NCBI GenBank assembly: GCA_014874455.1 | Contig: JADBJL010000044.1 | Location: forward strand, 1-49,531 | Length of the DNA stretch: 49,531 nucleotides | From: Thermomicrobiaceae bacterium | GTDB taxonomy: Bacteria > Chloroflexota > Chloroflexia > Thermomicrobiales > Thermomicrobiaceae | Direction of reading: 5' to 3' | Part shown: positions 1 to 49,531 of the stretch, in pieces | Position numbering within the stretch: position 1 is the stretch's first letter | Layout: each line of letters starts with the position of its first letter | Notes under the pieces: model-generated | The model's input: only the letters and a program-made list of their open reading frames with translations | Told to the model about the DNA's origin: nothing | Database searches by the model: none | Translations under genes and position numbers: made by a program

Positions 1-750
1 CGCCAGCGAGGCGTAGCCGACGACGGTCAGGTTAAGCACGTCCATCGCCTCGTCGGAGATGTAGACCGCCCCGGTGCCTTCCGGCCCGCAGAGCCACTTC
101 TGGCCCGGGATCGCGTAGACGTCGACGCCGAGCGCGGCGACGTCTGCCGGGATGGAGCCGGCCGACTGCGCGCCGTCGACGGCCACCAGCGCCCCGTGAC
201 GGTGCGCGAGCGCGATGACGTCGTCGATAGGCAGGACAGCGCCGGTGTTCCAGGTCAGGTGAGAGATGACGACCATGCGCGTGCGGCGGGTGAGCAAGCG
301 CTCGATCGCTCCGGCGACGTCCCCGGAGCCGTCGCCCAGCCGCGCCGTACGGACGACTACCCCGTAACGGCGGGCGACGTTGAAGACCGGCCCCTGGCCG
401 CCCGGGTGCTCCATGTCGGTCGTGACGATCTCGTCGCCCGGCTGCCAGTTGATCCCCATCACCGCGAGGTTCATCCCGTCGGTCGTGTGGCGAGTGAGAG
501 CGATATTGCGAGGGCTGCAACCGAGCAAGCGAGCGACTTCCGCGCGGGCTCGCTGCTTCGTCTCGGCGGCCAGCGGGTAGCGCTCGGGCACGATCCGGCC
601 GTCGGCCAGCTCCTCCTCCAGGATCACCCGCATCGCCTCGGCCGCCACCAGGGGCAGGGGGCCGTAGGTGCCGGTATTGAGGTAGACGTGCCGCGTCACG
701 GCCGGCATCGCCTCCCGGATCGCCAGCACCTTGCTCGCCATCTCCGCCAT
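1..750 (-). CDS. class V aminotransferase (PLP), C-terminus outside window
   Basis: This is the first 250 codons of a PLP-dependent class V aminotransferase; the rest lies beyond base 1. The start at 750 is an ATG preceded by GAGGAG nine bases upstream and begins MAEMASKVLAIREAMP. Visible family features are an N-terminal YLNTGTYGPLP segment, a VDGAQSAGSIPADV segment holding the PLP-ring aspartate, and PGQKWLCGPEG, whose lysine should form the Schiff base. The family includes cysteine desulfurases, selenocysteine lyases and isopenicillin N epimerase-like enzymes. The exact substrate cannot be read from the fragment. It resembles the protein at 23845-25086 in general design and runs in the same direction as the trans-sulfuration gene behind it (88 nt gap), so the two may be cotranscribed in sulfur amino acid metabolism (inference). 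Confidence 0.85.
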   Translation of the reverse strand, partial: MAEMASKVLAIREAMPAVTRHVYLNTGTYGPLPLVAAEAMRVILEEELADGRIVPERYPLAAETKQRARAEVARLLGCSPRNIALTRHTTDGMNLAVMGINWQPGDEIVTTDMEHPGGQGPVFNVARRYGVVVRTARLGDGSGDVAGAIERLLTRRTRMVVISHLTWNTGAVLPIDDVIALAHRHGALVAVDGAQSAGSIPADVAALGVDVYAIPGQKWLCGPEGTGAVYISDEAMDVLNLTVVGYASLA

Positions 751-838
751 CGCTTCGCTCTCCTCACGCCAGCACGCCGCACCAGCGCCCCGCTGATAGC
801 ACGGCGACGCAGGCGCGTCAAGCAGCGCTCTCGCCTAT

Positions 839-2044
839 TCAGGACTGTGCCAGGGCCTGCTCCAGGTCGGCGATGATGTCGTCCGGATCCTCGATGCCGA
901 CCGAGATCCGTACCAGCCCCTCACCGATGCCCATCGCCTGCCGCTGCTCGGGCGACAGCCCGCGGTGCGAGGCCATCACCGGGTACAGCACCTCGGTGTA
1001 GACATCTCCCAGCGTCGTGGCCGGGACGATCATCCGCAGCGCGCGGAGGAAGCGGAAGACGCGCTCCCGGGTACCGTCGCGGATATCGAAGGCGACCATC
1101 GCGCCGTAGAGACCATCCGGGAAGAGCGCCCGCGCAGTGCGGTGGCTCTCGTGGATCTCCAGCCCGGGGTAGTAGACCCGCTCGACCGCGGGGTGCTCCG
1201 CCAGCCAGCGGGCGACGCGGGCGGCGTTCTCGCACTGGCGCTGCATCCGGAGCGGCAGGGTCTTGATCCCGCGCAAGACCAGCCAGGACTCGAAGGGGCC
1301 GAGGATGCTGCCGATCGCCTTGTTAACCTCGTTGAGTTCCCAGCGGCGATCGGCGGCCGTGGCGACCACGCCCCCGGTGACGTCGCCGTGCCCGCCCAGG
1401 TACTTGGTGGCGCTGTGGATCACGTAGTCCGCGCCCAGGGTGCCGGGGCGGAGGAGATAGGGAGTGGCAAAGGTGTTGTCCACCGCCAGCCGGGCGCCGT
1501 AGCGGTGTGCCAGCTCCGCCAGCGCCGGGATGTCCGTGACTCGGAGCAGCGGGTTAGAGACAGTCTCGCAGAGCACCAGCCGGACGCGGCCGCGGGCCAG
1601 CGCGTGCTCCACCTGGTCGAGATCCAGCGCGTCGACGAAGGTCGTCTCGACGCCCAGGCTGGTGTAGATGGCGTTGAGGAGCGTGATCGTCTGCCCGTAC
1701 AGATCGCGCGAGGCGACGATCCGGTCACCGGCCTCGACGCTCGCCAGGATCGTGACGTTGAGCGCCGCCATGCCTGAGCCGAGTGCCAGGGCCGCTTCCT
1801 GCTCCTCCAGCGCGGCGACCGCCGTCTCCAGCGCCTGGGTGGTCGGGTTCCCGTAGCGGGTGTAGACGAAGACGCCTTCCGCTCCACCGAGCGCGGCGTC
1901 CATCTGGTCGAGGTCTTCATAGATGAAAGTCGATCCGGGGTAGATCGGGGTGACGACCGGGACGAAGTCGCGCGGGCCCGGCCGCTCACCGGCGTGGACG
2001 GCGCGGCTGGCGAGCTTCAGGTGCTGGCGGCGGGTGTCGGCCAC
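839..2044 (-). CDS. trans-sulfuration PLP enzyme (cystathionine gamma-synthase/lyase or methionine gamma-lyase family)
   Basis: The 401-aa product is a Cys/Met-metabolism PLP enzyme of fold type I. Near-diagnostic segments are YTRYGNPTTQALE, GSGMAALN, DNTFATPYLLRP and HSATKYLGGHGDVTGG, the last carrying the PLP lysine. Members make or split cystathionine, or eliminate thiols from methionine or O-acetylhomoserine, in the cytoplasm. Sequence alone does not separate these activities. I chose the GTG at 2044 because GGAGGTGA lies seven bases upstream, although the frame stays open to 2215. The enzyme lies just upstream of the truncated class V aminotransferase on the same strand. The 267-nt region between this gene and divergent nth holds a TATACT box (2226-2231, plus strand). 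I saw no riboswitch I could name. Confidence 0.9.
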   Translation of the reverse strand: MADTRRQHLKLASRAVHAGERPGPRDFVPVVTPIYPGSTFIYEDLDQMDAALGGAEGVFVYTRYGNPTTQALETAVAALEEQEAALALGSGMAALNVTILASVEAGDRIVASRDLYGQTITLLNAIYTSLGVETTFVDALDLDQVEHALARGRVRLVLCETVSNPLLRVTDIPALAELAHRYGARLAVDNTFATPYLLRPGTLGADYVIHSATKYLGGHGDVTGGVVATAADRRWELNEVNKAIGSILGPFESWLVLRGIKTLPLRMQRQCENAARVARWLAEHPAVERVYYPGLEIHESHRTARALFPDGLYGAMVAFDIRDGTRERVFRFLRALRMIVPATTLGDVYTEVLYPVMASHRGLSPEQRQAMGIGEGLVRISVGIEDPDDIIADLEQALAQS

Positions 2045-2311
2045 GTTCCTCACCTCCCTGCTGCGAGCCTCTCGACTGCGGCGGTGCGCTCCACTGGATG
2101 AAGCATACGACGACTCCTCGCCGCAGCCTACAGCCAGACGGGGCTCCCCATCCACTGCCAGGCAGCGGGCCCGTGGGATAGCTCCTGTCCGCCCCGTCGG
2201 CCTGGGGCGGGACAACCCGATCCTCTATACTGGGCACCGGCTCTGCAAGCAGCGAGGAGCAGGTCGACGACCAAGCTGGTAGCCGACACGTCTGGGAGCC
2301 GGGGACGTTCC

Positions 2312-2983
2312 GTGCCCGCGAGCAAGCGCCCGTTCGATATCGACGAGGCGATGAGCCGCATCCGGGATGCGGTACAGCCGTTTCCACCGGCAGCGCTCTT
2401 CCAGCTCGCCGATGAGGGCTACAACAGCCCCTTCGAAGTGCTCGTCGCCTGCATCATCTCGATCCGCACCTTGGACGAGGTCACGGTGCCGACGGCCCGT
2501 CGTCTTTTCAGCCAGGCCCGGACGGCCCGGGACGTGAGCCGGCTCACTGCGGCGGAAATCAACCAGTTGATCCGGACAGCGACGTTCCACGAGCCGAAGG
2601 CGCGCCAGATCCACGCCATCGCCCGCCGGCTGACTGCCGACTATGACGGTGACTTGCCCTGCGACGAGCGGCTGCTGCGCTCGTTCCCCGGTGTCGGCCC
2701 CAAGTGCGCCAACCTGGTACTCGGGATCGCCTGCGGGATCCCACGGATCGCCGTGGACGTGCACGTCCACCGGATCACCAACCGCTGGGGTTATGTCCGT
2801 ACCCGCACGCCCGAACAGACGATGACCGCGCTGGAGGCGAAACTCCCGCAGCGATACTGGGTCGAGATCAACCGGCTGCTCGTGCCCTTCGGCAAGCACG
2901 TCTGCACCGGGCGGGTGCCCCGCTGTTCGGTCTGCGTCGTGCTCGATATGTGTCAGCAGGTCGGCGTGACGACTCATCGCTGA
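2312..2983 (+). CDS. nth: endonuclease III (DNA glycosylase/AP lyase)
   Basis: This 223-aa protein removes oxidised pyrimidines from DNA and nicks the abasic site (base excision repair). The helix-hairpin-helix FPGVGPKCANL carries Lys131. Asp149 in IAVDVHVHR follows 18 residues later, the same spacing as the catalytic Lys120/Asp138 of the E. coli enzyme. A C-terminal C-X6-C-X2-C-X5-C motif (Cys198, 205, 208, 214) is the [4Fe-4S] site. The length is normal (E. coli 211 aa). The start is a GTG with a weak GGGGA upstream. An ATG at 2351 would drop 13 residues and cannot be excluded. A TATACT box at 2226-2231 could serve as the -10 element, but no good -35 is visible. The gene is convergent with the phosphoesterase downstream. 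Confidence 0.95.
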   Translation: MPASKRPFDIDEAMSRIRDAVQPFPPAALFQLADEGYNSPFEVLVACIISIRTLDEVTVPTARRLFSQARTARDVSRLTAAEINQLIRTATFHEPKARQIHAIARRLTADYDGDLPCDERLLRSFPGVGPKCANLVLGIACGIPRIAVDVHVHRITNRWGYVRTRTPEQTMTALEAKLPQRYWVEINRLLVPFGKHVCTGRVPRCSVCVVLDMCQQVGVTTHR

Positions 2984-2995
2984 GCGATCAGCGAC

Positions 2996-3031
2996 CAGGT
3001 ACCGGCCAGGTTCGAGGGCCCTCGCTACCTG
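2996..3031. terminator. candidate bidirectional terminator hairpin
   Basis: An inverted repeat CAGGTA (2996-3001) / TACCTG (3026-3031) encloses a 12-base palindrome CGAGGGCCCTCG (3013-3024). It sits between the convergent nth and phosphoesterase genes, where a shared terminator is expected. There is no U-tract, so intrinsic termination is uncertain. Confidence 0.3.
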
Positions 3032-3095
3032 CTCCTATCGCTTCCCCTGCGTGCCCTGCGACGTTCGCCCCGGTGGGGGAGCGCTCCCCAACCTG

Positions 3096-5300
3096 TCAGC
3101 GTTGCCGGACGGGGGAAGCCGGCGACCGACGCGCCAGGAGAAATCGGCCGGCCAGCAGCGCCGCGGCCACGAATACTGCCACCGCTGGGATGCTGGCGAG
3201 GAGCAGGACGTCGAGGAAGGTGAAGATGGGGAAGTCGGCTGTGAGCGGGCCATCAACCGTGATCGTCCTCGTCGACGCCACGAGCGGCCCATCGATGGTG
3301 ACCCGGTACTCGCCTGGCGCGAGCTTGATGCCGCTCTGGCCACGCAGCCCGGTCAACAGGGCCAGGCGCTGCCCGTCCGCACGCTGGATCGTCACCCTCA
3401 CCCCCGCGAGCGGCGAGCCGACCAGTCGATCCGAGACCCGGAAGCGTACCGGATAGAGGTCGAGGCGGATCGGCCAGCTCCGTTCGCGACGCGGCACAAA
3501 GGTGGCTTGCGTGGGGACGAGCACGTTTCGCCCGTCGACGATGACCTCCTCGACGGTGTAGCGCAGGTCTTCCTCGACGACCGTTCCACTCTCGACGACG
3601 ACCCGGCTCGATACCAACTCCTGGGGGCGACCGAGCTGCCCCGCGGTGAACGTGAGGCGCTCCCCCTGGCTGCTGCGCAGCGCGAGCGAGCTGACGCGCT
3701 CGAGGGGCACCGGCGCGCCGGTGGCGTCGAGGAAACGCCAGGTAACAGCAACGCGCCCGAGCACGATCGCCGGCTGGCTCTCGGCGGAGCGGTTACCGGC
3801 CGCATCGCGCGACCGGACGGTATAGGCGTAGGCGGCTCCTTCCTCGACAGACGAGTCGGAGTAGCCAGCCGCTGTGTCAATCGTCGCGAGAAGCGCCCCG
3901 TTCCGGTAGACCTCGTAGCTCGTCACCCCGACGTTATCGGTCGCCGCGTTCCAGAAGAGGTCGACGCGGTTCGGCCCCACCCGGTGGGCCGTTAGCCCCT
4001 GAGGTATCGCTGGCGCGACAGTGTCTACTTGCTCGGGCCGGCACGACACCGAGCCCGAATCGAGGATATGGCCGTCGATGCTGACGAACTCGTATCTGGC
4101 CCCCTCGGGGTTCAGCTCCAGCCGCAAAGCGCCGAACGCCAGCGGCACGACATCGATGCCCTTCGCCAGCCGGTCGTCGCGCGCCGCGAACGCCCGGATG
4201 CCGTGCCCCCCGGTGCCCACGACGAACTGGGTGACTCCCGTCGGCGAAAATCTTCCGGCAGCATCGAGGGGCACCCAGCGCTGGTAGTTGTGGTCGTGCC
4301 CGCTCAACACCAGGTCGACGCCGCCCTGTGCCAGGAGCGGCCAGAGTCCCTCCACCCGCAGCGTGCTTCCCTGCGTCCCGACGCTGTAGATCGGGTGGTG
4401 GAGGTACACGATCGTGCACGGCGCGGGATGATCGCGCAGCTCCTGCGCGAGCCAGGCGAACTGCGGCGATCCGGGAGTCACCGGCTTGTTGGAGTTCAGG
4501 CTGATGAACCGCCAGCCGGCGACCTCGAAGCTGTAGGCATCCGGCACGGCGCCCCAGTAATCGTAGTAGCCGGGCGCCTTACCCCCCTCGTGCTCGTGAT
4601 CGCCGACCGTCGGATTGGTGATGTCCCGGAAACGACCGTAGAACCGGTCTCCCACGCCATACCAGTTGAAGAACTCGACCGGCGTGCCTTCTTCGTAGAC
4701 ATCGCCCAGATAGAGGACGAGGTTGGGGTTCCAGGAAGCGATGAGATCGGTCACCCGCTGTGCCGCAGTCTCGCCACTGGCGCCGTCGCCGACGGCGGCC
4801 ACGACGAGCGGCTGCCCTGGCTCCGGCGGTCGGCCAGTGGTGGGTGTAAAGGGAGCCGGCCCATGCTCTCCGGTGCCGCTCGTCTCGTTCTGGAAGCGCA
4901 CCGTGATGCCAGCGCGGCCGGTTACGAAGTCGTCGCGCATCAGCGCTTCGGCTTCCAGCCGGTGCGGCCCGTCGGGGAAGCGGTCGGTGGGGAGGAGAAA
5001 CTCGTAGGGAGCTTCGTAGTCGGTGAGCAGGTACTCGCCGTCGAGGTAGAAGGTCACCCTGCGGATCCCTGGGTCGGTGCCCGATGTCGTGATCCGCGCC
5101 GAGACGGCGCTCACGCCTTCCAGCGTGGCATTCGGGAGCGGCGCGGCGAGGCAGACGTTGACCTGGTAGCCCGTGGCCGAGGTGCTGGAGGCGCAGCCCT
5201 CGCCCTGCGCGACGAGTTGGTGTGCAGTAGACAGACTGGACAAGGCGAACAGGAGCAGGAGAACTCCTATTCTCCGAACGAGAGCGTGGCCGGCATCCAT
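3096..5300 (-). CDS. secreted, C-terminally anchored metallophosphoesterase with Ig-like and FN3 domains
   Basis: The 734-aa product begins with a signal peptide (LLLLFALSSLSTAHQ, residues about 14-28). An Ig-like module (about 65-137) follows. A calcineurin-like phosphoesterase domain (about 165-390) shows metal-site motifs GDG (Asp172), YLGDVYEEG (Asp200), TVGDHEHEGG, LHHP (His301) and SGHDHNYQR (His335, His337). A fibronectin type III domain comes next (about 428-515), then two less recognisable beta-rich segments and a C-terminal transmembrane helix (about 695-720) with an RR-rich tail. The domain resembles purple-acid-phosphatase/PhoD-like enzymes that hydrolyse phosphate esters outside the cell. 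The natural substrate is unknown. I chose the ATG at 5300 because it places the signal peptide at the N-terminus; the upstream open frame is not protein-like. The ribosome site is weak. Confidence 0.88.
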   Translation of the reverse strand: MDAGHALVRRIGVLLLLFALSSLSTAHQLVAQGEGCASSTSATGYQVNVCLAAPLPNATLEGVSAVSARITTSGTDPGIRRVTFYLDGEYLLTDYEAPYEFLLPTDRFPDGPHRLEAEALMRDDFVTGRAGITVRFQNETSGTGEHGPAPFTPTTGRPPEPGQPLVVAAVGDGASGETAAQRVTDLIASWNPNLVLYLGDVYEEGTPVEFFNWYGVGDRFYGRFRDITNPTVGDHEHEGGKAPGYYDYWGAVPDAYSFEVAGWRFISLNSNKPVTPGSPQFAWLAQELRDHPAPCTIVYLHHPIYSVGTQGSTLRVEGLWPLLAQGGVDLVLSGHDHNYQRWVPLDAAGRFSPTGVTQFVVGTGGHGIRAFAARDDRLAKGIDVVPLAFGALRLELNPEGARYEFVSIDGHILDSGSVSCRPEQVDTVAPAIPQGLTAHRVGPNRVDLFWNAATDNVGVTSYEVYRNGALLATIDTAAGYSDSSVEEGAAYAYTVRSRDAAGNRSAESQPAIVLGRVAVTWRFLDATGAPVPLERVSSLALRSSQGERLTFTAGQLGRPQELVSSRVVVESGTVVEEDLRYTVEEVIVDGRNVLVPTQATFVPRRERSWPIRLDLYPVRFRVSDRLVGSPLAGVRVTIQRADGQRLALLTGLRGQSGIKLAPGEYRVTIDGPLVASTRTITVDGPLTADFPIFTFLDVLLLASIPAVAVFVAAALLAGRFLLARRSPASPVRQR

Positions 5301-5479
5301 TGATGGTTCCAATTTCGCCACAAAACCTGACGGCAAGGTTACCCGCCATTGTACAGGAGGGCTCGCCTGGCCGCCCGGGGGCTTCGCTGCCGCGCACTCT
5401 GAGCGTGGCCATCGAGTAGGATTAGGAGCGCACCACGAGAGGGGGCATCGGGGTCGCGGGTCGACCTGGGAGCCTGGGC

Positions 5480-5860
5480 ATGAGCGAACCGTCGCCGCAC
5501 ACTCCGACTGGTAACGGCACGACACAGAGTGAGCGCGCGGCGCTGAGCGACGAGATGGCCCGTACCGCGTTCCAGCGCAAAGTGGTGACCCGGGCAGCGG
5601 GGGAGGAGGTGCTCGCGGAGGCGATCGAGTTCTTCCGTGCCCGTGGCTACCGCGCCGGGCGCACCGGCCGACCGAACCAGGTGTACGTCCTGGGAGGCCG
5701 GGAGGGGATCCTCCCGCGGGTGACCGCCGAGATCTCGGTGCAGCCGAACGTCGGCAAAGCCCGCGTCACGCTGGTGACGATCAGCGGTTTCGGCCCGCAA
5801 CTCCAGGAGCACCTGCGGGCCTTCGCCGAGCACGTCCGCTCCCGCCGTCGCGGTGCATGA
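5480..5860 (+). CDS. hypothetical protein, 126 aa
   Basis: I do not recognise this protein. The ATG follows GGGAGCC. The first 25 residues are polar and probably disordered. A compact alpha/beta segment follows, with a long helix rich in Ala/Glu (VVTRAAGEEVLAEAIEFFRARGY) and two probable strands around NQVYVLG and RVTLVTISG. No signal peptide, membrane segment, cysteine or histidine cluster is visible, so it is probably a small soluble cytoplasmic protein. It is divergent from the phosphoesterase (179 nt apart) and convergent with the SufU-like gene (33 nt apart). The third codon positions are GC-rich like its neighbours, which supports real coding. Confidence 0.65.
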   Translation: MSEPSPHTPTGNGTTQSERAALSDEMARTAFQRKVVTRAAGEEVLAEAIEFFRARGYRAGRTGRPNQVYVLGGREGILPRVTAEISVQPNVGKARVTLVTISGFGPQLQEHLRAFAEHVRSRRRGA

Positions 5861-5893
5861 CGTTGCCAGACTCGGAAGGCCGTTCGGCGCCGC

Positions 5894-6412
5894 TCAACTC
5901 GAGGTCTCGGGCAGCGTATCGCTGTGAGATCTGGCTCCTGCTTGCCGTGCTGCGTCCCCCGTCACGATCCCGAAACGCTCGTTCTCGCTCGCCACGTGGT
6001 CGAGCCCGGCCTCTTCCCGGAGCCGGTCGCGCTTGTACTTCGTCACCGCAGCCTTGAGCGTGCCGAGCGCCAGCGTGGCGCAGCGTGGGCGCAAGCGTAC
6101 CGCCTCCTCGCCGATCAACTCTTCCATCAGGTGGTAGTCGGCCTCGAGCACCTCGTCCAGCGACCAGCGCTCGTCGTTGACCAGCTCGAGCAGGATGTCC
6201 GCTGCCGCCTGGCTGATGGTGCAGCCCTCGCCCTCGAACGCGACCTCGGCGACGGCTCGCCCCTCGCCGTCGGCCTTGAGGTAGATCGTGATCACGTCCC
6301 CGCAGCCGGGGTTGCCGCCGGGCATCGTGACGTCAGCCTCAGGCAGGGCATGACGGTGCCGGGGATGTCGGAAGCGATCCAGCAGGATTTCGATCTGTTC
6401 CTGGCGATCCAT
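5894..6412 (-). CDS. SufU/IscU-like iron-sulfur scaffold paralogue
   Basis: The 172-aa product belongs to the NifU-N/SufU scaffold family, which holds nascent Fe-S clusters or accepts sulfur from SufS. All three conserved cysteine motifs are present: PGCGD (with its Asp), GCTISQA and RCATLALG. A roughly 45-residue tail after TKYKRDR has no counterpart in the second copy at 12015-12395. The start at 6412 is an ATG after GAGGTGACG. The frame remains open to 6505, but that extension would run through the palindromic operator and is rejected. The gene is divergent from the Fur-family regulator, with the Fur-box-like palindrome between them, so iron-responsive control is likely (inference). It could be a specialised or stress-time scaffold. 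Confidence 0.85.
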   Translation of the reverse strand: MDRQEQIEILLDRFRHPRHRHALPEADVTMPGGNPGCGDVITIYLKADGEGRAVAEVAFEGEGCTISQAAADILLELVNDERWSLDEVLEADYHLMEELIGEEAVRLRPRCATLALGTLKAAVTKYKRDRLREEAGLDHVASENERFGIVTGDAARQAGARSHSDTLPETSS

Positions 6413-6434
6413 CGTCACCTCACAACCACTCGGC

Positions 6435-6463
6435 TTGACGAATCCCGATCGATTGGGTAAGGT
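6435..6463 (+). promoter_or_regulatory. candidate promoter for the Fur-family gene
   Basis: TTGACG at 6435-6440 and TAAGGT at 6458-6463 are separated by 17 bp. The -35 is good and the -10 weak. Transcription would start near 6470, placing the palindrome at 6481-6493 just inside the transcribed region, where a bound repressor could block initiation. Confidence 0.4.
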
Positions 6464-6480
6464 ATAGCACAGGCGAGATC

Positions 6481-6493
6481 GAGAATCATTCTC
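6481..6493. promoter_or_regulatory. Fur-box-like operator, perfect 6-1-6 palindrome
   Basis: GAGAAT-C-ATTCTC is a perfect inverted repeat around base 6487. It matches the 6-1-6 architecture of Fur/PerR-family boxes (consensus of the type GATAAT-N-ATTATC). It lies 13 bp upstream of the start of a Fur-family gene and 68 bp upstream of the divergent SufU-like start. Autoregulation and control of both genes is the natural reading. Confidence 0.7.
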
Positions 6494-6506
6494 ACATGGG
6501 AGCAAG

Positions 6507-6923
6507 TTGCAAGTGACGCTTCAGACCGGGTTTCGCCTGACACCGCAACGGCTGGCAGTGCTGGCCGAGGTGCAGAATGCCGAGCGACACCTCACCGCTG
6601 GTGAGATCTTCGAGCGCGTGCGGCGCAAGTATCCGACGATCGCCTACGGCACGGTGTATCGGACGCTGCATCTTCTGGCCGAACACGGGCTGATCCAGGA
6701 GTTCCCGTTCGGCGACCACGCCACGCGGTTCGACCGGCGAGCCGATCGGCACGACCACGTCCACTGCGTCATCTGTGGCGAGCTCGTCGATGTCGATGTG
6801 CCGATCGCGATTCTTGCCCGGCAGGTGGCCGAAGAGCAGACCGGCTACGAGATCCACGACCACCAGACCGTCTTCTCCGGGATTTGCCCCACCTGCCAGG
6901 AAGCTGGGCATCGCATCCGGTGA
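6507..6923 (+). CDS. Fur/PerR/Zur-family metalloregulator
   Basis: This 138-aa protein has the two-part Fur architecture. The winged helix (about 1-80) includes the recognition region TIAYGTVYRTLHLLAEHGLI. The metal-binding dimerisation domain shows DRHDHVHC (His82, 84, 86). Two CxxC pairs, Cys87/Cys90 and Cys127/Cys130, should form the structural zinc site. The start is a TTG five bases after GGGAG. A GTG two codons later is the alternative. Which metal or peroxide it senses is not decided by the sequence. A Fur box in front of it, a SufU-like gene diverging from it and the suf operon 133 bp downstream all favour iron or peroxide response linked to Fe-S biogenesis (inference). Confidence 0.9.
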   Translation: MQVTLQTGFRLTPQRLAVLAEVQNAERHLTAGEIFERVRRKYPTIAYGTVYRTLHLLAEHGLIQEFPFGDHATRFDRRADRHDHVHCVICGELVDVDVPIAILARQVAEEQTGYEIHDHQTVFSGICPTCQEAGHRIR

Positions 6924-6961
6924 GAGAGGAGGTGCGCCGGCGCGACGACGGGTAGGTCTCC

Positions 6962-6991
6962 TTGCGCCATTTCGCAACGTTTGGGTATAGT
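6962..6991 (+). promoter_or_regulatory. promoter of the suf operon with an overlapping inverted repeat
   Basis: TTGCGC (6962-6967), an 18-bp spacer and TATAGT (6986-6991) form a plausible housekeeping promoter, with the start expected near 6998. The -35 lies inside an inverted repeat TTGCG-N6-CGCAA (6962-6966/6973-6977) that could be an operator. Just at the transcription start a small hairpin GTGGT-GCGA-ACCAC (6995-7008) has a GNRA-type tetraloop. Confidence 0.55.
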
Positions 6992-7056
6992 AATGTGGTG
7001 CGAACCACGAGCTGAGTCGAGACGACGCGGGTGAGAAACGGAGGGGGTCAAACGCG

Positions 7057-7845
7057 ATGACGCTTGAGGCTACGCCGCTCTTTACGATCGAGAACCTCCA
7101 CGCGGGGATCGAGGGCAAGGAGATCCTGCGCGGGCTCGATCTGGTCATCGACCGTGGCGAGATCCATGCGCTGATGGGGCCCAACGGCTCTGGTAAGAGC
7201 ACACTCGCCTACGTGATCGCCGGCCACCCGAACTACGAGGTGTACGAGGGTCGCATCCTCTACAAGGGCGAGAACATCCTGGAGATGACGCCCGACGAGC
7301 GCGCCAAGCTGGGGTTGTTCCTCGCCTTCCAGTATCCGACCGCTATCCCCGGGGTGACGATGGCCAACTTCCTGCGGCTGGCAGTCAACTCGGTGCGCAA
7401 GGCGCGGTACGGTGAGGACAAGGCGCTGAGCCCGCGAGAGTTCCGACGACTGATGCGCGAGAAGCTCGCTATGCTGCGCATGGACGAGTCGTTCGCGACA
7501 CGCTACCTCAACGAGGGGTTCTCGGGCGGCGAGAAGAAGCGCGCGGAGATCTTGCAGATGGCGTTGCTGGAGCCGGAGTTCGCGATCCTCGATGAGACCG
7601 ACTCCGGGCTCGACATCGACGCGCTCCGCACCGTGGCCGACGGCGTCAACGCCCTCTTCAACCCGAATATGGCTATGCTGATCATCACCCACTACCAGCG
7701 GGTGCTCAGCTACATCAAGCCGCACTTCGTCCACGTCATGCTCGACGGCAAGATCGTTGCGTCAGGCGGGCCGGAGCTGGCCGAGGAACTCGAGGTCAAG
7801 GGCTACGACTGGCTGAAGGCGGAGTTCGCCGAAGCGGCTTCCTAG
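7057..7845 (+). CDS. sufC: Fe-S cluster assembly ATPase SufC
   Basis: SufC is the ABC-type ATPase of the SufBCD scaffold complex, which builds Fe-S clusters in the cytoplasm. The 262-aa protein (normal length) has Walker [10 protein letters not shown] (residues 41-49), a Q-loop around FQYPTAIPG, the signature SGGEKKR (156-162) and Walker [16 protein letters not shown] ending in catalytic Glu180. The DSGLDID segment is typical of SufC rather than transporter ATPases. The ATG is preceded by GGAGGGGG. It is the first gene of a suf operon running C-B-D-S-U-T from the promoter at 6962-6991. Confidence 0.97.
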
Positions 7846-7896
7846 GCGAAGCCGGGTCGAGCCGTCGCTGCGGACGACCGGGAGAGGATCGAGAAG

Positions 7897-9309
<1,413 letters not shown>

Positions 9310-9401
9310 GACGCTGGCCCGGTAGGTGTAGGAGAAGCGGGGACGGGCTGAGGTGGCGCTTGCCCCAGCCCGCTACGCGGCACGTGACACGGAAGGGGTC
9401 T

Positions 9402-10739
9402 ATGAGCACGACGGTTCAGGAAACCGCGCGGGGCTTCTCCCGCCGGGCAGTCGAAGAGCTCTCCTGGCGGCGCGGCGAGCCGGAATGGGTACGCGCCCGG
9501 CGGCTGGAGGCCTGGTCGGTCTACGAGGCGACGCCGATGCCGAGCCGCACAGACGAGGAGTGGCGACGCACCGACATCCGGCGCCTGCCGATCGACCAGG
9601 TTCTCCCCTTTGCCGGGCTCGACCGGCGCGCCGGCTCGCTCGATGAACTCCCGCCAGCGTTAGTCGAAAGCCTGGGCGAGGCCGCGTTGCGCTCCGGCCT
9701 CATCGTCCAGGTCGACGCGGCCACCGTGTACACCGAGTTGGATCCGGCGCTGGTCGAGAAAGGCGTCATCCTCACCGACCTCGCCAGCGCGATCGAGCGG
9801 TATCCCGACCTGATCCAGCGCTACTTCATGACCGAGGCGGTCAAGCCCTCGGACAACAAGTTCGCCGCCCTGCACGGCGCTTTCTGGAGCGGTGGCGTCT
9901 TCGTCTACGTGCCGGCGAACACGCAGGTGGCTTTGCCGCTGCGCAGCCATGTCTGGGCCGAGACTCCAGGCGCGGCCATCTTCGCCCACACGCTGCTCAT
10001 CGCGGGCGAGGGGGCTTCCGTCGTGCTGATCGATGCCTGGGGCTCGCCGACGGCCGGAGAGCCGGTGATCTCTTCCAACGTGGTGGAGATCATCGCTGGC
10101 GAGGCAGCGCAGGTGCGCTACATCCAGCTCCAGGACTGGGGCCGCAACGTCTGGAACTTCACCACCCAGCGCGGCCTGATCCAGCAGGACGCGGTGCTCA
10201 ATACGCTTAACGTCGGGCTCGGCTCCCGGCTCAGCAAGGCCTTCATCGCCAGCCACCTGGTCGGCCCCGGTGGGACGGCTGAGATGCTGGGGCTCTACTT
10301 CGCCGACGATGCCCAGCACCTGGATCACCAGACCCGGCAGTGGCACATCGCTCCCTATGCGACGAGCGACCTGTTGTTCAAGGGGGCGTTGAAAGACCGG
10401 GCTCGCACCGTCTTCTCCGGTCTGATCAAGGTGTTCCCGCACGCCCAGCGGACGGATGCCTACCAGGCGAACCGCAACCTGATCCTCTCGCCGACCGCCC
10501 GCGCCGACACGATCCCCAACCTGGAGATCGGCGCCAACGATGTGCGCTGCACACACGGCGCCACCGTGGGCCAGGTGGAGGAGGAGTACCTCTTCTACCT
10601 GATGAGCCGCGGCATCAGCCGCGCCGAGGCGGTGAAGCTGATCGTCGACGGCTTCTTCGACGAGGTGATCGAGCGAGTGCCGGTCGAGGAGGTGCAGGCG
10701 ACCGTTCGCGCGGCGATCGCGCGAAAGATCGGGCTATGA
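9402..10739 (+). CDS. sufD: Fe-S cluster assembly protein SufD
   Basis: SufD (445 aa) is the SufB paralogue completing the SufBC2D complex. It shares NKFAALHGAFWSGGVFVYVP with SufB and ends with LEIGANDVRCTHGATVGQVEEEYLFYLMSRG. The histidine in CTHGATVG matches the SufD residue thought to help hold the cluster at the SufB-SufD interface. The N-terminal region (about 1-110) is specific to SufD. I chose the ATG at 9402 because GGAAGGGG lies just upstream and the protein then begins MSTTVQETARGF. The longer open frame from 9360 has no ribosome site. Its TGA overlaps the sufS ATG (ATGA), showing translational coupling. Confidence 0.95.
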   Translation: MSTTVQETARGFSRRAVEELSWRRGEPEWVRARRLEAWSVYEATPMPSRTDEEWRRTDIRRLPIDQVLPFAGLDRRAGSLDELPPALVESLGEAALRSGLIVQVDAATVYTELDPALVEKGVILTDLASAIERYPDLIQRYFMTEAVKPSDNKFAALHGAFWSGGVFVYVPANTQVALPLRSHVWAETPGAAIFAHTLLIAGEGASVVLIDAWGSPTAGEPVISSNVVEIIAGEAAQVRYIQLQDWGRNVWNFTTQRGLIQQDAVLNTLNVGLGSRLSKAFIASHLVGPGGTAEMLGLYFADDAQHLDHQTRQWHIAPYATSDLLFKGALKDRARTVFSGLIKVFPHAQRTDAYQANRNLILSPTARADTIPNLEIGANDVRCTHGATVGQVEEEYLFYLMSRGISRAEAVKLIVDGFFDEVIERVPVEEVQATVRAAIARKIGL

Positions 10740-11998
10740 GCACGCGACACAGTCCGACCCGCCAGTTCGATGCCCGCGCGCTGCGCCAGGACTTCCCGAT
10801 CCTCCAGCGGCTCGTCCGCGGCGGCAAGCCGCTGGTCTACCTGGACAGCGCCGCCACCTCACAGAAACCAGCAGTCGTCATCGAGGCGCTGGTGGACTTC
10901 TACCGCTCGACGAACGCGAACATCCACCGCGGCGTCTACGAGCTGAGCGAGGCCGCGACGCTCGCCTACGACCAGGCACGGGCGAAAGTCGCCAGGCTGA
11001 TCAACGCGCCGAACCCGCGAGAGTGCATCTTCGTGCGCAATACCACCGAGGCGATCAACCTGGTGGCGCAGTCCTGGGGCCGAGCTAACCTCGCCCCCGG
11101 CGACATCGTGGTGCTCAGCCTGCTCGAGCACCACAGCAACATCGTGCCCTGGCAGCTCGTCACTCGCGAGCGGGGCGCCGAGCTGCGCTACATCGACATC
11201 GACGAGGACGGCCGGCTGCGGCTGGAGCAGCTCGATGACTACCTAGCCACCGGCCGGGTCAAGCTGGTCAGCGTTACCCACGTCTCGAACGCCCTCGGCA
11301 CGATCAACCCGGTGGCCGAGATCGTCGAGCGGGCCCATGCCGCTGGTGCGGTGGTGCTGGTGGACGGCGCGCAGAGCGTGCCCCACCTGCCGGTGGACGT
11401 GCAGGCGCTCGGGGTGGACTTCTACGCGTTCTCCGGCCACAAGATGCTCGGGCCGATGGGGATCGGCGTGCTGTACGGCCGGCGCGAGTTGCTCGAGGCG
11501 ATGCCGCCGTTCCTCGGGGGCGGCGACATGATCCGGACGGTGACGCTGGAGGGGTCGACCTGGGCCGACCTGCCAGCCAAGTTCGAGGCCGGCACGCCGA
11601 GCGTGGCCGATGCCGTGGCGCTCGGCGTCGCCGTCGACTACCTTCAGAGTCTGGGCATGCCAGCGATCCGCCACCACGAGCAGGAACTGCTGCGCTATGC
11701 GCTGGCCCGCCTGGACGAGATCCCCGGCATCACCCTCTACGGGCCGGTGGGCGAAGATCGGAGCGGCGTCGTCAGCTTCACGCTGGGGGATGTCCATCCG
11801 CACGACATCGCCGGTATCCTCGACAGCGAGGGCATCGCCATCCGTGCCGGCCACCACTGCGCGCAGCCGCTGATGCGCCGGCTCGGTGTGGTCGCCACTG
11901 CACGCGCCAGCGTCTATCTCTACAATACAGAGGAGGATATCGACCGGCTGGTGGACGGCCTGCTGATCGTCCGGCAGGTCTTCAACGTCGGCGACTGA
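10736..11998 (+). CDS. sufS: cysteine desulfurase SufS
   Basis: SufS takes sulfur from L-cysteine and passes it as persulfide to SufU, feeding SufBCD. The 420-aa protein shows the group II features YLDSAATSQKP, NIHRGVYELSE and LLEHHSN. The PLP lysine is Lys236 in FSGHKMLGPMG, and the persulfide-forming cysteine is Cys375 in IRAGHHCAQPLM. The start ATG overlaps the sufD stop by two bases, so the frame open upstream through sufD is not used. The next gene, sufU, begins 16 nt later. A SufS with a dedicated SufU is the arrangement known from Firmicutes and Actinobacteria. Confidence 0.97.
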   Translation: MSTRHSPTRQFDARALRQDFPILQRLVRGGKPLVYLDSAATSQKPAVVIEALVDFYRSTNANIHRGVYELSEAATLAYDQARAKVARLINAPNPRECIFVRNTTEAINLVAQSWGRANLAPGDIVVLSLLEHHSNIVPWQLVTRERGAELRYIDIDEDGRLRLEQLDDYLATGRVKLVSVTHVSNALGTINPVAEIVERAHAAGAVVLVDGAQSVPHLPVDVQALGVDFYAFSGHKMLGPMGIGVLYGRRELLEAMPPFLGGGDMIRTVTLEGSTWADLPAKFEAGTPSVADAVALGVAVDYLQSLGMPAIRHHEQELLRYALARLDEIPGITLYGPVGEDRSGVVSFTLGDVHPHDIAGILDSEGIAIRAGHHCAQPLMRRLGVVATARASVYLYNTEEDIDRLVDGLLIVRQVFNVGD

Positions 11999-12014
11999 GC
12001 GTGGAGAAGACGCG

Positions 12015-12395
12015 GTGTCTGACCTGTACCGAGAGCACATCCTCGATCACTATCGCAACCCGCGCAACTACGGCACACTGGAGCCGCATGACCGGAGCTT
12101 CGAAGACAGCAACCCGCTGTGCGGCGATCGGATCCGGATCGATTTGCGGCTGAAGGACGGCACGATCGAGGACATCGCCTTCACTGGCCGCGGCTGCGCT
12201 ATCAGCCAGGCATCAGCATCGATCTTGACAGAGATGGTCAAGGGGCAGAGCCTCGACTTCGTCAAGGAGCTCACCGCCGAAGACCTGCTCGACGAGTTGG
12301 GCATCCCGATCAGCCCAGCCCGGCGCAAGTGCGCGCTGCTGAGCTTGAAGGTCTTGAAAGCGGCAGCGTACGGCCTCAGCGAGTGGCCGGAATAG
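12015..12395 (+). CDS. sufU: SufU sulfur-transfer/scaffold protein
   Basis: This 126-aa protein is a canonical short SufU. It begins LYREHILDHYRNPRN and has Cys36 and Asp38 (NPLCGD), Cys61 (GRGCAISQAS) and Cys106 (RRKCALL), the zinc/sulfur ligand set of the family. SufU accepts persulfide sulfur from SufS. The start is a GTG eight bases after GGAG. Position between sufS and sufT in an operon supports the role. The paralogue at 5894-6412 is longer at its C-terminus and separately transcribed. Confidence 0.95.
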   Translation: MSDLYREHILDHYRNPRNYGTLEPHDRSFEDSNPLCGDRIRIDLRLKDGTIEDIAFTGRGCAISQASASILTEMVKGQSLDFVKELTAEDLLDELGIPISPARRKCALLSLKVLKAAAYGLSEWPE

Positions 12396-12409
12396 GAGCG
12401 TGCAAAGCG

Positions 12410-12727
12410 ATGCCACACTTTACGGAAGACGACGTCCGAGAGCGGCTGAAGGCAGTCTATGACCCCGAGATCGGGATCAACGTCGTCGACCTCGGCCTGA
12501 TCTACGGGATCGATCTCGAAGAGCGGGACAGCAAGACCGATGTCCTCATCACGATGACCTTGACCTCGATGGGCTGCCCGCTGGGGCCGATCCTGGTCGA
12601 AGAGATCACCCAGGCGCTCGGTGACCTGCCGAACCTGGGCGAGATCGACGTCAACCTGGTCTGGAGCCCGCCCTGGACGCCTGATATGATGAGCGAAGAG
12701 GCGAAGGACGAGCTCGGCATCTGGTAG
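12410..12727 (+). CDS. sufT: SufT-like MIP18/DUF59-family Fe-S maturation protein
   Basis: The 105-aa product belongs to the MIP18 (DUF59) family. It starts with a DDVRERLKAVYDPEIGINVVDLGLIY block and contains LTSMGCPLGP, whose cysteine is the conserved residue of the family. It ends in VWSPPWTPDMMSEEAKDELG. SufT-type members help mature Fe-S proteins; PaaD-like relatives work in ring hydroxylation, but the suf operon context favours the first role. AGGAG lies about 11 bases upstream of the ATG, 14 nt after sufU. A strong hairpin follows and ends the operon. Confidence 0.9.
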   Translation: MPHFTEDDVRERLKAVYDPEIGINVVDLGLIYGIDLEERDSKTDVLITMTLTSMGCPLGPILVEEITQALGDLPNLGEIDVNLVWSPPWTPDMMSEEAKDELGIW

Positions 12728-12752
12728 CGGCTGTGGGCTGAGCGTTGCACGG

Positions 12753-12780
12753 AGGCCGCCTCGATCTGCCGGGGCGGCCT
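12753..12780 (+). terminator. intrinsic terminator of the suf operon
   Basis: AGGCCGCC (12753-12760) pairs perfectly with GGCGGCCT (12773-12780) across a 12-nt loop and is followed by TTCC. It stands 25 nt after the sufT stop and before the deacetylase ribosome site. Confidence 0.65.
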
Positions 12781-12823
12781 TTCCTGTGCGCGCGTTCGGT
12801 GCCCGGTGAGATCGGAGAAGGGC

Positions 12824-13750
12824 ATGCGTATCCCGCTGGTGTGGCTGTTGCTCGTGGTGCTGCTCGCTGGCTGCTCCGCCCCACAAGCCTTTCCTCCGAC
12901 GCCGTCTCCGTCGCCATCGTCGCCCGGGGCGACCCCGACGGCCGCTCCGCCGCCGAGCACGCCGAGCGTCCCGGCCTCGACCCCGACCCGCCAGCCGACG
13001 TCGGCTCCGCTGCCGACAGCGACCCCAGTACCGGCGCCCACTGCCACGCTCCCCCCACCCTCCCCGACACAGCCGCCGCCGGAACCCTCCCCGACTCCGC
13101 TGCCTGGCCAGGAGGCGGTCGTCGTCGCGCGGGTTCAGACCGACGAGCCGGTCATCGCGCTGACCTTCGACGCCGGCGCTGACCGCGGCTACGCTGAGGA
13201 GATCCTGGATACGCTCAAGGCTGAGGGCATCAGGGCCACCTTCGGGATGACCGGGCGCTGGGCGGAAGACAATCCCGATCTCGTCCGGCGGATGGTCGAC
13301 GAAGGCCACCAGCTCATCAACCATACCTACAGCCACCCGTCCTTCACCGGGCACTCGACTGGCCAACCGCCGCTCTCGACCGAGGAGCGGCTGGCCGAGA
13401 TCAGGCGGCTGGAGGAGGTCGTCGCCCAGGTGACGGGCAGCCTGGAGACGATGCGGCCATACTTCCGACCACCGTACGGCGATTACGACGACTCGGTGTT
13501 GCGCGACCTGCCGCAGGCTGGCTACACGGTCGTGGTGATGTGGTCGGTCGACTCGCTCGGCTGGAACGGGTTGACGGCTCCAGAGATCACCGAGCGGTGC
13601 CTGGAAGGTGCCGAACCGGGCGGCATCATCCTGATGCACGTCGGGGCGCAATCGGAAGATGCCCGCGCGTTACCGGGGTTGATCGCTGCGCTCCGCGAGC
13701 GGGGATACCGCTTCGTCACTGTCGCCGAACTCCTGCAGTTGGGGTCGTAG
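12824..13750 (+). CDS. lipoprotein polysaccharide deacetylase (NodB family)
   Basis: The 308-aa protein has a lipoprotein signal ending LLAGC (lipid Cys17) and an extremely Pro/Ser/Thr-rich spacer to about residue 93. A NodB-homology domain follows. Its motifs are TFDAGAD (metal and base aspartate region), HTYSHPSFTG (the HxxxH metal histidines), RPPYGDYD and the closing LMHVG. Such enzymes remove N- or O-acetyl groups from peptidoglycan or other surface polysaccharide, here tethered outside the membrane. The classical TFDDG is TFDAG here, which occurs in active relatives, so I do not call it inactive. The ATG at 12824 follows GGAGAAGGGC; an in-frame GTG at 12806 would spoil the signal peptide. 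Confidence 0.92.
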   Translation: MRIPLVWLLLVVLLAGCSAPQAFPPTPSPSPSSPGATPTAAPPPSTPSVPASTPTRQPTSAPLPTATPVPAPTATLPPPSPTQPPPEPSPTPLPGQEAVVVARVQTDEPVIALTFDAGADRGYAEEILDTLKAEGIRATFGMTGRWAEDNPDLVRRMVDEGHQLINHTYSHPSFTGHSTGQPPLSTEERLAEIRRLEEVVAQVTGSLETMRPYFRPPYGDYDDSVLRDLPQAGYTVVVMWSVDSLGWNGLTAPEITERCLEGAEPGGIILMHVGAQSEDARALPGLIAALRERGYRFVTVAELLQLGS

Positions 13751-14078
13751 TCATCGGTACCGACGCGAAGCGTGCGCCAGGGGCGTGGCTGCAGTCGGCT
13801 GGCGCCGTGCGGCGGGCGCCGGGGCGGCCACCGAGCGCCGTAGCAGCGGAGCATTCGGGCCACCGTGCTGCCACGTAGAGTTCAGGAGAGTACTGTCGGG
13901 AAATGTTTGATACCGTGATCAGTTGGCTGCCTGAGTGGCGACCATCTTGCTATACTCGCGGAGTGATTCGGTTCCGGCAGGAGTTCTGACCGGAGCAGTG
14001 TATCGTTGCGCGGTGTCGGAGCCTACCCGTCATGGATCAAGATGTGGCGACGGGTGTCGAGCCGAACAGGAGGGACGT
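13751..14078. other. 328-nt intergenic region with a TATACT box
   Basis: No protein-like frame is convincing here. The AT-rich stretch 13890-13980 holds TATACT at 13951-13956, a likely -10 for the cupredoxin gene 123 nt downstream. No -35 of good quality lies 16-18 bp before it. I saw no terminator hairpin for the deacetylase. Confidence 0.35.
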
Positions 14079-14522
14079 ATGACCGAATCGCGACAGAAGG
14101 GGTTCGGCCAGGAGGGACTGGCTGGCTCCCTGAGCCGTCGAGCGTTGCTCCGCCGGAGCGCTCTTTTTGCATTGAGCATTCCGGTGGTCAGTGCCGCACT
14201 CGCCGCCTGTCGCGGCGGTGGCGGCGGTGGTGGTGGCGGAGCCGGTGGCAAAATCACCATCGAGATGAGCGAGTACAAGTTCAGTCCCAACACGCTCACC
14301 GCCGCACCTGGCGCTACCGTGACGGTGACCCTGAAGAACGTCGGGGCGCTGCAGCACGACTTCCACGTTGATGTCGTCAACGTGACATCGCCGCTGGTCG
14401 ATCCGGGGAAGTCGACCGACTTCTCGTTCACCGCTCCCAGCCAGCCTGGCCAGTACGACTTCTGGTGCACGGTGCCTGGCCACAAGGAGCTGGGCATGGT
14501 CGGCAAGCTGACCGTGCAGTAG
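14079..14522 (+). CDS. Tat-exported lipoprotein cupredoxin (plastocyanin-like)
   Basis: The 147-aa protein carries a twin-arginine signal, SRRALLRRSALFAL (Arg20-Arg21), with a lipobox LAAC giving lipid Cys44. A striking run of nine glycines serves as linker. The blue-copper domain (about 57-147) ends in YDFWCTVPGHKELGMVGKL, supplying Cys130, His135 and Met140. The upstream His ligand is in QHDFHV (His93 or His96). It should be an electron carrier on the outer face of the membrane. The partner is unknown because no oxidase or reductase gene is adjacent. The ATG follows AGGAGG at ideal spacing; upstream in-frame codons are not used. Confidence 0.93.
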   Translation: MTESRQKGFGQEGLAGSLSRRALLRRSALFALSIPVVSAALAACRGGGGGGGGGAGGKITIEMSEYKFSPNTLTAAPGATVTVTLKNVGALQHDFHVDVVNVTSPLVDPGKSTDFSFTAPSQPGQYDFWCTVPGHKELGMVGKLTVQ

Positions 14523-14553
14523 CGGGGACCTGGCCAAGAGAGCATCCCGTCCG

Positions 14554-14586
14554 GAGCCGGCTCGGCGATCCAGGCCGAGCCGGCTC
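14554..14586 (+). terminator. strong hairpin terminator after the cupredoxin gene
   Basis: A perfect 13-bp stem (14554-14566 with 14574-14586, arm GAGCCGGCTCGGC) closes a 7-nt loop and is followed by TCGTGTCTTCC. It begins 32 nt after the stop codon. Confidence 0.65.
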
Positions 14587-14759
14587 TCGTGTCTTCCTGC
14601 CGGCGCTCGCCGTTGCGCCGGCTCATCCGCTCAGGTTGGCTTGGGCGCTGGCGGGTTCTTAGTTGTCCACTGCGTGCATCGCCGTGAGCGCGAGTGCGAG
14701 GTGTGCGCCAGCTCTCCTGGTACACTGCTGCCAAGTATCGAAGGCAAGGAGGGCGACAG

Positions 14760-15599
14760 ATGGGGTTCGCGCTACGCTTCGGCATCGGCACGGGCAACCG
14801 CCGGCCGTTTCCGGAACTCGTTCGCCAGTGGCAGTGGATCGAGGAATTGGGTTTCGATACCGCCTGGGTGGTCGATCACTTCCTGGCAGGAGACAACGAG
14901 GATATCCCGTATTTCGAGGCCTGGACGCTGATCGCCGCCCTGGGTGTCCAGACCCGACGTCTCCGCTTCGGTGTCCTGGTGAGCGGCAATACGTACCGCA
15001 ACCCTGGCCTGCTCGCCAAGGAGGCGGTCACCATCGACCACGCCAGCAACGGGCGACTCGAACTGGGCATCGGCGCTGGTTGGTGGGAGCGCGAGCACCG
15101 GGCCTACTCGTTCCCCTTCCCGAGCGTCGGTGACCGGATCGCGATGCTCGAGGAGGCGGTGCAGGTGATCGATAGCCTGATGACCCAGCGCCGAACCACG
15201 TTCCACGGCCGCTTCTATCGGTTCGAGGACGCGCCCTTCGAGCCGAAGCCGGTGCAGAAGCCCCGCATCCCGATCGTGATCGGTGCCTTCAAACCGCGGA
15301 TGCTCCGGCTGGCCGCGCGCTACGCCGATATCTGGAACACCCGCGGTGAGCCGGAAGAGGTGGCCCCGCTGGCCGAGCAGGTGCGCCAGTTCGCCATCGA
15401 GGCCGGGCGTGATCCGGAGACGATCCGGTTCTCGGTCTTCACCTGGCGGCACCCCTTCACCTCGGAGAGGCATTTCTACGAGCTGGTGCTCGCCTATCGC
15501 GACGCGGGGTTCACCGACCTGGTCTTTCCGATGCCCCCGGAAGACGCCTGGCCGGTACTGGAACGCTGCGCGCGCAATGTCATTCCGGAGCTGCGCTAG
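14760..15599 (+). CDS. luciferase-like (LLM class) flavin/F420-dependent oxidoreductase
   Basis: The 279-aa protein is a bacterial-luciferase-fold TIM barrel. It shows the N-terminal strand ALRFGIGTG, then EELGFDTAWVVDHF, RRLRFGVLVSGNTYRNPGLLAKEAVTIDHASNGRLELGIGAGWWEREH and a C-terminal FSVFTW segment. Conserved family blocks near residues 60-120 bind the flavin, FMN or coenzyme F420. The SNGRLELGIGAGW pattern is typical of F420-dependent members, but the cofactor is inference. The substrate is unknown. The ATG at 14760 follows AAGGAGG. It stands alone between a terminator and the thioredoxin-like gene. Confidence 0.9.
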   Translation: MGFALRFGIGTGNRRPFPELVRQWQWIEELGFDTAWVVDHFLAGDNEDIPYFEAWTLIAALGVQTRRLRFGVLVSGNTYRNPGLLAKEAVTIDHASNGRLELGIGAGWWEREHRAYSFPFPSVGDRIAMLEEAVQVIDSLMTQRRTTFHGRFYRFEDAPFEPKPVQKPRIPIVIGAFKPRMLRLAARYADIWNTRGEPEEVAPLAEQVRQFAIEAGRDPETIRFSVFTWRHPFTSERHFYELVLAYRDAGFTDLVFPMPPEDAWPVLERCARNVIPELR

Positions 15600-15721
15600 T
15601 GTGGAAAGAGCAGAGCGCGCTCCTGACCGCGCCGACAGGCCGGTGGGAATGGACGCTTTGACAAGCATGTTGATGATCGAGGACAGGATCGTTACCTCGC
15701 GAGGAGCAGGAGGTTGACGAC

Positions 15722-16324
15722 ATGACGCTCGCAGCCGATCGCTGGGACGAGGCGATGACGCCGGACGAGTACATGAGCCAGATGACGCAGAACCGCGAGG
15801 CCTTCGAGGCCAACATCGCGCGAACGAGGATTATGCCCGGTGACTGGGCGGTGTTTGGCCACGAGCCGCTGCGCATCCTGGTGCTCACCGAGGACTGGTG
15901 CGGCGATTCGGTGCAGTTCGTGCCGATGGTCATCGCGCTCTCGCGGCAGATCCCGACCGTCGAGGTGCGCATCCTCCGGCGCGACCAGCACACCGACCTC
16001 GCCGACCGCTACCGGCGCAAGGACGGGTACCAGGCGATCCCCGTCTTCATCGTCCTCGACAGCGAAATGCAGGAGCGCGGTGCGCTCATCGAGCGTCCGG
16101 AGCGTGCGACGGCTGAGATCATCGAGGAGCGGAACCGCTTTCTGGCAGCGCACCCCGAGTTACCTGGAGCGAACCGCGCCTTCGAGCGCATGCCGGAAGA
16201 GACGCGCCAGGCGGTCAAGCAGCACATCGCTGCCTGGCGAGACGCCCAGTTCGAGCGCTGGACTCGCTACCTGATGGAGGATCTGGCCGAGATCGTCCGC
16301 AGCGTCACGACCAGGGCGGCCTGA
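15722..16324 (+). CDS. thioredoxin-like protein with a single active-site cysteine
   Basis: This 200-aa protein has a thioredoxin fold in the middle: RILVLTEDWCGDS (Cys60), then VEVRILRRDQ, and the cis-proline strand YQAIPVFIVLD. It matches the family of thioredoxin-like proteins that keep WCGDS/WCPDS instead of WCGPC. It has only one cysteine in the motif, so it is not a standard dithiol reductase. It may act as a monothiol redox or chaperone-like protein (inference). A long helical C-terminal part (about 125-200) lies beyond the fold. GGAGG lies before the ATG. No signal peptide is present, so it is cytoplasmic. Confidence 0.8.
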   Translation: MTLAADRWDEAMTPDEYMSQMTQNREAFEANIARTRIMPGDWAVFGHEPLRILVLTEDWCGDSVQFVPMVIALSRQIPTVEVRILRRDQHTDLADRYRRKDGYQAIPVFIVLDSEMQERGALIERPERATAEIIEERNRFLAAHPELPGANRAFERMPEETRQAVKQHIAAWRDAQFERWTRYLMEDLAEIVRSVTTRAA

Positions 16325-16522
16325 AGCGGAGCGCACGCAGCGCAGCATGAGCCTGACCGGGGAGACGATAGGCTTTACAGTTGCCCTCGGCGTTTGACAT
16401 GCTCTTCTGGCATCCGTAGGATCAGCGCAGGGCGACCATCGCAGACAGACCGGCCGGTACCGCGAGAACGGCACGACGGTCTGGCCCGGAGGCTGAGGCG
16501 GGAGCGGAGAGAGGCAGCGCCG

Positions 16523-17029
16523 ATGACCCAGACGAGACAGCCTGGTGTGCGCCAGACGACCTACAAGCAGCCGGGAGGGTTCGTCCCGACAGAGGCGACC
16601 GAGGCGGTCGCTGTCCAGGCCGAGCGAGTCGAAGGGCGTCTGGTGATCCTGCAACAGAGCGAGGCTGAGCTGGTCACCGGCGACCGCGTCAGCCTGGAGC
16701 AGTCGTCGGCGGGTACAGTCGAGGCCAAGAGCGCGCAGGTCGACCGGAGCGCCGTGCGCGCGTTGGAGGCCGAGCGAGCGGTCGCGCAGCGGAGCCGGAT
16801 CGTCCGCCTCGTCGCAGGGGAACTGCGGCTGGTAAAGAGCCAGGTGCTGGCGCTCTCGGCCGAGCGGGCTCACCTGGAGGATGCGCGGATGGTGCTCTTC
16901 GCTGGACAGGCTGAAGGCGACGTGCGGCCGCTCTTGACGCTGCCGGCCGCTGCCGCCCTGGGCGCTGGGCTGGGCCTGGCTGTGACTCTGGTCAGAGCGC
17001 TCGCGCGTGCTCGCGGCGATCGGAGGTAG
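16523..17029 (+). CDS. beta-solenoid-like repetitive protein with C-terminal membrane helix, function unknown
   Basis: I do not recognise a named family. The 168-aa protein starts with a polar 35-residue leader. About 90 residues of short alternating units follow (for example VQAERVEGRLVILQQSEAEL, then SAGTVEAKSAQVDRSAVRAL) in which hydrophobic and polar positions recur every 5-6 residues. That is the pattern of a left- or right-handed beta-helix, as in bactofilins or hexapeptide proteins. A hydrophobic helix LLTLPAAAALGAGLGLAVTL (about 139-158) and basic tail RARGDRR end it, so it should be tail-anchored with the solenoid in the cytoplasm. The start ATG is preceded by GAGAGAGG. The next gene starts 7 nt later, so they are probably one operon. 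Confidence 0.75.
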   Translation: MTQTRQPGVRQTTYKQPGGFVPTEATEAVAVQAERVEGRLVILQQSEAELVTGDRVSLEQSSAGTVEAKSAQVDRSAVRALEAERAVAQRSRIVRLVAGELRLVKSQVLALSAERAHLEDARMVLFAGQAEGDVRPLLTLPAAAALGAGLGLAVTLVRALARARGDRR

Positions 17030-17036
17030 CGAGGTC

Positions 17037-17309
17037 ATGGCTGCAGGCATGACGCGGATCGTCAGGTTCGTTGCTGGCGGCGCGCTCGGGATCGCGGCAG
17101 GCGCTGTAGCCGCAGCGGTGTTGTCGCCGGAGCGCCGCCGGGCGATCGAGGAGCGTGTCCGCGCTCGGCTCGCCGAAGCCCGCCGGGCGGCGACCGAGGC
17201 CGAAGCGCGGACGGAGACGGAGCTGTGGGCGCGTTTCCGCCAGCTCGTCGGCATCCAATCGCCTGACGGGTCGCCGGTTTCTCCCCGTCCCCAGGAAGAA
17301 CAGCACTGA
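17037..17309 (+). CDS. small YtxH-like single-pass membrane protein
   Basis: The 90-aa protein has one N-terminal membrane helix (VRFVAGGALGIAAGAVAAAVL, about 9-29). An arginine/glutamate-rich amphipathic helix follows (SPERRRAIEERVRARLAEARRAATEAEART), then a short polar tail. This is the layout of YtxH/DUF-type membrane-anchored coiled proteins, though I cannot assign a family firmly. GGAGGT overlaps the end of the preceding gene, giving tight coupling. Both proteins are small, anchored and without catalytic motifs, so a structural or scaffold role is plausible (inference). Confidence 0.75.
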   Translation: MAAGMTRIVRFVAGGALGIAAGAVAAAVLSPERRRAIEERVRARLAEARRAATEAEARTETELWARFRQLVGIQSPDGSPVSPRPQEEQH

Positions 17310-17406
17310 GCGCGCACGAGCGTGCGGAGCGTGCGGAGCGGGATTCCCGAGCGGCTGTTTTCACCAGCGATGCCGGTCGCGCCCTGGTCGCCCTGTCTTC
17401 GTTCCC

Positions 17407-18084
17407 TCAGCGCTCGACCACGATCGCGTAGGCGCGCACGGGTACCGAAGAGCCGCCGGGGATCGGCAGCGGGGCTGCGTGGAAGCGGAAACCGCGACGA
17501 GGCAGCCGGTCGAGCCCGCGGAGGTTCTCGACGATCGGTATGCCGTGGGCGAGGAGTCGCGAGTGAACCGGCCGCGTGAGGTCAGCCACGTTGTCTACGT
17601 TCCAGGAGTCGATTCCCACTAGTACCGCACCTGCCCGGATCAGCTCGCCGGCGGCCTCGCTGGTGAGGTAGGGATTGGCGGCCAGATACGAGGGCGTTCC
17701 CCAGCGAGCGTCCCAGCCGGTTCTCACCAGCACGGCGCATCCGCTGAGATCCAGCCCCGCGAGCTGCTCCGGGCCGATGGCCAGCCGGCCGGCCTCGACC
17801 TGACCAGCGACGTCGACCACGACTCCCGGAAGGTCGGCAGTCCGATCGAGCGGCAGGGTAGCCAGGTCTGAGCCGTCTTCGTAGCGGTGGAGCGGGGCAT
17901 CCAGGTAGGTGCCACTGTTGCCGATGAGCCGGTAGCGGTGGACGACGAAGCTGACCCCCGGAGCGTAGCGCTCGGCAGCCGCCTCTCGGCTGAGGAACTC
18001 CTCGATCTCTGGGCCGGGAAGGCCCGGGAACATCGGGATCGCCGGGCCGAGCGGGTGCGTCAGATCAACGATCCGGGGTCGCAT
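17407..18084 (-). CDS. cyclase-family (kynurenine formamidase-like) metal-dependent hydrolase
   Basis: The 225-aa protein opens RIVDLTHPLGPAIPMFPG and ends with a typical LPIPGGSSVPVRAYAIV block, both clear marks of the cyclase/formamidase (PF04199-type) family. In that family the motif HxGTHxDxPxH binds the metal. Here it is NSGTYLDAPLH at residues 56-66, so two of the metal histidines are replaced by Asn56 and Tyr60 while Asp62 and His66 remain. A later GIDSWNVDN also keeps the usual layout. It may belong to a divergent subfamily with another metal site or substrate. The ATG follows GAGGAGGG. It is convergent with the small membrane gene upstream. Confidence 0.85.
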   Translation of the reverse strand: MRPRIVDLTHPLGPAIPMFPGLPGPEIEEFLSREAAAERYAPGVSFVVHRYRLIGNSGTYLDAPLHRYEDGSDLATLPLDRTADLPGVVVDVAGQVEAGRLAIGPEQLAGLDLSGCAVLVRTGWDARWGTPSYLAANPYLTSEAAGELIRAGAVLVGIDSWNVDNVADLTRPVHSRLLAHGIPIVENLRGLDRLPRRGFRFHAAPLPIPGGSSVPVRAYAIVVER

Positions 18085-18391
18085 CGTGCCCTCCTCTCGC
18101 CGTTCGCCTGGTCTAACGATAGCGCAACGCCTCTGGAGTGAGAGAAGGCAGACCTTCGGAGCCAGCGAGAGGCCGCCGCTATCCGAGAAGGGGTGCCCGT
18201 CGCGCTCTAGGCTGTGCTCCTGGCCGGCGCGGCGGTGAGCCTGCTCGCCGACCCCAGGCCACGGCGGGAGCAGGTGCCACTCGCGGCGGAGGCTCGGTTG
18301 TGGCCGAGCGCGTGATGCCGCATCAGCAAGCGCCAGCTCGGGCTAGAATGGCTCCGCTGGGAACCGTACGGCAACGGTGATGGGGGGCGGA
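18085..18391. other. 307-nt intergenic region, no supported gene
   Basis: The first 50 bases are the leader of the cyclase gene. TAGAAT at 18344-18349 may be a -10 for the gene starting at 18392, without a clear -35. Reading frames through the middle are short and unconvincing (see rejected items). Confidence 0.3.
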
Positions 18392-19624
18392 ATGAAGGGG
18401 TCAGCGTTCCTGTTCGCCACTGACCTGGCCGACGAGGGGCTGGAGGTGGTGCTCGATAACCTGCACGGTCGCGCCGGGCTGGAGGGGGTGAGCCTGGCGT
18501 GCGCGTATCACCACGCGCGTGACGTCTTCCCGCACAACCCGGTGCGCAAAGTCCGCTACCTGGAGGGTGGCACGGTCTTCTTCCGGCCCGACCCGGAGCG
18601 CTATCGCGAGTTGCGCATCCGGCCGCAAGTAAGCCAGCTCGCCCAGCAGGCCGACATGCTGGCCGCGCTGGCGGAAGCCGCGAGCCGCCGCGGAATGGCC
18701 GTGCGGGCCTGGACGGTGTTTCTCCATAATACCCGGTTGGGCTCGCAGCATCCCGACTGCGCGATCCAGAACGCCTTCGGTGACCCGTACATCACCCAGC
18801 TCTGCCCGGCGAACCCTGAAGTGCGAGCGTTCGCGGCGGCACTGGCATCCGACATCGCTCGCTACGGGGTCGACGCGATCCTGGCCGAAGCGCTGGGCTA
18901 CCTGGGCTTCGACCACGGCTACCATCACGAGCGCTGCTTCATACCACTGAGCGGCATGGCCCGCTTCCTCTTCGGCCTCTGCTTCTGCCAGCACTGCCTG
19001 GAAGCGGCCGGCCGTGCCGGCGTCGACGGCGAGCAGGTTCGCGGCGCGGTGCGCCAGGCTCTGGAAGGAGCGTTGGCGGGCTCGCCGCCGGCCTTCCTCG
19101 AGCTCGAGGTCACCTGGGAGAACGTCGCCGGGCTGGCTGGCGGACAGCTCGGCGGTTACCTTCGGGCGCGGATGGAGGCGGTGACGGCGCTGGCTGACGC
19201 GGTGGGGCGGGCGGTGCGCGGGGTGCGGCCCGAAACGGTGGTCTACTTTATGGACATGTCCGGCGCGGCCAAGGGCTACGCCACCGGCGAGCCAGCGGGT
19301 GAGCCAGCGCCAGCGGCCGCCTGGCAGGACGGTGTCGACGTGGCCGCGGCGGCGCGGGCAGCCGGTGGCCTGGCGGCGATCGGCTATGCCCGCGATCCGC
19401 AGCGCCTGCGCTTCGACCTCGAAGCCTATCGTGACCTTCTCCCAGAAGGGATCCCGATCTCTGTCGCGCTGCGCCCGATGCTGCCGGACTGCGATTCCCC
19501 GGCGAACCTGGCCGCGAAGGTTGCCGTGGTGCGCGAGGCGCGCGCCGAGTGGGTCGACTTTTACCACTACGGCTTCATGCCGCTCGATCGGCTGGACTGG
19601 ATCCGCCAGGCGCTCCACGGCTAG
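18392..19624 (+). CDS. conserved-looking protein of unknown function, possible TIM-barrel glycosidase-like fold
   Basis: The 410-aa protein is not one I can name. It is soluble, without signal peptide. It starts FLFATDLADEGLEVVLDNL and alternates hydrophobic strands and helices in a barrel-like rhythm. Notable segments are GVSLACAYHHARDVFPHNP, DAILAEALGYLGFDHGYHHERC, FGLCFCQHCLEAAG (a CxxC) and EWVDFYHYGFMP at the end. The layout recalls families of hypothetical glycoside-hydrolase-like barrels, but no catalytic acid pair can be assigned. The ATG at 18392 follows GGGGGGCGGA; in-frame GTG/ATG codons at 18377 and 18380 are less well placed. It is convergent with the UroD-like gene. Confidence 0.7.
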   Translation: MKGSAFLFATDLADEGLEVVLDNLHGRAGLEGVSLACAYHHARDVFPHNPVRKVRYLEGGTVFFRPDPERYRELRIRPQVSQLAQQADMLAALAEAASRRGMAVRAWTVFLHNTRLGSQHPDCAIQNAFGDPYITQLCPANPEVRAFAAALASDIARYGVDAILAEALGYLGFDHGYHHERCFIPLSGMARFLFGLCFCQHCLEAAGRAGVDGEQVRGAVRQALEGALAGSPPAFLELEVTWENVAGLAGGQLGGYLRARMEAVTALADAVGRAVRGVRPETVVYFMDMSGAAKGYATGEPAGEPAPAAAWQDGVDVAAAARAAGGLAAIGYARDPQRLRFDLEAYRDLLPEGIPISVALRPMLPDCDSPANLAAKVAVVREARAEWVDFYHYGFMPLDRLDWIRQALHG

Positions 19625-19734
19625 CCCGGCAGCGCTGGCGACTGGCGTGTGCCGGTGAGGCCCGGTCAGCATGTCCGGCGCACACGGACGCTCGGTGTGG
19701 GCGCCGGTTCGAGGAGTGAGCTCGAAGGGCGGAC

Positions 19735-20688
19735 TTACCGCAGCTCCTCGGCGATCTGACGCGCCGCGTGGAGCCAGCGCGTATCGGTGTCGTCCGGCAC
19801 GGAGCAGCCGTTGGCGAGGATGAACTTGCGCCCGCCTGTCTGTCGCACCGCGTCCTCCGCCTCGGCCCGGATCTCCTCGACCGGCCCGTGCGACAGCGCG
19901 CCGAACTCGTGCCAGCCGCCCATGAGGCACTTCTCGGTCTTCTGGCGGGCCTCGGCCAGGCTCGGGCCGGCCAGCCGGTCGCTCCAGCTCAGCACCGCGA
20001 CCGGATAGTCGAGCACCTCGTCGAAGAGCAGGTCGCGCTCACCGTGGACGTGGAGGACGTTGAGCCAGCCGTCGACCGCGCCCTGCAGCGCCAGCAAGTC
20101 GTACGGTCGGCCAAGCTCGCGGTAGCGCTCCGGCAGCATCGTCGCTCGCGTGCATCCCTGGAGCGCGAAAAAGACACCGTCCGCGCCCTGCTCGATGCAA
20201 TCGCGGATGTGTTCGCGCAGGTTCTCGGCGATCGTCGCCAGTGCCTCGTGGACGAGCGCGGGGTGGCGCTCGGCGTCCGCCAGCACGACCTCGGGAGACG
20301 ACGCGAAGTGGATCGCCTCGGCCAGTGGGCTGAAGACAGTCATGATGATCGGCACGTCGAAGCCGACCGCGTCGCGCAGGAACCCGATCGTCGCGGCCCG
20401 CTCGCGGAAGAAACGCGAGCGCTCCCGCGCGATCGGCTCGATGAGCAGCCAGTCTTCGGGGCGAGCGATCGCCCGCCGTGGGAAGGGGTAGGGGATATCT
20501 GGCATGATCTTGATGATGTCGAGGTCGAACTCGTTGACGAAGAAGTCCAGAGTCGCCTCCGCGAGGCGCCGCCCTGAGCCCAACGGGCGGAAGTGATGCC
20601 AGAAACAGACCGGGATCCGGTCGACCGCCTCGCCGCGTACCGCGGCCATCACGCGCTCGGTCTTGGTCATCTCCGCAGCGATCGCCAT
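19735..20688 (-). CDS. uroporphyrinogen decarboxylase (UroD)-family protein, likely not HemE
   Basis: The 317-aa protein belongs to the UroD/methyltransferase superfamily. It starts MTKTERVMAAVRGEAVDRIPVCFWHHF, matching the family's N-terminal block, and continues with DFFVNEFDLDIIKIMPD, GADGVFFALQGC, LNVLHVHGE and GGRKFILANGCSVPDDT. True HemE keeps a different N-terminal arginine cluster. Here the FWHHF start and C-terminal NGCSVPDDT resemble the large group of uncharacterised relatives, some of which are corrinoid-dependent methyltransferases that use a Cys/His zinc site. The substrate is unknown, and no corrinoid protein gene is next to it. GAGGAG precedes the ATG at good spacing. Confidence 0.85.
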   Translation of the reverse strand: MAIAAEMTKTERVMAAVRGEAVDRIPVCFWHHFRPLGSGRRLAEATLDFFVNEFDLDIIKIMPDIPYPFPRRAIARPEDWLLIEPIARERSRFFRERAATIGFLRDAVGFDVPIIMTVFSPLAEAIHFASSPEVVLADAERHPALVHEALATIAENLREHIRDCIEQGADGVFFALQGCTRATMLPERYRELGRPYDLLALQGAVDGWLNVLHVHGERDLLFDEVLDYPVAVLSWSDRLAGPSLAEARQKTEKCLMGGWHEFGALSHGPVEEIRAEAEDAVRQTGGRKFILANGCSVPDDTDTRWLHAARQIAEELR

Positions 20689-20715
20689 CGCTTCTCCTCG
20701 CCTACTTCAGGCTGG

Positions 20716-22446
20716 TCATCCGCCGATCACAGTGTCGCTGATCGGCCCCGGTAGCGCCACTGCCTTCTCGATCTCGCCCGCGGCATCGAGGATCAAGGCG
20801 CGCTCACCGGTCGCCTCGGTACGCTCGATGGCGACCACCGTTCCCCCGGCCGTCACCGTGACGGCGACGATCGGGTGCCCGACCAGCCAGCGGTCGACCA
20901 CCGCGAGCGACCCGGTGTCGAGCACCCAGACGCCGTCACCGAAGCCTTGGGCGCCCCCGACCGGGGCGACGGCGTAGAGCCGCCGTCCATCAGGGCCAGC
21001 GACGACCCAACGCGAGGGCTGTGTGGCAGCACGAGCGCCGGGTGCGACTGTGCCGATCAACCAGCGGATGATGCGCCTGATGGGCGATTCCTCGCGCTCG
21101 CCGTCGAGCGCGGCTGGCTGCGCTCGCCGCACCTCACCTGTCGAGAGGTCGATCGCGATCACCCGTGGACTCCAGAGCGCCACAGCGAAGAGCGTTCGCC
21201 CGTCGGTAGCCACCGCAGGCTGGGGGGTCTTGAGTTCCGCCAGATCGACCTGCTGCACGACACGGCCCGCGAGCGGATCCCACAGCAGCAGCACCGGCGC
21301 GGCCGCGTCACTCGGACAGAGGGTGAACCAGCGGAGTTCCGGTCCACTGGCCAGCCCGCTGAGGCCAGGGTAGGTAAGCGGGCAGCCAGCCCAAGGCGAC
21401 GCCGAAGAGCGGTGGCTGGCCTCGATTTCGAGCTCCGCTGTCCTGAGCACCGAGAGCCGGTACCCGGAATCGGGCGCGACCCGGACGATCTGCTCGACCA
21501 GCACCAAGCGCTCGCCATTGTCGGTGACTGCGAGCTGGGGCACGACGCGATCGCCGTGCAGCGCTCCAGGGAGTTCGCGCGCCGCCACCACGTTCCCAGC
21601 AGCGAGCTCGACCGTCGCGATCCGGGCGTTCCATCCCTCTCCCAGCTTCCAGGCCCAGTAGACATAAAGCCAGGCACCACCGGGGTCGGGAACCAGCGCG
21701 CTGACGAGGGCGGGGGTACTGGTGCTCCCACCCTGGACGGCGGCGCGCACCTCCCCGAGTTGTACCTCGCTGGCCCGCTCACCGGTCTGCGCATCGGTCA
21801 GGGAGAGCGAGAGGTTCCAGCGCCCGCCGTAGACCGGGCTGACGCGCCCAACGGGGCTGAGCCGCCGCTCGACGACGAGCCAGCGCTGGCCGGCGCGCAC
21901 CACCTCCTCGCCGCCCAGGAGTGCCACCAAGCCGGTCGCGGGGTCGAGCCGGTAGTAGGTCTGCCAGCGCTCGCCGCGGAGAAAGACGAGGTCGTGGCTT
22001 TCGGTCGCCGGGACGCGAAAGCGCGGCCCAGCCTCGACGAACCGGCTCAGGCGATCACGCCGGCCATCGGCGGCGCTGAGCTCGATGTCCACCCACCAGC
22101 GACCGGCCGCGTTGAGCGGTATCTGAACCTGATATCTCCCGGGTGGCCCACTTGCCTGGCCGCGGACGACCGCGGTCGGTGGTGGGGGACGCTGGTCGTA
22201 GGCCGTGATCGGCGCGCGCAACGTGCCGGTCACGGCGAGGTCGGAGACCGGCTCTCCGGCTTCGTCGAGCACGGTGAACGCGAGCGCGAGGAGATCGCCA
22301 GCTCGCGGCGCCGCTGGCTCGACCGCCACATCGACGAAGCGCCAGCCGGCCCTGCCGTCAGCCGCGGCCGGAGCGACGCCGGCCAGCAGGCCGGAGCAGA
22401 GGAACACGACCAAGCCGGTCGCTCCCATCGCTCCGAGCTTGTTCAT
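20716..22446 (-). CDS. secreted protein with Ig-like N-terminal domain and probable beta-propeller, function unknown
   Basis: The 576-aa protein begins with a signal peptide (GLVVFLCSGLLAGVAPAAADG). An Ig-like module of about 110 residues follows (RFVDVAVEPAAPRAGDLLALAFTV onward), then about 400 residues of beta-strand repeats such as ATDGRTLFAVALWSPRVIAIDLSTGEV and GPDGRRLYAVAPVGG. These last are characteristic of a WD40/YVTN-type propeller. A hydrophobic segment RRIIRWLIGTV lies near residue 460. No catalytic motif is visible. The start is uncertain: I list ATG 22446, but GTG 22470 in frame is possible and neither has a good ribosome site. It lies 27 nt upstream of the UroD-like gene, so the two may share a transcript. 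Confidence 0.75.
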   Translation of the reverse strand: MNKLGAMGATGLVVFLCSGLLAGVAPAAADGRAGWRFVDVAVEPAAPRAGDLLALAFTVLDEAGEPVSDLAVTGTLRAPITAYDQRPPPPTAVVRGQASGPPGRYQVQIPLNAAGRWWVDIELSAADGRRDRLSRFVEAGPRFRVPATESHDLVFLRGERWQTYYRLDPATGLVALLGGEEVVRAGQRWLVVERRLSPVGRVSPVYGGRWNLSLSLTDAQTGERASEVQLGEVRAAVQGGSTSTPALVSALVPDPGGAWLYVYWAWKLGEGWNARIATVELAAGNVVAARELPGALHGDRVVPQLAVTDNGERLVLVEQIVRVAPDSGYRLSVLRTAELEIEASHRSSASPWAGCPLTYPGLSGLASGPELRWFTLCPSDAAAPVLLLWDPLAGRVVQQVDLAELKTPQPAVATDGRTLFAVALWSPRVIAIDLSTGEVRRAQPAALDGEREESPIRRIIRWLIGTVAPGARAATQPSRWVVAGPDGRRLYAVAPVGGAQGFGDGVWVLDTGSLAVVDRWLVGHPIVAVTVTAGGTVVAIERTEATGERALILDAAGEIEKAVALPGPISDTVIGG

Positions 22447-22524
22447 CCGTGGTCTCGACCGTGCAGCCACAGCGTACCGAGCCGCTCGCCTACCGGCCGC
22501 ATCGGTACCCGTACGTTGCTACCT

Positions 22525-23583
22525 TCACCAGTGCTGCGGCCGGTAGTCTCCAGTATGCGCCACTTCGAGGTAGCGGGCCAGCAACTGCACCGCCGCCTCG
22601 ATATCGGAGAGATCCGCCATTTCGTTGACGGTGTGCACGTGGCGCGTGGGAATCGACACCGTGACTGCCGGCACGCCGGCCCGCACGCGCTGCATCGCAC
22701 CGGCATCGGTACCGCCACGCGGCAGCACCTCGAGCTGGTACCGGATCCCGTGCTGCTCGGCCACCTCGCGGAGGTGGCGCACCAGCCGATAGTTCGGGAT
22801 GTGCGACGTGTCGAAGACCTTGATGGCGACGCCCTCGCCGAGCCTGGTGACCTGCTCGTGCGGGTCGATGCCTGGCACGTCGCCAGCGATCGTGATGTCG
22901 ATAGCGATGCCGATATCGGGCTCGACCCCGAACGCCGACGTCTGCGCGCCGCGGAGCCCAACCTCCTCCTGGGTCGTTGCCACGGCCACCACCTCTGCCT
23001 GGTGTGTGCCCAGCGCGCGCAGCGCTTCGATCATCACGAAGACGCCCACCCGGTCGTCGAGCGCCTTGCTGATCACCCGGGGGCCGGTCAGTTCCAGCGG
23101 CCGGTCGAGCGTCACCATGTCGCCGACCTCGACGCGGGCACGCACCTCGTCCGGGGGGAGGCCGACATCGACATACAGCTCTTCGAGCTTCGGCGCCTTC
23201 AGCTCCTCCGGTTTGAGCAGGTGGATCGGCTTCGTCGCGAGCTGGAGCGCACCGGCCAGCCCCTGACCGTCGCGTGTCCAGACGCGGACGCGCTGAGCCG
23301 GCAACACGCGCGTGTCGAAGCCGCCGACCGGCTGGAGGCGCAGGAAGCCCCTGTCGTCGATGTGTCGAACGATAAAGCCGATCTCGTCGAGGTGCGCGGC
23401 CAGCATCACGCGTGGGCCACCGCGGCCTCTCTTGCGCGCGATGACGTTGCCCAACGCGTCGGCATGCACGTCGTCCGCGAGCGGCTCCAGCGCCTGGCGG
23501 GCGACTGCGGCGACTTGCTCCTCGCGCCCAGGAATCCCGGGTGTCTCGCAGAGCCGCTTCAGCAGATCGAGGTCGAGTCCCAT
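22525..23583 (-). CDS. M42-family metallopeptidase (glutamyl/deblocking aminopeptidase)
   Basis: The 352-aa protein is a dinuclear-zinc aminopeptidase of the M42 family, often annotated as an endoglucanase homologue. The metal and catalytic residues are all there: LAAHLDEIG (His64, Asp66), SKALDDRVG (Asp176/177), TTQEEVGLRGA (Glu206/207), AIDIT (Asp229) and a C-terminal PTRHVHTVNE histidine. The N-terminal LCETPGIPGREEQ is also typical. It would trim N-terminal residues from peptides in the cytoplasm as a large oligomer. The ATG follows a GGTGGGAGGGAG tract. It runs codirectionally with the secreted gene at 20716-22446, 78 nt apart. Confidence 0.95.
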   Translation of the reverse strand: MGLDLDLLKRLCETPGIPGREEQVAAVARQALEPLADDVHADALGNVIARKRGRGGPRVMLAAHLDEIGFIVRHIDDRGFLRLQPVGGFDTRVLPAQRVRVWTRDGQGLAGALQLATKPIHLLKPEELKAPKLEELYVDVGLPPDEVRARVEVGDMVTLDRPLELTGPRVISKALDDRVGVFVMIEALRALGTHQAEVVAVATTQEEVGLRGAQTSAFGVEPDIGIAIDITIAGDVPGIDPHEQVTRLGEGVAIKVFDTSHIPNYRLVRHLREVAEQHGIRYQLEVLPRGGTDAGAMQRVRAGVPAVTVSIPTRHVHTVNEMADLSDIEAAVQLLARYLEVAHTGDYRPQHW

Positions 23584-23654
23584 CGCTCCCTCCCACCTCT
23601 ACTCCCACGCGCAGACCGCTGCCATGCTAGCACGCCTGCCTCGCGCTTCCCACC

Positions 23655-23795
23655 TCCGCACCGCCCTCATCCCCGGTCTCCTCACCCCCTTCCGCCTCTC
23701 CCGCATCGCGGGAGAGGGGTGCCGCGACTGCCCTCACCCCCGGCCCCTCTCCACGCTATGCAGGAAAGGGGGTGCCCGAAGGGCGGGATGAAGGT
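23655..23795. repeat. interspersed palindromic repeat, copy 1
   Basis: The stretch is built of CCCTCACCCC- and GGAGAGGGG-type modules. It holds a perfect 10-bp hairpin CCTCTCCCGC (23695-23704) / GCGGGAGAGG (23708-23717). It ends with GGGTGCCCGAAGGGCGGGAT, which reappears inverted in the second copy near 32618-32641. It lies between the divergent M42 peptidase and aminotransferase genes. Confidence 0.6.
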
Positions 23796-23844
23796 GGCCA
23801 GTCGTGTATGATCGCCCAGGTGGGCCGGTGGCAGGAGAGGGAAA

Positions 23845-25086
23845 GTGGGCGCCATGCTGGACATCCAGCGGCTGCGGGAGGACACGCCGGGCTGTGCCGA
23901 AGTGATTCACTTCAACAACGCCGGGGCGGCCTTGATGCCCCGCCCGGTGCTGGAGGCGGTTGTCAGCCATCTCGAGCTCGAGGCGCGGATCGGCGGCTAC
24001 GAGGCGCACGACGCCGCGCTCGAACAGGTCGAGCACGCCTACCAGGCGGTCGCCCGGCTGATCGGTGCCGAGCCGGATGAGATCGCGCTGGTGGAGAACG
24101 CCACGCGGGCGTGGGACATGGCCTTCTACTCCATTCCCTTCCGGCCTGGCGACCGGATCCTGACCTCGGTCTCGGAGTACGCCAGCAACGTGATCAGCTT
24201 CCTCCAGGTGGCGCGCAAGACGGGCGCCGTCGTCGAAGTGGTGCCCAACGACGAGTACGGCCAGCTCTCGGTCGAGGCACTGCGCACGATGCTCGACGAG
24301 CGGGTCAAGCTGATCGCCGTCAGCCACATCCCCACCAACGGTGGGCTGATCCAACCGGCCGAGGAGATCGGCCGCCTCGCGCGGGAAGCTGGCGTCCTCT
24401 ACCTGCTCGATGCCTGCCAGTCGGTGGGCCAGATCCCGGTCGACGTGCGCAGGATCGGCTGTGATCTGCTCTCGGCGACCAGCCGGAAGTACCTGCGCGG
24501 GCCGCGTGGTGTGGGGTTCCTCTATGTCCGTCGCGAGCTGATCCAGCAGCTCGAGCCGGTGATGCTCGACCTGCACGCGGCGAGCTGGGTCGCGCCCGAC
24601 CGCTACGAGGTTCGGCCTGACGCCCGGCGCTTCGAGAACTGGGAGTCGTACGTCGCCGGGCGGATCGGGCTCGGGGTGGCAGTCGACTACGCGCTGTCGG
24701 TGGGGATCGAGACCGGGTCGACCCGGCTGCGCGCGCTCGCCGAGCGGCTGCGCCAGCGCATCGGCGAGCTGCCCGGCGCGCGGGTGCATGACCTGGGCCG
24801 GGAGCGCGGCGGCATCGTCACCTTCACGCTGGAGGGGATCGCGCCGGAGACAGTCAAGGCGTTCCTGGCCACGAAGCGGATCAACGTGACGACCTCGAGC
24901 GTCGCCTCGACCCGCTTCGACATGGAGGCACGCGGGCTGGAGAAGATCGTGCGGGCCTCGGTGCACTACTACAACACGGAGGAAGAGATCGACGCGTTCA
25001 TCGACGCGCTGGCGGAGCTGCAGCGGCAGGGCCCGGAGACCGTCCATCGCCTGCTGGCCGAGCGCGCCAGCCGCCGGAAGGGCTAG
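23845..25086 (+). CDS. class V aminotransferase / cysteine-desulfurase-like PLP enzyme
   Basis: The 413-aa protein is a fold type I PLP enzyme of class V. Blocks are HFNNAGAALMP, VENATRAWDMAF, SVSEYASNVISF, the PLP-ring segment LLDACQSVGQIPVDV and the Schiff-base lysine in ATSRKYLRGPRG. The last two strongly recall SufS/selenocysteine-lyase and isopenicillin N epimerase relatives. No cysteine occupies the mobile-loop position where SufS has Cys375; this region reads TTSSVASTRFD. It is therefore probably not a desulfurase but an epimerase, lyase or related enzyme (inference). The GTG at 23845 is preceded by GGAGAGG at normal spacing; ATG 23854 is the alternative. The genome region holds two further class V enzymes. 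Confidence 0.85.
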   Translation: MGAMLDIQRLREDTPGCAEVIHFNNAGAALMPRPVLEAVVSHLELEARIGGYEAHDAALEQVEHAYQAVARLIGAEPDEIALVENATRAWDMAFYSIPFRPGDRILTSVSEYASNVISFLQVARKTGAVVEVVPNDEYGQLSVEALRTMLDERVKLIAVSHIPTNGGLIQPAEEIGRLAREAGVLYLLDACQSVGQIPVDVRRIGCDLLSATSRKYLRGPRGVGFLYVRRELIQQLEPVMLDLHAASWVAPDRYEVRPDARRFENWESYVAGRIGLGVAVDYALSVGIETGSTRLRALAERLRQRIGELPGARVHDLGRERGGIVTFTLEGIAPETVKAFLATKRINVTTSSVASTRFDMEARGLEKIVRASVHYYNTEEEIDAFIDALAELQRQGPETVHRLLAERASRRKG

Positions 25087-25159
25087 CCGAGCGCGCGGCA
25101 CGCCTGCGCCGCGCTCGGTACGGGGCAGCGGGGTGCGTTAAGGTTGGGTTAGGCGGGAT

Positions 25160-25188
25160 TTGACAGGCGAGCCGGCTGGCCGTATACT
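25160..25188 (+). promoter_or_regulatory. near-consensus promoter of the rpmH operon
   Basis: TTGACA (25160-25165), exactly 17 bp and TATACT (25183-25188) form the best sigma-70-type promoter in the window. Transcription should begin near 25195, 70 nt before rpmH. I saw no DnaA-box cluster around it. Confidence 0.85.
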
Positions 25189-25264
25189 TCGCTTGCCGTA
25201 GCGGCCACGACGAGGTCGCGCGGGCATTTTTTTGACCGGAGCGTGTGGACGAGAGGCGGATACC

Positions 25265-25432
25265 GTGCCGAAGCGGACATACCAGCCCAAGCGTATCCCT
25301 CGCAAGCGGGAGCACGGCTTCCTCAAGCGCATGAGCACCAAGGCCGGCCGGCGCGTCCTGGCGGCGCGCCGGCGGAAGGGGCGTTGGAAGCTGACCGTCT
25401 CTGACGAGAAGAAGCCGACGATCAAGAAGTAG
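25265..25432 (+). CDS. rpmH: 50S ribosomal protein L34
   Basis: L34 is a small basic protein of the large ribosomal subunit. This 55-aa copy shows [21 protein letters not shown], then [20 protein letters not shown], which is the whole family core. It continues nine residues further ([10 protein letters not shown]) than typical 44-46-aa forms. Start is the GTG at 25265 after AGGCGG. It is the first gene of the rpmH-rnpA-yidD-yidC-jag cluster. Confidence 0.97.
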
Positions 25433-25445
25433 GCGGGTCGCCGGC

Positions 25446-25844
25446 ATGGTCGCCCGCGAGCTGCGGCTACGCCGCAGCGCCGATTTCGAGGTCGTCCGCA
25501 AGCGGGGCCGCTCGGTGAGCGGCGCGTTGGTGGTTCTGGCCTACCGTCCCAATGGGCTTCCGCACAACCGCTATGGCTTCGCCGTCGGCCGGCGGGTCGG
25601 CAAGGCGGCGCGGCGGAACCGGGTCAAGCGCTGGCTGCGAGAGGCGGTGCGGTGGCTCCACCCGCAGCTTCGGCAGGGTTATGACCTGGTTCTCATCGCG
25701 CGGGGGCGGCTGGCCGACCCGTCGGTGACGTATCATCAGGTGGCGGCCTGCGTGCAGGAACTGGCGAAGCGGGCCGGTTTGTTCGAGACGGCCGAGCACG
25801 CCGAGCCGAAGCCCCCGCTCTTACAACCTGGAGGCCATCGCTGA
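25446..25844 (+). CDS. rnpA: ribonuclease P protein component
   Basis: RnpA assists the RNase P RNA in cutting tRNA 5-prime leaders. The 132-aa protein contains the signature [14 protein letters not shown] (about residues 57-70) and the strand [12 protein letters not shown]. Length is ordinary, with a proline-rich C-terminal tail. The ATG lies 13 nt after rpmH. Its TGA overlaps the yidD ATG by one base (TGATG). Confidence 0.95.
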
Positions 25845-26056
25845 TGCTCACATGGATCGCGCTCAAGCTCATTCGCCTGTACCAGATCTTCATCTCGCCG
25901 CTGTTTCCGCCCGCCTGTCGCTTCTACCCGACCTGCTCGGAGTACGGGTATCAGGCCATCGCCAAGTACGGTATCATCAAAGGCGGGGCGAAGGCGGTTT
26001 GGAGGATTTTGCGCTGTAACCCGTTCTCTCGTGGGGGTTACGATCCGGTCGACTGA
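25844..26056 (+). CDS. yidD: membrane protein insertion efficiency factor YidD
   Basis: This 70-aa protein has the family hallmark [31 protein letters not shown], with its cysteine pair, and a C-terminal [14 protein letters not shown]. YidD sits at the inner membrane face and assists YidC/Sec insertion. It has an N-terminal amphipathic helix rather than a full membrane span. It is translationally coupled to rnpA, and a 68-nt gap separates it from yidC. Confidence 0.95.
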
Positions 26057-26124
26057 CCGCGCCTGCCCTGAGCAATCAACCATCATGTTAGGGTACCGAC
26101 GAAACGGCCCGAGGAGGCGCACGC

Positions 26125-27090
26125 TTGATTATCTGGGATCAGTTCGTTAGCCTGATCGAGTGGGGTCTGGCCTGGACGGCCGGCATCGCTGGCAGTTCTG
26201 GTATCGCCATCATCCTCTTTACGATCGTCATCAAATCGCTCCTGCTTCCGCTCACGATCAAGTCGGTGCGCTCCACCGCCGTGATGCAGGAGCTGCAGCC
26301 GAAGATCCGCGAGCTGCAGAAGAAGTACGGGCAGGATCGCCAGCGGCTCTCCGCCGAGACGATGAAGCTCTACCAGGAGTACGGCGTCAACCCGATGTCG
26401 GGGTGCTTGCCGGTGCTCTTGCAGATCCCGATCTTCTTCGGCCTCTACTTCGCTATTCGTAACCTCTCGGTCAACGACGGTGGAGGCTGGAGCAACGGCT
26501 TTCTGTGGATTCCCGACCTTGCCCGACCCGACCCACTGCACATCCTGCCCATCCTGGCGGGCGTGTTCCAGTTCATCCAGACGCGGATGACCCGGCCGGC
26601 GGGTCAGGGCCGGATCCAGGATCCCCAGCAGCAGATGATGTACACCATGATGCTCTTCATGCCACTCATGGTCGTCATCTTCGGCTGGAACTTCGCCTCG
26701 GGCCCCGTGCTCTACTGGGTCGTCTCGGCGCTCTACAGCGTGGTACAGCAGTGGCTGATCACCGGTTGGGGCGCCATGCTCGATTGGTTCCCCTTCCTGC
26801 CGGATCTACCGGAGCATCGGCGCCTGGGCTACCTCGACCCGGCCAAGCGCGAGGCGCAGCGCCAGGCCGCTTCGCGCGGGCTGTTCGGCCGCCTGAACAA
26901 GCACATCGAGCGGCAGATCCAGCAGGTGGAGCAGCGGGGCGCGCAGCGACCGGACGGCGCATCGGAGCCGCGCAAGGAGCCGAGCAAGGCCAGGAAGGAC
27001 GGGCGGCCGGCCGAGCCGCCGCCGTTGCCTGACCCTGAAGCGCTCGTGCCACGGCGCACACGGTCGTCCAAGCGCAAGCCGTCGGCCTGA
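26125..27090 (+). CDS. yidC: membrane protein insertase YidC/Oxa1
   Basis: YidC inserts and folds membrane proteins with or without the Sec translocon. The 321-aa protein is the short Gram-positive-like form lacking the large periplasmic domain. Core segments are IILFTIVIKSLLLPLTIKS, MQELQPKIRELQKKYG, GVNPMSGCLPVLLQIPIFFGLY and the last membrane spans FMPLMVVIFGWNFASGPVLYWVVSALYSVVQQ. The hydrophilic groove arginine or lysine is expected within IVIKSLLLP. The tail is about 90 residues, positively charged and proline-rich, likely ribosome-contacting. The start is a TTG with GAGGAGG upstream. No lipoprotein signal is present. Confidence 0.95.
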   Translation: MIIWDQFVSLIEWGLAWTAGIAGSSGIAIILFTIVIKSLLLPLTIKSVRSTAVMQELQPKIRELQKKYGQDRQRLSAETMKLYQEYGVNPMSGCLPVLLQIPIFFGLYFAIRNLSVNDGGGWSNGFLWIPDLARPDPLHILPILAGVFQFIQTRMTRPAGQGRIQDPQQQMMYTMMLFMPLMVVIFGWNFASGPVLYWVVSALYSVVQQWLITGWGAMLDWFPFLPDLPEHRRLGYLDPAKREAQRQAASRGLFGRLNKHIERQIQQVEQRGAQRPDGASEPRKEPSKARKDGRPAEPPPLPDPEALVPRRTRSSKRKPSA

Positions 27091-27136
27091 GAGAACCGAG
27101 ACGTGATCGCCGGCCCAGGAAGGCAGGCGCGCGAGT

Positions 27137-27835
27137 ATGGCTGGCAAGCAGGGTGTCGAGATCCAAGCGCGATCAGTCGAGGAAGCTGTCCGTCTGGCGC
27201 TCGAGCAGCTCGGCCTGACCCTCGATCAAGTGCGTGTCGAGGTGCTGGTCGATAACGTCGCGTACGGTGGCGAGGCGCTCGTGCGGGTGACGCCGCTGCG
27301 GCCGGCCCCGGAGCCGCCGACCGGAGGGCGACGGAGCCCTCAGCGGGCTGACCCGGAGACGGAAGCCGTCGCCAAACACGTCGTCCGCGAGCTGCTCACA
27401 GCGATGGGGTTTACCAACTGCGAGGTCGTCGCCGTCGATAACCCGTCGGTGATCGAACTCGGCCCGAACGACCCGCCGACGGTGTTCATCGATATCTTCG
27501 GGCCACAGGCGGGGATGCTGATCGGCCGCCGCGGTGAACACCTCGCCCAGCTCCAGTACATGGTCAACGTGCTGGTGAACCGGCGGTTGCCGAGCTGGAC
27601 GAGGGTCATCCTCGACGTCGAAGGATACCGGAGCCGCCGGGAGGAGTCGCTCATCAACCTGGCGCAGCGCGTGGCCCGCCAGGTCGCGCGCAGTCGTCGG
27701 CCGATCACGCTCGAGCCGATGCCAGCGAGCGAGCGCCGCATCGTCCATGTCGTGCTGCGCGATCACCCCGAGGTGACTACCCAGAGTAGCGGCGAGGGCG
27801 AGCAGCGCCGCGTGACCGTGTATCCTCGCCAGTAG
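27137..27835 (+). CDS. jag: Jag/KhpB RNA-binding protein
   Basis: The 232-aa protein has the three-part Jag architecture. A Jag-N domain (about 7-55, VEIQARSVEEAVRLALEQLG) comes first. A KH domain with the RNA-binding loop GRRGEHL follows, then an R3H domain (ARSRRPITLEPMPASERRIVHVVLRD). Jag/KhpB binds small RNAs and mRNA and affects cell elongation and division in Firmicutes. Its place after yidC is conserved in many bacteria. There is a short proline-rich linker between Jag-N and KH. Confidence 0.95.
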   Translation: MAGKQGVEIQARSVEEAVRLALEQLGLTLDQVRVEVLVDNVAYGGEALVRVTPLRPAPEPPTGGRRSPQRADPETEAVAKHVVRELLTAMGFTNCEVVAVDNPSVIELGPNDPPTVFIDIFGPQAGMLIGRRGEHLAQLQYMVNVLVNRRLPSWTRVILDVEGYRSRREESLINLAQRVARQVARSRRPITLEPMPASERRIVHVVLRDHPEVTTQSSGEGEQRRVTVYPRQ

Positions 27836-27836
27836 C

Positions 27837-27866
27837 ACATCCGGCTGCTTGTCCACCAGCGGATGT
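27837..27866 (+). terminator. candidate terminator hairpin after jag
   Basis: ACATCCGGCTG (27837-27847) pairs with CAGCGGATGT (27857-27866) with one bulged G across a 9-nt loop. It starts directly after the jag stop codon. The following bases are not T-rich, so termination is only a suggestion. Confidence 0.35.
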
Positions 27867-27932
27867 CCGGTCGTCCCCGGCTGCCAGGCGGGGTACCGCG
27901 AGACGTCAGCGCCCGGAGACCAGGATGCAACG

Positions 27933-28817
27933 ATGTTGACCCAGCAAGCTCCTGATTACCTCGCCATTGGACACGTGACGATCGATCTCTACCCGGACGG
28001 CCAGCCAGTGCTGGGGGGAACGGCGCTCTACGCGGCCCTCGCTGCCGCGCGCTTCGGCTTGAATGCCGCCGTGCTCACACGCGGTAACTTCGAGCGGTAC
28101 GGCGAAAGCATCGTGGAAAGTCTCGCCCGATTCGCTCGCGAGATTGCCCTCATCGTCCAGGACGCCCAGTCATCGACCGTCTTCACTAACCGCACCGTCG
28201 CCGGGCGCCGAGAGCAGACGATCCATGCGTGGGCGGGCACGATCGACCTGAATGGCGTGCCCCCGCACTGGCGCTCGGCGAAGATCATCCACCTGGCACC
28301 GGTCGCGCAGGAGATCGAGCCTCGCCAGGCCAGCCGGCTCAACCCTGGCTACCTCGGGGTCACCCCGCAGGGCTGGATGCGACAGTGGCCGCGCGGCCAC
28401 GACGGGCGTGTGCGGCTGACGCAGTTGCGGCTCCCGCTCGAGCTCCTGAGCCGGATCGATGCGATGGTGCTGAGTTCCGCAGAGCATACCCTGGCGCGCG
28501 ACGAGATCGAGGCCGTAGGCGCCCGCGGCCTGGTCGCGATCACCCGCGGAGCTGACGGCGCGCAGATCATCGACCGGGGTCGGGTGTTCGATGTGCCGGC
28601 CTACCCGGTGCCGGTTCGGAACGACCTGGGAGCTGGCGATGTCTTCGCTGCCGTTCTCTTCCTGCTCCGCGCCGAGCGCGAGCCGGTGTCGTTCGCCGCG
28701 CGCATGGCCTCGGCGGCGGCCGCGCTCCGCATCCAGGGGCTGGGGCCGGAGGCCGTGCCCACTAGGGCCGAGGTGGAGGCCTTCCTCGAGCAACGCGGCG
28801 AGCTTCGCCGCCCGTAG
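27933..28817 (+). CDS. PfkB-family sugar/nucleoside kinase
   Basis: The 294-aa protein has the ribokinase fold. The N-terminal DYLAIGHVTIDLYPDGQPVLGGTALYAALAAARFG holds the family's GG motif, and the second signature NDLGAGDVFAAVLF holds the catalytic aspartate of the GAGD loop. The usual DTxGAGD is DLGAGD, a common variation. It phosphorylates a sugar, nucleoside or related hydroxyl compound with ATP in the cytoplasm; the substrate cannot be read. The ATG at 27933 matches the start of the fold, while the open frame to 27849 is untypical. It is 97 nt after jag, in the place where mnmE often stands. Confidence 0.88.
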   Translation: MLTQQAPDYLAIGHVTIDLYPDGQPVLGGTALYAALAAARFGLNAAVLTRGNFERYGESIVESLARFAREIALIVQDAQSSTVFTNRTVAGRREQTIHAWAGTIDLNGVPPHWRSAKIIHLAPVAQEIEPRQASRLNPGYLGVTPQGWMRQWPRGHDGRVRLTQLRLPLELLSRIDAMVLSSAEHTLARDEIEAVGARGLVAITRGADGAQIIDRGRVFDVPAYPVPVRNDLGAGDVFAAVLFLLRAEREPVSFAARMASAAAALRIQGLGPEAVPTRAEVEAFLEQRGELRRP

Positions 28818-28958
28818 CTGCGGCCCTCGTGCTGCTCGACAGCGTCCGTCATCTCGGGTAGCCTGAGGGTTGGGGCGACGTCGCCCAGCCTGCGGCTGGT
28901 GTCGCTGCGGCGCTGCGAGCGCTGGCCGCGGGGGAGTTCGCCCGGCTTCCGGGAGACG

Positions 28959-30194
28959 ATGCGCGCTCGACGCGAGTGGCCGACCAAGAGCGTCGTCATC
29001 GGGATGTGGCTGGCCGCGCTTCCGCTCGTGCTGCTGGCCGCGCTGTGGCTGCCCCTACTGGCGGGCCGGCAGGGGCCGGGCGCGAGCGCCACGCCAGCGC
29101 TCACCGGGATACCGCCTCTGCCGCCGAGCGCGTCGCCTGCGCCGCCGGTGGCGTTGTCGCAGCCTGGGGGTGCATCGGGGAACGAGCCGGCGCGGGCGAC
29201 CGCACCGGCCAGCCCGGTGGCCGTGACAGCGCCTCTCGATCGACCCTCCACGTCTTCTCCCTCGCGGGCAGCGGCCGGCCGCGCATCCGGCCTCTCCCCA
29301 GCCGCGCCGCCGCCGGCTGTTCCAGCGGTGACCACCGGACAGCCGCCGTCATCGGCATCCGCAGAGGCGTTGCCCCTCGCCCGGTGTTGGGAACCGTCCG
29401 AGTTCCGCCCCGATCCCGAGCTCGAAGCGTTGATCGTGAGCAGCCTCGGGCCCGAGGTCGAGCGCTATGGGGTGGTGGTGCGTAACCTGACCGACGGCAC
29501 CGAGGCAGCCATTCAGCCGGAGAAGGTCTTCTACGCCGCCAGCCTTTACAAGCTCGCCGTCCTCTACGAGGTCTACCGCCAGGAGCGCCAGGGCCAGCTC
29601 GACTTCGCCCAGACGCTGACAGTGACCGAAAAGTATGCGGAGTACGACCTCGGCACTCTCGCCCTGCTCGGCTGGTCAACCGGCTCGGTTATCACCGTCG
29701 CCCAGGCTGTCGAGGCGATGGTCACAGTCAGCGACAATGCGTCGGCCGTCCTGCTGGCCGATCTGGTCGGCTGGCACACGATCGACGAGGGGCTGCGCGA
29801 ACTCGGCCTGCGCTCGATGCGGGTCAACGACCCGGAGCTGCCCGTCACGGCCAGCGACCTGGCTCGCCTGCTCGACCGGATCGCCTGCGGAGCAGCCGTC
29901 GACGAGCGAGCGAGCCGGGAGATGATCGCGCTGCTCGCACGCCAGCGCGTGCGCGATCGCCTGCCGGCCCTTCTGCCGGAGGGAGTCGTCGTCGCCAACA
30001 AGACGGGCAACTGGAGCACGGCCACGCACGACGCGGGGATCGTCTACTCGCCCCGCGCGACGTACGTGATCGTGGTGCTCTCGGAGACTGCCGGGCGCTC
30101 GGAACCGATCGCCCGGCTCTCGGCCGCGGTCTATACGTATCTCAACCCGCCGATGAGCTCTCGCGAGCCGGGCACAGCAGCCAGGCTTACATGA
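28959..30194 (+). CDS. membrane-anchored serine hydrolase, class A beta-lactamase/PBP-like
   Basis: The 411-aa protein has a signal anchor (WLAALPLVLLAALWLPLLAG, about 17-36), a Pro/Ala/Ser-rich stalk to about residue 140 and a penicillin-recognising domain. The three active-site motifs are visible: SxxK at Ser195-Leu-Tyr-Lys198, SDN at 258-260 and KTG at 348-350. At the place where class A beta-lactamases keep Glu166 in ExxLN, my alignment finds Asp291 in NDPELPVT. True beta-lactamase activity is thus doubtful; a DD-peptidase or transpeptidase-like role outside the membrane is as likely (inference). Start ATG 28959 follows GGGAG closely. The 3-prime end overlaps convergent ybaB by 8 bp. Confidence 0.85.
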   Translation: MRARREWPTKSVVIGMWLAALPLVLLAALWLPLLAGRQGPGASATPALTGIPPLPPSASPAPPVALSQPGGASGNEPARATAPASPVAVTAPLDRPSTSSPSRAAAGRASGLSPAAPPPAVPAVTTGQPPSSASAEALPLARCWEPSEFRPDPELEALIVSSLGPEVERYGVVVRNLTDGTEAAIQPEKVFYAASLYKLAVLYEVYRQERQGQLDFAQTLTVTEKYAEYDLGTLALLGWSTGSVITVAQAVEAMVTVSDNASAVLLADLVGWHTIDEGLRELGLRSMRVNDPELPVTASDLARLLDRIACGAAVDERASREMIALLARQRVRDRLPALLPEGVVVANKTGNWSTATHDAGIVYSPRATYVIVVLSETAGRSEPIARLSAAVYTYLNPPMSSREPGTAARLT

Positions 30195-30495
30195 GGCCAG
30201 GAAGCTTCAGGCCCAGCCCACCGGTGAGCGCGCCCAGTTTCTGCTGGGCCAGCTCCTCCGCCCGCTTCATGGCCTCGTTGATGGCGGCGACGATCATGTC
30301 CTCCAGCAGCTCGACGTCGTCAGGGTCGAGCACTGAGGGGTCGATCTTCACCCGCTGGACGGCGCGCAGCCCGTTGACCTCGACCCGCACCGCTCCACCG
30401 CCGGCTGTCCCCTCGATGACCGTTGTGGCGAGCTCCTCCTGGAGCTGCGCCAGGCGGGCCTGCATCTGCTGGATCATCTTGAGGTTGGGCTGCAT
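30187..30495 (-). CDS. ybaB: YbaB/EbfC nucleoid-associated DNA-binding protein
   Basis: The 102-aa protein matches the YbaB/EbfC family. Residues 5-30 form the helix MIQQMQARLAQLQEELATTVIEGTAGGGAVRVEVNG; the last part, VEVNGLRAVQRVKIDPSVL, is the family core. It forms dimers that bind DNA and affect nucleoid structure and gene expression. The start at 30495 follows AAGGAG and is preceded by an in-frame GTG that could also be used. It lies downstream of recN, 113 nt apart and in the same direction. A recR or dnaX neighbour, common elsewhere, is missing. Confidence 0.92.
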   Translation of the reverse strand: MQPNLKMIQQMQARLAQLQEELATTVIEGTAGGGAVRVEVNGLRAVQRVKIDPSVLDPDDVELLEDMIVAAINEAMKRAEELAQQKLGALTGGLGLKLPGLM

Positions 30496-30608
30496 CACGC
30501 ACGCTCCTTCAGCGATCCCCTCTCGCCGCTCGCCACGGCTGCCAGTATAGCACCGGCGGCCGGGCCGGCTCCCAGGCAGGCCCCAGTTGAGGGTGACGCG
30601 CCGGTGCC

Positions 30609-32363
30609 TCAAGGCCGGGCGCGCGCGCTGGCCAGCGGTACCCGCCGTGCCTTCAGGTGGCGCACGCGCTCGAGCATCGCCTCGGCGTTGGCGCGTGACT
30701 CCGGCGTGACCGGCAGGCCGTCGAGCATCGCCGCCAGTTCGTCGATCCGCTCCGCTTCGGAGAGACGGGCGACCCGCGTCTCGGCGACGCCGTCCACCTC
30801 TTCCTTGGCGATGCGGAAGTGCGCCTCGGCGAAGGCGGCGATCTGCGGCAGGTGGCTGATGACGATCACCTGGTGCCGGTCGGTCAGCGACCAGAGCCGC
30901 TCGCCGACCACCTGCCCGCTGCGGCCGCCGATCCCGACGTCCACCTCGTCGAAGACCAGCGTGGGAGTCTCGTCGACCTCGGAGAGGATCGACTTGATGG
31001 CCAGCATCAGCCGGGCGGTCTCACCGCCCGAGGCGATGCGCGCCAGCGGCCGTGGCTCCTGGCCGGCGTTCGGGGCGATGAGGAACTCGATCCGGTCGAG
31101 GCCGCTCTCGTCCACGCCGAGCCGGTCGGCGCTGCTCTCGCTCGACCGCCTGAAGGCGACCTCGAACTTGGCCCGGCCCATGTTGAGCGCCCGCATCGCG
31201 TCCTCGACCTGCCGCTCCAGCTCGGCAGCCCGCTGGCGCCGCCGCTGCGAGAGCCGCTCGGCACGCTGGTGGATCTCCTGCGCCAGCTCCTCGATCTGCC
31301 CACGCAACCGTGCGGCTTCCTCCTCGCTGGTGTCGAGTCGCTCCAGCTCCGCTGCCGCACGCCGGGCGTGCTCCAGCACCTCCTCGACCGTCGCGCCGTA
31401 CTTGCGCTTGAGCTGCTTGATCAGCGCCAGCCGATCCTCGACCGCAGCCAGCCGCTGGGGATCGGCCTCGATCGACTCGGCGTAGTGGCGCAGCTCACGT
31501 GCTACCTCTTCCAGTGCGTAGGTCGCTTCCAGCACCTGGCCGGCCAGCGGCCGTCGCTCGAGATCGAGCTGGCCGAGCTCTTCCAGCCGCGCGCCGACGA
31601 GCCGCAGCGCGTCGAGGGCAGCGAGCTGGCCTTCGCCCTCGCCGCCGGCCAGGAGGTCGTACGCCTCCCGGGCGAGCGTCGCCAGGCGCTCGGCGTTCGC
31701 CAGGATCGACCGCTCGCGGGCGAGTGCTTCCTCCTCGCCCGGTCGCAGCCGGGCTGCCGCGATCTCCTGCACCTGGAAGCGGAGCAGGTCGACTCGTTGT
31801 GCCCGCTCGCGCTCCTCGGTCACGAGCTGGGTGTAGGCGCGCCAGGTTCGCCGGTACTCGCGCACCAGCTCCGCCAGTTCCTGCCGCTCCGGCCAGGTAC
31901 CGGCGAAACGGTCGAGCAGGTCGAGCTGGGTCTCTGCTCGCAGCAGCGAGAGGTGCTCGCTCTGGCCGTGGATGTCGACCAGCCGGCGCCCGATCTCGGC
32001 GAGGACGGAGAGCGGTACCGTGCGCCCGCTCACCCGCGCGGTGCTCCGCCCGGTAGCGCTGATATCGCGGGCCAGGATCAAGAGCCCGTCCTCGGGCTCG
32101 ACCCCAGCCTCGTCGAGGAGGGCGCGGACGTCCTCGCGCTCCATAAGGTGGCGCACATCGAACACCGCCTCGACCCAGGCTTTGCTCGCGCCCGAGCGGA
32201 CGAGGTCGGCCGAGGCGCGCGCGCCGAGCGCGGCACCGAGCGCGTCGATGATGATCGACTTGCCCGCACCGGTCTCGCCGGTGAGCGCGTTGAGCCCCGG
32301 CTCGAAGCTCAGGCGCAGCTCGCGGATGATCGCGAGGTCGCGGATCGCCAGTTCTAGGAGCAT
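30609..32363 (-). CDS. recN: DNA repair ATPase RecN
   Basis: The 584-aa protein is an SMC-like ATPase for double-strand-break repair. It begins with LAIRDLAIIRELRLSFEPGLNALTGETGAGKS (Walker A 29-36). A coiled-coil middle (about 160-400, rich in Glu/Arg/Leu) follows, then the ABC signature IASGGETARLMLAIK and Walker B TLVFDEVDVGIGG, and finally HLPQIAAFAEAHF. All motifs are intact and the length is normal (E. coli 553 aa). Start ATG 32363 follows GAGGTAGC. The open frame continues through the repeat region to 32975, but this is not part of the protein. Confidence 0.96.
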   Translation of the reverse strand: MLLELAIRDLAIIRELRLSFEPGLNALTGETGAGKSIIIDALGAALGARASADLVRSGASKAWVEAVFDVRHLMEREDVRALLDEAGVEPEDGLLILARDISATGRSTARVSGRTVPLSVLAEIGRRLVDIHGQSEHLSLLRAETQLDLLDRFAGTWPERQELAELVREYRRTWRAYTQLVTEERERAQRVDLLRFQVQEIAAARLRPGEEEALARERSILANAERLATLAREAYDLLAGGEGEGQLAALDALRLVGARLEELGQLDLERRPLAGQVLEATYALEEVARELRHYAESIEADPQRLAAVEDRLALIKQLKRKYGATVEEVLEHARRAAAELERLDTSEEEAARLRGQIEELAQEIHQRAERLSQRRRQRAAELERQVEDAMRALNMGRAKFEVAFRRSSESSADRLGVDESGLDRIEFLIAPNAGQEPRPLARIASGGETARLMLAIKSILSEVDETPTLVFDEVDVGIGGRSGQVVGERLWSLTDRHQVIVISHLPQIAAFAEAHFRIAKEEVDGVAETRVARLSEAERIDELAAMLDGLPVTPESRANAEAMLERVRHLKARRVPLASARARP

Positions 32364-32481
32364 GCTACCTCGCTCGCCTGCACACCGCCGCAGGGGCGAG
32401 CGCGGTCGTGCAGGGTACCGGTCGGAACCACTCATCTGCAATTGTACGGGAGGGTGGCGGGCGAGGCAGGAGCGCTCGTCG

Positions 32482-32509
32482 TTGGGTGGCGCCCGGGGCT
32501 CGCTATCCT
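32482..32509 (+). promoter_or_regulatory. candidate promoter of the selenoprotein gene
   Basis: TTGGGT (32482-32487), 16 bp and TATCCT (32504-32509) suggest a moderate promoter. It would give a leader of roughly 315 nt before the ATG at 32833. An inverted repeat TCCTGG-TAC-CCAGGA (32506-32520) overlaps its start region. Confidence 0.3.
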
Positions 32510-32522
32510 GGTACCCAGGAGA

Positions 32523-32545
32523 CCGGCAGAGGTCTGGTCTGCCGG
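32523..32545 (+). promoter_or_regulatory. leader hairpin with GGUCUGG loop
   Basis: A perfect 8-bp stem CCGGCAGA (32523-32530) / TCTGCCGG (32538-32545) presents the loop GGTCTGG. The loop shares GGUCU with the SECIS-like hairpin in the coding region downstream. It could bind SelB in the mRNA leader, act as an attenuator or be chance; it has no U-tract. Confidence 0.35.
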
Positions 32546-32614
32546 AGGCCCCGGCTCGCCAGCTCGCACCCCGGCTCCGGCGACAGCTTCGGCCCATTGA
32601 ACTCTTCCGCCAGG

Positions 32615-32758
32615 CCGTCATTCGGCCCTTCGGGCACCCCTCTCCTCCCTCACCCCGGCTTCGCCACCCCTCTCCCGCCTGGCGGGAGAGGGGCTGGGGG
32701 TGAGGGCAGCCACCCCTCTGCCGCGCCGTACGGGAGAGAGGGAAGGGGTGAGGGCAGG
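32615..32758. repeat. interspersed palindromic repeat, copy 2
   Basis: It contains CCCTTCGGGCACCCC at 32626-32640, the inverse of the end of copy 1. A near-perfect 13-bp palindrome CCCCTCTCCCGCC (32667-32679) / GGCGGGAGAGGGG (32681-32693) follows, and the repeat ends with alternating GGGGTGAGGGC modules. It fills most of the 469-nt region between divergent recN and the selenoprotein gene. Together with the promoter and hairpin this is all I see in that region. Confidence 0.6.
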
Positions 32759-32832
32759 CGCTCGCCGACGAGCGTGGTAGGATGGCGGCCAAAGGTGCGA
32801 TCGTGTCCGGGTACCTGGAGAGGAACCGGTAC

Positions 32833-34188
32833 ATGGCCGCGAAGGAGCGATTGGTCATCGTCGGCGGCGACGCGGCCGGGATGAGCGCCGCCGCGCAGGC
32901 CCGGCGGATGCGCGACGACCTGGAGATCGTCGCCTTCGAGCGTGGGCAGCATACCTCGTATTCCGCCTGAGGCATCCCGTACTACGTCGCCGGTCTGGTC
33001 GACGACGAAGACGCGCTGATCGCCCGCTCGCCTGAGGAGCACCGCCGCCGCGGCATCGATGTCCGCCTCGGCCACGAGGTCGTCGCCATCGACCTCGCGG
33101 CGCGTGTCGTCACGGTGCGCCGCCTGGATGACGGCACGAGCTACCGCGAGCCCTTCGACCAGCTCGTCTACGCGACCGGCGCCGGGCCCCGCCGGCTAGA
33201 GGTTCCCGGCGCCGACGCCCAGGGCATCTACGGCGTCGCGACGCTCGCTGACGGTCTCCGGCTGCGTGAGGTCGTCGAGCGCGAGCGCCTGGAGCGGGTG
33301 GCGATCGTCGGCGGCGGCTACATCGGCATCGAGATGGCCGAGGCCTTCGTCGCCCGCGGGCTCGCGGTCGCGCTGGTCGAGCTCGGCCCGCAGGTGATGG
33401 GGACGCTCGACCCGGACATGGGCGCGCTAGTCTCGGCGGCGCTCCGCGAGGCAGGGGTGGAGGTCTACCTCGGCGAGCGTGTGACCGGCTTCCAGGCAGC
33501 CAGCGGGCGGGTGCGAGCCGTGGAGACCGACCGGCGGACGCTCCCGGCCGACCTGGTCGTCCTCGGGGTCGGGGTGCAGCCGCGCACCGAACTGGCGGCC
33601 CGGGCCGGCCTCCCGCTCGGTGAGAGCGGGGCTGTCCGGATCGACGACCGGATGCGCACCGGCATCCCCGGCGTGTGGGCGGCCGGCGACTGCGCCGAGA
33701 CCTTCCACCTGGTGAGCCGCCGGCCGGCCTACATCCCGCTCGGCACCACCGCCAACAAACAGGGACGAGTCTGCGGGATCAACATCGGCGGCGGCTATGC
33801 CCGCTTCCCCGGCGTCGTCGGCACCGCCATCACGAAGTTCGGCCAGACCGAGATCGCGAGGACAGGCCTGAACGAGCGCGAGGCACAGGCGCTCGGCTTC
33901 GAGTACGGCGTCGCCCGGATCGAAGACCGCACGCGAGCGCGCTACTACCCCGACTCCGCGCGGATCGTGGTCAAGTTGCTCGCTGAGAAGGGCAGCGGCC
34001 GGCTGCTCGGCGCGCAGATCGTCGGCGGCCCAGGAGCCGGCAAGCGGATCGACGTTGTGGCCACCGCGCTGCATGCCGGCATGCGGGTCGACGAGTTCAT
34101 GCACCTGGATCTCGCCTACGCGCCGCCCTTCTCGCCGGTCTGGGATCCGCTCCTGATCGCCGCGCGCAAGCTTGCCGAGCAGGTGTGA
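32833..34188 (+). CDS. CoA-disulfide-reductase/NADH-oxidase-like flavoprotein with predicted selenocysteine (Sec46)
   Basis: This 451-aa pyridine-nucleotide disulfide oxidoreductase reads through one in-frame UGA at 32968-32970. Before the UGA come the FAD-binding VIVGGDAAGMSAAAQARR and TSYSA; after it GIPYYVAGLVDDEDALIAR. Relatives have TSYSACGIPYY, where the cysteine is the redox-active residue of CoA-disulfide reductase and NADH oxidase. The UGA is therefore Sec46. Downstream are the NAD(P)H Rossmann motif VAIVGGGYIGIE (about 157-167), GVWAAGDCAE (Asp286 FAD contact), PLGTTANKQGR and the dimerisation segment LAYAPPFSPVWDP. The frame has no other stop. A SECIS-like hairpin begins 14 nt after the UGA. 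Start ATG 32833 has GAGAGG upstream. It would reduce CoA disulfide, polysulfide or oxygen using NAD(P)H. A pseudogene with one nonsense mutation is the alternative and less likely. Confidence 0.85.
32968..32970 (+). other. in-frame UGA predicted to encode selenocysteine
   Basis: The codon replaces the catalytic cysteine codon of the family. It is the only stop in a continuous frame from 32833 to 34188. Flanking residues on both sides agree with the conserved motif SA-x-GIPYY. Confidence 0.83.
32985..33004 (+). promoter_or_regulatory. bacterial SECIS-like element
   Basis: CGTCGCC (32985-32991) pairs with GG-CGACG (32997-33004) leaving one bulged U (32999) and an apical loop GGUCU (32992-32996). 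The loop begins 21 nt after the UGA, inside the range known for bacterial SECIS (about 16-37 nt). The loop matches the GGUCU of the E. coli fdhF element. The E. coli bulged U is on the 5-prime side; here it is on the 3-prime side. Confidence 0.78.
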
Positions 34189-34197
34189 CGACGGCGG

Positions 34198-34926
34198 CTA
34201 TCGGGACGCCTGCGCGCGGCGTACGGCCGAGCTATGGGCTACCCGCTCCAGGGTATCGTCCAGTGGGGTGAGCGCGACCTCGCCGTAGCGGCGCTGGAGA
34301 GCGGCTTGGATCAGGAAGTCGGCGAGCTGCGGGTTCTTCGGCAGAACTGGGCCGTGCAAGTAACAGCCGATCGCGTTGCGGTAGCGGCACCCTTCGGTCT
34401 TGTCCTCGCCGTTGTTGCCCCAGCCGATCCGCACGCGGCCCAGCGGCCGGGCCCTCGGCCCCAGGAAGGTGCGGCCGCTGTGGTTCTCGAAGCCCACTAG
34501 TTCGCCGAACTCCTCGCTTTCGACCACGACGTTGCCGATCATCCGGCGTGATCCGGCCTCCGTCCAGGCGTCGAAGACGCCGAGGCCGGGCAGGGGTTCA
34601 CCCCGGTGCGGGCGATAGTAGTAGCCGAGAAGCTGGTAGCCGCCGCAGATCGCCAGCAACGGCGCTCCCTCCTCGATCTCACACCGTAAGGTCTCGCCCT
34701 TCGGCCCCTGGAGATCGCGCGCTGCGGCCACCTGCTCGCGATCCTGCCCGCCACCCCAGAAGAAGATGTCGCAGCGGCCCGGCTCCAGCGGCTCGCCCAC
34801 GCCGAGCTCGATCACCCGCGCCTCGATCCCGCGCCAGCGGCAGCGCTGCGCCAACGCCAGCACGTTGCCGCGGTCGCCGTAGATGTTCATCGTCCGGCCG
34901 TAGAGCCAGCAGATGGTGAGCTCCAT
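34198..34926 (-). CDS. gatD: GatD glutamine amidotransferase subunit of lipid II isoglutaminyl synthase
   Basis: GatD releases ammonia from glutamine for MurT, which amidates the D-glutamate of lipid II. The 242-aa protein is a CobB/CobQ-type class I amidotransferase. The nucleophile is Cys94 in LLAICGGYQLLG, and His191 in CYLHGPVLPKNP completes the active site. The opening LTICWLYGRTMNIYGDRGNVLAL and the GFENHSGRT and GWGNNGEDKTEG blocks are highly typical of GatD. AGGAGG precedes the ATG. It is the last gene of a five-gene run, 10 nt after murT, as in organisms where the pair forms one complex. Confidence 0.95.
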   Translation of the reverse strand: MELTICWLYGRTMNIYGDRGNVLALAQRCRWRGIEARVIELGVGEPLEPGRCDIFFWGGGQDREQVAAARDLQGPKGETLRCEIEEGAPLLAICGGYQLLGYYYRPHRGEPLPGLGVFDAWTEAGSRRMIGNVVVESEEFGELVGFENHSGRTFLGPRARPLGRVRIGWGNNGEDKTEGCRYRNAIGCYLHGPVLPKNPQLADFLIQAALQRRYGEVALTPLDDTLERVAHSSAVRRAQASR

Positions 34927-34936
34927 AGCTCGCCTC

Positions 34937-36328
34937 CTACTGCCGCCAGAAGGCCGACGCCACGCCTCGCTCGGCCAGTGCCCGGCGCAGCGCGAGCAGG
35001 GCGGTGTAGGTCGGCAGGATGTAGCCGGTCTGGCCGGGAGCCAGCTCGCTCACGAAGGCATCGAGCGCGCCGGGCAGATCGCCGAGCACCCGCAGGCGCT
35101 CCTCGGGAAGACCGGCGTATTTCAACCTGAGTGCCATGTCCGCCCCGCGGATGCCACCGGTGAAGATGGGAAGGCCGGTCTGGGCCAGCGGCTCGAGGTC
35201 GGCGTCCCAGAGCCAGGAGACATCGCGCCCGTCGGCGTCGAGGTCGTTGATCAGGATGAGCAGCGGCGCCTCGACCCGCGCGCTGGTCAGCATCCGCACG
35301 ACCTCGTTCAGCCCGGTCGGGTTCTTGATCAGCACGATCACGAGCGAGCGGTCACGGTAACACACCCGCTCCAGCCGCCCGAAGGCGGCCCGCGTGGCCG
35401 CGAGGCCGGCCCGGATCAGCTCGGGCGCGATCCCGAGCGCGTGGGCGGCAGCGACGGCAGCCAAGGCGTTGTACACGTTGTAGAGCCCGGAGAGCGGCAC
35501 CTCCACCCGCCAGGGTTGCTGGCCGGGCGCTGTCACCTCGAACGAGAGGCGCTCCAACCCCTCGAGCGCGATCGCTCGGGCGGCGACATCGAGCGGCGGG
35601 CGCTCGAAGCCGCAGCCAGGGCACCGGTAGTCGCCCAGGTGGGAGAGGAACGCAGCGCGGTAGGTGAACGCCGTGCCGCAGCGGCGGCAGACCGACGCAT
35701 CGGCCGCGTGCGGCAGCCGGTCGAGCGCGAAGCGCTGCTCGGCCAGGCCGAACGCCAGGCGCCGGCCGGCCAGCTCGCCGGTCAGCGCCGCCAGCGTAGG
35801 ATCGTCGGCGTTGACGACGACGCCGCTCGCGGTCGGCAGTGCGTTCAGGGCTTCGCCCCAGGCCCGCGCCACGGTGTCCAGTTCCCCGTACCGGTCGAGC
35901 TGGTCGCGGAACAGGTTGAGCAGCAGGACGATGCGCGGGCTCGTCTGGCGCACCACGACCGGGAAAGCCGCCTCGTCCGCCTCGAGCACCGCGATATCGC
36001 CTCGCACCCGACCGAGCAGCGACGACTGCTCGGCGATCGCGGCCGTGATGCCGCGCACCAGGTTCGAACCAGCGCGGTTATGCACTACCCGGTGCCCGGC
36101 CTGCTCCAGGATCGTGGCCAGCATCCGCGCTGTCGTGGTCTTGCCGTTCGTCCCGGCGACGACGACACAGCCAGCGGGGAGCTGGCGGCTCAGCTTGCTG
36201 AGTGCCGCGGGGTCGACCAGGCTGGTCAGGAGCCCCGGCAGGGCGGTGCCACCGCCCCACCCCAGCCGGCGGAGCGCCGTAGCGCTCAGGCGGCTCACCC
36301 CCACTGCCAGGCTTAGTCGAGGGTCCAT
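34937..36328 (-). CDS. murT: MurT Mur-ligase-like subunit of lipid II isoglutaminyl synthase
   Basis: MurT (463 aa) is the ATP-dependent ligase partner of GatD. It has the Mur P-loop VVVAGTNGKTTTARML (about 56-70), the HNRAGSNLVRGITAA block and NLFRDQLDRYGELD. A zinc ribbon is inserted at Cys214-x2-Cys217 and Cys236-x2-Cys239, the known MurT mark. The C-terminal DUF1727 part shows IKNPTGLNEVVRML and LINDLDADGRDVSWLWD. Start ATG 36328 lies three bases after the mreC stop, with no strong ribosome site, implying translational coupling. With GatD it makes D-isoglutamine in peptidoglycan stems. Confidence 0.95.
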   Translation of the reverse strand: MDPRLSLAVGVSRLSATALRRLGWGGGTALPGLLTSLVDPAALSKLSRQLPAGCVVVAGTNGKTTTARMLATILEQAGHRVVHNRAGSNLVRGITAAIAEQSSLLGRVRGDIAVLEADEAAFPVVVRQTSPRIVLLLNLFRDQLDRYGELDTVARAWGEALNALPTASGVVVNADDPTLAALTGELAGRRLAFGLAEQRFALDRLPHAADASVCRRCGTAFTYRAAFLSHLGDYRCPGCGFERPPLDVAARAIALEGLERLSFEVTAPGQQPWRVEVPLSGLYNVYNALAAVAAAHALGIAPELIRAGLAATRAAFGRLERVCYRDRSLVIVLIKNPTGLNEVVRMLTSARVEAPLLILINDLDADGRDVSWLWDADLEPLAQTGLPIFTGGIRGADMALRLKYAGLPEERLRVLGDLPGALDAFVSELAPGQTGYILPTYTALLALRRALAERGVASAFWRQ

Positions 36329-36331
36329 GCT

Positions 36332-37147
36332 CTACTGGTCTTCACCGGCGAGGATCACGCTGACCGAGCGCAGCGCCTTATAGTCTACCAGCGGCCGCAC
36401 CGCGAGCCGCAGCTCGTTCGCCTCGACCTCGCGCTCCCCCCCGTAGACCGTTCCGATCACCAGCCCGGCCGGGACGCGCGCGGTGCGGCCTGAGGTGACG
36501 ACCAGCGCGCCCTCGCGCACCGGCGTCTTCGGATCGAGATGGCGCAGTTCCAGCAGCCCGCCGCGCTGCCACTGGCCGTACAGGATGCCCTCGGCCTGGC
36601 TCTCCTGGAGGAGCGCGCCGATCTGCATGCTCGAGTCGATGAGCAGCGTGACCCGAGCGCGGTCGGCTTCGACCTCGGTGACCAGGCCGACCAGGAAGTC
36701 CGGACTGACCACCGGCATGCCCACCTCGATCCCGTCGTCGGCCCCGCGGTCGATCACGATCGCCTGCTGCAGCGCGCCAGGGTCGTAGGCGATCACGTTA
36801 GCGGGCACGAGCGTCAGGTTCGGGTTCTGCTGCTTGAAGCCGAGCTGCTGGCGAAGCTGCGCGACTTCCCGCTCGAGCTCCTTGAGGCGAGCGTTCTCGG
36901 CCAGCAGCCGATCTCGCTCGGCGCGCAGCGCCTCCAGCTCAGCCTCGAGCTCGCTCTGGCTGCCGCGTCCGGCCCAGGGTGCCTCATCGAGCGCCTGGGA
37001 GAGGGCCGACTCGACCGCCCGGGCCAGGCGGTTCGCTGGCCCCTTCACCGTGTCCAGGCGCTGCTGGTGATCGAGCAGGATCAGCGTGGTGCTGGTGGCC
37101 ACGAAGAGGGCGACCAGCATCGCGACCTGCCGGGCTGTGAGTGTCAT
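36332..37147 (-). CDS. mreC: rod shape-determining protein MreC
   Basis: MreC (271 aa) links cytoplasmic MreB to the peptidoglycan-synthesising complex. It has an N-terminal membrane helix (VAMLVALFVATSTTLILL, about 8-25). A coiled coil of Glu/Leu/Arg heptads follows (SELEAELEALRAERDRLLAENARLKELEREVAQLRQQLGF, about 64-104). Then comes the two-barrel core: VPANVIAYDPGALQQAIVIDRGADDGIEVGMPVV, GLVTEVEADRARVTLLID and VVTSGRTARVPAGLVIGTV. The length is normal. It starts 35 nt after mreB. No mreD follows; murT takes that place. Confidence 0.94.
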   Translation of the reverse strand: MTLTARQVAMLVALFVATSTTLILLDHQQRLDTVKGPANRLARAVESALSQALDEAPWAGRGSQSELEAELEALRAERDRLLAENARLKELEREVAQLRQQLGFKQQNPNLTLVPANVIAYDPGALQQAIVIDRGADDGIEVGMPVVSPDFLVGLVTEVEADRARVTLLIDSSMQIGALLQESQAEGILYGQWQRGGLLELRHLDPKTPVREGALVVTSGRTARVPAGLVIGTVYGGEREVEANELRLAVRPLVDYKALRSVSVILAGEDQ

Positions 37148-37182
37148 CGCTCACCGCAGGCTCTCGCCATGCGCCGTTACCG

Positions 37183-38247
37183 TCAAGAGCGCGCGGGCGT
37201 GCGCCGCTGCTGGCTTCCCGCCAGCGCCCGCTGGTAGAGGTGGAGCGCCTCCGCCACGCGCCCGGTGCCGCGGGCGACGCAGGTCAGCGGGTCATCGGCC
37301 AGGTAGACGGGCATCCGCAGCTCCGCCATCAAGCGCTTGTCCAGCCCCATCAGCAGGGCGCCACCGCCGGCCAGCACGATCCCGCGTTCCATGATGTCGG
37401 CGACCAGCTCTGGGGGCGTCTCCTCCACACAGGTTTTCACCAACTCGACGATCTGGTTCACCGGCCCGGCGATCGCATCGCGGATCTCGACACTGCTGAC
37501 CTCGACCGCCTTCGGCAAGCCGGTCAGCAGGTCTCGCCCCCGCAGCACCACGCGCCGTTCCTCCTCGAGCGGGTAGGCTGAGCCGGCCGCGATCTTCGCG
37601 TTCTCAGCCGAGCGCTCACCGATCACCAGGTTGTGGTCGCGACGCGCCCATTGGATGATCGCCTCGTCGATCTCGTCGCCTGCCACCCGGATACTGTAGT
37701 TGACGACGATCCCGCCCAGCGAGATGACCGCGACTTCGGTCGTGCCACCGCCGATGTCGACGATCATGCTCCCGACCGGCTCGTTGATCGGGAGACCGGC
37801 ACCGATCGCGGCGGCCATCGGCTCTTCGATGGTGTACGCCTCCCGCGCGCCAGCGCTCAGCGCTGCGTCCTTGGCTGCGCGCTTCTCGACCTCGGTGACA
37901 CCGCTCGGTATCCCGATCACGACACGCGGATGCGGCGTGATCAGTTGCTGGGCGTGCACCTTGCGGATGAAGTAGTGCAGCATCATCTCCACGGTGTCGA
38001 AGTCGGCGATGACGCCATCCTTGAGCGGCCGCACGGCGACGATCGTCTCCGGGGTCTTCCCGACCATCGCCTTGGCCTCGACTCCGACCGCCAGGGCACG
38101 GCGCGTCTTCCTATCGACCGCGACGACCGACGGCTCCGAGATGACAATCCCCTTGCCGCGCACGTAGACGAGAGTATTGGCCGTGCCCAGGTCGATCCCC
38201 AGATCACGGCTGAACAAGCCGAAGAGCGCGCTCAGCGGGCGAATCAT
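37183..38247 (-). CDS. mreB: actin-like rod shape protein MreB
   Basis: MreB (354 aa) forms membrane-bound actin-like filaments that guide wall growth. Actin-type nucleotide motifs are all present: phosphate 1 DLGIDLGTANTLVYV, connect 1 / phosphate 2 (MIVDIGGGTTEVAVISLGG) and adenosine motif ERGIVLAGGGALLMGLDKRL. The start at 38247 (MIRPLSALFGLFSRDLG) follows GGAGG. In-frame GTG 38265 would add six residues. The tail HLYQRALAGSQQRRTP is slightly longer than standard. It lies in a run LysM-M23, mreB, mreC, murT, gatD. A hydrophobic N-terminal start suits membrane binding. Confidence 0.97.
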   Translation of the reverse strand: MIRPLSALFGLFSRDLGIDLGTANTLVYVRGKGIVISEPSVVAVDRKTRRALAVGVEAKAMVGKTPETIVAVRPLKDGVIADFDTVEMMLHYFIRKVHAQQLITPHPRVVIGIPSGVTEVEKRAAKDAALSAGAREAYTIEEPMAAAIGAGLPINEPVGSMIVDIGGGTTEVAVISLGGIVVNYSIRVAGDEIDEAIIQWARRDHNLVIGERSAENAKIAAGSAYPLEEERRVVLRGRDLLTGLPKAVEVSSVEIRDAIAGPVNQIVELVKTCVEETPPELVADIMERGIVLAGGGALLMGLDKRLMAELRMPVYLADDPLTCVARGTGRVAEALHLYQRALAGSQQRRTPARS

Positions 38248-38371
38248 GCTCCCTGCGCCTCCCACGCCTGGCGGCCCGTCGCACCGGAGAGCTCAGCGCA
38301 CCGCCCGGTACCGCGTGTGCCGCGTCTCTTCGCCGTGGTCTGCATCCGCGTCACCTGCCTCGTTCGTACGA

Positions 38372-40180
38372 TCAATTCAGGTACCAGGCCGGATCCTGGT
38401 AGACCCCGTTATACATGATGATGAAGTGGACGTGCGGCCCGGTGGAGTAGCCAGTGCTCCCCATCGGCCCGATGTACTGCCCCTGGTTCACCCACTGCCC
38501 TACCTGCACCGGCGGCGGCTCCGCCATGTGCCCATACCAGGTCACGTAGCCGTTCCCGTGGTCGATCGCCACCGCGTAGCCTAACCCGTAATTGTTCCAG
38601 CCGGAGAAGATCACGGTGCCGCTGTCGGCCGCCCAGATCTCGGTGTACATCTGGTTGGCGATGTCCCAGCCGTTGTGAGCGGCATGGAAGTACTGGGTGA
38701 TCACCCCGGTCGTCGGCCAGATGAATGAGCCGCTGGGCGTCTGTCGCTCGGCCGGCGGTGGCGCTGGCGACGAGGCCCTGGCCGGTGCCGAGGGCGCCGC
38801 TGGCGGTGGTGGCGGGGGCGGCGGTGGCGGAGGCGGCTCGCCGCCCGGGATCATCACGTACTGGCCCACTCGGAGCACGCCGTTCTCACCCAGCCCGTTC
38901 ATCGGGTAGTCCCGGATGACTTGCGGGTCGACACCCCAGTACTCGGCGAGCGACTCGACAGTATCCCCTTCCTTGACCTGCACCATCACCCCGTCAGTGG
39001 GCAGGATCGCCAGTTGCTGCCCCGGGTGGATCAGTTCCGGGTCAGGCAGGCTGTTGGCCAGCGTGACCGTCTTCGTCTGCAGACCGAACCGCTCGGCGAT
39101 CCGCCAGAGGGTATCGCCTTCCTGCACGGTGTACATGATGACGCGATCCCGGCTCGGCATCTTCCCGCCGGGAACCATCAGCAACCGGAAGGGAACGAGA
39201 TCGGTGGAATACTGCACGCCGTTGGGCGCATACCCGGTGATCGCGCTCACGTCCACCTGGTAGCGGGCCGCGATCGACTCGAGCGTGTCACCCTCTCGGA
39301 CGACATGTAGCATCCCGTCGACCGGTGGGATGCGGAGCTGGACGCCTTCCGGAAGCGGTTTGCCCGGGTCGACCAGGTTGTTGGCCCAGAGAAGCGTTTC
39401 GGGCGAGCGCCCCGTCGCCTGCGCGACATCGTAAATGGTCTCTCCCTCGGCGGTGACATAGGTGTCGATCTGCAACACGTCGGGGGTCACCGCCAGCCCA
39501 CCGGTCGAGAGGTAACCAGACATCATGTCTGTCGAGATCGAACCCACCGCGAGGAGCAACGAACTCGTGGCCTGCTGCGAGACCGGGCCGGCAGGCCCGA
39601 CCGCGACGATCTGGTCAGTTCCGCCTGGCCGCTGCACCGGTAACTCGCGCGCCCAGAAACCGCCGCTGACTGCCGTTGCGAGTGCCACGGCGAGAACGAG
39701 CCCGTGGAGCAGCGTCCGCCATCCGCTGCTGCGCCAGCCCTGTACGACTGCGCTCGGCGATCTGCTGGGGGAGACAGCCGCTGGCTGGGGCGCTCCGAGA
39801 ACTTGCGGTCTCGAGGGAGCGAGAACGAGTTTGGGTAGGCGCGGGGGGTTGGGCGCTACCGGCGCGTGTGGGTGCCCGTCGCTCGCTGACTTTCGGATCA
39901 CTACCAGAGGCGGGGGATGATCGACAGGGCGCGAGCCGTTCGCGACGGGTCGCGCATGCTCACGCGCGCCCGCCGCCGCACCATTGGACGGTACGGCGGG
40001 ATGGTTTCCGTGCTGGGAACTGCCCGGAGGCTGGGCTCCGTGGCCGTTCGCACAGCCGGTCGCCAGCTCAGCCGGATCGGGCCGCCACCCGAACTGTGGC
40101 TGCCCATCACCTGGCGGAGCGATCCGGGCGGATACGCGTGGAGTCGCCGACTCGCGCCCTTTATCCCACGAGCCGCTCAC
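38372..40180 (-). CDS. membrane-anchored LysM repeat M23 peptidase
   Basis: The 602-aa protein has a Pro/Ala-rich cytoplasmic-side region (1-150), a membrane anchor (about 156-176), four LysM modules (about 242-286, 291-337, 349-395, 399-446), a run of 13 prolines and a C-terminal M23 endopeptidase domain (490-602). M23 zinc residues are His502 and Asp506 in HNGWD, His551, and His583/His585 in GPHVHF. It should bind and cut peptidoglycan outside the membrane during growth or division. Start is a GTG at 40180 with a GGGG-type leader. No inner start gives a normal signal peptide, so the long N-terminal part is accepted with caution. A promoter lies 130 nt upstream (40344-40316). Confidence 0.88.
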   Translation of the reverse strand: MSGSWDKGRESATPRVSARIAPPGDGQPQFGWRPDPAELATGCANGHGAQPPGSSQHGNHPAVPSNGAAAGAREHARPVANGSRPVDHPPPLVVIRKSASDGHPHAPVAPNPPRLPKLVLAPSRPQVLGAPQPAAVSPSRSPSAVVQGWRSSGWRTLLHGLVLAVALATAVSGGFWARELPVQRPGGTDQIVAVGPAGPVSQQATSSLLLAVGSISTDMMSGYLSTGGLAVTPDVLQIDTYVTAEGETIYDVAQATGRSPETLLWANNLVDPGKPLPEGVQLRIPPVDGMLHVVREGDTLESIAARYQVDVSAITGYAPNGVQYSTDLVPFRLLMVPGGKMPSRDRVIMYTVQEGDTLWRIAERFGLQTKTVTLANSLPDPELIHPGQQLAILPTDGVMVQVKEGDTVESLAEYWGVDPQVIRDYPMNGLGENGVLRVGQYVMIPGGEPPPPPPPPPPPPAAPSAPARASSPAPPPAERQTPSGSFIWPTTGVITQYFHAAHNGWDIANQMYTEIWAADSGTVIFSGWNNYGLGYAVAIDHGNGYVTWYGHMAEPPPVQVGQWVNQGQYIGPMGSTGYSTGPHVHFIIMYNGVYQDPAWYLN

Positions 40181-40315
40181 CGGCCCTGGCCCCTTCCCTT
40201 CCCAACCTGGCCGGATTCATCCTTCGCACACGGGGATGCCGCACGATCGAATCCGGGCCCCGAGCGTTTCGTCCCCCTTCTCACGCTGGTACTGCCCCAT
40301 CCGTACTTTTCCGGC

Positions 40316-40344
40316 AGGATAACACGGAGACAAAATCCCGTCAA
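40316..40344 (-). promoter_or_regulatory. promoter of the LysM-mre-murT-gatD operon
   Basis: On the minus strand TTGACG (40344-40339), 17 bp and TATCCT (40321-40316) form a good housekeeping promoter. Transcription would begin near 40309, with a leader of about 130 nt. This lies in the 347-nt region between divergent genes, which is otherwise AT-richer and without a gene. A weaker plus-strand -10 TAGGAT lies near 40463. Confidence 0.6.
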
Positions 40345-40527
40345 ATCTGACTGTACAGAACACCGGGAGACGATCATACTACCTGGCGGTACCGGTTCGC
40401 GCTGTGGCTCGACCCTTGCACTCGGTGACGTCGACCGGCGACACGCCAGCACTCAACGGTGTAGGATTCCCCAAGCCCGAGCGCAGGCGCCCGTGTTCGA
40501 TCCTGCTGGCAGCAGGAGGCCGAGCCG

Positions 40528-41541
40528 ATGTCTCGAGAGATCCGGAAACAGGCGACTCCAGCCTGGACGAGTGGCAAGCTGGTCGTCGAGACAGCTCATG
40601 CTGTCGTGAACCCGGCTTCCGGAAGCGGCCGTCCGGCGCGGGCCTGGCCCCCACTCAAGCGCTGGCTCGAAGCGCTCGGCTTGCGGGTAGAGGAGCACCG
40701 GACGGGTAGGCCCGGCGATGCCACGCTGATCGCCCGCTGGCTGCTGCAGCAGGGTGCCCGCGAGCTGATCGTCGTCGGCGGGGACGGCACGCTCAACGAG
40801 GTCGTGAACGGCTACCTCGACGAAGACGGCCAGCCTCTCGCCCGGGACGCCGTGCTGACGATCGTCCCGTGCGGCACAGGCCGCGACTTTCCCCGGCTCT
40901 TCGGGATCACCCGGCCAGAGCAGGTCGTGAGCCTCCTGCGCGACGGTGAAGTCTGCTGGGTCGATGCCGGTGTGGTGGAGTATCGCGGCCTCAGCGGGCG
41001 GCCGGAGCGACGCTACTTCGTCAATATGGCCGATGTCGGCCTGGGGGCCGAGACGGCTGCCTGGGTCAGCGGGTCGCACAAGATGTTCGGCGGCTTTCTC
41101 GCTTATCTGGTTGGCGCGGCCCGGACGATCCTGCGCTACCGCAGTCGCCCGCTCGAACTCTGGGTGGACGACGAGCTAGTGCACCGTGGGCCGGCACTGA
41201 TGGTGGCGCTGGCGAACGGCCGCTTCCACGCGGGCGGCATGCGGATCGCGCCGATGGCCTCGGTGACCGACGGGCTGCTCGAAGTGTTCATCCTGCGCGA
41301 AGTCTCGCGCTGGCAGGTGCTGATATCGCTGCTTCCGGCGGTCTACAGTGGCAGGCACCTGGGCCACCCGGCAGTCGAGCACTGGACGGCGCACCACGCC
41401 GAGATCCGCGCGCCCGAGCCACTCCGTATCGAGATGGACGGCGAGCAGCCGGGAACGACCGATGCGCGGGCCAGTGTGCTCCAGCGCGCCATCGCGATCC
41501 GGGTACCGCGCGGCACGTGCGAGGGCACCGGCCGAGGTTGA
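40528..41541 (+). CDS. diacylglycerol/lipid kinase (DagK/YegS family)
   Basis: The 337-aa protein has the diacylglycerol-kinase catalytic fold. Segments are AHAVVNPASGSGRPARAW, the ATP-binding loop VVGGDGTLNEV (about 82-92), IVPCGTGRDFPR, FVNMADVGLGAE and the C-terminal EIRAPEPLRIEMDGE. Members phosphorylate diacylglycerol or related lipids to return them to phospholipid synthesis; the lipid substrate is inference. GGAGG precedes the ATG. It is divergent from the LysM-M23 gene and 104 nt ahead of the aldolase-like gene. Confidence 0.93.
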   Translation: MSREIRKQATPAWTSGKLVVETAHAVVNPASGSGRPARAWPPLKRWLEALGLRVEEHRTGRPGDATLIARWLLQQGARELIVVGGDGTLNEVVNGYLDEDGQPLARDAVLTIVPCGTGRDFPRLFGITRPEQVVSLLRDGEVCWVDAGVVEYRGLSGRPERRYFVNMADVGLGAETAAWVSGSHKMFGGFLAYLVGAARTILRYRSRPLELWVDDELVHRGPALMVALANGRFHAGGMRIAPMASVTDGLLEVFILREVSRWQVLISLLPAVYSGRHLGHPAVEHWTAHHAEIRAPEPLRIEMDGEQPGTTDARASVLQRAIAIRVPRGTCEGTGRG

Positions 41542-41645
41542 CCGGAACACCTGGCTTCTGCGACAATCAGGCGCGCTGCCCATGTGCGCAGCGGGCGAGC
41601 GGCTGCTTCAAGAGTCAGAACGAATCATAAGGAGACACACGAGAA

Positions 41646-42812
41646 GTGAACGGTGAGGCCACAGCGGGTATGCAGTCTGAACCGCTGATCGCAACGATGC
41701 ACCTCGACCGGGGCGAACCGGAGCGGGGAACGTTTACGACGGTCGGGGTACCGGCGAGTCCCAACCTGGCTTGGTTCGCGGACGGCTTGAGGCGAGAGCT
41801 GGAACGCCGAGGGCACGAGTTCTTCGAGCGCCCCGTGCCGGACATCCGGCTCGTCCTCAGCGTGTTCCCGCACGACAGGCCGCAGCCGTATCGCCGGAAG
41901 GCCCAAGCGACATTCGTCGTCGGGATCACCGAGCTTCCGGAGCGACCCGGCGACGTGCTGATGACCGGTTACCCGTACCTCCTGCGCGCGCTGGCCAACC
42001 TGGTCATCCTCCTCTTGCCCGGCGAAGAGGGGATCGAGGCTCACTTCATCACGCTGGAGCGCGGCCACTATACGATCCGCCATCGACCCGGCCAGGACGA
42101 GGCCTTCTTCGCCGAGATCTACACGCGCCTCCACCCGCTCGCGTCATCGCGCCTGGTGATCAACAACATCTTCCGCACCGATCTGGAGCCGGAACTCTGG
42201 AACGGCGACGAGATCACGGAGCAGATCTCCCGCGCCGGTAAGCGACTGGACGCGATGAACCTGCTGCCGGCGCCGTTCCCGGTGCACGAGATCCTGACCG
42301 AGCGCGAGCTGCGGCATGTGAAGCGGCTCTACGGCCTCGGGGGGCTGAGCTACGGGAACCTGAGCGCGCGCAAGGATCGCAACCGGTTCTGGATGAGCGC
42401 CAGCGGTGTCAACAAGGCGAAGCTCGAGGTGATCGGCCAGGACATCCTCCTCGTGTCCGGGTTCGATCCCGCCATCCCGGCAATCATCCTGAGCGTGCCG
42501 CCCCACGTGCAGCCACGGCGCGTCTCGGTCGACGCCATCGAGCACTGGATGATCTACCAGCAGCACCCCGAGATCGGGGCCATCGTCCATGTGCATGCCT
42601 GGATGGAGGGGATCCGCTCGACCGAGATCAATTACCCGTGTGGGACGATCGAGCTGGCCCAGGCCGTCTCCCACCTTCTGGCGCAGGAGCCAGATCCCTC
42701 CCGGGCCGTCATCGGCCTGAAGAACCACGGTGTGACGATCACTGGCCGGAGCATGGACGAGATCTTCGAGCGGATCGAGGGGAAGATCATCCCGCAGGTG
42801 CCGATGTCCTGA
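41646..42812 (+). CDS. class II aldolase/adducin-domain protein with unrecognised N-terminal half
   Basis: The 388-aa protein joins an N-terminal region of about 200 residues that I do not recognise to a class II aldolase/adducin domain. The first half includes FTTVGVPASPNLAWFADGL, HDRPQPYRRKAQATFVVGI and TGYPYLLRALANLVILLLPG. The aldolase half runs about 218-388. It shows LGGLSYGNLSARKDRNRFWMSASGVNK, the metal segment IVHVHAWMEGI, YPCGTIELAQAV and LKNHGVTITGRSMDEIFERIE, which is the standard order of the family. It could cleave or epimerise a sugar phosphate, but the double domain is unusual. The GTG start has AAGGAG 11 bases upstream; ATG 41670 is an alternative. Confidence 0.8.
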   Translation: MNGEATAGMQSEPLIATMHLDRGEPERGTFTTVGVPASPNLAWFADGLRRELERRGHEFFERPVPDIRLVLSVFPHDRPQPYRRKAQATFVVGITELPERPGDVLMTGYPYLLRALANLVILLLPGEEGIEAHFITLERGHYTIRHRPGQDEAFFAEIYTRLHPLASSRLVINNIFRTDLEPELWNGDEITEQISRAGKRLDAMNLLPAPFPVHEILTERELRHVKRLYGLGGLSYGNLSARKDRNRFWMSASGVNKAKLEVIGQDILLVSGFDPAIPAIILSVPPHVQPRRVSVDAIEHWMIYQQHPEIGAIVHVHAWMEGIRSTEINYPCGTIELAQAVSHLLAQEPDPSRAVIGLKNHGVTITGRSMDEIFERIEGKIIPQVPMS

Positions 42813-42893
42813 GCGGCGTGCTGGCGAGACGGCCGGGTGTGGGGCGCTCAGACAGCCACGGTTGCTCTGCCTCGCGCTCCTGAGACACCACGC

Positions 42894-43652
42894 CTACGCG
42901 CGCGGCGGCCTCGCTGTCCGCAGGATCGCCGCCTGCGCCTCGGCTCCCGGCATGCCAGAGGCGAGGACGTCCGCGACGGCTCGCTCCACGGTGTAGGCGA
43001 CGCGACGGAACTCCACCGACCAGCCGTCTTCGCCGAGCGTGAAGACGGCGTAGGCGGCTCGCTGGTCGCCGTCGAACGGCAGCCCGACGCTGCCGACCGC
43101 GGCCAGCAGCCGCCCATCGACCCGCCGGAGGTACTGCACGTGGATATGGCCGTATGCGAGCGCCTGGCCGCCGGCCTGGTCGAGCATCCGGCGCGCCAGC
43201 TCTTCAGCGGCGCTCTCCGGCACGGTATCGTGGGCGTTCCACGGCGTCGCGTGCACGACCGTCAGCGCCCGGCCCGCTGGCACCGGGATCGCGCGGGCCA
43301 GCGGCAGGTGTGCAAGGTACGCGATCTGGTCTGCCGCCAGGTGGTCGACCGCCCAGCGGTAGCGCTGGAGCATCGGCTCCGAGGCCGTGTGGCGCTGCGA
43401 CTCGTGCGCGACCCTCGCCGGTATCCGACCTCCGGTGGCGAGCTCGACGATGAACTCGTCGGTGTTGCCCCGCACTGCCGGGATGCCACGCTCGCGGATC
43501 CGGTCGATACACTCGGCCGGATGCGGCCCGCCGAACGCGAAGTCACCACCCATCACCAGCAGATCGTACGGGCCGGTGGCGTCGATCTCGGCGAGCACGG
43601 CATCCAGCGCCGCCAGGTTGCCGTGCGTGTCGGAGATCACCGCGACTCGCAT
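42894..43652 (-). CDS. YfcE/MJ0936-type metallophosphoesterase
   Basis: This 252-aa cytoplasmic protein has the compact calcineurin-like core. It starts MRVAVISDTHGNLAALDAVL (DxH), then LLVMGGDFAFGGPHP (GD), VRGNTDEF (GN) and VVHATPW (H), and closes AYGHIHVQYLRRVDG (GHxH). All dinuclear-metal motifs are present, so activity as a phosphodiesterase or phosphatase is expected; the substrate is unknown. GGGAGG precedes the ATG. It is divergent from glgE, 191 nt apart. The region between may hold a minus-strand TTGGGT-N17-TAGCAA box pair. Confidence 0.92.
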   Translation of the reverse strand: MRVAVISDTHGNLAALDAVLAEIDATGPYDLLVMGGDFAFGGPHPAECIDRIRERGIPAVRGNTDEFIVELATGGRIPARVAHESQRHTASEPMLQRYRWAVDHLAADQIAYLAHLPLARAIPVPAGRALTVVHATPWNAHDTVPESAAEELARRMLDQAGGQALAYGHIHVQYLRRVDGRLLAAVGSVGLPFDGDQRAAYAVFTLGEDGWSVEFRRVAYTVERAVADVLASGMPGAEAQAAILRTARPPRA

Positions 43653-43843
43653 CTCGTCCTCCCTTCTGCGCTCCCGCGAGAGCCGACGGCTCCCTCTGAG
43701 TTTGCTAGCATCAAAGACAGGACAACCCAAGCTCCTCGCGCCCCCGACGATACCAAACGCGAGCGCGTCTGTTCGTCCGATGAATCCCGCTAGTGAGACC
43801 ACGCGAGAACCTGATGCGCAGGAGCGAGAGAGAGGCGTGATCC

Positions 43844-45865
43844 GTGACTGCGGTTCCTCAGACTCGAACGAGCAGCGGTGAGCGGTTCCCGGCGGAAGGC
43901 CGCCGACGCGTCGCCATCGAGCGCGTGTCCCCGGAGATCGACTGTGGGCGGTTTGCGGTCAAACGGGTGCTCGGCGAACCGGTCGTGGTCGAAGCCGACA
44001 TCTTCGCCGATGGGCACGACGCCATCTCGGCCGTGCTGCGCTTTCGCCACACGCGACAGCCCGATTGGGACGAAGTGCCGATGACGCTGGTCGAGAACGA
44101 CCGCTGGCGCGGGCTGTTCACCGTGGTGGAGCTGGGTACGTACGAGTACACGGTGCTCGCCTGGGTCGACCGGTTCCAGACCTGGACACGCGACCTGCGG
44201 AAGCGCCTGCAAGCCGAACAGGACGTCACGGACGACCTCCTGATCGGTGCCGAGTTGATCGAAGCCGCCGCGGCGCGAGCCGGCGAAGCCGACGGTGAGC
44301 TTCTCCGCCGCTACGCCGCGCGGCTGCGTGGCGGGCAACAGAACGCCGAGGCTGCCCTCGAACCGGAACTGGCCGAGCTGATGGCACGCTACGACGACCG
44401 GCCCTTCGCCTGCCAGTACCAGCGCACGCTGCGGGTGACTGTCGACCGCGAGCGTGCCCGCTTCAGCACCTGGTACGAGATGTTCCCGCGCTCGTGCTCG
44501 CCGGAGCCTGGCCGTCACGGCACCTTCCGCGACTGCGAAAGCCGGTTGCCCTATATCGCGGAGATGGGGTTCGATGTGCTCTATCTCCCACCGATTCACC
44601 CGATCGGCCGGACGAACCGCAAGGGACGGAACAACAGCCTCGTCGCGGGCCCCGACGACCCGGGCAGCCCCTGGGCCATCGGCGCCGAAGAGGGTGGGCA
44701 CGACGCCGTCCATCCGGCCCTTGGCACACTGGACGACTTTCGCCGCCTGGTCGAGCGAGCGCAGCAGCTCGGCATCGAAGTGGCGCTCGACCTCGCCTTC
44801 CAGTGCTCGCCGGATCACCCGTACGTCCGGCAGCATCCCGAGTGGTTCCGCTGGCGCCCCGACGGCACGATCCAGTACGCCGAGAATCCGCCCAAGAAAT
44901 ATCAGGACATCTACCCGTTCGACTTCGAGACCGAGCACTGGCGCGAGCTGTGGGCCGAGCTCAAGCGCGTCGTGCTCTTCTGGATCGGACAGGGGGTGCG
45001 GATCTTCCGCGTGGATAACCCCCACACCAAGCCGTTCCTCTTCTGGGAGTGGCTGATCGCCGAGGTCAAGCGCGACTACCCGGAGACGATCTTTCTCTCC
45101 GAGGCCTTTACCCGGCCGAAGGTGATGTATCGCCTGGCCAAGCTCGGCTTTACCCAGTCGTACACTTACTTCGCCTGGCGGAATACGAAGGAAGAGCTGG
45201 AGCAGTACTTTACCGAGCTGACCCAGACCGACGTGCGGGAGTTCTTCCGCCCGAACCTCTGGCCGAACACCCCCGATATCCTCACCGAGTACCTCCAGCA
45301 CGGCGGGCGGCCCGCGTTCATGGCGCGGCTGGTGCTCGCCGCCACGCTGGGCGCCAGCTATGGCATCTACGGGCCGGCCTTCGAGCTGTGCGAGCGCGTG
45401 CCGCTGGCGCCGGGCAGCGAGGAGTACCTGAACTCCGAGAAGTACGAGATCCGCTACTGGGATCTCGAGGCGCCCCACAGCCTCGCACCGCTGATCGCGC
45501 GCGTCAACCGCATCCGTCGGGAGAACCCGGCCTTGCAGAGCGACCGCAACCTGCGCTTCCATCGGATCGATAACCCGGAGATGATCGCTTACTCCAAGGC
45601 TACCGATGACCGGAGCAACGTGATCCTCACGGTCGTCAACCTCGACCCACACCATACCCAGTCCGGCTGGGTAACCCTCCCCCTGGAGGAGCTGGATATC
45701 GACCCGCTCCACCCGTACCAGGTGCACGACCTGCTCAGCGACAGCCGGTACCTCTGGCACGGGCCAACGAATTACGTCGAACTCAACCCGCAGATCCTGC
45801 CGGCGCACATCTTCCGCCTGCGCCGGCGGGTGCGGGCCGAGCAGGACTTCGAGTACTACCTGTAG
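43844..45865 (+). CDS. glgE: alpha-1,4-glucan:maltose-1-phosphate maltosyltransferase GlgE
   Basis: GlgE adds maltose from maltose-1-phosphate to alpha-1,4-glucan, the end step of the trehalose-to-glucan pathway. The 673-aa GH13_3-like protein has an N-terminal helical/beta part (1-200), then the barrel with [38 protein letters not shown] (nucleophile Asp391) and ETIFLSEAF (acid/base Glu420). These positions agree with the known Asp394/Glu423 of the Streptomyces enzyme. A C-terminal beta-sandwich ends it. The start is a GTG, with AGAGG upstream. treS-mak follows 16 nt later, so substrate supply and use are one operon. Confidence 0.96.
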
Positions 45866-45881
45866 GCAAGAAGGAGCGCGA

Positions 45882-48800
45882 GTGCCGATGACTGTGGCTC
45901 AGAGGACACGCAAGGCAGCGCCCGTACTGCCGGACGACCCGCTCTGGTACAAGGACGCGATCATCTACGAGCTCCACGTCCGCGCGTTCTTCGACAGTAA
46001 CGGCGACGGGGTCGGCGACTTCCCCGGGCTCACCGCCAAGCTCGACTACCTCGAAGACCTGGGGATCACCGCGGTCTGGCTGCTGCCGTTCTACCCCTCG
46101 CCACTCCGGGACGACGGGTACGACATCGCCGACTACACCAGCGTCCATCCCGCCTACGGCTCCGTCCGCGACGCCCGCCACTTTATCCGCGAGGCGCACC
46201 GCCGCGGGATCCGGGTCATCAACGAGCTGGTACTCAATCACACCTCCGACCAGCATCCCTGGTTCCAGCGGGCCCGGCGAGCCGCGCCCGGCAGCGTCCA
46301 CCGCAATTACTACGTCTGGAGCGATACCCCCGACCGCTACCAGGAGGCCCGCATCATCTTCAAGGACTTCGAGACCTCGAACTGGGCCTGGGATCCAGTG
46401 GCCCAGGCGTACTACTGGCACCGCTTCTACTCGCATCAACCGGATCTGAACTACGACAACCCGCGCGTGCGCCGAGCCATCTTTCGGGTGGTCGACTTCT
46501 GGCTGGAGATGGGCATCGACGGGATGCGGCTCGACGCTGTCCCCTACCTCTACGAGCGTGAGGGCACGAACTGCGAAAATCTTCCGGAGACGCACGCGTT
46601 CCTCAAGGAGCTGCGTCGCCACGTCGATGCGCGCTTCCCTAACCGCATGCTGCTGGCCGAGGCCAACCAGTGGCCAGAGGACGCGGTCGCCTACTTCGGC
46701 GAGGGTGACGAGTGCCACATGGCCTTCCACTTCCCGCTCATGCCCAGGCTGTTTATGGCCATCCGCATGGAAGACCGGTTCCCGATCATCGACATCCTCA
46801 GCCAGACGCCCCCGATTCCCGACAACGCGCAGTGGGCCCTGTTCCTGCGCAACCACGACGAGTTGACGCTCGAGATGGTCACCGACGAGGAGCGCGACTA
46901 CATGTACCGGGTCTACGCCCGCGACCCGGTGGCCCGCATCAACCTGGGCATCCGGCGGCGCCTGGCGCCCCTGCTCGGGAACAACCGGCGCCGCATCGAG
47001 CTGATGAACGGTCTCCTCTTCTCGCTCCCCGGCACGCCGGTCATCTACTACGGTGACGAGATCGGCATGGGCGACAACATCTACCTCGGCGACCGCAACG
47101 GGGTGCGCACCCCGATGCAGTGGAGCAGCGACCGCAACGCTGGCTTTTCGACCGCCAGCCGGCAGCGCCTCTACCTGCCGGTCATCGTCGAGGCCGAGTA
47201 CCACTACGAGGCGGTCAACGTCGAGGCGCAGCAGAACAACCCGCACTCGTTGCTCTGGTGGATGAAGCGCCTGATCGCCCTCCGCAAGCAGTACCGCGCG
47301 TTCGGGCGGGGCAGCCTGGAGTTCATCACACCGGAAAACCGGAAGGTTCTCGCGTATGTGAGGAAGTACGAGAACGAGACCATCCTCGTTGTCGCCAACC
47401 TCTCGCGCTTCGTCCAGGCTGCCGAGCTCGACCTGAGCGCCTACCGTGGGCTGGTTCCGGTGGAACTCTTCGGCCGCACCGAGTTCCCCATCATTACCGA
47501 CCAGCCATACTTTCTGACCCTCGGCCCGCACAGCTTCTACTGGTTCTCGCTGGAGCCGCAGCGGGTCGGAGAAGAGCCCGCTGCGATCGAACTGGCAGAT
47601 CTCGCCCTGGTGCCGAGTGTCCGGCGCGACGGCCAGCTCGACCTGGCTCCGGCGCGCCGGGCGCTGGAGTCGCTCCTCCCGGCGTACCTGCGCGGCCGGC
47701 GGTGGTTCGCCGGCAAGGCCCGCCGCATCAAGGCGACGCGGATCACCGAGCAGGTGCCGGTTCCCTACGGCCAGCACAGTGCCGTCATCCTCTTCATCAC
47801 CGTCGAATACACCGAGGGCGATCCAGAGACCTATGTCCTCCCGGTCACCTTGGTCGACGGCGAACTGGCCACCCAGGTTATCGAGCGCCTGCCTCACTTC
47901 GTGCTGGCGAGGGCAAACGGCACGGGAGGCGAGGGCATTCTGGTCGATGCGCTGGCGGATCCCGCGTTCGGGCTCGCGCTCGTGGAGGCGATCGGCCGCC
48001 GCCGGCGGTTCGCTGGCGATACGGGTACCGTGCTCGCGCAACCCACCCGGGCGTTCCGGAGACTCGTCGACCTCGGCAGGCCCGTGCCGGAGCCGGTGCT
48101 GAGCCGCGCCGAGCAGAGCAACAACTCGCTCGTCTATGGCGACCAGTTGATCCTGAAGCTCTTCCGCCGTGTGGAACCTGGAGTCAACCCCGACCTCGAA
48201 ATCGGTCGTTTCCTCACCGAGAAAGTCGCGTTCGAGCATATCCCTCCGGTCGCCGGAAGTATCGAGTACCAGGCGGGAACGGGCGAGCCGATGACGCTCG
48301 GGATCCTGCAGGGCTACGTCGTGAACGAGGGAGACGCCTGGCGGTACACGCTCGACTCGCTCAGTGGCTACATCGAGCGGGTACTGGCCAGCCAGATGGA
48401 GCCGCCGGAGGTCTCGCTCGCGACGTCCCGGCTGCTGGCCCTGGTGGCGCAGGAGCCGCCGCCGGAAGCGTATGAGTTGATCGATACCTACATTGAAGCG
48501 GCGCACCTCTTGGGACGGCGCACCGCGGAGCTGCACGTCGCGCTAGCCGGTGAGCACGAAGACCCAGCGTTTAAGCCGGAAGCGTTCTCGTCGCAGGATC
48601 AACGCTCGGTCTACGAGTCGATGCGAAAGTTCGCCGTCCAGACGCTTCAGACCTTGCGCAACCAGCTCGCTCGCCTGCCCGAGCCGGTACGCGCAGACGC
48701 TGAGCGGGTTCTGGCCCGCGAAGCGGCTATTTACGAGACCTACCGCGAGCTCTTGCGTCGCCCCATCCGCGCCAAGCGGATCCGCTGCCACGGTGACTAT

Positions 48801-49253
48801 CACCTGGGTCAGGTTCTCTACACCGGCCGAGACTTCGTGATCATCGACTTCGAGGGTGAACCGGCGCGCCCGTTGAGCGAGCGCCGGCTGAAGCGGCCGG
48901 CGCTGCTGGACGTCGCCGGTATGCTGCGCTCCTTCCACTACGCAGCGTATGCTGCGCTCTTCGAGCACGCGCAACGCGGGCTCATTGCGAACTCCGAGCA
49001 GGTCGAGCCGTGGCTCCGCTACTGGTACGCCTGGGTGGCGTCGCGTTTTCTCCAAGGCTATCTCGGTGTCATCGGACAGACGGGAATCCTGCCTTCCGAT
49101 CCGGAGGGCCTACGCGTGCTGCTCGACGCGTACCTGCTGGACAAGGCCGTCTACGAGATCGGCTACGAACTCGGCCATCGCCCGGACTGGCTGGCGATCC
49201 CCCTTCGCGGTGCCTTGGAACTGCTCCAATACGCGCAGGTGGTAAAGGTATGA
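45882..49253 (+). CDS. treS: trehalose synthase-maltokinase fusion TreS-Mak
   Basis: This 1123-aa fusion interconverts trehalose and maltose and phosphorylates maltose to maltose-1-phosphate, feeding GlgE. The TreS part (about 15-550) is GH13: [58 protein letters not shown] (nucleophile Asp), [11 protein letters not shown] (acid Glu) and [13 protein letters not shown]. The maltokinase part (about 580-1123) opens with [19 protein letters not shown]. Further on it carries [35 protein letters not shown] and the aminoglycoside-kinase-like core [29 protein letters not shown]. Fused TreS-Mak is known in other bacteria. Start GTG 45882 has AAGGAG five bases upstream. Confidence 0.96.
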
Positions 49254-49531
49254 GGTCGACAGGGTTCCGCGAGCTTCGCCAGCTCGCTTTCACCCACGGT
49301 GTCCAGATCGCCTACCGGGATATCCGGGGTCAACGACAGGTGGCTCGCCCGGAGGCACTGCTGGCCGTCCTGCGAGCGCTCGGTGTCCCGATCGAGCGGC
49401 CAGACCAGGCCCCTGAGCTGCTCCGTGCTCGTCACGTCGCGCAGTGGCGCCGGCCCTGCGAGCCGGTCATCGTGGCCTGGGACGACGAGCCGGCGCCCCT
49501 CCACCTGCGCCTGCCGCTCGAACGTGCGAGC
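49250..49531 (+). CDS. malQ: 4-alpha-glucanotransferase MalQ, N-terminus only
   Basis: Only the first 94 codons are inside the window. ATG 49250 overlaps the treS-mak TGA (ATGA), so translation is coupled. The start [43 protein letters not shown] is the recognised N-terminal block of amylomaltase-type MalQ. The enzyme disproportionates alpha-1,4-glucans, releasing short chains for the GlgE-TreS pathway. The catalytic domain lies outside, so identification rests on this block and its neighbours. Confidence 0.75.

Follow-up and report, generated by a model that had tools for sequence, protein, structure and literature searches.

A probable selenocysteine-containing flavoprotein related to CoA-disulfide reductases in Thermomicrobiaceae

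A flavoprotein gene of a Thermomicrobiaceae bacterium, at positions 32833-34188 (+) of the 49,531-nucleotide stretch of DNA analyzed here (the window), carries a single in-frame TGA that almost certainly encodes selenocysteine (Sec) at the catalytic position of a CoA-disulfide-reductase-like enzyme. Sec-containing members of this family are already known and have stood on published selenoprotein lists since 2006, a point on which the initial annotation of this DNA was silent. The survey of Zhang et al. in 2006 counted one Sec member of an "NADH oxidase" selenoprotein, in Geobacter metallireducens (PMC1794560); a 2026 review gives "FAD-dependent oxidoreductase (CoA-disulfide reductase)" (TIGR03385, motif UGxP, WP_011365774.1) as a high-confidence prediction (PMC13188914), and the same Sec-containing family also appears in PMC9312934. 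What may be new is that it occurs in Thermomicrobiaceae, whose branch is separate from that of the Sec enzymes of Geobacter and Syntrophus; the literature searched contained no paper on a Thermomicrobiaceae member, which is no proof of absence.

The gene, its product, and its surroundings

Direct reading of the plus strand gives one frame from the ATG at 32833, which lies 8-16 nt 3' of a purine-rich, ribosome-binding-like sequence (GGAGAGGAA, 32817-32825). The frame proceeds as MAAKERLVIVGGDAAGMSAAA...HTSYSA-TGA-GIPYYVAGLVDD... with no frameshift and, apart from that TGA, no stop codon before the terminal one, itself TGA (34186-34188). The predicted protein has 451 aa, with Sec as residue 46 (codon 32968-32970, in TSYSA-U-GIPYY) and the UGxP motif present as U-G-I-P at residues 46-49. 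An open reading frame listing under table 11 contains only the C-terminal piece, 33115-34188, just the split that the initial annotation had foreseen.

Protein searches were run with Cys substituted for the TGA at residue 46. A Pfam scan then finds Pyr_redox_2 (5.9e-66) and Pyr_redox_dim (8.4e-21) and no C-terminal rhodanese domain, the protein ending at residue 451. The best full-length family match is the CoA-disulfide reductase (CoADR) model TIGR03385, at 447.9 bits against a curated equivalog cut-off of 578.8; NF007123 likewise stays below its cut-off (422.2 bits versus 458), and the model for H2O-forming NADH oxidase scores 246 bits to the 448 of TIGR03385. Solved relatives align end to end (6ruz, 2.4e-119; 3cgb, 9.5e-102; also 5l1n and 4fx9), and the TGA codon falls opposite the Cys of their SYxxCGxPY-type motif, as it does opposite the catalytic Cys of the homologues. 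The initial annotation had placed the UGA at the redox-active Cys, with the frame intact on either side, and had proposed alignment with CoA-disulfide reductases as a check; the alignment bears it out on each point. Further along the alignment to 3cgb, Tyr371 (33943-33945; ungapped over the stretch concerned) and Tyr429 (34117-34119) line up with the two dimer-partner active-site Tyr residues of Bacillus anthracis CoADR, which we take to be Tyr367' and Tyr425', respectively, and for which a catalytic role is presumed from that enzyme.

The gene stands alone, with recN on one side (minus strand, diverging) and gatD-murT-mreC-mreB on the other (minus strand, converging), and no hint of a substrate is found among these neighboring genes. 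L021, L022, and L023, the close relatives described below, retain the gatD-murT side, and L021/L147 retain recN; in L024-L026, L148, and L149, some of which are short loci, neither is adjacent to the gene. An antisense open reading frame over the TGA (30609-32975) was rejected: it is RecN, spuriously extended at the N-terminus, since its homology begins only at residue 205. Opposite recN, a 512-aa open reading frame without a family match (30819-32357, +) is probably an antisense artefact of high G+C. The non-coding interval between recN and the gene (32630-32760) holds imperfect inverted and direct repeats (CCCCTCTCCCGCC / GGCGGGAGAGGGG) that look like a dispersed palindromic repeat.

Codon 46 and the downstream hairpin across homologues

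Comparison covered 88 full-length sequences: the window, 80 sequences from genome contigs, and 7 from genomes of the family. In this alignment, TGA at the position of codon 46 is judged to be beyond chance because all 88 sequences have either TGA (35) or TGC/TGT (53) there, and no other codon. TGA is kept in an uncultured Thermomicrobiaceae bacterium (L021, 95% identical), in the isolate Thermalbibacter longus (L022, 90%), and in L023 (89%), and also in a 58% identical gene from genus g6 of the same family (L111); the 30 other TGA genes come from distant bacteria, mainly Geobacteraceae, Desulfuromonadaceae, and Syntrophaceae, and six members of genus g5, again of the same family, carry Cys. 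Among the four closest sequences, 3 of the 16 codons just after the TGA are variable, which lies in the lowest 8% of windows and is a weak signal. Two side observations concern the comparison set itself. L023 is a contig of "Bacterium HR32" whose gene and the Thermalbibacter longus gene are nearly identical, and it represents a Thermomicrobiaceae genome or else a misbinned contig. The Syntrophus-type TGA genes (L036, L040, L041, L060-L063, and L081) read U-S-I-P, not U-G-x-P, which makes the motif as published too narrow.

A SECIS-like hairpin at 32985-33004 (+), of RNA sequence CGUCG-CC-GGUCU-GG-U-CGACG, starts 14 nt 3' of the TGA. Its stem pairs CGUCG with CGACG (32985-32989 with 33000-33004) and continues in CC/GG inner pairs, with a bulged U at 32999 and an apical loop GGUCU (32992-32996) that begins 21 nt after the UGA. 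Bacterial SECIS elements have 16-37 nt from UGA to loop and a G early in the loop; the GGUCU loop has both, and in the window by itself the hairpin does not exceed shuffles in stability (z of -0.53, and of +0.52 for a 45-nt stretch). The initial annotation had offered a downstream hairpin as evidence for Sec: its presence stands and gains cross-species support, while as evidence from the window alone it proves weak.

What supports this putative element is comparison across species, not the window sequence by itself. The stem register is common to the window and the Geobacter/Syntrophus TGA genes, and, counted over related rows that amount to less than independent observations, all five outer pairs are present in 30 of 35 TGA genes (the other five having four pairs each) versus 8 of 53 among Cys genes. 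In 32 of the 35 TGA genes, the stem's Val, Val, and Asp codons read GTC..GTC-GAC, against a per-gene expectation, from codon use in the same genes, of 0.007-0.33 by lineage; the Thermalbibacter lineage adds little to this evidence because the expectation there is 33%. The outermost pair covaries (C-G 12, U-A 6, and U-G 3 of 24, with 6 both-side changes), a level reached by 6 of 500 shuffles. A test of TGA against complete stem in phylogenetically independent pairs had only 4 pairs on supported branches, too few to give it power, and the fold is also possible in some Cys relatives (L024 and L113). A search of the genome with Rfam SECIS_1 gave no match, a silence that is uninformative because no control genome gave a match either; the Rfam gathering scan of the window was likewise without a match.

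Selenium machinery and other readings of the UGA

The four genes whose presence the initial annotation had named as a check are all found in this genome (G000): tRNA-Sec on contig C96 (73.5 bits; anticodon TCA by ARAGORN), selA (535 bits), selB (352 bits over its two pieces), and selD (374 bits). Selenophosphate synthetase, the product of selD, is probably itself a selenoprotein, because the gene has its own in-frame TGA in SCAG-U-AGK (L101:1531, contig C106). Two formate dehydrogenase alpha genes, likely further selenoproteins, have one TGA each in QARI-U-HSSTVPGLG (L139, about 1924, and L140, about 1921; contigs C110 and C29), at the site where that family normally carries Sec (U-H; PMC13188914 gives a UHxP motif). 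The Sec system thus lacks no component and probably acts on at least four genes. Across the family, selB is above cut-off in 18 of 21 genomes, the other three being 81, 70, and 54% complete, and a tRNA-Sec match of 70-76 bits is listed for 17 of 21.

If the TGA were a nonsense mutation, the gene would be a pseudogene from which only remnants are made, as its split under the ordinary table 11 reading might suggest. This is extremely improbable: the stop coincides exactly with the catalytic Cys, in common with the 30 TGA genes of distant bacteria, and the same TGA recurs in L111, 58% identical and of the same family, as well as in the close sequences L021, L022, and L023. These three have no other stops and no frameshifts, and the downstream part is maintained as protein because differences from the window after the TGA are mainly at third codon positions (43/60, 102/150, and 105/154, respectively). 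A TGC or TGT read as TGA, an error for which the fragmented assembly (114 contigs, estimated contamination 4.6%) might leave room, is given equally little credence, the same TGA being found in other assemblies that include the isolate Thermalbibacter longus and the metagenome-assembled L021. Conservation of the TGA together with the third-position pattern therefore excludes a dead gene and makes sequencing error very unlikely. Translation of the UGA by some other route, whether general readthrough, a Trp-reading code, or insertion of Cys, is only slightly less improbable. Cys-inserting variants of Sec systems exist, and Cys at this UGA would restore the active site too; against these routes stand the complete selA/selB/selC/selD set with TGA-bearing selD and formate dehydrogenase genes in the same genome, and the Cys, not Trp, that relatives carry at this position. 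A general code change is further disfavored because the gene itself terminates at TGA. Sec at residue 46, which the initial annotation had preferred to a broken gene, is thus the reading that we retain, and the frameshifts around the site that it had named as a danger are absent from the close relatives.

The predicted enzyme and the exchange of Sec and Cys

As we picture it, UGA 46 would be decoded as Sec by the organism's own SelA, SelB, SelD, and tRNA-Sec, directed by the short hairpin, and the product would be a homodimer, an FAD/NAD(P)H flavoenzyme in the group of CoA-disulfide reductases, NADH oxidases, and persulfide reductases, with Sec, not Cys, as its sole redox residue beside the flavin. 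Relatives have a single catalytic Cys on the si face of the FAD (PMC7969121). Because the translated 451-aa protein has no second Cys near residue 46, Sec46 probably acts by itself, in the form of Se-S-CoA or selenenic acid. In the most likely cycle, NAD(P)H would first reduce FAD, and FADH2 would then reduce Sec46 from its selenenylsulfide (Se-S-CoA) or selenenic acid form. The selenolate so released would attack CoA disulfide, CoA persulfide/polysulfide, or peroxide, and Tyr371 and Tyr429 from the other subunit would donate protons.

By homology, possible substrates are CoA disulfide, CoA persulfide/polysulfide, and O2/peroxide, and the chance that CoA disulfide is the main one may be put at about even. 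That Sec is inserted but the enzyme serves the cell as an NADH oxidase/peroxidase or as a reductase of persulfide/polysulfide is a serious contender, at somewhat under an even chance. The closest solved relative, 6ruz, was deposited as an NADH oxidase, and the TIGR03385 cut-off is not reached; relatives of the CoADR/Npsr type reduce persulfide and polysulfide, and one from A. fulgidus is inactive on CoA disulfide and has NADH oxidase activity (PMC7969121). Pulling the other way are the standing of TIGR03385 as best full-length family, well above the H2O-forming NADH oxidase model, and the lack of the rhodanese domain that defines Npsr.

The window protein resembles the listed Sec FAD-dependent oxidoreductase, compared here through Geobacteraceae TGA genes of the same family, in having Sec at the catalytic Cys position within UGxP (UGIP here), TIGR03385 as best full-length family, and a hairpin just after the UGA; it differs from the TGA genes compared from other phyla, mostly of Geobacter/Syntrophus type, in being 54-63% identical to them and on a separate tree branch, and its GGUCU loop with a bulged U contrasts with a loop like CGGGUU. 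With Cys-form CoA-disulfide reductases (B. anthracis 3cgb, Pyrococcus 4fx9/5l1n, and Staphylococcus aureus 1yqz) it shares the FAD/NAD(P)H fold and dimerization domain, a single redox residue, and both aligned active-site Tyr residues, but it has Sec for Cys and stays below the NCBIfam equivalog cut-offs. The NADH oxidase 6ruz is the best solved-structure match, over the full length and likewise lacking a rhodanese domain, but its active site is Cys. Npsr and CoA-persulfide reductases (3ntd, 3icr, 6pfz, and 8a56) have a homologous FAD domain with their catalytic Cys at this position, but also a C-terminal rhodanese domain of ~100 aa (PMC7969121) that is absent here.

On a quick, unrooted tree of the 88 proteins, Thermomicrobiaceae (5 Sec, 6 Cys) form one supported group, placed with L024 (Chloroflexota) and Actinomycetota Cys proteins and apart from the Geobacter/Syntrophus Sec enzymes. 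At least 4 changes between TGA and Cys are required where branches are strongly supported, and the best tree requires 8. The stem sequence shared by both Sec groups would be compatible with a hairpin inherited from a common ancestor and, equally, with convergence through shared Val/Asp codons. An independent gain of Sec from Cys in Thermomicrobiaceae with its own hairpin loop, followed by a return to Cys in genus g5, is a tentative proposal that we hold to be rather less than even; most g5 genomes still carry selB and tRNA-Sec. Elsewhere on the tree, L027, L028, and L031 are Cys genes nested among Geobacter-type TGA genes, with the hairpin of L028 broken, and are likely recent reversions from Sec to Cys.

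The corrected annotation keeps the catalytic N-terminus of an enzyme that ordinary reading would lose, and a selenoprotein family of which the 2006 survey counted a single member is now extended to Thermomicrobiaceae. With natural Sec/Cys pairs present within one bacterial family, it should be possible to measure what advantage Sec brings to a single-residue flavin-disulfide reductase. If the independent gain and the reversal in genus g5 are true, the family would be a case of recurrent, two-way exchange of Sec and Cys in a CoA-linked redox enzyme.
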